This document shows positions 1-64,000 of a stretch of DNA of 64,000 nucleotides, one piece after another; the stretch's first letter is position 1, and each line of letters begins with the position of its first letter. The notes under the pieces are model-generated. The model had not been told where the DNA came from and made no database searches. It worked only from the letters and a program-made list of their open reading frames with translations. A program made the position numbers and the translations under genes. Origin of the DNA: Saururus chinensis (lineage: Eukaryota > Streptophyta > Magnoliopsida > Piperales > Saururaceae); the NCBI GenBank assembly GCA_035235625.1, contig CP141145.1, positions 25,112,563 through 25,176,562 on the forward strand. The letters run 5' to 3'.

Positions 1-1101
1 CGTGTTGAACTTTTTTATGTAATGATTTTAAAAAAAATTGTCGTTATTTAAACTAAATTATCTTTATATATTGTATAGATTATTTGGCAGCCATACTCAG
101 AGGACGTGTTGGTTGTGTTACCTCCCCTATGCACGGACGGTCGAGAGGTGTGGCTATCTCGAACTCCGTTAATATGTTACGAGATTATCGAGATGTATGT
201 GTCGGATCGTGTAATGCTCCAGTTTAACCTGGAGCAAGGGGTCCCACCTTCTATTGTCAAGTTTGCCCATCGCATCACTCGACAGGGCCGCCATATTACC
301 GACTAGGCTATACATCATGCGTTGTATATTGCTCGATGGGAGGATTGGAGAGCCACTGTTATTAGAGGGGAGATGGCTACGACATTGCGAGATGTTCGTA
401 GTACTTATATGCAGTGGTATTTACCGATTACACGACGATATATTTTACCGCGCGATGATGTACAGGAGATGACATATCAGCCTAGGGGAGCGTCTGAGGC
501 AGCTCTAGTAAGTACAACTTTGTTAATTAAGGCATATATTATTTTCTTATTTCATTTTAATTATTTATCTAATATTTAATTTATTTTTTTATAGCTTTGT
601 CTAGTTCGACGTACGCATGCGCATTTGAGTGATGCACTTATCACCTGTACTTCGCGTGAGGACTTATCAGTAGCATGTGAGTCAGTGATTAGAGAGTCTG
701 ATGATGTCCTTCGTAGCTTACCACTGCTTCATTCGGTGATCACAGATGTTCATCAAGATTATCCTGTCGACGAGGCCGCTCAGATGCAGCCAATGCACTC
801 TTCATGCCCTGATATTCCCTCATCATTAGCAGCGTATAGCTCTCTTCCAGGTTCATCATTTCCGGACACTGCACATGTAGCTTAGCCAGATCCGATTTTA
901 TATTATAGACGACATCAGCCAACTCATGTTGTACCATCTATTACTTATGCGGAGCCGGAGCCGGAGCCCGAGCAGGAGCCAGACCTGGAGTTGCAGCCCG
1001 AGCCCGAGCCGAAGCTAGAGCCATAGCCAGAGCTAGAGGTAGATCATAAGGAGCTCGTACACTACCGTCGAGGACGAGGTCGAGGATGTAGGAGATTATG
1101 A
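1..1101 (+). pseudogene. plant mobile domain (PMD) gene remnant, transposon-borne, copy 1
   Basis: Broken gene of the plant mobile domain family (MAIN/MAIL-like, often listed as aminotransferase-like), in the form carried by transposons. After a tag acceptor at 76-78 the reading frame gives W-Q-P-Y (85-96), then PLICYEIIEM and DRVMLQF, the usual PMD core. Exon 1 ends at a gt donor at 508; exon 2 runs 595-1101. The tail is rich in Glu-Pro repeats and ends in an RGRG segment. The frame is interrupted by TAG codons at 304-306, 883-885 and 1024-1026, so it cannot make the full protein. The 5' part lies outside the window. A second copy of the same gene, equally decayed, lies on the other strand at 56781-59965. 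The family assignment is from motifs; the stops are seen directly. Confidence 0.7.
949..1046 (+). repeat. hexanucleotide-like GAGCCG repeat (Glu-Pro coding)
   Basis: Imperfect GAGCCG/GAGCCC units inside the tail of the PMD remnant. They encode alternating Glu and Pro with occasional Gln, Leu and Lys, and one unit has mutated to a TAG stop. Confidence 0.75.
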
Positions 1102-1237
1102 CATTACTTTACTTGTGATGTAATATATTTGTTACTCGTCTATGATGTACTTTAATGATATTTGTTATGGGTGGAATGAATGAAGTCGTGTATGTATTGT
1201 GTATGTTTTGAATGAATGAACAGGGACAAGTGATAAA

Positions 1238-1644
1238 ATTAGTTTCAAATAGTAGTTTTAAAAAAAATGAATGAACATGGACAAGTGTATGTTTAGAACG
1301 ACGAAATCAGTATTGTTGCCGAGACCGAAGGACGAAATGGGACAAGTATGGCAGTTTCGTCGTTTAGAATGATGAAATCAGCTTAAGTTGATTTCGTCGT
1401 TCAGAACGATGAAACCGGGTCAATTTATAAATGGTTTGGTCGTTTAGAATGACAAAATCGTCTTGAAACCAATTTCGTCGTTCTAAACGACGAAATCAAC
1501 TTAAAAATTAAAAAAAAGTCATGCAAGCGCCAGCTGCTTGGCTGGTGCCTACGTGGCAAAAAGGAACACCACTTTGGGAAATATTTCCCAAAGTGGTTTA
1601 TTTTGGTAAATAATTTTTTAAATTATTATTTATATAATTTTCCC
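1238..1644 (+). repeat. MULE-family terminal repeat, copy A (right end)
   Basis: Starts with several short inverted GACGAAATC / GATTTCGTC motifs (1290-1500), then a poly-A tract, a GCTTGGCTGGTGCC-ACGTGGC block (about 1531-1557) and an AT-rich stretch ending in TTTTCCC. Three related copies occur at 25330-25535 (+), 56505-56725 (+) and 55670-55830 (-). Read from outside inward the end begins GGGAAAATTATATAAA, typical of Mutator-like termini. It closes the element that carries PMD copy 1. A 9-bp target duplication cannot be checked because the left end is outside the window. Confidence 0.55.
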
Positions 1645-1781
1645 TTTTAAATGTGTCACAAATAGTACCACTATTTACTACACACTTAAAAAAATTCAAA
1701 AAATAGTCTTAAACAATAAAATAAATTATTTTATTTGCCATATTTTTTTATAAGCAAAAAATTTAAAAAAAAATCTAAAGA

Positions 1782-2545
1782 AGTATGGCTACTTTGATAG
1801 AAAACCTGTTAATACGCCATATGACTCAAGTGTAAGACTTAAGAAAAATTGTGGGGAAAATGTATCACAACTTAGATATTCACTGCTAATAGGAAGTTTG
1901 AGTTATCTAGCTAACTGCAGTAAACCAGATATATTCTATGCTGTGGGAAGACTAGGTAGATATACTAAGAGTCCTAATGAAACTCATTGGACTGCCATTG
2001 AGAGAGTTTTCAGATATCTTAAGGAAAGTGTAAACTTTGGTTTATATTATTCCGGGTTTCCTGCTGTATTAGAAGGACACAATGATGCAAATTGGATATT
2101 AGATTCTGATGAAACTAAGGCTACTAGTGGTTATGTGTTTACACTATGTGGTGGGGTGGTTGCTTGGAAATCTTCTGAACAAACAGTGATAACAAGATCT
2201 ACTATGGATGCTGAATTAGTAGCTCTTGATAGATACTGGTGGAATGGGGGAATAACTTAGGGATCTTTTAATAGATATACCCTGGTTAAATAAGCCAATT
2301 TCTGGAATATTGATTCACTGTGATAGTCAATTAACTCTTGATAAGGTTAAGAGTAAGAATCATAATAAGAGATCATCCAGGCATATTGAACTAAGGTATA
2401 AAATCTTGCGCAAGTTGACTACTTCTGGAGTCATTACCTTAAGTTTCATACGATTAGTAACTAACTTGGCTGATTAGTTTACAAAAGGGTTGTCAGTAGG
2501 ACAAATCCTTAACTCATCTAGAGGAATGGGGTTGAAAGCCTATGA
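1782..2545 (+). pseudogene. Copia pol remnant: end of reverse transcriptase plus RNase H
   Basis: Encodes the last part of a Copia polyprotein. Signatures in order: KPVNTPYDSS near 1800; SYLANCSKPDIFYAV (about 1899-1943), the Copia form of the YL-x-N-x-(S/T)-(R/K)-PDI motif; a DANW segment with the RNase H aspartate near 2083; KATSGYVF near 2120; an altered STMDAEL motif; and finally SSRHIELRYK and SSRGMGLK, which mark the Copia C-terminus. Stops and frameshifts appear after the TGG-rich stretch at 2240-2260 and at TAG 2476, so it is dead. An intact copy would also have gag, protease and integrase upstream; none is here. Confidence 0.85.
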
Positions 2546-3142
2546 TTAAGTCATCGTTAGTAGCAACCCAATCTATCAGTGTGGAGATCCCACAATGAAG
2601 ATTCAATGGGTAAAAACAAGTTGATGCGTGACTTAGAGAGAACACTATTAAATAAAATATGCTTATTCCTGTGTTTTGATGAGAGTGCTCGTAATGCATA
2701 TGGAAAAGGCTGATGCAAGTCTTAATGCAGTCAAGGCTTATATAGCAGGGTATTGTTATGCATATTATCCTTGGAGACTATTACCTATATGAGTGCCACT
2801 GAGGTTGCAGTTAAAGAGACTGTGGGCTTATTCTCTAATGTGCAACTCATGAAAAGATACAAGGCGCATGGTCATAAAGTGCTACCCCGAATGATCTAAA
2901 AAAGGGAGTTACTCTAATTGTTAGGTTTGTCAAAACTCTTGCTTTAAGGTTCAGGTTCAAGTTGAAGACTTAGTTCACTTTGAACTTGTGAGAGTGGCAG
3001 CTTACCCAACTAGGTGTAGGTTCAAACCCGGAAGGTACCTATCGCCGAAAAATTGGAGTACTATTGCTCAGTGTTCTATATTGTGTTTTATAAAGTTTTT
3101 TTTATGTTTATAAATGAGTTTTATTTCATGTCATGGTGGGGT

Positions 3143-3763
3143 TGTTGAATTTTGACATGAAATAAAAGTTCTGTCGTTGAGCCGTTTGATCGGCCTATCG
3201 GTCTGATCACCCTGTTCGATCAGCTATTACCCCAATCGATCGGGGTAACGGGTTTATGAAAAAAAACAGATGCAATGATTTACGCGATGGGGTTTATGGA
3301 AAAGAGCCGTTTCAGCTTTGGAAGCGTGATATACTTATCAAAACGTTTGAAATAGATATTAGAACACAGAGAACCAATATCATAATACTTTTTCTTCTCT
3401 TTTGCTCTCTCTGGAAAATTTCTGGGAGTGAATCTTCCTCCTCTTTTTTTGAATCTGGTGTTCGTGGATGAGCAATAGAGTCTACCCCGATTGAGATCCT
3501 GTCTGTTTGAGTGGAAGTGCACCTTCAAACAGACTGTGTGGTTCGTTGTATCTTAGTAACGGAATGCTGTGGAATGCCTATACACGGAGGGCAGCGTATC
3601 TGTTTCAAGGACAGCGTGTAACACACCTCGAACCTGGTTCATAATTCTCTTCTCTATGATATTTTATATATATATATATACATGTATATGTATATTTATG
3701 TAGATTTACATAATAATTGTATTCTGTATTCAATCTGCTCTCTTTAATGTGACAATCCCAACA
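3143..3763 (+). repeat. 3' LTR of the Copia element
   Basis: A 621-bp block bounded by TGTTGAATT and CCCAACA, preceded by a G-rich tract. It contains a cluster of GATCGG/GATCAG motifs (3187-3245) and a short TA repeat (about 3661-3682). The 5' LTR is missing, so the boundaries rest on the terminal motifs only. Confidence 0.6.
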
Positions 3764-6011
3764 CATGACATGTATTAAAAATTTATGATTGTACATGAGA
3801 AGTTTTTGATGTAAAGGAAAAGAAAAAGAGCAGAAAATTACACTTGCGTAGCGGACTACTTTGCTACTATATCCCTTTCTTGTATTCAAAACCAGTAAAT
3901 TTGTGAGATACCAAATTGCCAATGCCTTATTTGATAGTGTTGTAATTTTGCCAACTTGGGCAGGCATTTGGTGTGTTTGGTCGACAGCCATGACATACAA
4001 GCGTTTGATTTTGTATCCTTCAATTTCTCCATAGATATAAGAGAATGACAACCATGCTTCCGTGACATTTTGGGGAGGCATAAACATCAATTTTCGTTAT
4101 AGTATTTTTATTTTTTATCAATTTGAGACAACAAATAATGATCAATGAATTTACTCGATAAATTCTCTGAAGCGCATATTCCCTCCGTCTTAAATTAATA
4201 AATATGACAAAAAAAATTTATTCTATATTAATAACTTTTTTTTGTTCAATTTAAGTAATTAATACTAAAAAAATATTTTAAGCTTATTTTACTTAATTTT
4301 TTTTAAAGTGAGTTTCATCGTTTAATAAAAAATATTAATTTTTAAATATAATTATTAATATAAGATAAAAGATATATAAGTTTTATAGGCCCATATATAT
4401 TATCTAATTAAATGCTATTTTTGGGTCACATATTCAAATTTGAGGAAATTTGTTGGGATTAGGTTGGTATGATTTACTTTTTAAAGAATTGAGGATTACA
4501 AACTATGCCCCTATTACATAAAAAAATTGGTTCCCTTTATTTCGATTGACCTCATCGCAAGATCTTCCGTATCACGTTATCATAATTCACAAAGTCCTCG
4601 ACGCGCCTAAGAGAATGTCTCAAACGCGTTTCCAAATAAGAAGTCAGAAAAACTCCTAACCAACTTTTTTTACTATTTTTTATCTACATATGGACAAAAG
4701 GGTGGACTTAGAGCGCTGTAGCAAGTTGTCAACCTCCACCGCGAGGTACGGTTTTCTGTGACAAGGCCTTACTGTGAGAAGCCTAATTATGCTATCATCC
4801 ATTTTTTTTAAACTCTACTTCATAAAAAAAATAAATATAGGTGATTATTTATATCTAATACCTAAAGAAAAGCAGGAACAAACTAGTCAGTATTGTAGTT
4901 TGTAATGTCTGTTAGTAAATTGAAGCCTCTAGGCATCTCTAGTTATGATTTGATGGTCAGAGGACTTGCTAGTGCTAGTTGTAGTTCACTAGTCATCTTC
5001 TTAGTATATACAAGTATAAAAGCATGTAAGGAGTATAATTTTTTATTTTTTATTTTAGTCACAAACATATAAGAAAATGTTCTCATAAAAGAGGATGCTT
5101 CACAGTATAATATTAGTTTCTATTCAAAAACTATAATATTAAATAATCAACATCATAAAGTATAATATTATTTTCCATTCAAAAGATTGATGTTATGCCC
5201 ACCCTTAATCCTCTAAATATGTAACCGGATGCCTATTTGATTTTTTTCTTAGTCCTCTACATATGACCTTCTTCAACCCATAAAATCTTAATAATCTTTA
5301 TGTGGGACCAAGTGCCCCCTAATATTTTTACAATCACCTTAGCCCCCTAAGACCCACTTTCCTAGCTCCTCTTTTAACAACTCAATCATTTATTGAGGCA
5401 AAAAAAAAGTTATATTATCTATTAAGAAATAATATAGCACACTTAACCAAATAGCTTGTCTTATATTCACTAGGACCTTGAGCAACCAATTTTTGTGACC
5501 AAGCTAAGGACATATTTGGGGGCATTAGGTTGGGAAAAAATGATTTCTCCTCCAATACTCGGAGAAAAGGAATTTTCTCTCTTAATGTAATATATTACAC
5601 TTAAGAGGAAAAAGTCATGTCTCCTTCAAGGGGCCTTCCATGTGTAAATGAGTCTATAAAGAACTTCCATTTAAAAAATAAAATATATATAAATTTTAAT
5701 TAGTGTTTTTAGTGCTCCACTATTACAATAAGCCTAACATAACATAAAGAATACACGTAGAAGAGAAGAGCAAAAATCGCTTTACATACTGAAAGGTCTC
5801 CCTCCACTTTGAAAAGTTACCAAAAAGGAAAAATGAGTCCCAAATTTCATGAATTCATGTCATTGGCGTCTTCTGTGCCTCTCGCTGCACCTACCAAACT
5901 TTGCACCGTACGGTAGGACATCCCGCGCGCTGGCAAAGGATGAAGAGGTATCAGACAAGGCCAGGCTTTTAGCCGCCACTTTCGCGAACTTCAGAGTCGA
6001 TCCTTGGCCTC
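3764..6011. other. AT-rich intergenic DNA upstream of the CRCK gene
   Basis: No gene recognised. Apart from one MITE (4179-4372) it is AT-rich and low in open frames. Two similar copies of a TATAATATTA-TTCAAAA segment lie near 5105-5185. The last part (about 5750-6011) is the presumed promoter and 5' leader of the kinase gene; composition turns GC-rich from about 5860. An in-frame TAG at 5970-5972 lies upstream of the chosen kinase start. Confidence 0.5.
4179..4372. mobile_element. Stowaway-type MITE, decayed
   Basis: Left end TTCCCTCCGTCTTAAATTAATAA after a TA dinucleotide (4177-4178); the right end is its degenerate inverse, ending before TA at 4373. Length 194 bp, the same as the MITE at 14125-14318. 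Stowaway/mariner-like elements insert at TA. Confidence 0.55.
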
Positions 6012-9000
6012 ATGCGGAGCTCCTCCAGCTCGTCGGTCGGCAGCCGGAAGCCGAGCTCAGACGGCTCGAGGACCCCAGACCGCCGGTCGGTCTTGTCGCA
6101 GAACTCTACCTCCGCGAGCCGGAAGTCTGAGCCGGGGATCTGGAGGACCCCGGATCGCTCGGGGCTCTCGCGGGCGTCCGGGGACTCCGATGTGCTCCTC
6201 AGTGGCGGGAAGGGCGGTGCCGCGCTGAACACGATAAAGTCCTTCGCAGGGGCGTTTGTATCGTGTTTCCTGCACCCGTCGGCGGCTGGATCGGCCAAAA
6301 ACGGGCAAGAGATTGAAGATTCCATAGCGACGTCTGGTAGTACACTTTACTGTGTTTGTCTTTTTGTTGTTTTCGATGAATATGAATGTGGTTGAAGCGT
6401 TGGAGCTATTCAGCTTTTCTACATCCGTCTCTTGTATTTGTGTTATTCGTTGACTGGGTAGTGAGCAACATTTGCACCTCCGAAATGCTTTATCTCAGTG
6501 AGATCAACGGAAAAAAAATGATTTTTTTCCCGCCGGTTTCTTCGTTTTGGGTGGGGTCTTCCGGGGGTAAGGGTGAAGAACATAGAACATTTAACCACAG
6601 TAGCTGAAGATCTCAATTTTATGCATTAACATTTGATCGATTAGGTAATTCGAAATTATGGGGAGTACTTTTTGATTGCCATCATGTTCAGAAATCTATT
6701 TATGCTTTTCCTTTTTTTTTTTCCATTTATCATGTCTTCTAAATTGCCTACCCAGTACCGGCTTTGGCTTCTGGGTCTTTCGGTATCAGCTTTTGTCATT
6801 GCCTTCAGTTTGAAGAAAATAATGGTGAGAACATGTTGCCAAAAGCTATATATTGGGAATAGTGCTACAGCTTAGGGTGAAGGAGCCAAGATGAGTCGAG
6901 TATTTTCTTGGCTCTAGCTTGAATTTTGAACTGCCAGCTCGAGCTTGAACAAGGCTCGTACCATTCAGCCCAAATTCAACTCAATTAGAAAGCTCGACTC
7001 GAACTCGAAACTCTTTTATAAGAAAGTCAGGTCTCGGCTTGACACAAGCTCAAATGCACCCAAAGTACAATTTTCTTTTACAATAATCCAACCTCATTAA
7101 TACGTATTATGTCATTTATCAATTACATTTGAGCTCTATCTTGAGCCTTATTCGAGCTGGTTGGAACTCAGTTTGAGTTGAGCTGAGTCAAGCCGAGGCC
7201 CCATGCCTGCACAGGAGGCCTGCACATGGGATCTGCACATTGCTAGGAGTGTGGTGGGCTGCAAGCGGTCATAGCATTTTTAATATCTTAGAGGTGATAA
7301 TGTGAATTCTCAATCTGAATAGTTGGCTAATATAATAATCTGATAGATTCCATTGTCATTGGTTCAACAAGCTTGGGTAAAAGAGGAGAGTTGCATCAAG
7401 TAGACACCGTTGTTGATTCTTATGGATCTTATTCCGCATGTTCTAGCTAGAGATAGGGTGTTCCCTTGAAGTGATGTGTTGCACAAAAGCCAGGCAAAAC
7501 TTGGCTTTTGCGTCTCCTTGAAGCGCTGCATTGCAACGATGCTCAGTTGAAATGAGAAGTGGGCAAGGGTTCGAACATTAGATTGGACGGATAGTAGTCT
7601 TATATGGAAGAGAATTAGCATAGCTTGCTTTTCAAGAGGCAAAAGTGAGAAGGCTAGAGAGCTAGGAGAGGATTTTAAACTTTTTTATGTAGGAAAAGTG
7701 TCAAAGAAAAATTGGGTATACTAGTGGTGGATAGTGACTTGAGAGAAACCCTTGTTAGTATCAAGAGGTTTAGTGATGAAATTATGATGGTGAAAAGTAG
7801 TTGTAGAGTTATATATAGTTTATGTTATCAGTGCCTAAGCAACATCCAAATTTATTCTAAAAACTTCCATTACCAAACGTAATTCTAATTTGGTGGTGAA
7901 TTATTGGAAAATTTTGCTTCCATGTCTACTTTCGTTTCTAAAAAATTTAACACACAAACAACCCCATGCATGCCTACATCAAGGGTCTCCCTTAAGTCCT
8001 TACCTTTTATGTGTTAGCCAATTGGGGGAGAAACCAAGAATTTCTTAGTCGCAGTTGGTCTGCATCAAGTGTCTAGCTTAAGCTCTTACCTTTTTGCATT
8101 AGTTGTAGATGAGCTAATTGCACATATCTAAAATAGAGTCCCTTGATGTATGCTTTTTCCGAAGAATGTGATTTTAGTTGGCTGGCGAGACTAAAGTAGC
8201 GTAGAATACAAAGTTAGAAACGTGAGGGAAGTTTTAAATCAGAAGGTTTTAGAAGAAGTAGAACTAAGTTGAAGTCTACAGAATTCAATTAGAAAGATAG
8301 AACTATTGGTGGACACTTTGTTGTGGTAGACAAGCTAAAGAGCCAAGGTGTGAGCAACTCCACTATTTAAGCTCCATTTGGGGGAAGATATAGATAATGT
8401 TCTGATATAGGATAATTGTGGGGTGGGCATACTGAAGAGCCACTTCTCATTATTGTGTGATGGCGGTGAAGGAAAATTCTATAGCACTGCATAAAGGCCT
8501 GCAATACATTACGGAATAGAGTCTTGAGCTCCAAAGAAAAGTCATAATGGTTATTTAAGGTAGCTGAAATGAGAATGTTTCGGTGGATGTGTGGGATAAC
8601 TAGGAGAGACTGAGTAGAAATGAGTATATTAGAGACCCTTGAAAAATTGGCTTAGTGAGAGTAGGTTGCATAGGTATGGACATGTACAAAGGAGACCTAG
8701 GAATGCCTCGATAAGTAAGTTGGAGGGAATGCAAGGCAAAGAGGCTAAAAGGTGGAGTGGAATGCCTAAGAGGACATGGATGAGTTAATAGGAAAGGATT
8801 TGGCTATGTTATCTTTTACAATTGAGGGCACAAAACATGCTAGAGTGGAGATGCTTGATCCAATGCTGCTGATCCCAAATGCTAGGGAAGGTGCTTGATT
8901 TGACCTGTTTGATTTGATTTTTTTAGAAAGATGAACAAGTTCTGATGGGCTATTATTGAGGTGGGAGTTGTGTTTTTTGAATCTGTTCAGTGCAGCCTTT

Positions 9001-12000
9001 ATCTTGAATAACTGTTAGCTCCAGCTAAATTTGCTAAAATCTCATTTATCTTTTTTACATTGTTGTCTTCTGTGCTAACAAATGTTGATTGTGCTATTTG
9101 TAGATTTTATTTAGGTTGTGATAAAGATAAACAAATCAATGACTCATGTTACTGTCAAGTCCTTTCAAATTATGGCAGATTGTGTTGAAACCTTAGTATT
9201 TGAGATTTTCCCGATGAATATACTGATAAAATATTGACAAGGTCTTGACTTATATATATCTTTATTTCATCCCTAATAGTTTCATCTGGCACATCGGCAA
9301 GTAGTCAAAGAGCGCGTTCGAGTAGAGGGGTTAACATCAGTGCATATAATTCTACACAAAGTGCACGTGGAGGTGTACAATTTACCATGGAAGAGATCTA
9401 TAAAGCTACCAGAAATTTCGCCCCATCTTATAAAATTGGCCAAGGTGGCTTTGGAACTGTGTATAAAGGGAGACTTGAGGATGGCACCTATATTGCAGTA
9501 AAGCGTGCAAAGAAGGTTAATTAGTTTCTTATCTTTCTATAAACATTTATCAATCATGCGAATTGAAAAATTATGTATTTCCATGTGTTTGCAGACTGTA
9601 TATGATAAGCACTTAAATGTAGAGTTTCAGAGCGAAGTCCGGACTCTTTCACAGATTGAGCATCTAAATTTGGTCAGGTTTCTTGGATATCTAGAGCATG
9701 AAGGTGAAAGGATTGTTGTTGTTGAATATGTTCCAAACGGCACTCTTAGAGAGCATTTGGATGGTAATTTCGTTATCCTTATCATCTACCTTTTTAATAA
9801 TTTACTAAATTAACTGTTGTATTACTGAGAAAAATGATGGGTTCCCCTGTAACGTATTCATATATTGATCACATTCCACAAAAAATTAAAATGTGTCTCA
9901 TCTTAAGTGCTGATTCTGTGCACATTGTCTACTATTTAGCAATAAGTAGTTCCATTGTTTCCGCATTTTTCCTCAGGGAAAACATAATGATTTTTCCTTT
10001 ATCAGTGAAAAGAGTGATATTTCTAATAATTTTCTCCCACCATGGTCATTCTTGATTGTCTCCTCATCATCAGAAACATTAAACACCCTGCTGATTTTGG
10101 TACTTAGCAAAAGAAGATAAAGATTAATTGTTTAAATGCTATTAATATGCATGTATAATCAGGTCTTCTCATAATGTCTTACTAGACCATATTGTGTCGT
10201 GTTAAAGTTTGTTTCTGGCCAGGGCTCTTTGTGGACTTGTGGTGGTTTACTGATGAGACTTGGAATGGATCACAACAAGACATGAATAATATCCTAAATG
10301 TTTGTGGAGGTTTTGGGAGAATATATTTGGATTCTGTGAGGAAGTACATGCAGATGTTTGGTTTGAACATCCCTGTGACTTTTGATCAAGTGGGATGGCA
10401 CTATATGATCGTATCACCAATCCCAAATGATTGTGATGTGGTGATGATAATAATGACAATAATTACAATAAAGGAGTTATGCGCTTATGATCAAATTGTT
10501 ATTAAGATGCTAGTAAGAAGTTTTTGCTCGGTCGTTTGCTATTAAGGAGCTTATATCAGTGGCAAGTTTCGCAATTTCCAAGAGAAATGGGTAGTTCTTG
10601 CCAAAAGTTTGCCATTTTCTGTAAAATATTTGAAAAAATAATAAATGATAAATCTCATTTCAATGAGATAGAAGGAAATGTGGGAGATTTGTCCTGTTCC
10701 TCACCCAAAAAAAATATTTATTCTTAAGATTTTTTCCTTGAGGCATTTGCAAATCTCAGGCAAGATCTCGCCAAGATGAACTTCCTGAGCTAATAACAGT
10801 ATCAAGCGATATTAGTGAGTGGTGCAAAAGGCATGCTTCTTGCCAATGCTCTTCTGCTAATTGTTCCCTTTCTTTTAGTATTTCTTGATATCATCGTCAG
10901 CATCATCATCACCATCATGTAATTAAATGATCTTATTTTAGAAATATCATGTTTCAAATTAGTTATTGTTGACGAAGCTTTATATGTATATATGCCCGTT
11001 CAAGGTGTAGTGAGCTTGAATTTTAGCTCTTATATGATTGGCCTTATGCAGGCTCGCATGGAACCACTCTTGACCTTACTGCTCGTCTGGATATTGCAAT
11101 TGATGTGGCACATGCTATTACATACCTTCATATGTATGCAGGTACAGATTTGGAATTTTGTGCCAAACTTTATTTTTTCTGTTTGTATGCCTCACGACGA
11201 CAAATGTTCACTGTTATATCAATTTTTTTACATGTCAGTTAGTCAAATAAAAATTTCTTTTTTAGCATAAGCCCATTTTTTTTTGTAGTGGTCAAATGGT
11301 CCCTAATACTATTTGAATGATATGCATGCGAAGGATTTTAAATATCTCTACTGGCTGCTTAAGCTGTTGGAGCACAGTGAACAGTGATTTCTAGAATTTT
11401 GTGTAGGTTTGAGTTATTTCTCATTGAATTAGGCCATGGGTGAAGCTGCAACCAGTGGGGAGAGGGTCCAGGGGCCAGGGGCTGCAGTGAAGGGGCTGGG
11501 GCACCTGGGATCAGTGCCAAAAAGCCTCCCTTTTCTCTGCCGCATGATTTGCTGGGGCCGGGAAGGGGGCACGGGGGTAGGGAGGTTTGGGGCACTGGGG
11601 GTGGAGCCCAAGGGGTAGAAAGCCAGGTCTGGGAGCAGGGCTGGTGCTGGAAGGCTGTCCTCTTTTCTGTACCTGTTTTGCAGGGGTTGGGGAGTGGGCC
11701 ATCTGGGCAGGAGGTCCAGGTCAGCGCTGTGGCCGAGCCCGATGAGCAAGGAGTGTCATGGTTGGGGTGGAGTGGGGGCCGGGGCGGAGTTAGAGCTGGC
11801 GACGATGGTGGACCTGGTTCTGGGCCAGGGTTGTTACAGGGAGTGGGAGTGATTTGGGGCCAAGTGAAGGTTGTACGTAATGGAAGGCTGGCTGATATGT
11901 CACATGATTGACATAGGTTGGGATGTGCAAATATTGTTGGTCACATAGCAGTACTATTTGAAAGAGGATGGACTAGGATGTTGGGGCACTAAATTTGGGC

Positions 12001-14783
12001 CCATTCCAGATTGTGGGCCCCCTCGATCCAAGTCTGACATTTCAGCTGAAATGCAAGTATCGTGATGTAAGAGAATGTTGTTTGTCTAGTTGTTGCCTGT
12101 TGGACTGTGTTTGCATCTGTTTAACACAAAATGGTCATTTTGATTTTTTTCTTGGTGTAGCGGATGGAGGTGGACATAGCTTCTTCCATCTGTTGAGCCG
12201 TGTCCATCTATTTATCATACTTATTAATAAGATAGTCATGCTTATACATGAAATCTTTTTATTGGACTATTTCTGTTCTAACATGCATTCATTTATTATT
12301 TTGGTCAAATATCTAGCCTTATTGTAGCGACGTCATTAGAAATTCGTATATTTGTGAGAACTTAGGGGTAACACCTTTTGGAATTAGGGGAGAAGCTTAG
12401 GAAATGTAAGTTGAATATTAAAAAAAGACCAATGAAAGCCCTAGTGAGAAGGTTGGAAAGGATGCATATAAAAGAGGCCAATGGAGGTAGAGGGAGACCT
12501 TAGAGAACTTGGATAGAGTTGGTAAGCAAGGATATATGTATGTTATCTATTACAAAATAGTTGGCGCAAAACAGACTAGAGTGGACATGTAAGACCCATG
12601 TTGCCAACTTAAAATTATTGGGAAGGGTGTTTCTTGATTATGATCATGATATAGCCTTGTTGGAGTATATTATGACATTATATGTTGTAAAATTAGGAAA
12701 TTAACTTTTGGATCGGTCTTTTGGGACCCCACACTTTGCTGAGGGGAACCCACCCACAACAGGAACCCAAAATCCTACACCCACCCACCCAAACCCGCCC
12801 TCCCTTTTCATCCTCATTTTTTCTCCTTCACCTCCTCATCTTTCTTCTTCTTTTTCTCTTCCTCTTTCTTCTTCTTCTACGACTCAGGCCTGGTTGAAAG
12901 AAAACTTTGGAACCGTCTTTAGGTTTTTAGAAGAAAAAACAAGAAGAGGATGAGGAGGAGGAGGGGTTGGTTCTCATTTGGGTGGATCCCCCTCAGCAAA
13001 GCTGTCCAAAAAGACCTATTTTTAAATTCTATGTTTAAAATGCAATGTTTATTAATGTGTTAATTCATGTCCACCGTCCACATCTGCCCTCGGGCAGTTT
13101 TTGAAGTGTTCACCCTTTATAGGCTGGGTACAGTCATGTTGTATTAATGATTACCAGAAATCCAACTTCCTGATGTAATGTTGTGGTTCCAGGCTTCTCC
13201 GGCACAGTGCAAAAAAGGAATAAGTATATTGTGCCGGCTGTGCTTTGTACTCATTATGTTGTTTCTCTCTCTGCAGAACGTCCTATAATCCATAGAGACA
13301 TTAAATCTTCAAATATCCTCCTGACAGAAAATTTTAGGGCCAAAGTTGCCGATTTTGGGTTTGCTCGTTTAGCCGAAACTGATACAGGAGCAACACATGT
13401 TTCAACCCAAGTCAAAGGAACTGCTGGTTATTTAGATCCCGAGTATCTAAGAACTTACCAACTCACTGAAAAAAGTGATGTCTACTCGTTTGGGGTATTA
13501 CTGGTAGAAATAATCTCAGCAAGGCGGCCTATTGAACCAAAAAAGGAACTCAAAGAAAGGATAACGGCTAGATGGGTATGTAATTGTTTCTATGATACTC
13601 CATTACTTTTGGTGAACTTGTTAGAAAATGCATCCTACTGAAGAACTTATCTTTGTGTTCTGTTTAAGTTGCCTTACCTGCTTCCACTTACAAAAGTGAT
13701 TTACAGATTCATCATATAGCCTTATGCAGTCTTGAGTGTCACTTTTAGCTGATATATCACAATGTAACATGAATCTGGATACTGACTATGTTGCCTTTTG
13801 TTCTCCCACTTTGCACTATAAATTTTCAAGTGAATGGAATCTCTCCTCCCTCTTCATGTGAGTGCCTCACCTCCCTCCCCATTATCTGGTTGAACCACTC
13901 TGTTGTCCATCTGGCCCACAAGAGCCCAGCATCTTGCCATGAGCTCTTTGACTTAGTTCCTAGCATTGCCCATGCCAGGCTGCTGCTTGAAGTCAGGGCT
14001 TATGGAAGATGTAATAAAAGAGCTAAGTGGTCCAAAATGATGACAACACCTATGGTGAATGGTTGGCCTGCCACAAGTTCATGTACTTACACCTTATACT
14101 ACAGCACATAGCTGTTATAATATACTCCCTCCGTCCCTAATAGCTCCATTTGGAAAAAAACTAGTCCCATATTAGCAGCTTCATTTGGCTCAATTCAAGT
14201 GGTCGGATACTTAAAAAAGCCTGTCAAAAGCTATTTTTCATTCTCTTAGCTGTGGGTCCCACCATTTAATAAAGATCACTATTTTTCCAAATGGAGTTAT
14301 AATATGGGATGGAGGGAGTATGTAAGCATTGAAATTCAATTTTCTACCATGCAGGTACGGGAGACAACATGAGGCTGGAGAAAGTGGTTGTCTTTAATTT
14401 GTTTTTTTTTTAGATATTGGTGAAGTTATTGTTTTATTCCCCCCTTCCCCTTTCTTTTTCTAATTTAGACCTTTTTACTCTCATTGCCTATTATTCGTCT
14501 GATTCCTATGGTTGGTAGGCAGGCAATAAAAAAGTTTACTGAAGGAGATGCCATTTTAATATTGGATCCAAGGTTGCCGCGGTCACCTGCTACGAATCTT
14601 GCATTGGAAAAGATTCTTGAGCTGGCCTTGCAGTGCTTAGCTCCCGCCAGGCAAAACCGTCCCAGCATGAGAAGATGTGCAGAGATATTATGGAGCATTC
14701 GGAGGGACTACAAAGAGCAAGCAGCTGCTGATCTACTTCCTTTGGGTTCCCAATCTCAAAAGAGGTCTGTCAGAGCAGAATAG
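6012..14783 (+). CDS. CRCK: calmodulin-binding receptor-like cytoplasmic kinase (CRCK type), 459 aa, 6 exons
   Basis: Ser/Thr kinase of the RLCK class, closest in my recognition to Arabidopsis CRCK1-3, which bind calmodulin and signal near the plasma membrane. Exons: 6012-6336, 9280-9515, 9595-9763, 11052-11141, 13277-13575, 14523-14783; all sites are GT/AG and the phases join (1380 nt). Residues 1-108 are a Ser/Arg-rich leader without a clear membrane span. The kinase domain starts near residue 150: glycine loop GQGGFG (162-167), ATP lysine K183, helix-C E201, HRD 279-281 (catalytic D281), DFG 299-301, then [10 protein letters not shown]. It is an RD kinase with all key residues, so probably active. 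The ATG at 6012 is the first after an in-frame stop at 5970. Introns 1, 4 and 5 hold transposon pieces. Exact orthology within CRCK is unproven. Confidence 0.92.
6885..7205. repeat. GAGCTCGA-rich dispersed repeat
   Basis: Clustered GCTCGA, CTCGAG and AGCTCGAGC motifs on both sides, partly self-complementary (AGCTCGAGCTTGAAC near 6939 against GAGCTGAGTC near 7181). This pattern is common in plant dispersed repeats, but I cannot assign a superfamily. Confidence 0.4.
8560..8790 (+). pseudogene. LINE (L1-type) ORF2 C-terminal fragment
   Basis: Translates as [16 protein letters not shown], a TGA stop, then after a frame change [15 protein letters not shown] and PKRTWM. This is the far C-terminal region of plant L1-type reverse transcriptase proteins (RMLRWMCG ... 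RWFGHV.RRP ... GRPKKTW). Stops and a shift make it dead. It lies in CRCK intron 1. Confidence 0.7.
9764..11051 (+). other. CRCK intron 3 (1,288 bp)
   Basis: Donor GTAATT, acceptor TTATGCAG. AT-rich; it holds only short chance frames and a run of ATCATCATC triplets near 10890-10918. No element recognised. Confidence 0.7.
11430..11900. other. G-rich, GC-rich island inside intron 4
   Basis: About 470 bp of GGGGCC/GGGGCT-rich sequence on the + strand in an otherwise AT-rich intron. It is open in several frames (up to 120 codons) because A/T-rich stop codons are rare in it; the inferred proteins are Gly/Trp-rich (+) or Pro/Leu-rich (-) and match nothing I know. It may be a fragment of another element or a captured sequence. 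Confidence 0.35.
12330..12545 (+). pseudogene. LINE (L1-type) ORF2 C-terminal fragment, second copy
   Basis: Gives [18 protein letters not shown], a stop, then [10 protein letters not shown], the same far C-terminal region of L1-type ORF2 as at 8560-8790. Frameshifted and dead. Lies in CRCK intron 4. Confidence 0.6.
12715..13016. mobile_element. foldback MITE-like element
   Basis: Terminal inverted repeats of about 35 bp: GGTCTTTTGGGAC followed by CTTTGCTGAGGGG on the left, and the inverse ending AAAAAGACC on the right. The centre has a CT-rich strand (12780-12890) facing a GA-rich one (12910-12975), so nearly the whole 302 bp can fold back. Flanking target duplications were not resolved. 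Confidence 0.6.
14125..14318. mobile_element. Stowaway MITE, 194 bp
   Basis: Terminal inverted repeats CTCCCTCCGTCCC at the left and GGGATGGAGGGAG at the right, flanked by TA on both sides (14123-14124, 14319-14320). Internal CCAAATGGAG also pairs with the opposite arm. It sits in CRCK intron 5, 204 bp before the last exon. Confidence 0.85.
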
Positions 14784-17082
14784 AGCATTTACTGTCATTC
14801 TTTTTCTTTGGAAGAAAATAATTGTCGAGGCAGCTTCAGAATTGGTAACAATTATTGTTTCACGTAACTGAGGGATGTGGAAGCATGTTGACGAAGCAGA
14901 TTTCAATCTGAATTAATGGAGGGTATGGGTTCATCAAAGCCTCGAGCACAAGTGGAGGGCTTTGTTGGTATGTATAGGAAGTTGACTGTATCATATGGTC
15001 TTTCCGAGTTTTTGTTGTAATTAAAATTGATTGCGTAGTCTTGCCAAAAAAAAAATTGAACGTGTAGTTAAAAAGACAGATATGATTGGAATTGAATACG
15101 TGTACTTTTTCAATAGGAGGCCCAAAGTTTTTGGCGTATTGGATCAAACAGGTTAGACAGAGAGCGGCAAGTAAAGACATATCTGGTAAACGTAGAAGGA
15201 TATCATCACCAGACACCGAATGACTATTTACTGTTCCATGAATTCTAATACATAGAATAGAGTCGCCAGGCTGCAGAGGGAGTTCAATAGGATGGCCGCG
15301 AAATTGTGGCACATTTGGAAGTCCTTGTATTTTTGCTCTTAACACTTCTAAGAACCCATTGGGAAATTGGCGATGAAGAATAAAAATAAGACCGAACGAG
15401 AATTTTAGGAAAGATATATTTTCAAGATTGAACTAAAAATGCATGATTTATAATGGCTATTCCTGGATCGCTGGCAAGCATATGCATTCTTCTCAATGCC
15501 TCTGAACTGTAGTTCAAAAATAGTCATGCATGTCTTTATGTTACTTGGAAACAATTAATTTATGGTGAATTGTGTACATTACTATTGTATTGAAAGTAGT
15601 ACCAGCATTGAAGGTTTACAAGTTATCCATCCATCATCAACCTCAACCCATAAAATGAAGTGCTGCCTTGACCTAACTCAACAAAAAAAAACATGGTTTC
15701 CACGAGGGTCGGGGGGTTTCTTTTGTGAGAAAAATTTTCCTGGCCGGTCGGGGGTGTATTTTGCCATGTGGGTGGTTTGTTGACGGTGGGGGCTGATGGA
15801 GAGCATCCCATAAGGCAATCCTTGCTCGGCTATGGCTCTCCTCTATGCTATGGTCCTCCACCTTAGCCTACCATTTTGCACACACGCCGGCGACTCCCAC
15901 CCTCTCCTTTTCTGTCACCTACCCCACTTCCTTTCTTCTCCACCCTCTTGTTCTTTAAAGTGGCCACCTTTCCCCCTCCTCAACCCTCCCTTTCCACCCC
16001 CTTCTACTTTGCTCCCCTTCCCTCCACCTCCATGCTTCCTCCTACCTCCCAAATGACATCCACATGATGTATTCCCCCACTTCCCAAGCCCCTATGTGAC
16101 TCCTTCCTCCATTCACTCCGCTTCCTTTTGCCCCACCTTCCATTATCGCTAGTAAGTTACCTATAGTCAGTTAGTTTTTTGAATGAATAATGTAGATTTA
16201 GTATGTTATGGTCATCCCTACATGGGTGTGTGGATTGTTAGCCAAGAGATGGCAGTTTTGTGGCCGACCTATTCCATGGATGTGCCCCACTGGTTTATTA
16301 AACTAACAAGTAGAAGTGCATGGGATTCTTGGTTGGCATTGTTATCGGTTGCTTCGCATTGCAGCATTGGTCGACCTTCTAGAGGTGGTCTTCAATGTTT
16401 GCTACTGGCGCAATCAGGCTTTCTGTTTTTTTGTTATGACCTTGACATGGTGGATGTGAGCTGGCCATATGATGCAAATGGGATGATTTTTTATGTATAT
16501 ATTTGGAACTTTCTATGAACATCACCTTACAAGCATTCCTCGCTACATAAATGGAGGGCGCGAGAAGCCATACAATGCCATTCACTAATTGTACTCATAA
16601 CACAAAAGTCAAATACACATATTCCGCTCTTAAATGAAGATTCCTACATGTAAGTAACACATTGTCAAGTCTTTTCTTACTTGTTCCTTTAGTCATTTTG
16701 TGTTATCAATAAGTTTTATATGATGTTAATCACATTTTATTGAAACATATTGATCATATCTTCTTGTTGGTGCTGTTTGTGGTCTCCCGTAAGTTAGGTT
16801 CGTCCATGTTAACTATCTTTCTCTCAAAATATCAATTATTTGGGGTTGATCCTAACTTCCCATATGTAGTTATTTCTAAAATGATTATTATAATTTTCCT
16901 CAGCCATCTCAATATTTTTTCCCAATTAGAAGCTTCTTATTTATAAGACTCATTTTGTCCTAATAATTTATTATGGACTCCATCACAAAGTATTTTTAAG
17001 CTGCTTTCCACTTTGGCATACTCCTGCCTATTTATTAAACTAATAATTTATAAGATGTATAACATACTCTTGCCTGTATAGG
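14784..17082. other. intergenic DNA between the CRCK gene and the MULE
   Basis: No gene recognised. The 3' end of the kinase gene lies in the first few hundred bases. A 161-codon frame on the - strand (15345-14860) has a sequence I do not recognise and its AT-rich second half looks random. 15870-16150 is strongly CT-rich. 16180-17080 is plain AT-rich DNA with one 111-codon frame without similarity known to me. Confidence 0.5.
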
Positions 17083-18348
17083 CTACAACCGCTTTTTTAA
17101 CATAGCAAGAAGATAAGAGTAAGAATATTGGTAGACTTGAGGGCAAATATACGCACAAGTTCGATGAACCACATTCATTACTAATTTCCTTCTATGCATA
17201 GTCATCACTCTTGTATCGGTGCAATTGATCCTTTGTACTATATAGTCCCTAATTTTATTTGCTTGTTCCCTTATAATCCCTTCCACTCTAGGAGTATATA
17301 GGGTGATCATGGCCTCTAAAGTACAAGATCGTTTAACAAAGAGTTTTATTGCCCGGTAAAAATAAGCTAAAACTAAGGCCTATATGGGTAATCCCAGTGC
17401 TCCATTCAAAACGCTATTCAAATTTTTTACCATATTTGTCATCGTCATTTCAAATCTTCTAAAATCATCGTGAGCAAGAGACCATTGATCAGGGTGTAAC
17501 CTTTCTTCTGTGAGAAGTTGTTTTGCCCTTTGACTTTCCTTACCAATCAAGTCTATTTTAGCCTTAAATTGTTCAAATGTTAGCACACATGTAGTTGGCC
17601 TAATCAAATCCGTCAGTGTATTATTTTTAAACTCTTTAAAATTTGCCTTTATGTGACAAATACAATATCGATGGTAAAATAATGGAGGGGGAAAATATTA
17701 GGCACGACCTTTTGAAGCCCCTTATGTCTATTTGAGATGGTTGTGACATGTGTTATATCCATAAATATCTTCTCTCTCAATTAACTTAAGAGCCTTTTCC
17801 AATTTTTATAATTTTCCTTTGATATTATCCCGAATACTAGAGGAAATAACCCGTTATTCCTGTTTGTAGCCGTTGCTGCCATAAGAGGTCCAGGATACTT
17901 GTTGTATAATTGAGTGACATCGACACCAATGGCCAAGATGCAATGCCTAAACCCTAGTATTAGATTACCAAAATAACCAAAACATCTACGTAAATCTCTG
18001 ACAAGGGCCACCATCCACTTGATTAGACTCCAACTTATATACGATACCAGGATTCACATCTTGTATTGCCTCGAGGTACATTAATAATAATTTGTATAAT
18101 TCAACCCAATCCCCATAAATGGCTTTTATGGCCATATTCCTTGCTTCCGATGCCTTTTTATAAGAAATGTCAATGTCAAACCTCTCCTTCATTCTTTGAA
18201 TAATATCACTTAGTGTGAGCGTTAATTCATCTTGAATGGCAGGATTATGACCTTGCAAACAAAAGATGTACTACACTGCCTATGATTAATGCTAAGTTGG
18301 GCATTCCTACAAGTATGGTCACCTCCGTATGTCTTAAATTTAAAGTAC
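17083..18348 (-). pseudogene. MULE transposase, C-terminal half (catalytic region)
   Basis: Continues the frame of the N-terminal half. After the LTR junction comes KFKTYGGDHTCRNAQ and INHRQCSTSFV (the MULE HTC zinc-like region), a frameshift near 18250, then RMKERFDIDISYKKASEAR and the MULE domain proper: GFRHCILAIGVDVTQLYNKY with the first catalytic Asp, ATATNRNNGLFPLVFGI, and further on HRYCICHIKANFKEF, MTNMVKNLNSVL and TPRVEGIIR. This is the mudrA/FAR1-type DDE transposase fold. Stops near 17770 and 17380 and at least one shift show it is dead. No C-terminal SWIM zinc finger is seen. Confidence 0.85.
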
Positions 18349-19039
18349 CCTATTGTAATGCCCAAGATTTTTCATCGCATTTTCTTTAAAATTCATGGAA
18401 TTGTTTTACAATATAATAGTTATAAATTAGGAAAAAGTGAAGAATACAAAACCCATGAAAGCACTTTTATAATTTAAAACATCACACATCAATTTTTCCC
18501 CTACAAAATTTTGCTCATTCGATCAAACATCGTACAGCCAAACCAAACATCCTTAGGCGCTACTCGAAAACAACGCACGAAATAAATTGTTGTGATCTTA
18601 GACTTTAAATACAAATCTCTCACATGCATCCCTGAGTATATGTCCCATAACAATTCACAGTTTAATCCAAATTACAAGTTCAAAAGGCATAAACACTTTA
18701 ATTCTTATCTCACCCAATGCAAGAGATTGTGACACAAATAATACTTGCAGTGAGTCAAAGATATACCTAAGTAAAAAGAAATCAATCCACCACAAAAACA
18801 AGCATCCATCTCTAGGAGCTCTCCGTCACAAACCTACAAAAACCTCCCGAATAATGGGGCTAAAAAAGTAAGGTAAGTAAGTTTTTTGTTACTCAGTAGG
18901 AAAATACCCAATAGGGGAGTTCTAAACAGTGAACCATATAAGTCCATACATAGATGCATTCACCAACTCAAACATGAAGCATGCTAGCATATAATAATCA
19001 TGCACATACTCATACAATCATGCCAAATACATACCATCA

Positions 19040-19290
19040 AACAATTCTTACACATACACTCTTAAGAAGAGTCTTACAAACTTACTTGTATAATCGTACG
19101 CTCACTCATACAACTTATACATATTTGTATGACTTTACTCGTACAATCTTACTCGTACGACCTTACTTATACAACCTTACACTTACCGTCTTACTCAGAA
19201 ATATATGATTACAATCTTATTTAGAAACTTACGCTTACAGTCTTGCTCAGAAACATACGCTTAAGTTTTGCTCAGAAACATACATACTCA
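19040..19290. repeat. short tandem repeat array (TTACTCGTACAA type)
   Basis: Loose 12-18 bp units of the kind CTTACTCGTACAACC, grading into CTTACTCAGAAA-CATACG units, inside the solo LTR. Confidence 0.6.
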
Positions 19291-19559
19291 TATAGTCGTT
19301 CACATACTATCGACCACTGAAGCTCATTACCATTAATAAGCTCCAGCGTCAAAATAGAAAAGAATTTCACTAGGGCATTACCTTAACCTCTGGGAAGTGA
19401 CTAGACACCATGGACTTTTCAGAAGGTAAGACACACCAATGCTCATGGGGCACATGATCAAACAAGTAAGAGTAGTTCCATGATACTACTTACTTGAGCG
19501 CTCAAGCATAAACACCCACACATTAAGGGTCATACAATTGCCCACACTTTAGGTGTCTT

Positions 19560-19790
19560 ATAGTGCTAGTGTCACTCTTAGGTAGAAATTATACAACTCC
19601 ACTCTTGGGCAGAATCATACAATGTCACTATTGGGCATAAATCATACAGTGTCACTCTTGGGCATAATCATACAATGCCACTCTTGGGCATAATAATATA
19701 GTGTCATTCTTAGGCATAATCATACACTGCCACTCTTAGGCAAAAATCTTATAGTGCTACTCTTGGGCAGAATCATACAACGCTCTCAAT
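19560..19790. repeat. tandem repeat, about 36-bp unit
   Basis: At least six copies of a unit built around CACTCTTGGGCATAATCATA, with point changes, inside the solo LTR. The spacing is close to 36 bp. Confidence 0.75.
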
Positions 19791-20599
19791 AGAGCATCAA
19801 ATGTCTAGGCTTAATATAACACACAAACCAAATCGAAAACATATATTACTTTCAACAAAGCATCATACGTCTGGGCTTAAATACAACACATACAACATCC
19901 CACATGTTAAACATCATAGAAAGACATGAAAAATGCTTAACCAACTCATTATTGGCTTGCTCAAACATGGAACTTAATCCATTGAAACCCTTAGGTCTCA
20001 GACTCACAATGTTATCATATTTGTTTTTCTTATAATTCAAGTTTGAATTAAGTAATTTATATGGGTACAATTATGCACTAAAAGTTTCAAACATATAGTG
20101 CTCCACTGATCAAACTAAAGCTGAGCCCGATTTGAAACCCTAATTCGTCAAGACAAGATGTTTCACTTAACCCATCCATCTTATGATCATAACTCACCGT
20201 ACACCAAAATCTTACATATTCATATAATCTCTGCCATCCACCTTATGGCTAACATATCTTACTTGGAAGTCATCAAACTGAGTTCCTTAGAGCCAATCCT
20301 AGTTATCAGCCACTTACTTATACTTTACTTATTATGCTTACTTTTCAATTCATGATCTGTACGTTATGCTTGTACAATTATGCAACACTCTTACTGTCTT
20401 GACAATCCCCCAACATACACTCCAATCTAAACCAAACTAATATGATCCACTCCAATATACTCCAATCCTCGCCCATCAAATTTACATCATTTGTCTTCTG
20501 TTATACACTTACACATCCACATTCAACTCTATACCAAACCCTCTGTCACCTCTTACCATCCATCGCCCATACTTCTACCCATACACATATCCATTGCAC

Positions 20600-20785
20600 A
20601 GGCGTATAGCCATCATACATACATATATCTATCACACATAAGTATAACATACACATTCATCCATACATAGCTTACCAACATACTCACTAGCCATAATTAG
20701 CACACACATAATCCCCATATACATATTCCACATACATAGCTTACCAACATACTCGTTAGCCATTACTAGCACATACATACATCAA
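20600..20785. repeat. duplicated CATACATAGCTTACCAACATAC segment
   Basis: Two copies (about 20660 and 20732) of a segment that includes ATACATAGCTTACCAACATA and a following GCCAT(A/T)A(C/T)TAGCACA, inside CATA-rich sequence of the solo LTR. Confidence 0.6.
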
Positions 20786-22352
20786 CCATACTTAGAGCTC
20801 ACATGTATGCCATATACATTTCAACATGACATAATTTATACTCTTACATTATGTAAATGGATCATGATTTAACATCCAAAGCATTGAATCATATAATCCT
20901 AGATGCCGCTACACATTCAAAGCATGCTATTATGAAATTACGAGTTTAAAGCTCCCCTACCTCGTAATCCATGACGTTTGATGGCGAGCATATAACGGTG
21001 GTGGCGTCGATGGTGGAGTTGGCTACCAAAAGCATTACCACATTGAGAGAGTTGTTGTAATGAGGGTTTAGGAAGTGCTACAAGTACTCACGGCCAAATG
21101 GGGTGTCAGACATCAATGCGGCAAAATCCGTGATCCATGGGGGCACATTAGGGGTGGCCAGGAGAAAGATTGTGCCAATGAGTGGTAGGTGTGACCAGAA
21201 GTTGAGGTGTACTCACTAATCAGTTGGTAGTCGAGAAGTACTTGGCCGATCGTAAGACATCTAAATCGGCAGTGGACAACACCCAAAATCGTCGATTTCG
21301 TGTCTACAAGGGCCCACATTAGGGTGGAGGGCATAGGGTGACGCTCTAGGATAAGGGAGAGGTGAAGGAGGGCTTTGGTGGTCAATCTAGTCGGTGGTGG
21401 AGCTAGCCGATGGCCAGGCGGCACAAATGCGACACCTAAACCTTGAAACGCACGTGTGGCCACATGCACACACGGCCAAAAAGGGCCACTCTAGGGGGAG
21501 ACGGGTCGGCGGTAGCGGCCTAAGGCCCACAAAAGGGCAACTGAGCTAGGGCTAGGAGGTGGTGACCGATCGTTGCCACTGGGCCAAAATAGACCGAGTG
21601 GAGCTGATTTGGAGGCCGCACAACAACCAAAAACACACTGGCGACTCAAAAACAATCTGGACAATGAGAAGAGAAAAACGAGGAAAAGTTCAACAACTTG
21701 TGAAGGAGCAAGGAAAGCATGGCGGTAGCTCTGGATGGCGCCTATGGGTTCCTGGTGGCCAGACAAAGACAAGTCCAGTGGAGGGCGACAGTAAATGACG
21801 TCAAAATCACCCTCTAGTGGCCCAAAGATGAATTTTCAAGGTGAGAAAAAATGAGGAAAATACCGGTACTTCGTGGAGGAGAAAAAAGGACATGGCAACA
21901 GTCCAAGCAAGTACCAACGGACTTGTGTTGACAAGGCAAAGTGGATCCCGACAAGAACTAATGGAATCTGATGACAGAGGAGGCCTGATGTAGCGACCGA
22001 AAACTCTCTCAGGTTTCTCTCCATGTTTCTGGACATACTGGAACTCTCTAGTCATTCTGATCTTTTTGGAACGCATCGACTGATTCCAGACTTTTAGATA
22101 TTTTTTTCCTTTTATGTCCCTAACATGCGTTAACCTCTTGTTTACGCGTCATATATCCAAAATTCGCGCCGGAAGTGCATGGAGAGGCCTGCGGCCTGTG
22201 ACTAAGTACCACACCCAACTCTATGGGTATAATATTGAGGTCAAATATACAAATATAAATACGTTGAAACATTACATTTTCTCACCGAAAATGATAAAAA
22301 ATAACAGAAAAATTATAAAAAATCGTAGAAAAATGAGGGACATTGCACCTAC

Positions 22353-23632
22353 ATCCCTTTTCATTGACCCATGAACTCTCCAAGGGCAACCATTATCAAT
22401 GCACTTTACTGTATATTTTGACATATTTGCATGTAGAACATTGTATTGGACATGATTTGTAATTAAAAACTCCCTCAAAGCTATGATAAATGCTTCTCTA
22501 TCCTCAAAGATTTGCCCAACACAACTCTTCTTCATTCTGTTGCTCCATATCCATACCCTAATTAACTACCTCATCTATTTGCTCACCTGTGATATGTGCA
22601 TAGATTGGCTTCTCCTCATCATTGTACAACAGTTCATCATTATTGACATTCATGTCATTTGTGGAAATTGCACTACCTACCTCATCATCCCCCTTGATGT
22701 CGACCATTTAATGAGCACTTTCCTTACCTTTAACACCTTTATTTATACCATACTCCTCTTACTATCTTCGACAATATTATCTTCACCTTCATTAGCCTCA
22801 TTCATATCAATGTCATCATTATGGATATGGGCTCCCCTACACATAAATAGCCCACATATATTGAATTTCATATTACATAAAAACCTATTTAACAACTAAA
22901 ATTGTTAGATTCATTTATAAATATATACTTCACCTTGGATTGGATAGTCCAACATTAGTAAATCCAACACCTGTGTAGGAATAATGAATGCCCATTGAGG
23001 TTTGTGTTCCAAACCATGCACTGCCTTATGACATTCTAAGGCTAAATGTCTCATGTGCATGTGATGTGTACCTTATGTATTACATAAAAAATTCAAAATT
23101 CAATCTCATAATTTTCATCGACAATTTAAAGATTCACATAAAAAAATCTTAATAAACCTTACCTCCAAGTAGGTCTATTTTCATTGTCAATAGGTACAAA
23201 CGACCAATGGCGTTCGTTTGATGCTTCTGTCATGGATAAATTATCCTCTTCATTGTCATCCCTGGAATTTACATGTGTCTTCCACCACTCAGATTTCTTT
23301 AAGAACTCCTTTGTGAGCTCCTACTTACAATGCGCCCTTCACTAGGCACTCAAGCCTCTTTTTCAAGAAATAGCTCGAACATGCATACTTGAGAGAAATG
23401 ATGAAACATTTGTCTAAATGAAGCATCATCCTCTACATGTAGTAGAGTTGATTTCCATCTAAATATCGGAAGGTGACACTTTATAATAATTTTCCATCTC
23501 CTTTGATCCCACCTAACTTTGCTAGCCACTTACATCTCAATTACATCATAATTAGAAGACTTCTTGATGAATAATCCTTCTAATACCCCTTCATGGTGAA
23601 GCATAAAACTAATTATTTCTCCCGCTATCTCT
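22353..23632 (-). pseudogene. MULE transposase, N-terminal half
   Basis: From the 5' side: EIISFMLHHEG (start region, with ATA where a related copy has ATG), VASKV-W-QRRW, a long acidic stretch, then VGQIFEDREAFIIALREF-ITN and HANMSKYTVKCIDNGCPWRVH, the conserved MULE N-terminal zinc-binding (CxxCPW) region. Several stops occur in the acidic linker. About 75-80 % similar by eye to the arms at 60.3-63.2 kb over 22600-22850. It is interrupted after KRDVGA by the solo LTR. Confidence 0.8.
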
Positions 23633-25329
23633 ATTCACTTAATTCATAACAAATATAACTATTCAATATGCCATCAATAACTATTCACTTAAAATACTTG
23701 AATTTTAGATTATTGAAAAAACTACAACTAAGACACACCCATATTAGAAGAGACACTAGCTCCTTGGTTTTCGGAATTCTTGGTTACTTTTAGCATTGGA
23801 GCTAAAAGTACCAACCACTTTCCCACATAGGCACTTGGTCCATGTATAAGCATTGTTCCTTACATTAACTTTTATAAATGACATATTGTCATACTATATA
23901 ATATGATCATGGTGTTTTATGTCACAAACATCTTCAACATTAACTAATATATAATACAAAATGTTGTTGGGTCAAGTTTCAATTGAATCTCCTCTTACAA
24001 CTCAGTTCATTTTCAACATGGAAGACTTTTCTAGTGTTTGCCAATAATATTAAGTAAATAAGTAACAGAAATAGTAGAATAAACAATTGATCAAAATAAC
24101 TACTTCACTTATATTGATACATATAAAATGGAACATTGTGCAACAAAATACCTGAGAAGCAACACTTAGATCAGAACTTTTGTCAACAAAGCTATCAAGC
24201 TTCTCACCTCATGCAAGAAAACTATCAATTGTCTTATGCTGCATCCAAAAATTTGAAGGAAAACCACATTATTAAAATAACCGGTTAGCAATCACAATTT
24301 AATGGTGCCTTGCATTTAGCAAAATTTCAAATGGGACCAAGTTGAAAGTTCCACCAATTTCATTTAGCCGATTTCTTTGTGAGAGTGAGTTACTGAACTT
24401 CATCCCAAGCAATTTCAGAAGAAGACAACAATATATGCATAAGAATTATATGGTCCATTACAATGCAATATATGTGCTATAAAGTTTAAACAATTTCATT
24501 CTTGGAATATGCAAAGTGATTTCACAAAATCATCAACCAATCTTACCTTTCAATTAAAAGAAGAAAAAAAAGACATAAAAGAAACTATAGAAGATAAATG
24601 TATAGAAGTAGAAGCAACTCTTAGAGGAGAAAAAAAATTAAAGGTAGAGAAAGGAAAATCAAGGAGAAAGGTTAGAAAAACATTTTCGCTGGAAGTGTGC
24701 TTCCCCTATTCTAAAGAAAAATTTTATGTAGAAAAGAATTGGCCAACATAATTTTAGATAATTTTTATTTACTGACATAGATCTTAAACAAACAAAAACG
24801 TCCAATTCCACATCTCAAAGAAATGAGAAAACTAAACATTGCTTCAAAGTTCAAAGGGAAATAAAGTTGCTCTTGCAATATATACTTCTCCAACGCCGCA
24901 ACTACAACTTAGAAATGGCAGAACACATCCTCTTTGGAGCTAGCTAGAGTGGCAACTATGGCTAGGGTATGATGAAAGAAGGGACTTTACCACCATTTTT
25001 TCATTGAAAGAGCAAGAGGCAAAATTTTGGTGTTTGAACTCTTCAATCTTCATTAACTTTTCGCCAGATGAGGGATTTGGGCAGTGATGATTTGGGCAAA
25101 GACTTGATAGAGGGAGATTAAATTTGGAGAGAGTAGAAGGGAAAGGAAAAAGGGCGGATGGATATTTGACAGAGGGAGACAACTCATCAGTGTTCATCGG
25201 ATTTTCGGTGGAAAAGAGAGGCTGCCGGTCCTTCAATTCGCCAAACACGTCCCTAGACCGATCCCCCTTCCCGTTTGGCCCAAAACTAAAGCCGAAAAAA
25301 ATTGTAACGCATGTGTTTAAGAACCGGGA
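23633..25329. other. 5' region of MULE 1
   Basis: Between the transposase start and terminal repeat copy B. AT-rich. An 80-codon Lys/Glu-rich frame (24509-24751, +) and a 102-codon frame (25248-24940, -) match nothing I know and are probably chance or non-coding element sequence. Confidence 0.45.
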
Positions 25330-25535
25330 TAGGATGAATTCATCCTTATAAAGGATGAAGTTGATTTCGTCATTTAGAAGGATGAATTTATAGTTATTTT
25401 AAAAAAAAACCATGTAGGTGCTAGCCCTTGGATGGTGCTTGCATGGCAAAAAAGAATACTATTTTGGTACTTATTGTTATCTCTTCGATATTTTAGTAAA
25501 TATTATTTTTATATTATTATTTATATATTTTTCCC
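25330..25535 (+). repeat. MULE-family terminal repeat, copy B
   Basis: GATTTCGTCATTTAGAAGGATGAA, an A-run, CATGTAGGTGCTAGCCCTTGG, GGTGCTTGCATGGCA, then AT-rich DNA ending in TTTTTCCC at 25535. Same order of blocks as copies A, C and D. It faces outward from MULE 1. Confidence 0.6.
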
Positions 25536-26900
25536 TAAGAAGAGAGATTTAGAAACTTACATTGAACCATCTAAATGTGAAGAATAATAGACAAAGAATG
25601 ACCTTGAATTGCATAGAGTATAACTTTCCTTAAAGAATATTTACTCCTTTTAGTAAACTAAATTGCTATGGGGTTTTCAAGTAAACTCTCCCCCTAAGAT
25701 AATTAGAGCCTTATGGGATCTGCACTCAACAAAAGTGAAGAATCCCCTTGTTCCTTAAGGTTGTTGTGAAAGAGTTGACTAGTTTCGATTTTGAGAAAAT
25801 ACAAAAACTGTTGTACAAAACATACACTCATAGTATATTTATGTAAAAACATGTAGAAAAGACATCCCAAAGGAAGAGACACCAAAACCTGTCCAAAAGA
25901 GATGTTTATGACTGTTAACATGAAAGGGTATGTGCAGTGATCAATTGCCCACATCTAGCAACGATCGGTTTAGTAAAAACTAAAACCGATTCATTGATCA
26001 ATCAATCACTTCACCAGCTAAAAAATCCTTTATAAATTTAGTCCTAAACAACAAGCAAAATAATCAATCGATCAACTCTGATCATGGAATCGATTAATCA
26101 CTTGGGCAATCAATTGGTTCAAATACTGATCAACTGCTTTATTCTAAAAACTCAACTCATCGATAGAGCTTTGTTCACTATTGAATGAAGACGAAAACTT
26201 TGCCTCCACTATGGTTTTGTTAGAGATGAGAACCTTTTTATGAGTGAAAGCATTTATTGAGAATAATTTTTGGTCATCTTGGAGTTATCCTCCGCAATAC
26301 CCACACTTTAGAGGAGCCATCGATCACCAAGATCAACATTACACACGACAATAGGAAAAAATTCCTCCCTCTTAGTATTGTCATTGGGCATTGCTTCCCC
26401 AAGGAGCCCTATTTAGTCTCCTTCTCTCTTTCCGTGGATTTGGCTTAGAAAAGTTGGTCACAGTTGCTTCCCTTCTTCTCGCCCTGTCCTCCCATTTCTC
26501 GAGCAAACTCTTTTCATTTTGCACCTTCATTGCCTCCTCATCTCGCTTAATGGGATTGTTCTTCTAGAAATATATGTTGGACCTGTTATCAACATAAAAT
26601 GTGACTGAAAATTGGCATAAGCTGAATAGCTTTCTCATACAAAAAATTGCCCCATTGTCCAAAATAAAAAAAAGGCCAAAAGAGTGATAAAGTTAGTTAT
26701 TGTTTTTAATACTTGTATTACTTGCCCTTGGAGGTAAGTTTTCTTTAATGCATGGTCAAAGATGTGTCCAGCCAACTCATTTTAGCCACTCACCAATTTG
26801 CAGTTGATAACTTCATTATTTGCTCTAATGACGCTTTTGTAATAAAGGCGAAGTGCAGTTATTATTGGTCTGATCACACACCTCACGCTCATGTGCACTC
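25536..26900. other. intergenic DNA before the PPR gene
   Basis: No gene recognised. 25935-26115 carries repeated GATCAAT and ATCGAT motifs like those in two LTRs of this window, so it may be LTR debris. The rest shows nothing recognisable. Confidence 0.45.
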
Positions 26901-26904
26901 CTCT

Positions 26905-27216
26905 AATGGCCCATGGGCCATGCGTGATGAGTGGGTTCGATGTGTAAAGCCCACTTAGTAGACAGTCCATAGTACAGTGATGGGCCTAAGCAGCCACCAT
27001 CTCCTGCAGCCGAGAAAGTAAAGGCCCAGTGGTAGCTCACACTCAAGCCCAACAGCGCGGCCCGGTTCGAGGGGCGCTCACAGTTGCATCACTGGCCGCC
27101 CTTCTGCTCCCCTTCTTCCCTTGATCCTTTCTGCTCATCAGTCGACCGGAGGAGAAGGTGGTGAAGGGTTTTGCTCTCTCCCTTCCAAAGAAACGATCGG
27201 TTCCACTTCTTTCGCC
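26905..27216 (+). promoter_or_regulatory. promoter and 5' leader of the PPR gene with GCCCA (site II-like) motifs
   Basis: Within about 150 bp there are TGGCCCATGGGCCA (a palindrome near 26909-26922), AAGCCCAC, GGGCCTAAG, AGGCCCAG and AAGCCCAAC. TGGGC(C/T)/(G/A)GCCCA 'site II' elements, bound by TCP factors, are common in plant promoters of mitochondrial and ribosomal protein genes, which fits a mitochondrial PPR protein. The transcription start is not visible from sequence alone. Confidence 0.5.
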
Positions 27217-30200
27217 ATGAAGCTCATGCAACCTGTCCTTGGTACCCTTTATCTCTTTCCCTGTGGATTGAAATATGGGGGAATGTGGTTGTACTTGTGT
27301 CTTGTTTAGCATTTTTCAATCTGTGTTTGGACTGATGTTCAAGCAGGCCACCGCAGGTCGTTGGGTCGAATACTGCGGACCCAGAGATTTGAATCGTGCT
27401 ATTCGACTGTTTCTTCGGAGGAATACGCCAAGCGGAATTATGCCAACAATGTCTCAGAGTATAACACTGTCGTTGGCTCCCTCACTGCTCAGAGAAGGTC
27501 TTAATCACTTTCCCTTTCTCTTTCTCTCATTTCTGCGGATGGGTTTTCTCTAAATTGCCAAATTTGGCTTTTTTTCTTATTCAATGTAGTAACTAGGTGT
27601 GGAGTTTTGCACTTGTGAGCTTTCTCTTTTTCTCATTTCTGCAGTTGGGTTTTCTCGAAAGTGCCAGTTTTTTTCTGATCAAACCTGAAGCGTCAATATT
27701 GTCTGTTGTCATATTCAATGTAGTAGCTTGGTATGGAGTTTTGTACTTGGGGATGAAGCTTTGGTTTTACTTTTTCATATATTATGGATAACGATTGATT
27801 TCTGCTTTTCTTTGGTTTCTTTTGAACTGAGTAATGATCAGTTTGACCTGTGCCAGGCATTACCTACTGAGAGACGTGTATGATGATATGATGCTTGATG
27901 GAGTGCAGCCCACTAGGGACACTTTTCATTCCCTTGTTGTCGGGACAATGAAGGGAAGCCGCCTCCAAGATGCATTCTTCTTCCGTGATCAGATGAAGGC
28001 AATGGGATTGGTTCCTGATGTATGTAAAATTATGCTTCACGCTTCCTCTCCTCACGTAGAGAACAAATTTTTTTTTTCAGTGAGAGCTTAAGATTCATGT
28101 GCTTATTACTTTGCTTCCAAACAATTATTTTCTTTTAGATATGAATGGACTGTTTCGTTTGTTGTCAGGTCTCTTTGTATAATTTTTTGATATCGACTTG
28201 TGGAAAGTGCAAGAGTTGTGATCCTGCAATTCAAGTATATAGACTTTATCTTTCAATGTTATTTATGTTCTTTACTTATTTAAAGTCTGGTGTATTGATG
28301 CTTTTGGAACATGTTGCCTTGAAGCTTTTGGAAGAAATGAAAGGAACTGGGGTCAAACCAAATGGGCAGACTTACATTTGTCTCCTAAATGCTTTTGCAT
28401 CTGCTGGCCATGTTGATCGAGTGTATGTTTGTACTTCATCTGTTTCTTCTTCAGTTCAATCTGCAGAACTTGTATAATTTTAGGTGATACTTTATGATAT
28501 CATAAGAACCAAGGCTATTGATTTTTATTAGTAGCTGTTATCTGGATTGGGCAAGATGACTATTTTTTATTTTGTCCTTTCTACTTTTGAAAGATGCCTT
28601 CGCTTGATTTTTCCCTTTTTACTTTTGATATACTCCCTCCGTCCTATTTTAATAGCTACAATTGAAAAAAAATACTGTTCTATAATAATTGCTCCATTTC
28701 ACTTAATTTAAACGTAGATGAATCTATTATGCTTCTTACTGTTAGAGGGAACAACCAGCTTACCACGAACGGGTAAGAAAGCAAGAGAGAATCTTTGAAC
28801 CCTGAAATAACCCAATTTGTGATTCCCTTCATCATTTGAGAAGTTACTGGTCAGAGACGAGAATGGGGGAAGACACCAGGAGAGTGGAAGTCGAGAACTG
28901 GGAGTTATCAGTTTAGGATGGGAAGAAGACGGGAGATAGGTTTTCGATAGTGCAAAAGGAAGGAGAACAAGATAGTGGATTGACTTTTTAGAGAGCTACG
29001 AGTTGAATTCAGAGGAATAGAAAGAGAGCAAAAGATGGCAAATGGGCGTGATGAATGAAGAACGCGAAGAAGACAAAACTGATTTCAGGAGGAAAAAGAA
29101 GTCAGGCTTGTTTATTACTAATGAGACTAGGGATTGACGGAGAGCAGGTAATTAAAATTAGAAGATCAAATGCGAAAGCAGCACGGAATTCATTCCAGAA
29201 GTGGGGAGGGAAGATCAGATGCAAAAACCTGACTGTTTCGTATTGATTAGACAAGAGACACGAAAGAGATACAGAGTGATGGACCTCTGCCGACTTTTCT
29301 GGGTATGTGCTTCTGAGACTGACGGCCATGGATTCACACTGGACGCGGTGAGACTTGGGAGCACTTGCAGTCGTTGCAGACTTTTCTGTTTTCGAGTTGT
29401 TATGGGGGTTTTCCATTCGGTGCATAGCCGGTGTTGCTGACTTTGGTCGTTCTGGGTGGAGCTCAGGTCTCTGTTAGAAGTGAACAGTGCTCTATGCGCC
29501 TTTGCATGCGGGGATCACGACGATGGTTGCAGAGTTTCCGGCCAGTGGATCAGGCTGGCGTCGTTTCTTCTACTCATAATAATAACACCCATTTTATTAT
29601 GCTAATACGTAGATGAGACTCGCGATAAGATAAAAATAACAAAAAAGAGAAATGGAGCTATTAAAATAGGATGGAGGGAGTATATATTTGTGGCTACCTT
29701 ATATAGACATTCTACTGCTTGAATGTTTGATCATTACTCTTGCTTTGCGGAATGCATGGTTGTTTTAGAACAATTAAACTATTTACTAACACTGAGAAGT
29801 TTTATATGCTATCAAGTGAAGTAATTTAATTGAGTGGAGAATGCTGTATGTGTGTATGTGTTTTATTTGCTGTCAAGTGAAATAAATTTGTGTGTGTGTG
29901 TTTCTTTATTATAGGAAAGTGGCAACTAGTGATAACTGACTCTCATAAATTATAGATATGCCATCGTTCGTGACATGACTGCTGCTGGACTTGGTTTAAA
30001 TAAGTTCTGCTATGCTGGACTTATCACTGCCTATAAGAACAAGACGCCCGTATCTGATGAAACACCAAACAAAGTATGTGGAATGTTGCTTGTAGATTGC
30101 TCAATTGCTCATTTCTTGCTTTTATTGTCAACCTTATAATCATTCATCCTTTGGGTAGATTGTTGAGCTTGTCAAACAATCAAAAGGATGGTCATCAATT

Positions 30201-33200
30201 GAAAGTTCAAGGGACACTGCAGAAAATGTGATGATGGGTGTCTCAGAAGAAGAGTTATACAACATTCCAACGGCAGAGTATATTCATAGGCGTGCTTTTT
30301 TGAACAGGCAGTTGACAGCTTATCATGTTGCCTTTCATGCCTGTGCAGATTTGCAGAACACAGAGGTATTTTTTAAGACGCTTGTGCCCTCTTCATTAGT
30401 ACACTGTGTTTGTGATGTAGAATGGGGAAGAAATTTGATTTTTGAAATGAGAAAGAGATTACAAGCTTGAATCCACAAGCTTCCTTTGAAAATCCACAAG
30501 GGTTTTTACGGAAAATTGGAGCTGAATCCACAGCTCTGGTTCAAATCCATGAGCAAGCTTCAAAACTGAGATTTCTTGAAGGAATTTTGAAATTCAAATT
30601 TGCTTGCCTTTCCCTTTCCTCCACCGCTATTTATAGCCTCTTGGCTGTAATTGACTATGACAGTACCTAACTAAATTATAGAAATGACAATAGTTGTCAC
30701 ACCCTCGCCATGCCCCCTTGAACTGACCCTGGCCAGAAAGGGATGACGAAGGTGTGACTAGAGGAGTTCTAACCCAAACTCGGACTAGATCGAACTACAC
30801 AACACTCACTTTGTGCAAAAGAAATTAACAATACCCACATAAGCTCATAAAAACGTAATGAAGTCTCAAACCTCAAAAAGTAATAAATAAGTATATGCCA
30901 TCAGAATGAGGCTCTCTCACAGCATAGTTAAGTCACAAATTCTTTTTGACATAAGTCAAATAAAGTCTATCCCAAGACATATATCTACCCCCTGTTCCAT
31001 GTCCACCTAATTGCCTCTGTGCTTGCAAAACAGATCATGCTAAACACTTGCATAGCACACCATATAGAGGATCTCCGAGGGATACCCTAAAATAGAATAA
31101 GGCAAATGGGGTGAGCTTAGCTTAGTAAGGGTTTAAAAATATAAAACTTACATTAACACCGAATATAATTATTAAGAAGCATAATATAAACTTTATGTAA
31201 AACCGGTGTTAATAATTCAAATCATCATAATCTACACACTCAACTTGTGCATTAAAGTGTCATAATTCATATACATCCCTTATAATCAAGTGTTAAGATC
31301 CATACACAGTCTATGTAAATAAGGTTCATAATTTATACATACAATTTGTGTAAATAAGCATCATTATCTATATACAAAACCTATCTAAATATGTATCATA
31401 ATAATCCATAAATCATTAATAGAGAAATCTCGATACCCGAAGATATCGTATCTTTACTTACCCGGTATTTCTAAGCTAAAATTATTAAAAGCAATTGACA
31501 AATATTGTAAATTAGAAGTGCCATTGTTTAGTTGGTGCACACGGATAAACTGGCCTAGAGCTTGCTCTAGAAGTCTCGATAAATATTCTCGTTATAACAT
31601 TTTTCTCTTTTCAATCCGGGGAGGAACCCGTCTTTTTAGACGTAATTCAGATAGAAAGCCTTACTCTTTCAAATGTAAAATTGATTTATTCAAATTCTCC
31701 GATACCACTAATTTACAAAACTACAGAATGCCACAGCTAATCACAAGTAAATATGGTTTAGCAATTCATTTTTATGATGTAACATAATTCATAGGTGAAC
31801 AATGTGAAGTACACGCAAATATAAGTAGTTATATTAATAAATAACTTTATCATGCATGAGACATGGTCCATACGTAGATAACAAGGTCATGTAAGTTTAA
31901 GTGTGTAAACACAATTAGTTATGTTCATAAATGTGTTGAAGTACATAAAACATGATTCATACATGATTAATGTCACATGGGTGTAAAATTCATATTTCAG
32001 CATAATCGTATTTTACTAGTGATACGTAAGAGACAAAAAAACCATCAAAGTCAAGCCTAAAAATAAGCATAAATTCACTTTTGCACTTGGCCAATCTATC
32101 AGTCTCAATGGGCAATCAATCGGGCACAAAGGAATTAAAAACATTCTTTTTGCCATTGTACCGAGTGATCGGCCCTCCCGGGCGATCAATCGGCTAGCTG
32201 ATTGATCGGGCTGACAAGGTGATCAATCGGTCGGCCCATAAACCTAAAACAGTTTTTTTTATTAAACGGCATCAATCCGAATCCATCTCTAAACCCTATA
32301 AAACTTTATAAAAATTTATTAAACTTCAAGTAATCATCATCTAACCCTTAGACATAATAGATTTAACATAACTAATGCATTTTCATGTAAAACACCCTTA
32401 AAATACCAATTCAAGAAGATTTAAGCTTACATGTCCATATATTTTAAAAACATGAATCTAACAAGAATTATGATGTTAGAGCAAGTAAAATCTCATTAAA
32501 CAAAAACCCCTTACCTCAAATAAGTTTGTAGACAAATATCTCATCTTAAGTTCAAGGAATCCCTATCGAATAAATTAAATCACATTAGACTTAAACAAAA
32601 ATTTTACTTTTTCACTAAATAGAGATTCAAAATCATTAATAGAAGATAGATCCATTATTCCCTTATGCCCAAAACATGGATCACTAGAGTAGAAGTAAGA
32701 ATAATAGATTTAGTCTTTTAAAACATGGTAAAAGAATGAACTTGGCGAGAAGAAGACATGGACTCCTATTTTAGAGGAGAACATGGGCTTGAAGGTAAAA
32801 ACACAAGAAAATATGGAGAGATACGAGTGATTTACCTTGGATTAAGCTTTTGGGAGTAGAGCTCTCCAAAGTCTTTAAAAATTTTAGCCCACGTAAGAAT
32901 GACTAATATGAGTATTTATACTAGGGTGAGTAAGTGGGCTTTGGAATGGGCCTAATAAAGGAATAAGTGAACTTACTTTGGGAAATGGACTTAAATTAAC
33001 ATGACATGGCCCAAGTGAGAAGCTGGTTAAGTGGGACCCACGTCCATCCATATCATACAGTAATAGAGTAAAACTTTACATATCTCACAATAGTACCCTT
33101 GTAACTGACTGAAATATAGACCAACAGAAACACCCTTGTAACTAATTGAATTACAGAAAGCAACAGTAATACCCTCTTCAGAATGTTCTAATGATTGGAC

Positions 33201-36200
33201 TCACTTTAAAAGGAAAATGACAGAAATACCCTTCTTCCATTTGACAGACTAAACACTGTGAACATGTAAGCAATGTAGGGACTGACTAAACTCATAGCAA
33301 ATTGACTGAATTAGCCTCCTGCATCAGTTTGTTTGTGAAATTAAAGGATTGTTCCTTGCATCGGCAATGTGTCGTGAGGCTCACCTTGAATTGACTCACT
33401 AGCTTGCTCATCTGAGCTTTCAAACAGGTCGCATATGCATAGTTTATGAAATTGCCTTGATGTTATTGATTATCTGGCAGTAGCTCTAGTGTAACTTTTG
33501 TAAGTGAAACTTAGATTTCTGGTGACAGTGTACAATGTAGTTGGTGTCCCAACACTTCTTGTTTTGTGTCACTGTTCTACATTACATAATTTTAGAATAA
33601 ATAGTACGACATAAAAATATATTGAATTATGATAATATTTTGAATTATTGAGACTATCTCGCTTTTGTGTCACTCTTATGAATGTGCATTTTTTCTAATT
33701 TATGAATATCAGGCGTCAATGCTCTGTAATTTTCTCTACAATGAGCTTTTATTGCATCTTCTATCCACTGTGATTTACCTGTGTTTTTTGTTCATTATAA
33801 TAGACATTGGAAACACTTGTGGAGATGCTTAAGCAGGATGGTTATTCCTTCGATGTTTTTATTCTTATGCAATCAATGAGGTAATTTGGATCAATTATGG
33901 TTTTTAGTACCAAATTTTTTTCATTCTTGATGGTGCTACATTCAATATTCATTACAATTTAAATCATGGTTGCTTATATAATTTGTGGATTTATGTTACT
34001 TTTCAGTGTGGCTCTGGTCTATTGTGTATATAATTAAGTGATTATTCTTTCTAGTACATAACAATTGAGATTCAAGATAACCTTTTAGTGGCTTCCACAA
34101 AGATTTCATTTTTTTTTCAATTAACTATCTCATGATCTGATCGAATGTCTTCAAAATTTGAAGTCTTAATAAGCATTTTGTGTCTCTATATCTCAGTATG
34201 GCTTTTTTTAATTGTTTACTATCATATTATGAGTCATATATGAACTTTGCTGAACGATTTATCTTTTGGGAAGCTATCTGAGGCGAATTATTAAAATTTT
34301 TAGAAATGTTTTTGGAGGGATGGATGCTTTAAAGTGGCTGTCAATTAATGTATTCAAAATTTGTTTGTTTAACCATGTTCTTCTGTCAATGGAGTGTGCT
34401 TTTTTGGTATAGATGTGACATTTGTTTCTTATGTTTAGTTTCTTTGTGGTTGACTGTTTGGGCATCGGGCTTTTGTAAAACACTGATGGACCTGCCAAGT
34501 TAAATTTTTTACCATTACTAGGACTTGCAATACATGTGCTGATTGGGTGACTATATCCAGAGAAAGGAAGCTATTTATTGTGTTAATTGTTGTTCTTGTT
34601 ACTAGCTTGACCTGCAACACTATCATTCTGAGCAGGTGCTACTTGCATAGTGGGGACCTTGACAAAGGCACAAAGCTTTTCGAGGACTACATGAGCGCAG
34701 GAAAGGTTCCCATGATTGAACTATATGTGGTATGCTTCTGCAGCTATTTAATTATTTATTGAGAATTATTCCCTGACACTGGTTGAAGTAGTAACATTTT
34801 GATTGAGTAATGTAGGAGAACTGTGTATAGGGATTTTTAGTACACATGTTAGGTGTTGGAAAAGGCAGCATTTTGGTAATTTGAAAGCTGAGAATTTTAA
34901 AATTGGATTGCTGGAGCAAAAACATGATAATTATATAATGACATTCCTTACAAACTATGGTGAACTTTGGTGACATACTAATAAAAATTGCATTTATGGA
35001 TCTTTGAATAGGCTTAGACTAGTGATTAATTTGATGAAGAAGTAGAATTTTGGATGTTTCAAAGGAAATCTATGTAGAACTGAAAAATATAGTAGCGGCA
35101 CCACAACATGGTAAATTAGTTCTTGAAAAGTTATTGATGAAGTGCATGCCATCAGTCCCAAATGCCAAACATGAAATAATTTAGCACAAAAGTATAGACA
35201 TTGATCTATCATTAACTCTTGTTATCTTCAAACTACAAAATAGTTTGATAGGGATATCTAATGTGGCCCAGATGTTTTGATTTTCTATGCTATTATAGGA
35301 CTTTTATTTTAATTTATAGTTCATTAGAAAAGATCTTATTTCTTGGATTAGGAAGTGACTTTATTAGGAATATTAGATTCTATTCCCGTTTTAACCATTT
35401 TAAGTCGGGTTGTTGTTTTTGTTTCCTAGTAGAATACCTAATGTACCTAATGTAAACCTATTTAAAATTCCAAGTCTTCAATGAAAAGAGTAGATGAATT
35501 GAGTGAATTTTCCAACGTGTTTCTTCTGAAGGAGATTTCCCATGACCGGTGCTGATTCTGACCCCATCTTCTGGTGCGCACTCTGGAAGCCCTTCTCTGC
35601 CTGGTGTGGACTGTGGCGGAACCCTTTGGTTCATACTCTTAAGTGTTTTATCTCCTCTGTCTACCTTCCCTACACACTTTTCCCTTCCTCACACCCCTTT
35701 AATTTTCACACATCCTGTTTGGTTGGATGCTGTCCTACATCATGGTTATATAATAAGACTAGTTTTGAACATCAGTCCTTTTCATGTAGTATTGGTCTTT
35801 CAGATGGTAAAATATATTTTATATGCTGTATCTGTCTAGTAATTTGAAACTTGAACCCAAAAGCAGAAGGTGAAAATTTTTAAGATTTGTAAGGCATTTA
35901 AGAGAAATTTTCCTTGCCCTATTATCAGAATCTGCTTGCAGATTTTAGAAAGTAAATTTGACCGTATAAAACATACTAGTCAGTGGAGTGAATTGAAGAT
36001 TCGGTGTATTGGAGCACTCCATGTGTGCCATGGTTGTCCACTAGGCCTTAAGTGTTGGAATTTTTTTTAGGTTAAAGTTCCTGTAGAGATTATATCATTG
36101 ATAAGTAATATTTAGTTGTGCACTCCCATGAAACTAGGGTGCCACTTGCATCAGCGATTAGAGGTTTAGAGTATGTGAGTGGTTCCCGGCTTCTGTAGAA

Positions 36201-36371
36201 AGGCCTTGAAAAGCCCAAAGTGGTGGTGGACCACAGAGAAATAATGCCAGATTTGTCCTTTTTCTCACTTTGTATGAGCTTTTAAAATTTGTGGTATGGG
36301 AATGATTGAGGGAACTGTTTCTAGTGATTGGCAACATTTGGTTTGCGCTGCTATATATATGCATAAGGATG

Positions 36372-36409
<38 letters not shown>

Positions 36410-39400
36410 ATATGAACTTCAGAGCATTAAATATGAAGTCAGCACTCTAATGAGAATCTTTCTATGACCAACAGATGCTACCTTGTGGGTGATTTCAAAT
36501 ATTTAATGTGTTGCAAATGAAAATGGGTTTGAAGTTTCTTATACAGGTGTAAAGATGGGATTGATGACATGTATGGTTCAAGTTAGTAAGTTGGTTGTAT
36601 CTTTTGTTTAGTGCAATAAGGATTCTTCTTTTTAAGTAGCTTTTAGTTTAGGAGTTTGGGTCTTAGTGATCATTTTCCTTGGTTGCATTTGGAGGGGTAT
36701 AAATTGATGACAAAGTGCTACGGTAGTAGTTAGGATCGGGTTGTCTACAAGAGATTTCCATCATCGGGAAAGGGGAGGAGAGAGAGATTAAGGATAGAGA
36801 AAACTAAATTAAGCTAAGTAACTCTAATTTTCCATTGACATGAGACTTAATGAATAGGGCATAGCCCTTACATATTTATAGACTCTCAAATAAGAACCCT
36901 AATCCTTATAGAACTCTTAATCAGAATGAGCCTTCTATCATTATCCTATGCTCAATATTATTAAATAAGAATAACTCTTATTTACTCAATAACTAAAATA
37001 TTTTTACTAATAATTAAAATGAATCCTAATTTTAGTGAACTTCTAAGACGGGACCTGACCCCTAGAGCGGGTCATAACATTCCACTTTTGCCCCTGCCCC
37101 TCCTCATCCCTGAGGTGGTCCGGTGCTTGTGCCATTGGATAAAAGGAGCATGCTGATATAATATGTGAAACTGCTTAATTTGTGCCCACCATTGCTCAAC
37201 GTTATATTGCACATCAAACATTCCAAAGATGCATATTCCTCCGGACCCGGTGATTAAGAGTGGAGAAGGGTGTGAACAGAACGAGTTGTGGCACTTGAAA
37301 GGAGAAAAAAAGCTGAAACAGAAGGGAGAGCTGGAGCTGGTCGGGATTTGAATATGGAGCAACTCAAAACGGGAAATGCAAAGAACTTAGCTGGGCAACC
37401 AAAAAGGAAAATTGAGGTATAGACCCATTTAACACAGATATGGATCCAAACTGTTCCTCCTACAAAACATCTACTAAGTTATAGGTGGATCCGGAGCTCA
37501 CAGACTTGGGCTGGGTCTATTACTCAAGAGTGCGGAGCTCAGATCATTGTAACCTGTGTAACAAGTGGAGAAATATGGATGCGGGTCTTAGAGGACACAA
37601 GTTGGACCTGGTGCATGCCTGGGGCAACATGTTGCGTTCATGGGCTTGCTTGAGAGCCGCATGTAACAAAATTATGGGAAGCTTTTGTCTCTCTTCCACA
37701 TCGTGTTTGTCCTAGCCAAATCACCTCAACCACCACTTTGTGCCAATTGGCCCCCTGAGCTCTCGCATGTAGCATGAGTGCAGTTGTTTTCGGATTGAAT
37801 CTGCTGGATCGACCATAAAGGATTGTGGCGATAAGGTCAGGGAGGCAAGAAGACTTGGTGAGTCATTGTGACAGATCTCAACAAAGGCCAGAGGGCCATG
37901 GCCGTTGCATCCGGAGAAGAGGAAGTTGCAACGATTTGAGATGTGGCTTGAAATTATGTGCACCTATCCAAACTGCAACAACCATGCAACGAGGGCAAAG
38001 ATCCGAACTTTTGAAGAACTCAAAGAGGGGCGCCCATCCTACGAGAGTGTATTGGTTGCAATAGGCAGGTGTTGCACAAGAGAAACCATCATCACCAGCA
38101 ACGAAAGCTTGGTAACCTCAATTTCCCCCAGTTTGCTCGCCTGTGGCTCATCAGGCAGGCATTGTTCTTCCAGTTGGCGTTGTATGCCGACAACGATGGA
38201 GGTGGTGCCATTGGTAGTGACATAAAAGTCCATTGGTTGTTGTGGTATAGACACTGACTCTTGATCAAGCTTCAACGTGGACTCCTCAACGGGAGACTGT
38301 TTTCATGTTAGTCTGCAGGGTTTCTTCTTCTTCCACACACTGGCCTTTGGCTGAAAATTGTTCATCTTCAGTGTTAGTTTGTGCGGGCGCTGCGAGAAGG
38401 AGATGTTCTTCAGAATTATCCATCGGCCGGGTACGGACATTGGCAAGGCAAGAGGTGGTGACAGATGGAAGATCTTCTGCATATCTACTATGTGCTCAGC
38501 AAAAATAAGTTCAACATCTTGTATCAATTTCGCCATATAACCTGCTTAATCCATCAGTGGCATGGGAGGGTGGGAGCTGGTGTAGGGAATCAGAACGAGC
38601 TCTGATACCAGCGTTGTGGACGGGTTGTCTACAAAAGATTTCCACCATAGGGAAAGGGGAGAAGAGAAAGATTAAGGATAGAGAAACCTAAATTAAGCTA
38701 AGTAACTCTAATTTTCCATTGATCGGAGACTTAATGAACAGGGCATAGCCCTTACATATTTATACTCTTAAATAAGAACCTTAATCCTAATAGAACTCTC
38801 AATCAGACTGGGCCTTCTAACATTATCCTAAGCCGAGTTACATTAAGTAAGAATAAATTCTGAATTAATCAATAACTAAAATATCCTTTCTAATAATTAA
38901 AATAAATCCTAATTTTAGTGGACTCCGAAGGTGGGACCCAACCCCTAGGGTGGGTCATAACAGGATGATAATCGAATGATAATTTAGTATTTTTAAACCC
39001 TAAGGGTTTTCAAATTTTCTCTTTTCTTTTCCTTTCTCCATCTCTCTCCCTCTACTTCCTTTCTATTGCTTAAGACTTTTATGAATTCTTCTTGTCTTCT
39101 TCCCTCCACTTTCTCTTTTATTAATTTTTACTTTTTTACCTTCATAATCTTCATATATTCAGAAATTAGTCCTTAACAGTCTTTAATAGTCTTCTAAGTA
39201 CTTATGACATTACATAATTCCTATTGTGTTTCCATAGAAATAGGGTAAAAAAAAGGGAGAGTACGATAATGGTTGGTTGATTTATTTGTTTATCTCAATT
39301 GACGAAGTTATCCAGTAAATTGGGATCTGGTCAAGTGAGTTCTAACATCTTGAGCGTGTATACAGACACTTATAGAGGGAGCAATGGTTGGGTATACACC

Positions 39401-41501
39401 CAGGGGGATGCAAATTGCTCAGGACACACTGGTAATTCATTGTATGCAGCTTTATTAAATAATTTTCATGACTCTGATCATACTGATTTTCATTGGCAAT
39501 AAGTAGTAATCTCCTGGCAGGAGAAAATGAATGCTAAGGGTTTCTTCTTGAGCTCAAAGATGGGAACTGAACTCCTCCTTGCAGCCTCCGGAGAGAAGGT
39601 GAGATACAATTTAGATTTCCTGCTTTGTTTTTATTTATTAATTTTCTGACAACTTTAAATTATTCAGTGATTAATTTTACTTTAACATACTAGTGTGTTA
39701 TCTTCAATAATTGTAGCATTTTAAGTACAAGGCAGAAATCTCAAGAGCAAGTGTTCTTGTTTTTTGAAGCTAGAGAGCAAGTATTTCTGCTGATGTTTAT
39801 TTGTTCATTGGTTGCAGACTGGTGGTTATACAACTGCTAATTACATATGGGATCTCATGCAAACTCGCAATGTCACTCTTTCCTTGCCTGCTGTTGAAGC
39901 ATATTACAAGGGTTTGAAAGTAAGTTCTTTGTTTTCAATTTCTTTTAGTGCATGAGCCATGCTATCGACATTGATGTTCAAATTGAGCAAATTTAAGCAA
40001 AATCATAAGATGTATTGGTCCAAAGTATAAATAAAATAAAAAATCCTTCTAATTATCAAATGTTTTGTCTTAGTGACAAAACTAAGGATTCTTGTAAAAG
40101 AAAAAGACATGCAGGCAAGGAAGAAAGACAATATCAATTAATTTCTTCAAATGTTGGATATACTCAACCAAAATTTCTTTGTACCTGATCACAAGATGAA
40201 ATAATTGCGATGCAAAATTTTAACCACAGAACAACTCCTAGACTCAGGGCTAGTTTGGCAACTGCTCTTACCGTAAAGGGGAACCTAACCCAAAAGCGGT
40301 TCTGTTTATGGTTTAGAGCTGTGGCCGAAACGTCCCATCGAGTGGGTTGTTGACTATACTGTGGTCATGTATTATTAATTTGTTCCTCATAGTGTAAGAT
40401 TTTGGAGTACTATTGAAATCTCATTTTCAGCTTAATTTTGGGTTTAATGGTTATTTAAATGCATGGAATTATGATGCTAATGTGATAAAATGCATGAAAA
40501 TGTTCATGATAAAATGTATGAAAATATTGACATTTGTTGTTGCTTCAGATATTTTCTTGAATTAATGGAGAGATTAAATGAGCCCTATGAGGATTTTTCA
40601 TTCTTTTGAAGTAGAGGCATCTTCCGAGAAAGGAGAAAAGGCTGTTAAAAAGCTATTAGTAGAATATTAGTTAAAAGACATTGATTACAGCATTAATTTC
40701 TATAAAAATCGCAATTATTATCATGAATTAAGGGCTATTTTCATTTAATGAGGTATATATGGGAAAGGCTATAATGGAAAGCTGTTGTATGGAGAGCAAG
40801 GAATCTATGGAGTTGTCTGAGTTCGAAGAGACTTGGAGTCAATTGACTCATCAACTGAGTCGTACTTATTTGGAGTCAGCAGCCAAGTTTGACTCTCTTG
40901 TAAAATAGACGAGTTGATTTGGCAAGTTTTTGGAGTCATGGAGGAGTTTTAAAACTATGATCAATATGGAAGAGTGTTTCATGCTCCCCTTTGGCAATGA
41001 GCCTAGCATAAACTATGCATGGGGAGCTGTTGATATTTTAGATCGACGGCACATATATTAGTGCACGTTAGCATAAGCAATGCTCACCGTAACATGTGCT
41101 AATATTTGCACTGCCAATCTCGTGGATGAATAGTTCCCATGCATAGCTTATACTAGGTTCATTTTCGGTGTGGAACAGGAAAAACTCTTCCAATCAATAT
41201 AGCTAGTGAGGTTGCCCAGTGGGTGGAGAATAATTAACGTGGACAACAGTCCATCTACCCTATCTACCCTGGTCGAATGAGAGTACTGAGTTTGTTATGA
41301 AGAAATTCTTATTGGGATGCTTTCTGCTTGTTTATTCATGCTTTGCATAATTTTTCAATTTTTTTGGTGCTAAACTTCTTTTTCAAACTTGTCCTGTGTT
41401 AGCAACGTGAAATTCCAGCTGATGACCCAAGACTGCTGCTGGTGACTCGGACCTATGAAAACTTGCAACTTAGGTTTGGGAGGAGGAAATTCACTCCTTA
41501 A
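27217..41501 (+). CDS. mitochondrial pentatricopeptide-repeat protein, At4g35850 family, 447 aa, 13 exons
   Basis: P-type PPR protein, expected to bind organellar RNA. Exons: 27217-27241, 27347-27497, 27857-28019, 28169-28234, 28325-28422, 29956-30073, 30159-30365, 33804-33880, 34636-34729, 39366-39431, 39521-39598, 39818-39919, 41403-41501 (1344 nt; all phases close). The Arg-rich N-terminus (MKLMQPVLG..., R12, R13, R17, R20) reads as a mitochondrial presequence. PPR motifs: about 75-113 (TRDTFHSLVVG ... MGLVPD), 114-148 (VSLYNFLIST ... GVKPN), 149-185 (GQTYICLLNA ... GLGLN), with weaker helices later (GDLDKGTKLFEDYM). There is no E/DYW editing domain. Length and order match Arabidopsis At4g35850 (about 444 aa). 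The acceptor at 28323-28324 (GAAG) was chosen by similarity and is the least certain. Confidence 0.93.
28423..29955 (+). other. PPR intron 5 (1,533 bp)
   Basis: Donor GTATGT, acceptor TTATAG. Two thirds of it is the 1,048-bp Stowaway-ended element at 28633-29680. A short TGTG repeat lies near 29890. Confidence 0.8.
28633..29680. mobile_element. Stowaway-ended element with long unrelated interior
   Basis: Left end CTCCCTCCGTCCTATTTTAA and right end TTAAAATAGGATGGAGGGAG are inverted repeats flanked by TA (28631-28632, 29681-29682). The inverse similarity covers about 60-100 bp at each end. The interior, about 28745-29580, is GC-richer and resembles neither MITE arm; it has frames of 63-107 codons without recognised similarity. 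At 1,048 bp it is far longer than the 194-bp relatives in this window. Confidence 0.75.
30366..33803 (+). other. PPR intron 7 (3,438 bp)
   Basis: Donor GTATTT, acceptor TAATAG. It holds the 2,395-bp solo LTR (30695-33089). The flanks of that LTR (about 30440-30694 and 33095-33320) look like a second, older LTR cut in two by it. Confidence 0.75.
30695..33089. mobile_element. solo LTR, 2,395 bp
   Basis: Begins TGTCACACCC, ends ATCTCACA, flanked by perfect 5-bp target duplications ATAGT (30690-30694 and 33090-33094). No gag or pol and no direct-repeat ends. It contains GGGTGAGCTTAGCTTAGTAAGGG, close to a segment of the LTR at 57439-59518, and a GATCAATCGG cluster (32085-32245). A solo LTR is the simplest reading. 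Confidence 0.85.
36375..36405. repeat. (TA)n microsatellite
   Basis: About 15 TA units in PPR intron 9. Confidence 0.95.
36737..37078 (-). repeat. 3' LTR of the non-autonomous element
   Basis: 342 bp, roughly 90 % similar by eye to 38621-38961; shared segments include AAATTAAGCTAAGTAACTC and GGGTCATAAC. Confidence 0.85.
38621..38961 (-). repeat. 5' LTR of the non-autonomous element
   Basis: 341 bp, the pair of the LTR at 36737-37078. On the - strand its inner end lies 10 nt before the tRNA-Met primer-binding site at 38610-38599. Confidence 0.85.
39920..41402 (+). other. PPR intron 12 (1,483 bp)
   Basis: Donor GTAAGT, acceptor GTTAG. It contains the MITE at 40967-41192; otherwise AT-rich without recognisable features. 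Confidence 0.75.
40967..41192. mobile_element. MITE with long terminal inverted repeats, 226 bp
   Basis: Ends TGGAAGAGTGTTTC and its inverse GAAAAACTCTTCCA, flanked by ATCAATA on both sides (40960-40966, 41193-41199). The inverted similarity runs about 65 bp in, including CCTAGCATAAACTATGCATGGG on one arm and its inverse on the other. A 7-8 bp duplication suggests hAT, but Mutator-type is possible. Confidence 0.75.
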
Positions 41502-44500
41502 GGAAGAAATATAACAAATTGTGGTTGCTCATTGCTTGTTCTAGGCAGATAGTTTTTTTTTAATTGATTAAAGCTTACCCTATCTCCTGGCTGGCTTTTT
41601 TTTTTCAATTTTTTTCTACCAGTTTGTTGTAATGGCTAGTAGCTTTGCATTCTTTGCTGGTTGGGAACTCAACGAGATAGCAAAAACTATTGGTTTATCC
41701 TTGTGATTGTTAGCTTGTATTTATTGGCAGACATGCCAATTTTGTTTACTTTTTTTTTTATTGGGAGGTTTCCGTTAACGATGCATAACCATACAAGCAT
41801 AGTTTGCTTCAATCAGGGAGGCTGCAAGAATCCGTACATAAACAAAGCGGATACACTCAACTCGCATCCATAGGAAGAAACCTATAACGAGAAACAAAAA
41901 GTGCAAGTGAGCCGATGGCATACTCATAATACCACCATTCCATGAAAATGTGGGCCCGAAGGATGACTTAAAAGGTAGACTGAGCTCTAAGATCAAACGC
42001 TAGGGTTGGGGTCCAATGTCATTTGGTACACGACCATGAACACCTAGTCTTAGTTGGGTAGGCAATATAGTCAGGGAGGTGCTTTCATGAGGCAATAAAG
42101 GTTATCATTTGACACAAGTTGGTGTGTATATATGTGTAGGTGTTTTGTATATTCAATGTGCACATGTTGTGAGAATTGTTTGGCGTACCTTATATATATG
42201 CATTGAGGGGAAGACTAGTAACATTGTGTAACATGTGTGCACAATGTTATACAGAATGTACATAACAAAGTGCTTATGTGGTTAGCTATGTTGGAAGATT
42301 TAGTTGACTTGTTTGTTGTTTGGAGTATTAATGTCATCTCTCCCTAAGATAGTGTTAAGAGTCTTGTGGTGTATTTTAAGGCCATTTGGTAAATTTTGAT
42401 TAGGCATGCTTGTACAACCACTTTGCTATATAGTCATGCCTGATCTAAAGTTTGTCAAATAACCTTGAAATGCTTTGTAAGATTCTTCAATGCAATCTTA
42501 GGGACCTACCAAGTGTTTCAATATGATTAGCTATGTATGTGCATTGTTGCATGCATTTTGTACAATGTTACTTACATATGTTGTATAATGTTGTAGCCCT
42601 TTCTTGCTACATATGCATATATGATATGTAATGTTGCGAACATTTCCCACATGTGCACACCAAATATGCAACACACCCACATGCATGTATGCCTCAATAT
42701 GTATCTCGAATAGTACGTTTTGTTGCCTCATAATAGTGCACCCTCAATAATTAAGAGCATTGACCATGACCCCTATGGACGACCTCTACCCATCGGTCAG
42801 GGAGTAGATGGGGCATGACCATGAGACAGGATAGCCCTCATCTCAAACCCTTGAAAAGGGATGGACCAAACACACTAATTCTAGAGTACTCAACAAACAA
42901 CTCCAAAACAATGGAAACAAGAGAGGTAGGGGAGAAGGTAACATAGAAGGTGAGGGTGGGAAGGGGAGGAGAGGAAAAGGTGGATGAAGTAATTATTAAA
43001 AAAGACAAAGGTGGATGGCGTTGTATATTGGAGGGGCAGCGAGGAATGGTGGTGGCGGAAGGGATTGAAAGATAGAGGATATGGAACGAAATGAGTTGGA
43101 CATGGGAATGACAACTAGGGAGGTGGAGGGATGCATGGAAAAGGTAGAGAGGAAGGTGGGCTTGCGATGGGAAGAAAGGAGTGAGCTTTTGTGGGGAAAA
43201 TGTTGGACCATGGTATGGGCTCGGGCTCGGTTTGGTCTAACGATGTTGTGGTCCGGGTGAGCCGGTATAGGTCACGGGATCTAAGGGTGGTGGGGGCAGT
43301 TGCACTGACCTCACATGTGCCTTCATTACACATAAGTCGAATAGGACCTACATATGTCACACATGTATACTAGACATACATTTAGGTGTGCATTTACACA
43401 TTGTAGGGCCTAGATGCACGAATTAGGTGTCGAGGGTGGGACTTGTGGTTAGCAAGAGGTCGACCCCATCGCGGGCTTGGCCGTGTGTGGGGGGTTCAGG
43501 CTTCCGCGGGCTCTGAGGGACAGAGTCCATTCCCGTTGTGTAAGACCCTCTAGTGAAACTGGAAGGAGTTATGCAAGTAGGCCAAATTTGAATCAGCCCA
43601 CATAAAAGCCATTAAAGAATAGCCAATTCTAGACCCGCCTAAATATGGAAAGTAGGGGAGTAATTAAGGGAGATAATAAAAGAGAGAATATGCTCTAATG
43701 CTATAAGGAAGGGATGCCCCACCCTTTTTGGATGCTCTCTCTTCCCAATTGGACCCCCCCTCGTCTCTCTCCCTTGGCTTGGTTTTCCTTTGAGAAAAGA
43801 TGCTGGCTGCCCCTCCTTCTCCCCTCTCCAAGGTTTGTTGGTGGGCTAATCAAGAGGGTGTCATCCTCTCCAAGGTAGGGTCTTTGAGGCTGATTCAAGG
43901 GCTAAAGAGTTGCTGTGAATTTCCTTCATCCAAGCAAGGTTGTGAGGGATCTATACATAAGGTACTATACTATCTTCTATTTGATTAGATCTCTTGTTTG
44001 GCATGCTTGATCTATAAGTGGAGGGCGTGCTAGGGCTGAAAAAGTCCAGGTCAGTTCGTCTTCTTTCCATTATTTAATTGTCCTTTGGCTGATTTGAATG
44101 GATGCATGTTTATCTTGCTAATTGTTATTAGATTGATGATGTTTTGTGTAGATCAAGTTAAAGATTGGATTTTTTGATTTGTGCACCCTCCCCTTCCCAC
44201 CAAGCTTCCGCTGATCATGGCATTAAATATGGAATGTTTTAATGAATAATTATTTGATGACATTTCCTTAAGAATGTGGCTATTTAGACTCCAATTTTTT
44301 CCTATGTCACTCGTTAGATACCCGCACTAAACTTACCCAATATCTCACTTGTACCCTACTTCTAGAAAATAATAGGAAGATTTTTCTAACTCATGTGTAA
44401 CACCAAACAAATCTCCAACGACTTCTTTGTCTCTGTCACGGAGAGTGCGTAACCCTTCTTCGCTAGCGAATTGGAATTTTTGGAATTAATTCATTCGATT

Positions 44501-44514
44501 CAATATAGAAACAA
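41502..44514. other. intergenic DNA after the PPR gene
   Basis: The first few hundred bases should include the PPR 3' untranslated region. 42100-42720 is rich in TATGTG/GTTGCA-type words. 43200-43560 is GC-richer. 43540-44060 begins TGTAAGACCC and has the look of LTR or leader sequence, but I found no second copy or target duplication. No coding similarity recognised. Confidence 0.4.
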
Positions 44515-45138
44515 AATTTGGTTTGGGTATGAAATTTTTTAGATGGAATCATGTTTGGATAGCGAATTGTGTTTAAGGTCAGAATCTTTAGAATTTTTAG
44601 GTAAATTGACAAATATACCATTTGAATGGAATTGTTTTGATAGAATCATGTTTGGGTAAGGAATTTGTGTATTTTTTGGAATTGTTGAATTTATGAAAAA
44701 ATTACAAATATAACCTTGGTTTAAGCATTGTACGCGGTTAGTGTGCAACACAAATAATATGCCCGGTATGATGTATTTGGCTTTGGGCCATATCAAATGG
44801 TTTAAAATCACGCTAAAAAAGATTTTTTATTTCGCTAGATTGATTGTAGAAGTACAAGGGGCCTTATGCTCCTCCTTAAATAGTCTTTTATGGCTTGATG
44901 GGCCTATGGAAGTACGTAACGGCCAATACGAGTGCCCATTAACCGTACTTACATATATCAGTTGAGACCGATATGGTATGATATGGGAGGTGATATGCCC
45001 TACATAAAAATTAATGTGTATCGGTTATATTGACCAGTATTGTATTGATACGGTAGAAAAATATCGACATGTTATTAATTTATTATTTTTTATATTTATA
45101 AAAATATTTAAAAAGATTATACGATAGAGACACATAGC

Positions 45139-45455
45139 AATAACGATACATAGTTGTATTGGCCCCACGTAGTGATAACGATACATCATTATAACAATAT
45201 TGCTATGTCATCGTAGCAATATTGCTACATCGTTATAATGATATTGCTACAATGTTGCAGCAATAACGATATATCATTGAATCGATAATGCTACGTTGTT
45301 GTAGCGATATTGATACAACGTTGCAGCAATATCGATACATTGTTATAGCAATAATGCTACATCGTTGTATCAATATTGTTATGTTGTTGTAGCGATATTG
45401 CTACAATGCAGTGATATTGCTACAACGTTGCAGTGATATTGCTACAACGTGAACG
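45139..45455. repeat. palindromic tandem repeat, GCAATATTGCTAC type
   Basis: About a dozen imperfect 20-25 bp units combining (A/G)CAATATTGCTAC with A(T/A)CGTTGTA or ACGTTGCAG. Each unit is itself nearly palindromic. No coding frame. Confidence 0.8.
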
Positions 45456-45469
45456 CCAATCACTAACGG

Positions 45470-46015
45470 TTTACCTTCACTTATTAATGCAAACATAGAG
45501 ATTTGGGGGAATGAATGGGAAATGTGAGGGCTTTTGAAAACAATCGGCCATATATGATGAAAAAAAAACAAAAAGCCAATCATTGAGGGAGTGAGGGTTT
45601 TTGAAGAAGAAATGAAAGAAAAAAAAAAGGCCGTTTGAATGGAGATCATGAAAACAAAATTTCATTTTTACATAATAGAGAGATTTGGGGGAATTCATGG
45701 GAAATTTGCCCATACATTGGGCCATATATCTTGAAAAAAAATTGAACGCAAATTAGTGACGATTTACCCTCACCGATTGATGACGAAATGAATGATTTTT
45801 TTTTGAATGCAGACAGAGAGATTTGGGGGAATGAATGGGAAATGCGAGGGCTTTTGAAAACAATCTGCCATATATCTGATGGGAAAAAAACAAAACACTG
45901 ATTAGTGAGGGAGTATTGGTTTTTGATGAAGAAATGAATGAAAAAAATAAGTTGTTTGAATGCACATCATGAAAAAAAAAATCCTTTCTTACATGACAGA
46001 GAGATTTGGGGAATT
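45470..46015. repeat. compound tandem duplication, 320-bp period
   Basis: GAGATTTGGGGGAATGAATGG occurs at 45498 and 45818 with the surrounding 150-180 bp duplicated. Shorter partial copies start at about 45681 and 46000, so the array is a compound of 180- and 137-bp subunits. Confidence 0.7.
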
Positions 46016-46722
46016 GTCCTAATCAACATACATAAAGGCCAAAATAAGCAAACAAGAAAAGACAAACTCGAATTAGAAGAGAAGAAAATGGTGTTACCTC
46101 GTTTTGGAAGCAGAACAAATCGAGGCGGTTGAAGATCTATTTTGTTTCGCAGAAGGGCGCCGTTGGGTGAGCTGTTGAAGACGGGATGGAATTTGGGCCG
46201 AAGAGATGACCTGAAGAAATCGTCGGGCGAGCTGCAGAGGACTGGAATTGTGTAGATCTGCCGTGCCGGGGGGAGCTACAGTTCGGGCGAGTAGGTGCTT
46301 GCCGAAGATAGGGAAGGAGTTTGGGAAGAGGGGGACGGCAGAAGCGGGTGGCGGATTGCGGATGATAGATGGTGGAAGCAGACAGTAGAAGGTCTAAGAT
46401 AGGGGTGGAGTTTGGGAAGAGGGAGGGAGACATCTGGATTGTAGGGACAACACAATAAAAAAGGGGGCGAATCGATAAGTGAGGGGTAATGGCCAAAAAT
46501 ATGCAATAATGCGTGTTTTTGGTTTCACGCATTTTTCAAAATTGATCAAATCTCCTAACGAGGAGATTCGGTGATTCAGGACGGAAACATGTTTGAATCA
46601 TGTTTTAGTCCGAATTTTTATTTATGTTTAAATTAACTATCCAAACGATATTCTCGTGATTTTATGCTGAATTGTGATGGAATTGTCAGAATTTTCTTTC
46701 AATTTGGTACCCAAATAACACC

Positions 46723-47560
46723 TTAGTCTTCAACTTTAATTGATAAAAATATGTTTATTCTTATTTTTTTAGTCATTCAATTTCAAATTTAACTTGACTA
46801 CAATTGAATATAGTCATATTTTTAAGACTAAAAAACTTACATAAAATTTTAACATTATTTTGATTATTAAAATTAGTTAATTATAATATATGTGCCTTAT
46901 ATATTTTTTAATAAAATACTAAAAATAATCAAATAAACCAATTATTTTGATGGCAAAATATGCTAATCAGCATTAATAAAAAAAAATTGGTTAAGAAGGC
47001 AGTCCAAGTTTCCCTGAAGACCAAATGGAGCTTTTAACGTTAACGTAGGATGAGGGGAATATTTTAGAGAATGTTATTTTTAGCGTTATTAAAGCAGTTT
47101 TCAATATTTTATATTTAGCGAATGTTTCCAATCTACTTTATTTCTTGGTTAATTTGTACTATCTTGTTATCCAATTATTGAAGTTGGTTTGACATTGACC
47201 TGTCCAGTTTTAGTAATGGCCTCATAGGTGCTTTTCGCCGGTGCACTATTATTAATTTAAAAAAATGGAATTAGTAAGGATAGTAAATATAAAACCACAT
47301 TTAGAGATTTGCTCCCTCTGTCCCATATTAATAGCTCTATTTTTGTTATTTTTATTAAGAATATCTTTTCTACGTCTTACAATAATAGACTACTATGACG
47401 GTGTGTAATTTTTGAATAGAACTATGCTATTTAAACCTTATTTTTTTCCCATTATCCTCCAGTAATTTTTTTTTAAACTTTATTCCCCATGTTTCTACCT
47501 CATGTTTGCTCTTCTTTCCCCCATTACATAAAACTCGTCTTTTTTCTTCTCCTTTTCCTT
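46723..47560. other. AT-rich intergenic DNA
   Basis: No gene. It includes a lone Stowaway-like left end, CTCCCTCTGTCCCATATTAA, at 47311. Confidence 0.5.
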
Positions 47561-47569
47561 ATTTTTTCC

Positions 47570-47930
47570 GGCAACGTTGACTCCAGTGACACACCTTCAA
47601 TGGCCAACAACTTGAGGCTACAGTTAGATATGGCTGTGACCGCTGGATTGGCTAGACGGCTTCAGTGGCTCCAGATGCCACGACCAGATTTAGTTATAGT
47701 CGCCGGACTGGCCAGATGATTCTAGTAGCCAAATCCAGGTCGCTGGCCGGCGGCTCCAGAGACCACTGCCAGATCTGGCCATGGTTGCAGGACGCTCAAG
47801 CAGCTAGCCAGACAGCTCTAGTGGCCATGGCCAAATCTAGGCAATACACAAGCTACTGGAGGCCAATAGCCAGATTTGGTCGGGGTTATCGATAGTTCTA
47901 ACGGCTATGGCCAGATCTGGCCATAATCGT
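47570..47930. repeat. degenerate GGCCAGATCTGGCC-rich repeat
   Basis: Repeated words such as CCAGATCTGGCC, GCCGGACTGGCC and GGCTCCAG(T/A)GGCC at loose 50-60 bp spacing. On the + strand part of it is open (AGLARRLQWLQMP then VAGLAR), but it looks like a decayed minisatellite rather than a gene. Confidence 0.5.
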
Positions 47931-48010
47931 CGGCAAACGAATTTGACTACTGGTGGTTAGTGTGGCCTAATTGTAGAGGTTGTTGGCATAAACACCGATC
48001 CCGAAGAAGG

Positions 48011-48040
48011 GGTGCCGGTGCCGGTGCCGGTGCCGGTGCC
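48011..48040. repeat. (GGTGCC)5 microsatellite
   Basis: Five perfect hexanucleotide units. Confidence 0.95.
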
Positions 48041-48335
48041 AATGGTAGTGCGAGAGTAAAAGAAGAAAATAAAAAAATAAAGAAGTGAGGTGAAAAGGGA
48101 GATACCAGAAATTAGGATAAATACAGAAATAGGGGAAGGCAGAAAGTGGGGTTTGCATGCACAAGCACCAACCCATGCATCAAGAGCCGGTCCCTTCAGG
48201 TTGGAGTGGACCGACTCTTCCTTCCTCCTCTTAATCGCCACCCTAATCAGCTTCGACCAGAGCCAAGATCTAATACCCTTCCTCGTCCGGTCCTTTGCTA
48301 CCTCCCTCGCCCCTGACCTTTCCCAGCTCTTGGCT

Positions 48336-48520
48336 ACCGCAGCCAAGGCGGACGTATACAGCTACGACATGACGTTGCCGGAGATCATAGGCGGGCGTAG
48401 GAATGTGGAAGGCGGACCAGAGGGGGATCGTTGGTCTTCTCCGCCGTGGGCGGCCAAGGAAATCTTGGAAGGGCGAGTTGGAGGGGGTGGTCGATGGGAT
48501 GCTCGGCGAGGAATACGACC
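48336..48520 (+). pseudogene. receptor-like kinase fragment (subdomain IX region)
   Basis: Translates as TAAKADVYSYDMTLPEIIGG followed by RRNVEG, an acidic stretch, PPWAAKEILEGRVGG and, after a +1 shift, VVDGMLGEEYDH. This matches the segment after the activation loop of S-domain-type receptor kinases (TAKADVYSYGM.LLEI..GRRN ... PPWAA..I.EG.V..VVD..L). The usual Gly after SY is Asp and the usual LLEI is LPEI. No HRD, DFG or P-loop is found upstream, so only about 60 residues survive. The 40-bp segment GTAAATCTTCAGCAGACTAT... right after it (48526) is repeated at 48636. It lies 270 bp before a chitinase fragment on the same strand. Confidence 0.65.
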
Positions 48521-48793
48521 ATTGTCTGTAAATCTTCAGCAGACTATGGTGGTGACGGCTCCGTGGCCACTTCTTAAATGATATCCAAACCCCGACCCTG
48601 TGCATCCTTAAGTGTTTGCATCTGGTTCGCCATCGGTAAATCTTCAGCAGACTATGATGGTGAAGGTTCCGTAGCCAGCATACCTTGCTTGGCACGGCCA
48701 ACTATCGCAACATTAACGTCATCATCAGCATTAATTCCCCCTATAAAAAGGTAGCCTAATGAAGCTGGACTATGATCAGCATTTTCCATTGAG

Positions 48794-49282
48794 ATGGCTC
48801 AGGTAGTGAAAGGTGGCTACTGGCCAGACTGGGTTGCAGGGTCTCTCTCAGCGTCCCAGATCGACACAAGCTTGTACACCCATGTGTATTATGCATTTGT
48901 CTTGCTGAACACAATCACATCCGAGCTCAACATCACCGCCGACCACCGCCAGGCCTCGGCTCTCCACAGCAAAAGCCCGCCGGCAAAGGCCTTGCTCTCG
49001 CTTGGTGGCGGCGGAGACTTCGACCCCAACATCTTCTCCAAGATGGCCGGCAGCCAGGCCACCCGGTCGGCCTTCATCCAAACCACCATTGCTGCGGCTC
49101 GCACCTATGACCTCGATGGCTTCAATATCAACCGGGGCTGCTATTCTTGTCAGGCCGGGATTGGACGGGTGGCTGCCTTCGCTCTGCTCGTTCGCCTCAG
49201 AGGGGATGATGGTGAAGGGGAGGGGAAGCTTGTGCACTTTGGACATGGGCGACTATCATTTACCGCTCATCCCTCCGCGTGA
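48794..49282 (+). pseudogene. GH18 class V chitinase fragment
   Basis: An open frame of 162 codons. Residues 5-110 match the N-terminal part of plant class V chitinases (glycoside hydrolase 18): VKGGYWPDW, IDTSLYTHVYYAF, then the SxGG strand as LLSLGGGG (67-74), and FSKMAGSQATRSAFI. The catalytic DGxDxDxE strand is broken: DLDGF is followed by NINRGC, and similarity then ends, so there is no catalytic Glu. There is no signal peptide before VKGGYW. A TATAAAA at about 48745 lies 50 bp before the ATG, probably by chance. About two thirds of the barrel is missing. Confidence 0.75.
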
Positions 49283-49857
49283 TGAAAGCGTTTTTAGGCT
49301 CTGCGTCAATTTTTAGTCCCATGTTCTTCTGATCGACAGCATCGTTAGCTTAACCAGGAGCTCGAGTGAGAAGTATACTAGCCCCATTTAAGGCTTATTA
49401 GAGTTATTAATATAAGACCGAAGGAGTATATCTTAATTTCTTTATTGGAATTATTAATATAAGACAAAGGGAGTATATTCTTTTTTAATAGGTACCCAAA
49501 CCGTCAGATCACATGCCTTGCGCAGGTGCTAACATGACTCATGGTTCCCAAAGGGTAGGGAATATTGATGGTACATGTGCATTAATATATATAGGTCACA
49601 CAAAGTCTACAACTCGTGAAATTATAAAAACATAATCATAGAAGAAAAAAATTTCCACACACAATTCCTAACTATATAAAAATATTTATTTTTGTTGGAA
49701 ATGTACTTTTACTAGAAATTAGTTTTACCATGGAAAGACATCACAAGGCCCAAGCTTACACATTTATCAAATTGGATTTTTCCACTAAACTAGCGTTGGC
49801 ATGATCAGTGTCTTTCAAGAGCTGAACTAGTTTGGCATTTCATAGACCGTTCTTTTG
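49283..49857. other. short intergenic gap with MITE ends
   Basis: Two Stowaway-like right ends in tandem (about 49393-49428 and 49450-49476; ATTATTAATATAAGAC...GGAGTA), without their left ends nearby. The rest, up to the stop codon of the ASCH gene, is AT-rich and includes its 3' untranslated region. Confidence 0.5.
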
Positions 49858-52706
49858 CTACTTAGAAAACTGTCTCGCCGCAGCTCGAGCACCAGCAATT
49901 GCTGCACTAAGACTAGGTGACTTTTCCTCTTTCGAATCATTTGAGGTCGAGAAACAATTTGAAGAAATATGTAACGGGAATTTTATTGGAAGTGGACCTT
50001 CAACTGGACAAAGACCTCTTATTGCTGCGTCAAAGACCTTTTAAAAAGAGAAGAAAAATAAAAGTTTAGGAAAAGATATCTCAAGCAAAACATTCAAGTT
50101 TCAAACAAACAAGCACAACAGAAAGAACACTCTGGCACTTGCAAGAAAATGCAAGACTTAGAGTACCTTTTTCTCCAAGTTATAGACACCCTGAAATCCT
50201 CGCATTTCAAAAGGGACCACTAATTTCTGAATGAAAAAAACAATGAGAGCATTTGACATTAGAAAAAATTGTCCGATTAGACTACTATGAATATAAAGCC
50301 TTTTCACCATTTACATAAGCGGCCCTCCCCACTTAAGGCTGGTGAAAAAAATGTGTTCAAATACACTCATACACAACCCATTCTTATTAATCATTTTGCA
50401 AAATAAAGGTCACTACCTACCGAGAAAAGAACATGTCAACAAGCATACGAAGTCAAAATATTTTCTCTGTTCTTGTAAGTAAATTAAAATACCTTAGGTT
50501 GCTCACATAGCCAGCAATATTCTGTTTGAGCTTCCAATCTCACCTTTAACCAACAACATAAAACTGCTTAAAGATTTCCAACTACAAATATATAAGCAGG
50601 AAAGAGTTGAAAGAAAAGCACCATGACCCACCCCATCAGGTAGTCCCTCCCAATTAGCCAACTCATCCCCCTTAACACAACCCACCACTTCAATGCAACC
50701 TGTAAGGAAAAATTTTGCATCCTCAAGTTACATCAAACAATCAGCAATCATCATCATCAAATACCTGATTAATACAATAAAAGAATTTAGACATTTAATA
50801 ATGATATAATATCTTAGATATCTAGGCAAGAAGTCAGAAGGACTGAACAAGCTTGTGGATACGAAGCACAAAACGAGCTTGCAAATGCAATATCTATACT
50901 AAGACAATACAAAAAATAATATACCAATAGCATTAACAATAAGAGATAAAAATCCTTTCAATAACACAGGTTTTATGAAGCACATAGTGTATCATCTAGT
51001 TCTTAAAAAGGCTTGACACAATAATGAACAGAACTCATCATGGCAACAGTAAGGCAAAACAAACTCCATCAATCACAAACTCGACAAAATGTATGCATCA
51101 AGCGCATAACCATGTCTAATAAAATTGGAAAGACCAGCGTTCGTACGTTTCTTCACGAAAAATTACTTGTCCAACCAAAAGTGTCCCATAAACCCATCAA
51201 ACAACATTTCTACAAATATGCACTTCTGGGAAAAACTAGGCCACTCATCAAAGTGTCACATGAGCTCAAACACTTTTCCCGAAATTTCAGTGAGCATTTT
51301 ATGTATGCCATCCAAATAACTACTTCATGAACCATAGTTGAATTTTTTTTCTCGACAACTATAGAAGTCTTGTCTTACACGTTTTAAGTGTAAAAAGTTG
51401 GATAATGTTATCCAAATTACAATGCTATAAATTTGACATTAGTCCAAAAAGACACATTCATGATTGGTAACAGGGAAAAGGCACATTTAACTGGTTCCAT
51501 GATCAGCGCAAAACACATGGCTCTTCTAATCTTTACTGGTTAGTTATATCTTTATATTTTAATTAGAATAACATAATGAACACCATTTCTATAACCATAT
51601 ATTTTCATAGTTTGACACAAGTACAGCAGATAAAGAAAATGCCAACTTGCCACTTGCCATTGCTAGCAAGAAAATTTAGCTATTTATTAGCATAAAGACA
51701 TATTATGTTAGAAATAATTCAAATATCAGAATCAGAATAAAAAATAAACAAGATACCCAGAAGCCGAGAAGTTGGGTAATGGTCCGGAAACTTGAGGTCT
51801 GTTATCCCATCTGCTGCATAAATCTCCCTGTAGAAGTTTTCCATTGCTTTAATTGTCTCGGAGTCTGGAATTTTGCCAGCAGCATGGATCCACAATCGCC
51901 CTTCAGAAAGATGAGAGTATGTATTAATAAACAATAAAGATGATAATAATTAACACCATCATCATTATATGCCTCACTCCAACAATTCAAGGTCAGAAGT
52001 AAGGATGATTTACAAGAGGATGCAAAAGATACATTTAGAATGGCCATCCAAAAGCATGCAACAAATTTAAGATTTCTCGATTACATAAACTATAACAACA
52101 ATTAATGTAGAAAGTTCATATTTGCTACCCAGCACCAACACTCCAAGAGTTTTTCTTTAACAATGCCAGCTCTTCTGGTTTATAATCTGATGCAGTATTA
52201 ACAACAAGAAAATATTAAAAACTAAAATTATCGGCAAGATTTGTTTCATGACTAAATTTAAAAAAATGTTTTAACTATTGAAAGTAGCCTTTCACGATTA
52301 AAATATTTAAAAGTGCTTTATGCAAAAGTTTTTGAAGTCCAATTACATTTTGGTCATAAAATGGGACAAAATAATGTATGGCAGGCCCTCAACAACACTG
52401 CTGTACATTATTTAACCCTTTATTGAGGTAATAAAAAGAAAAATATGGTAAGTGTTTTTCAGCTATGCTCAATTCTGATCTCCCTCCATCCATGGACAAT
52501 CAGTATATCAACAATAACCATGTTTATCACCAAAGCCACCTTCACAAAGGCACTGCTTACAAACCTCCATTACTTGTTTGTGCTTCCATGGGAGAACCCA
52601 TTCTCACGGCCACCACTGCCTCCATATTAGTATCTAAAACCCTTCTACTATGTGCCGAAAACCCATAAATACATAGAAAAGCTCCACAGCAAATACCTCA
52701 GATAAG

Positions 52707-52773
<67 letters not shown>

Positions 52774-54997
52774 GCTCAACAATAGATGACAGAAGCTAAC
52801 TTTATAGGGTATGTGCAAATAGAATCTGACATATTAATTGGATTCATATAATATAAGGGATGCCCAAACTTTTCTTCATTTTCTCACAGTTGAACACATC
52901 TTAAAAATAAAGGAAATTAGATATATATTCACAACCTAAAATGCTTATCTTTAGTATTTATATTATTTTAAGGGATTCCTTGTGCAAAAAGTTCCCAATA
53001 TGTTGGCAGCAAATGAAAGAATAAAGTTGGCTCCTTATAAGGAAAGTACACTTAGTTATGTGCAGACCTACAATGGATCCTCTCTTTCTAATTTTCTTAA
53101 ATACTGTTGTTACTTCCAGCTCATAAATGCGCTAAAAACTTGAGATTAATATAGAGCTTAAACTGCACTCCCTTAACACTTCAGAGCAAAAGACGTAAGA
53201 AATTGAAAGGGTCCATAAACTTCCTTCCCAGCTAAAGAGAGTGACTTCCTTTGAGAAGTACATAGAATTGCCATAGTCTAGGCCTGCTGCACCTAAAGTT
53301 GGCTCCAGCCTAATCAGAGTACTAGTTCTTCGGTGCCCCAATCATGTTTCAGGGTAGCCGCAATCCTATACAGAGGTTTTGGTGCCAAAACTCCTGTCCG
53401 AATAATTCCTCTATCAAGTGCTTCACCTGCCATCATACAGGATTTGTTGCATCAAGTTGCCCTCATCAGTCATCACACCCTAGCAATGGCACATGAGGAT
53501 GAGCTTCGAAGGGACAGTCTTGATCAGGTGGCTCACCCTCAACAGTTTAAGACGAAATAACATTAAGCGTCATGGACAACATCATCTACCAATCCTCTCC
53601 GATTCCTATCTTAATACACTACAGTAATAAAATAACGATTTAAATGAGAGGACTATATTTGCCTTTTATAATACATACATGTGGGCATGATAGACAATCG
53701 TCCTTGAGGTTTGGAAATGTTTTTATTGGTGTAGGATGCTGAATGGGAGAAAAAGGAAGAGCAACGAGTACATCTAAATATTTTGTCATCTATGAAATTG
53801 CTAGGAAAGGTACTTTGCGGTTTCTTCATTGTGACTATCCAGTGAAATTTCAGCAGCACCACATAATCAAGTACCTCCTAATCAGTATACAAAAATGTTC
53901 TCAAATCAGGAATTTCTTAAGAAACCAACAAAAAATTCTCTATGTCAAAAGCAGCAAGTCTCACTGCCAGCAATACAACATTCCTATAAACCTTAGTTAC
54001 AAATTCGTCTGAGATACTTATATCTCATTTCTTAAACACAAAGTGACAACACCGATCCTTCCAATTTCCAAACCTAAGAAAAGAAGATCATTTGCTAATT
54101 TTCTTATGTGAATATTTAATGAATCAAATTACCTGATTCCTTATGCGAGTGTATAAATAATCAAATCACCTAAGGTTCTGAACGTAGGTTTTGAGCTAAA
54201 CTAAATCAATCAAAATTCACTGTTCATTATAATTTTCATCTTCGCTCCATGTCTAGGAAAGGTTTCTCAATCAATTGCAACATGACTAGCAATGGGGTCA
54301 CTAACATACCAACATGAAATTTTTAGGCCTTCTAATAAGAAAAAATACACTGTATGTTCTGAGAAATAGTTTCTTCCTAACACACATAGGGATGCCACCA
54401 CATGAATAATGTTTTTATAAATAATGACACACACTACAATTTTTTTCCATCACCAGAAGGTCTTCCCCAAATATGGCAATTATAAAACTAGCTTCAATTT
54501 TAAGGAATAACATAGCTAGATATTTGCAAGGGAAAATTTTAAAATGTCCATCTGCAATATTGAGTCCCCCAATTGCATGTGGGCACGTGTAAATTAGCTG
54601 TAGCCGGTCATCCTTTGGAGTCCACTGTCACATGCCCACCTGCAATAGGGGGCTCATTTTGGGCTCAATGGAGGTAGCATCTAAATATCTTCAGTTTGCA
54701 AGTAATACAACTAAATATCTTCAGTTTGAAAGTAATCCAGCACAAGAAAACCACATAAAGATGCGACGAAAACATAACCACCTGAATATCAAAAACCCAA
54801 GTTCTTTTGCATAAATTAACGCCAGGTTGGATGAAAAGCTCAGATTCACAGCGGTGACGATGTATACCTCGGATTGGAGCAGGCCAGGATCGGCCTTCAA
54901 TGCGCTTGATGCCATGCACCAGGAGTGAAGCCCATGGCTGATGCATCGTCAGACATGGGTTCGTGTAATTCCCTCTCCCCCGGCTACTGCCACTCAT
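49858..54997 (-). CDS. ASCH-domain protein, 210 aa, 6 exons
   Basis: Small protein with an ASCH domain, the PUA-like fold also found in the transcription coactivator ASC-1/TRIP4 and thought to bind RNA. Exons on the - strand: 54997-54868, 51900-51757, 50699-50632, 50543-50493, 50226-50167, 50037-49858 (633 nt; all phases close, GT/AG sites). The diagnostic GxKxxExR is present as G29-I-K31-R-I-E34-G-R36, after CLTMHQPWASLLVH. Next come GRLWIHAAGK (44-53), REIYAADGITDLKFPDHYP, LGCIEVVGCV (91-100), EYCWLCEQPK and VPFEMRGFQGVYNLE. The tail after about residue 165 is Ser/Ala-rich and ends AARQFSK. Plant homologues are annotated as RNA-binding ASCH proteins; substrate unknown. Intron 1 is 2,967 bp. 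Confidence 0.92.
52709..52769. repeat. (AT)30 microsatellite
   Basis: Thirty uninterrupted AT units in intron 1 of the ASCH gene. Confidence 0.97.
54681..54740. repeat. 30-bp direct repeat, two copies
   Basis: CTAAATATCTTCAGTTTG(C/A) plus AAGTAAT(A/C)CA(A/G), twice in tandem, in intron 1 close to exon 1. Confidence 0.9.
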
Positions 54998-55669
54998 CTT
55001 CCTTCACTCTCGTCCTTCGTCTCCAACAGAGAGATAGAAACAAGAACCAAAAACCTACTGGAGGCCACAGCGAATCCGCGTACCAAGTTCAAGATTCAGT
55101 TAGAATCCGAATTGGGTACTCCAGGTGCGTCTTCTGCGTTCCGAGTGGAGTTGGAGTCGGGGCCGGACAGTCCTACTTTCCCCAGTGGAACACTGACTTT
55201 CCGTTTTAATCTCAGTTCTTTGTTTTTTGTATCTCTTTTCGGTGTTAGCCTCCACCATTTTAGGCGCCAGCGTTGCAACTGTGTTGCGTGCTTTTCTTTT
55301 AATGGTTGGTCAGGTTTCATTCATTAGAAGTATGAAACTGAGGATTATTAGGTTTCAAATGGTCGAAACCTATAATCTTCAAGAGCCGCACCCTCCAAGG
55401 TCCAAACGATGGAACACTTCAAAGTACTGAATTTAGTCACTTGAGTGACAGACTTCATTTATTAAGATTCGTCATAAGGAATGACAAAATTAGCTCTTAA
55501 ACTTGTTTTTTTAAATATTTATTTAGCTATAAAATAAATAAATAATATGGGGAAAACAAACACATATGTAACTACTAGAAAAACGAGGAATGAAACTTAT
55601 GACACGAAAACAAACTATATATTTAGAAAAATCAGCAAAAATGCAAATGACATAAAGTGTTTCCACAAA
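54998..55669. other. upstream region of the ASCH gene
   Basis: 54998-55330 is GC-richer and open on both strands (up to 128 codons) without recognised similarity; it probably holds the 5' leader and promoter. 55430-55669 is AT-rich, with GACGAAT/GTCATTCC words like those in the MULE termini. Confidence 0.45.
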
Positions 55670-56725
55670 GGCAAAATTATATAAATAATATTAAAAAATT
55701 ATTTATCAAAATAGTACAAAGAAAAAAATATTTACTTAAATAGTATTTATTTTGGCCATGTAGGCTTCAACCAAGCGCTGATGTCTTAGTAGTTTTTTTT
55801 ATAAAAATTTTATGATTTTATTCTTCTAATATATTGATTTCATAAGTCAATAATAATCTAATTTGTCCCCTCTTCTCTCTTTTCTCTATTCACTCACTCT
55901 CTCCAAATTTTCTCTCTTCTCTTTCTCTCTATTCACTCTCTCTCCATTCACTTTCAGCTATCTTTCTTCTTCTCTGTCTATCTCCTCTTTCTTTCTCTTT
56001 TCTTTCTCATCTCTCTCCTCTCTTCTAAAAGATAAAATCATAATTTTTTTTAAAAATAAACATATTAATTTTATTATTTGTAAATATATTATATTTTATT
56101 TAAAATTTATTATTTTAATATATAATAAATAAGTAAGACAAAATTTAATTAAAATTTCCTACTTTCTGCCCTATCTTCCTCAAAGCTAGAGCTCATGCTC
56201 ACACACATGGAGAGAGAAAAAAGAAAGGAGAGTGTGAAGAGAGAGAAAGAGTGTTGAAAGAGAGAGAGTGTGTGTAAGAGAGAGACACGAGAGAGAGAAG
56301 CGAAAATGAAGAGAAAGGAGAGAGGAGAGAGAGGAGAAGAGAGATAACCAAAAGAGAGAGGAGAGAGAGTGAATAGAGAAAAAGTGAATAAAGAGAGAAG
56401 AGAGAGAAAGGGGAGAGAGAGTAAATAGAGAGAGAGAAGAGAGAAAGAGGAGAGAGTGAGTAAAAAGAGAGGTAGGAGAGAGAAGAGAGGACATATGAGT
56501 TCATTATTGATTTCATCCTTTAGAAGGACGAAATTATATTGATTTCATCATTTAACAATACTGATTTATCCGAAGGACAAAATCATAATTTTTTTTAAAA
56601 AGCCACACAGGCGGCAACGCTTGGTTGGTGCCTACATGGCCAAAATAAACACTGTTTTAGTAAATATTTTTTTCTCTTTGCTATTTTACTAAATATTTTT
56701 TTAACATTATTTATATTATTTTCCC
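55670..56725. mobile_element. foldback MULE derivative, 1,056 bp
   Basis: The arms are terminal repeat copies D (55670-55830, inverted) and C (56505-56725). Inside them a CT-rich tract (55862-56025) faces a GA-rich tract (56205-56500), so the element can fold almost end to end. The outer ends are GGCAAAATTATATAAATAAT and its inverse ending ATTTTCCC. Flanks TTCCACAAA (55661-55669) and TCCCAAAAA (56726-56734) agree at 7 of 9 positions, fitting the 9-bp duplication of Mutator elements. No coding. Confidence 0.7.
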
Positions 56726-56780
56726 TCCCAAAAATTATGTTATATAAAAAAGTTTCACTTTATAAATATAAAAAAATGTA

Positions 56781-59700
56781 TCAAAGAGCTCTACCTCTCC
56801 TACCCTTACTACGACCCCGACTTTGGCCTTGTCCCTAACCTCATCCTTAGCCATGAAGTTGGGCATACTGGTCCTTGTAGATAACTGATAAATCATCTAA
56901 ACATGCCTCTGAATATAATGGGATGAGATATGCATGAGCTGCCCGTTGTTGTCTAGTATATACCCTCGATATAATTAGTATCTCAATTGGCAGAAGATGA
57001 GCTTGATCTAGAGCAACCAAAGATGATGGACGTAGACTATCATGCAATGTTGAAGTTCATGAAAATAAAGGAAGAGGGAAGGCTATTGCAAATGGAGATA
57101 AAACATCCATGTATGAAGCTGGCCTTGTTAATATTTGAGTTGCTTCGTCGATGTGATAATGTCCATGTATATCTATAATAACCGATTGAAGTAGTAATAA
57201 GCTATGAAGGATAAACTGATTGTACTCGATGATTGACTGATATGATGCTAACAAGACCTTAAGTGAAGTATATGTGTTAATGACATCAATCAAATGTGCA
57301 GTTGTCCGTCTCAAACAATCAAGCTAGTATAGAAAATAAAATAGTGTCACATAAACACTATACATGAAATAAGAAAATATGTTATAATTAATAATTACTT
57401 ACCAAAGCCACCTCAAATGTACCTCTAGGCTGATATATTGTCACACCTCGCCACACACCCTTGACCCGAACCCAATCTAGATTGGTGAGATAAGACACGA
57501 CGAAGTAGAAGACTAACCTAAGAGGATCTTAATCAAAGTACATAACACATGACCTTTGTTCATCACACTAACATCATCTCATGATGAAAATAGTCACGAG
57601 CCAACAAGGCTACATCATATCTAAAGCCAACACAGTCTATCCATAACATGAAAAGTAATAAGTACCAACATCAACATAATCATGATATAAGTCTAAATTT
57701 GACAAAGTAACTAGCCTCATCTTCCATAAGTGTATCTACTCATCCTCAAGTTCGTGATACAATCCATCATGAACACTTACATGACACAATACACAACCCC
57801 AAACAAAACCACATAAAAAAGGGTAAGCTTAGCTTAATAAGACTTTTAATCAAATGACACAAGCTCATGTTAATACCACGTGCATTCATCCTATAGAAAT
57901 CATCTTATTCATGTATCACATCTACACTTGTGCATTATAAGATTCATCATAATTTATAAACATACATGCACACTATGTACATTCATTCAATCTCATGATT
58001 CATTCACATCCTTCATTAGTCAAGTATCATCATTCATAATCACCCTGTATAATTAAGTATATCAAACCACATCCATCCTGCATGTTCAAGTATAATTATC
58101 CCATAAGCATTTTGTGTAAATATATCATTATCCCTATACAACCTTTGTCAATGAGTATTGTAATCCATATGCATGCATAAATAATACGATGAATGTCTCA
58201 TAATAGATAAAACAATCCTGCTCACCCTAGCTAAAGGCTAACCAGATTTACTGACTCAAGAAATCCTTAAAAAAGAAATCTGAATTTTTTAAAAAATCTA
58301 AAAAATTAAGAATATAATCTAGACATGATAACCTACTCCCAAAAAAATTTTGAGAGAAAAACTCGAAGTAAAAACATTCAAAACATAGTCGTAAATCTAA
58401 ACTAGAGAGTCGTTTAGTTGTTCGACCTGCCAACAAGACAATCGAACAGTCGGAATGGAATTGTTAAAATAGTCATCTTCTACTACTCAAAACCAAACTA
58501 AATTTCTTCCAAAAAATCATAAAAATTTCTAAAACTTCATGAAACTTCATATAATCATTACCTAAGCCTAAAACATAACATATCTAATATTTTCTATGCT
58601 TAAACATACAAAAATAATATCAAATCACATGCTTTTAAGAAATCACTATAACACATTAAGAAGCTTCAAAAGCTTAGATCTACCCACAACTATGGTGTTA
58701 CAAGCAAGAAAACCACTCGAAATGAAAACCTCTTCCTCTAATCAGCTTGTTAACCTCTTGAATGAAATCCAACCTCAAGAATCCCAACCCAAAATTAGGG
58801 TTTTTATTAGTCCTAAGCAAATCCAAGTTTTTCACCAAAATAGACTCAAATCAACAAGAAGATGATAGATCCAAGACTCCATCGGGTTAAGAACAAAAAT
58901 CACATGGATTAAAGTTTTTAATTAAGATTAAAGAGATGAAAGTTAAGGGAAAAACAAATAATCTTAATAGAAGAGGTGAAACATAGGATTATCAAGACAA
59001 AATTGGAAGGATTAAGGAGTGATTAGGGAAATTCTTACCTTAAGATGTGATTTCCGCTTTGGGAATGGGGGTAGAGCTCTAGCCTCCTTCAAATCTTAGC
59101 CCTTCCCTAATTAGGAATGGGTTAAGTTTTTTTTTTATAGTAAGTGGCTAATGGGCTAAAAATTTAATTATTGAGCTAGAAAATATGCTAATAGGTCTTA
59201 AGTGACCCTATAAGTGCACATTTGACTCAATAAAAAAAAAAGCAAACCCTAGCCCACTTAGACAAATCAATAGAAGTTTTAGGGCGACGGGGTTAGCACG
59301 CCACCTGATATAGACGTGGGTCCCATAGAGGGGCCCGCTTCCTTGATTAAGGAATTTAAATAGAAAAATGACTTCAAACTAATATTCTAAACTAAAATAA
59401 AATTAAACCTTAAAAAATTTATAATTATACTAACCCATTACTCCCAAAAAAATATAATTAAACCAAAACAAATAATTTTACACTAATATAAAAGGCATTA
59501 AAATTAGAAGATTTTACATATATCATCTCCTCTACATCATTGTGTGGTAGAATGTATATGCGGGTAATCCTCAAATACAAATGCATTATGGGCTACAAAC
59601 ATCGCACACCAATGTATCAATCTCCCCTCAATAATATTTGCCCTCCACTCATCCCATCAAGCAATATAAGCTGCATGATGTATAGCCCAAACAGCAATGT

Positions 59701-59965
59701 GGTGGCCCTATCGAATAACTTAATGGATGAACTCAATAGTACAAGGAGAAGTATCATGCTCTAACCCAAACTACAACATCATATGGTTAGGGACATGCAT
59801 CTCCACAATCTTGAAGCAAATTAGTAGCATTCTAGATAGCCACACATCCTGTCCCTTTATAAATAGGGGATGCAATGTAGACAACATCTCATCCAAGTAT
59901 GGCCGCCAAACGACCTACACAAGATTTAAGCATAGCTAGTCTTTAATAACATCACATAACTTATA
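56781..59965 (-). pseudogene. PMD gene remnant, transposon-borne, copy 2 (split by a solo LTR)
   Basis: Same gene as at 1-1101, on the other strand. From 59965 downward: W-R-P-Y-LDEML, GQDVWLSRMLLICFKIVEMH, AIHHAAYIA-WDEW, then RIYILPHNDVEEMIY directly before the solo LTR at 59518. The frame resumes after it as QPRGTFEVAL, then a second exon with MRRTTAHLIDVINTYTSLKV, LLLLQSVIIDIHG and RQQRAAHAYLIPLY, ending RGRSKGRRGRAL and a stop at 56783-56781. Several stops lie in the first part. Upstream it joins a MULE transposase N-terminus without a gap (about 59965-59980). It is dead but clearly homologous to copy 1. Confidence 0.75.
57439..59518. mobile_element. solo LTR, 2,080 bp, inserted in PMD copy 2
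   Basis: Begins TGTCACACCTCGCC, ends GATTTTACA, with perfect 5-bp target duplications TATAT (57434-57438, 59519-59523). Removing it restores the PMD frame EEMIY-QPRG seen in copy 1. No gag or pol. It shares GGTAAGCTTAGCTTAATAAG and GTAGAGCTCT segments with the LTR at 30695-33089 but differs in length and detail. Confidence 0.87.
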
Positions 59966-61212
59966 TTCATCAATGCACTAAAATGTATATTCGACATATT
60001 TGCGTGCAAAACTTTATATTGGATACGATTCCTAATTGAATACTCTCTCAAAGCTGTAATGAATGCATATCTATCCTCAAATATTCGTCCAATATATAAC
60101 TCTTCTTCAGACTATTGCTCCATATTTGTACCCTAATTAACTGCTTCACCTATTTGCTCATCTGTAATACACGCATAAATTTGATCCTCCTCAACATCAC
60201 AGTATGGTGGCTCCTCATCTTCAACATTCATGTTATTTGCGACAATTATATTATCTACCACATCATCCCCCTTGTCGTCAACTATCTATTGTACATTTTG
60301 CTCCCCTCTAACACCTTCTTCATTTATATCATACTCCTCATCACTTCCTTCACCAATGTTATCTTTACCTTCATTGGCCTCATTCATATCAACTCCATCA
60401 TCATGGACATGGGCTCCCTACACATGCATTACAAATTTGTATTAAATTTGTGTTATATATATATAAAGAGAGAGAGAGAGAGAGAGATGATTGGATGTCC
60501 CAATGTCTATAAATTCAACACCTGTGAGGGGTAATGACAACCTATCGAGGTTTGTGCTTCAAATCATGCACCACGTTGTGACATTCTAAGGCTTACTATC
60601 ATGTGTATGAGATTTGTACCTTACATATTATATAAAAAATTGAAAACTTCAATCTCATTATTTTCATCAACAATTAAAATATTCACACATGATAATCTTA
60701 AAAACCTTACCTCCAACTAGGTTCACTTTCATCATCAATAGGTGTAGATGACTCATGACGTTCGTTCGACACTACTGTCATAAACAAATTATCATCTTTA
60801 TTGTCATCCACTAGCATTTGCATGTATCTTCTATAACTAGCATTTCTTTGGTAGCTCTTAGTTACACTTTGCCCTTCACTTTCAAAACTAGACACTTGGG
60901 TCTCTTTTTCTAAAAATAGCTTGAACGTGCATACTTGAGAAGAATGATGAAATATTTGTCTAAAGGAAGTCTCGTCCTCTATAAGTAGTAGAGTCAATCT
61001 CAATCCAAATATAGGAAAGTTACACTTTATTATAATTTTCCATTTCCTTCGATCCAATCAACTTTGTTAGCCACTTGCAATTTAAGTTCATCATAATAAG
61101 AATGCTTGTTGATTAATAATCTCACCAAATCCCCTTTATATTCATGACCTCCTCCATGTTTTGTCACTCTCCTACCATGGTGAAGTATAAAACTAGCAAT
61201 TTCTCCCACCAT
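59966..61212 (-). pseudogene. MULE transposase N-terminal part, left arm copy
   Basis: Starts MVGEIASFILHHGRRVTKHG at 61212, then VANKVDWIEGNGKL, an acidic linker region with stops, and GRIFEDR-AFITALREYSIRN with HANMS near 60010. Just past a degraded CID(E) it passes straight into the PMD remnant; the catalytic DDE region present in MULE 1 is absent. It is therefore an internally deleted element. It is related to 22353-23632 and is the left half of the inverted repeat at 60263-63201. Confidence 0.75.
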
Positions 61213-61518
61213 GTACTATTTATTAATTTATAATAAATATTTAAATCTTAGATAGATTACAATTTATAACTAGACATAAATTGAAGACTATCATTCAAGC
61301 ATTATAATTAAAAGAAACATAAGACTATCATTCAAGTATTATAAGTAAAAGAAAAGCATTATCGACATAAATTGAAACATGATACGACACATTATAATTA
61401 TAACATGAAGGCATAAATTAAAACATGAAGTCATGCCCACATTAGAACAAGAAGCATAGATATATTAGAGACCTTATGCCTCTTTTCTAGTAAGTATAAC
61501 ATATCATGTCCTAATTAT
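60263..61518 (-). repeat. long inverted repeat, left arm
   Basis: About 1.25 kb, inverse of 61959-63201. Over 61081-61218 against 62261-62399 I count about 12 differences in 139 bp (roughly 91 % identity). It includes the (AG)n run at 60469-60486, mirrored by CTCTCTCT near 62988. Confidence 0.85.
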
Positions 61519-61958
61519 TCCCCAGGCAAATATTTCCATGAAACTGTCATGCCATTTGGAGGGAAGAATATCATCAATGGTAAAGAGCTCCTTGTTGTCG
61601 GTATTTGTAGGAAAATGCCGAGTAAAAGTAGCATCAAAATTTGGCTCATGTTTTGTGTCACCTAACTGCTTAGAGTCAGAGGGTTGTTTAATTGTAGGAT
61701 CACCATGCTTAAAAAGTTTAAGAAAACTTAGGTCAATCTTGAAGGAGGTGGAAGCATTTGAAGATGCAAGGTAGTTTTTTCTAGGGGTGTTCTATAAGCA
61801 AGAGGCTCGGAGGAATGAAACAATAGGATTGGGTTCTTCAATAGGGAAGTAATGAAAAGGCTGTTGGGAGGAAGCTTCAAGATCAGGGGAGAGGGGGACC
61901 AAATTTTTTTTTTAGGCTTTTTACGGTGTATGACTCTTTACTTAACTTGAAAACTTGC
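61519..61958. other. spacer of the inverted repeat
   Basis: 440 bp between the arms. A 78-codon frame (61538-61774, +) starts MKLSCHLEGRISSMVKSSLL and continues in broken frames; I do not recognise it. Not repeated elsewhere in the window as far as I can see. Confidence 0.6.
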
Positions 61959-63201
61959 ATAATTAGGACATGGTATGTTATAGTTACTAGAAAAGAGGCA
62001 TAAGGTCTCTAATATATCTGTGCTTCTTGTTCTAATGAGGACATGACTTCATGTTTTAATTTATGCCTTCATGTTATCATTATAATGTGTCATATCATGT
62101 TAATATATGTCGATAATGCTTTTCTTTTACTTATAATGCTTGAATGATAGTCTTATGTTTCTTTTAATTTTAATGCTTGAATGATAGTATTCAATTTATG
62201 TCTAGTTATAAATTGTAATCTATCTAAGATTTAAATATTTATTATAAATTAAATAAATAGTACATGTCGGGAGAAATTGTTAGTTTTATACTTCACTATG
62301 GTGGGAGAGTGACAAAACATGGAGGAGGCCATGAATATAAAGGGAATTTGGTGAGATTATTCATCACTAAGTATTCTTATTATGATGAACTTGAGATGTA
62401 AGTGGCTAACAAAGTTGATTGGATCAAAGGAAATGGAAAATTATAATAAAGTGTAACTTTCCTATATTTGGGTTAAGATTGACTCTACTACTTGTAGAGG
62501 ACAAGACTTCCTTTAGATAAATATTTCATCATTCTTCTCAAGTATGAACGTTAGAGCTATTTTTAGAAAAAAAGACCCAAGTGTCTAGTTTTGAAAGTAA
62601 AGGGCAGAGTGTAACTAAGAGCTACCAAAGAAATGCTAGTTGTAGAAAAATGTGCAAATGCTAGTGGATGACAATAAAGATGATAATTTGTTTATGACAA
62701 TAGTGTTGAACGAACGTCATGGGTCATCTACACCTATTGATGATGGAAGTGAACCTAGTTGGAGGTAAGGTTTTTAAGATTATTATGTGTGAATATTTTA
62801 ATTATTGATGAAAATAATGAGATTGAAGTTTTTAATTTTTTATATAATATGTAAGGTACAAATCTCATACACATGATAGTTAGCCTTGGAATATCACATG
62901 CAGTGCATGATTTGGAACACAAACCTCGATAGGCTGTCATTACCCCTCACAGGTGTTGAATTTATAGACATTGGGACATCTAATCATCTCTCTCTCCTAT
63001 ATATATATAACACAAAATTTAATACAAATTTGTAATGCATGTGTAGGGAGCCCATGTCCATGATGATGGAGTTGATATGAATGAGGCCAATAAAGGTGAA
63101 GATAACATTTGTGAAGCAAGTGATGAGGAGTATGATATAAATGAAGAAGGTGTTAGAGGGGAGCAAAGTGTACAATAGATAGTTGACGATAAGGGGGATG
63201 A
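61959..63201 (+). repeat. long inverted repeat, right arm
   Basis: Inverse of 60263-61518. It is cut off at 63201 by the LTR that begins at 63202. Small indels relative to the left arm are visible, for example a shorter (AG)n/(CT)n run. Confidence 0.85.
62264..63201 (+). pseudogene. MULE transposase N-terminal part, right arm copy
   Basis: ATG at 62264 gives MSGEIVSFILHYGGRVTKHG, then EYKGNLVRLF and VANKVDWIKGNGKL, followed by stops. It is the inverted duplicate of the segment beginning at 61212. It ends at the LTR insertion, before the conserved IFEDREAF motif. Confidence 0.75.
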
Positions 63202-64000
63202 TGTCACGCCCCGGCGATGCCCGACCTGAGCCGAACCCAGTCCAGGGGCCGGTCAAGCGCGCGGGGGCGACGAAGGGAAAATTGAGAAACGATCTAGTGG
63301 AAGACTTAACCCTAACCACGGGTGATTTACATAATTACAGAATACGCACAATCCTTTGAGTAAGAGTAAATAAGAAGGAAAGAAAGTGTGTTGCTTATCA
63401 CAAAGTAAACAACTAATCTCAAACCCACATGCTTAGTTAACTAAAGCCCACACTGGCTCAAAATAAGTCAAAAGCATCACAACTGTAAAATGTGACATAA
63501 ATCCAAAACAACAAAGAACCCTACACAAAGGTCCTAAACATAAAACATAAAACCAAAGGAAAATGAGTCACACAACAATCTCCACGATTTGCATCCAAGT
63601 CATCTCTAACCTTTCCTCAAAGAGGAGATCCTGTCCGTCTGCGTGTCGCACCATGCAGCCCCAAAACAAAACACAAGAAAGAGGGGTGAGTTTAACAAAC
63701 TCAGCAATGGTTTTTAATATCACAATCAACATCAAAAATACGACAGCATAGCAATATAATCAATCAGATCAAAGATTGGCAAGGTGCATCATTTCCTGAT
63801 CACACACACATCACCTAAAACTGTATCATAGTGCATGATCCACATAATATCATTCACATCATAACAACCTGCATGAATGTATCTCCAACGTACATGTTCT
63901 ATCATGCATCATATCATAATCAACCTGCATGAATGTATCTCTAACATACATATTCCATCATGCATCATATCATAGTCAACCTGCATGAATGTATCTTTAA
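63202..64000. mobile_element. large LTR, start only (runs off the window)
   Basis: Begins TGTCACGCCCCGG inside the right arm of the inverted repeat; the arm sequence stops exactly there. The start resembles the other LTRs of this window (TGTCACACCC, TGTCACACCTC, TGTAATGCCC). It contains GGGGTGAGTTTAACAAACTC near 63680, the counterpart of the GTGAGCTTAG segment in the other copies. The target duplication would be GATGA (63197-63201); the far end is outside. Confidence 0.65.
63860..64000. repeat. tandem repeat, about 55-60 bp unit
   Basis: Three copies of a unit with AACCTGCATGAATGTATCT followed by CATCATGCATCATATCATA, inside the LTR at the right edge. The last copy is cut by the window end. 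Confidence 0.85.

Follow-up and report, generated by a model that had tools for sequence, protein, structure and literature searches.

A Mutator-like element with an old internal inverted duplication, probably a transposon fossil

The palindromic locus at the right-hand side of the window (the whole stretch of 64,000 nucleotides that we analyzed) is likely a fossil: a Mutator-like element (MULE) that underwent an old internal inverted duplication, accumulated nested-repeat debris and has no trans-silencing role today. The shape of the locus is unusual but explicable, and a silencing role, possible in principle, is unsupported. Most likely, nothing is silenced in trans at present; the most to be expected is a folded leftward transcript whose siRNAs would act back on the locus itself. 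Coordinates above 64000 carry the same numbering on past the window end, beyond which 20 kb were read.

The inverted repeat and its host element

By BLAST, the sequence at 60260-61518 matched 61959-63204 in inverted orientation (E 0.0), with a 440-nt spacer between the two. The full arms extended further and measured approximately 1.74 kb each. The left arm (59781-61518, minus strand) matched 61959-63204 and 66582-67063 in inverted orientation and was collinear with relatives on both of its sides; it holds the 5' leader, the N-terminal part, half of the DBD_Tnp_Mut domain and, from about 59970, PMD-like sequence. The right arm, the inverted copy, has its inner part on the plus strand at 61959-63201 and picks up again at 66587-67063, outside the window, its two pieces being split by a 3.38-kb solo-LTR-like insertion that the left arm does not have. 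This insertion (63202-66581, annotated at 63197-64000 in the window and running past its end) possesses TG...CA ends and a 5-bp target duplication, GATGA, at 63197-63201 and 66582-66586. The inverted repeat and the 440-nt spacer of the original prediction were thus recovered, but its arms of about 1.25 kb proved to be about 1.74 kb long, the right one being interrupted at 63202. The arms were also more similar than the 90% or so first estimated: we measured 94.7% identity over 1717 aligned positions (K2P 0.055), with 91 differences (69 transitions and 22 transversions) plus 8 indels. As a control, the longest inverted repeat in 18 related 10-kb loci, a small and biased sample, was 198 bp.

On sequence grounds, the host element is a MULE with a PMD-like 3' part that spans approximately 55.66 to 70.01 kb, with its gene on the minus strand. 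Its terminal inverted repeats, at 55660-55736 (3' end) and 69941-70015 (outside the window), aligned over 78 columns, and no match to the terminal repeat was found in either arm. The right terminal repeat recurs in the genome (best 40 of 349 first-look candidates scored); eight of the ten relatives tested scored above 60 against it, and all eight matches ended at 70003-70008. MULEs duplicate about 9 bp of their target site, and a comparison of the host flanks by eye gave no convincing target duplication. Close inverted pairs of the 5' terminal repeat were observed at C9:21427228-21428285 and C7:18920402-18920726, which suggests short non-autonomous derivatives. Inside the host element, beside the 3' terminal repeat, lies a CT-rich low-complexity stretch (55857-56544), and similar stretches occur near the relatives L017 and L020. 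The PMD-like rest of the resident element (56764-59780, minus strand) consists of two pieces, 56764-57436 and 59518-59780, split by a second solo-LTR-like insertion (57439-59518, TGTCACACC...TTTTACA, target duplication TATAT). A further stretch, at 43-785 by the left border of the window, showed approximately 68-69% identity with 59518-59950 and 57133-57436.

The order of the parts was read from relatives using Pfam. Behind its N-terminal part, L011 carries DBD_Tnp_Mut (PF03108, E 3.7e-10), then a MULE domain that matched weakly (PF10551, E 0.22), and finally a PMD-like match below the curated cut-off (PF10536, E 9.9e-06). L017, collinear with L011 over the stretch, has a complete PF10551 domain above the cut-off (E 1e-12), and the PF10551 match of L018 is also above it (E 1.6e-18). 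For the left copy in the window, DBD_Tnp_Mut gave a weak match below the cut-off (E 0.11), and PF10536 behind the right arm was below the curated cut-off as well (E 1.8e-04). At the deletion junction (59969-59970, minus strand), DBD_Tnp_Mut is broken near profile position 34, the catalytic region is gone and PMD-like sequence comes next, equivalent to a jump from 6024 to 8889 in L011. The right arm makes the identical jump between 66851 and 66875 (L011 6024 to 8890); the window copy of the MULE is without its catalytic part in both arms. Using 59781-60259 as query, 38 of the 40 best-scored matches started at position 186 or later, which corresponds to the junction, and among these 40 the junction was crossed by the two arms only. 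Since one deletion junction is common to both arms, the deletion preceded the duplication and the copied gene was already defective. The catalytic deletion and the PMD-like join that had been predicted for the left copy are real, but they are not restricted to that copy.

The insert that carries the inverted copy was delimited by comparison with relatives. L055, located near the end of contig C6, matched the left arm at its positions 1-1099 (72%), the sequence at 68027-68672 at 1124-1791 (80%) and the sequence at 69540-70007 at 1796-2270 (69%); its sequence passes from the equivalent of 61518 to that of 68027, with 24 bp extra at the join. L019 and L020 matched up to 61480 and then at 68030, with a 39-bp match only. 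The collinearity of these three relatives identifies the left arm as resident, and the comparison establishes 61519-68026 as sequence inserted in the 5' region of the element. The spacer (61519-61958) is a repeat fragment made of two pieces joined at about 61900. Its portion 61519-61900 had at least 41 other matches, up to 90% identical (best 40 of 65 first-look candidates scored), most of which begin at the first base of the spacer, and 61899-61957 matched the same repeats, about 1.7 kb further along in several copies; C11:23946847 and C11:23948906 provide an example of this repeat. The spacer as a native MULE flank was ruled out since it is a dispersed repeat fragment. On the other side of the inverted copy, 67064-68026 (about 960 bp) is a mosaic of pieces matching dispersed repeats at differing sets of places.

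Comparison with relatives shows that this MULE, with its PMD-like 3' part, lost its catalytic region before its 5' region gained an insert, between 61518 and 68027, composed of a repeat fragment, an inverted 1.74-kb copy of the adjacent element and more repeat fragments. As the mosaic suggests, the inverted copy most likely arose from template switching during error-prone repair of a break; stepwise insertion and deletion could leave a comparable pattern. A solo-LTR-like element entered the inverted copy after it had been formed. The insertion at 57439-59518 may have occurred before or after the inverted duplication.

Relatives, age and possible targets

The genome was searched with 60263-61500 as query and the best 40 of 887 first-look candidates were scored. 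Besides the two arms, this set gave at least 39 long matches at 38 loci, 72-83% identical, the best match being 79% identical over query positions 3-1025. We compared the arms with 35 relatives, namely 34 of the 38 loci and a MULE of the window, 16 of the 35 being known as 0.6-1.1 kb sequences only. The original prediction had recommended a search for MULEs with high identity to the arms; among these 35 relatives (best 40 of 887 candidates), the top one was 83% identical (L046, 616 bp, on the segment 60260-61290), compared with 94% between the arms on the same segment. In the tree, the arms were sisters (support 1.000); their common stem had a length of 0.106 and their tips 0.043 and 0.040, and the tips of the 35 relatives measured about 0.08-0.19. 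Judging from these branch lengths, the copies of the MULE family would have split well before the duplication. With the relatives as outgroups, 28 changes on 60260-61290 were assigned to the left arm and 26 to the right arm, 10 being undecided. C>T or G>A accounted for 32 of the 54 assignable changes, a bias expected of methylated repeats. Assuming 1.3e-8 substitutions per site and year, the arms would date, as a rough guide, from about 2 million years ago.

The MULE family with a PMD-like 3' part has many copies in the genome of 516 Mb and 11 contigs (e.g., L011 4500-9997 and L017 6066-6719). The longest gene-strand frame per locus ranged from 74 to 276 aa in the 18 related 10-kb loci, with exons left unjoined and frames that may lie outside the element. 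Frames with a MULE domain above the Pfam cut-off were found in L017 (218 aa) and in L018 (276 aa, running off the end of the stretch), so that the family is not wholly decayed and possible targets may remain; the idea that all copies are decayed was dropped on this basis. The 276-aa frame, at L018 9172-9999, is part either of the family element or of another MULE. L024 (C11:22110382-22112500) carries the N-terminal segment twice, as direct tandem copies.

Exact words common to arms and relatives were counted after removal of low-complexity words, and the counts are lower bounds for the 16 relatives known from 0.6-1.1 kb. At least one exact 21-mer was common to an arm and 31 of the 35 relatives, and a 24-mer to 23 of them. 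The number of common 21-mers per relative ranged from 0 to 34, and 144 of the 1635 left-arm 21-mers matched at least one relative; blocks still common to arms and relatives lie, for instance, at 60643-60667 and 61019-61043. L017 and L018 had at most 15 exact 21-mers in common with either arm. The related MULE that had been predicted in the same window does exist, at 22.4-23.6 kb and 74% identical to the left arm, but it had 0 exact 21-mers in common with the arms and was ruled out as a target. The genome is rich in MULE domains with long frames (best 150 of 2831 PF10551 candidates scored). None of these 150 places started less than 33 kb from the 41 long arm matches, in a set that represents the strongest domains and leaves weaker ones, such as those of L017 and L018, outside it.

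Hairpin potential and rival explanations

As anticipated in the original prediction, the folding of 60260-63204 gave a long stable duplex, with a predicted MFE of -2057 kcal/mol and 1209 of 1342 pairs joining the two arms, against -645, -622 and -637 kcal/mol in three trials with the right arm shuffled. The opposite strand was predicted at -1988 kcal/mol. Any inverted repeat of such length would fold likewise, and the predicted stability is no proof of function. The 5' end of the element (about 70.0 kb) is on the right and points left into the palindrome. A promoter still active there would transcribe the inverted copy, the spacer and the resident copy; the 3.38-kb insertion now stands between this 5' end and the palindrome centre. 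A domain scan took in ten frames around the locus, up to 72.7 kb: an ASCH-domain frame (54668-55003, minus strand) is directed away from the locus, a GH18 frame (48794-49279, plus strand) lies about 10 kb away from it, and four frames at 66.9-72.7 kb gave a PMD match only. An Rfam scan of 50-64 kb yielded nothing at the gathering threshold. A 22-bp tandem repeat array is present at 45175-45450.

A locus of the Mu killer type, now or formerly, whose hairpin siRNAs act in trans to silence the transposases of its own MULE family, would account for the inverted copy of a transposase 5' part taken from a deleted element, and would agree with the very stable predicted hairpin, with the 5' end reading leftward into the inverted copy, with the 21-mers and 24-mers common to 31 and 23 relatives and with the MULE-domain frames kept by L017 and L018. 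We nevertheless regard it as improbable. The top relative is only 83% identical, exact 21-mers are few in each relative (0-34, for 1635 in the left arm, with 16 of the 35 relatives covered over 0.6-1.1 kb), and none of the best 150 PF10551 places starts within 33 kb of a long arm match, L017/L018-type domains being outside that list. Moreover, the common stem precedes the duplication in the tree, the topology is opposite to that of Mu killer in the available description of the latter, and the solo-LTR-like insertion separates the 5' end of the element from the palindrome centre. The specific mechanism by which the element would silence its relatives along with itself, with a hairpin transcribed from the element's 5' end and siRNAs from the common blocks methylating part of the old MULE family in trans, is very improbable. 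A siRNA source acting in cis alone, with diced palindrome transcripts methylating their own locus and perhaps its neighbours, is possible though doubtful: the predicted duplex and the abundance of C>T and G>A changes (32 of 54) are compatible with it, but methylated repeats without a hairpin are expected to show an equal bias.

Two further explanations concern the origin of the palindrome. MULE domains are common in this genome, and two independent insertions could in theory lie head-to-head with no local duplication. This scenario, to which we give almost no credit, was rejected on the deletion junction common to both arms, on their sisterhood (94% to each other and at most 83% to relatives on the same segment) and on the flanks of the insertion, which are collinear in relatives; the right arm, in addition, is without a terminal-repeat match. 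An assembly artefact, produced by a fold-back or chimeric read, is likewise extremely unlikely and was rejected: 91 of the 1717 aligned positions and 8 indels distinguish the arms, each of which has changes of its own, and an insertion with its target duplication is confined to one of them. Such divergence and such a one-sided insertion argue against an artefact. The reading that we prefer is that of a fossil MULE with an old internal inverted duplication.

Comparison with known systems

Templated filler and patch repair of double-strand breaks occur in plants. The insert may resemble the products of such repair in being a mosaic of dispersed repeats and adjacent DNA, and in the 24 bp that appear to be missing in comparison with L055. 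The available part of PMC7156037 mentions no Mutator or MULE. According to the portion of PMC5418596 at hand, MULE transposases fused to PMD have been reported for several grasses and Amborella. The present family is similar to these fusions through relatives with DBD_Tnp_Mut (L011), MULE (L017) and a PMD-like stretch (L011, below the cut-off), and through the terminal inverted repeats at 55660-55736 and 69941-70015. We recognised no complete, intact gene in the examined copies of this PMD-like MULE family.

Silencing of the Mu killer type is expected to require near-identity to an active target element. In the available text of PMC3440606, both halves of Mu killer start with TIRA, run 1.298 kb into mudrA and are co-linear with mudrA, and the centre of the locus could not be sequenced. 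The same text attributes antisense transcripts, started at an internal promoter, to Mu killer plants that silence, and sense transcripts, by read-through from a flanking gene, to those that fail to silence; it itself doubts that read-through hairpins are the silencing agent (PMC3440606).

As in Mu killer, the 5' part of a Mutator transposase gene is present here as an inverted duplication, the source was an internally deleted element, and a long hairpin RNA would be possible. By contrast, the 5' ends of the gene face the centre here, whereas the Mu killer halves, as described in that text, have TIRA outside and the gene inward. In the present locus, no terminal repeat was detected in the arms, the terminal repeats lying outside the palindrome at about 55.66 and 70.01 kb, a repeat fragment separates the arms, and no close target was found for them among 35 relatives (best 83%). 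The parallel with Mu killer that had been predicted holds for structure, i.e., an inverted and already deleted transposase part. Its functional side finds no support: given the opposite topology, as far as the available description of Mu killer goes, the 83% identity of the top relative and the 0 21-mers common to the window MULE, a Mu killer role is unsupported. Overall, the locus is a cautionary case, since a hairpin shape by itself is weak evidence that a locus silences; before such a claim, one should examine how closely the targets match, which way the arms face and how old the duplication is. If the locus did make siRNAs, it would be a natural analogue of Mu killer, born by rearrangement within a transposon.
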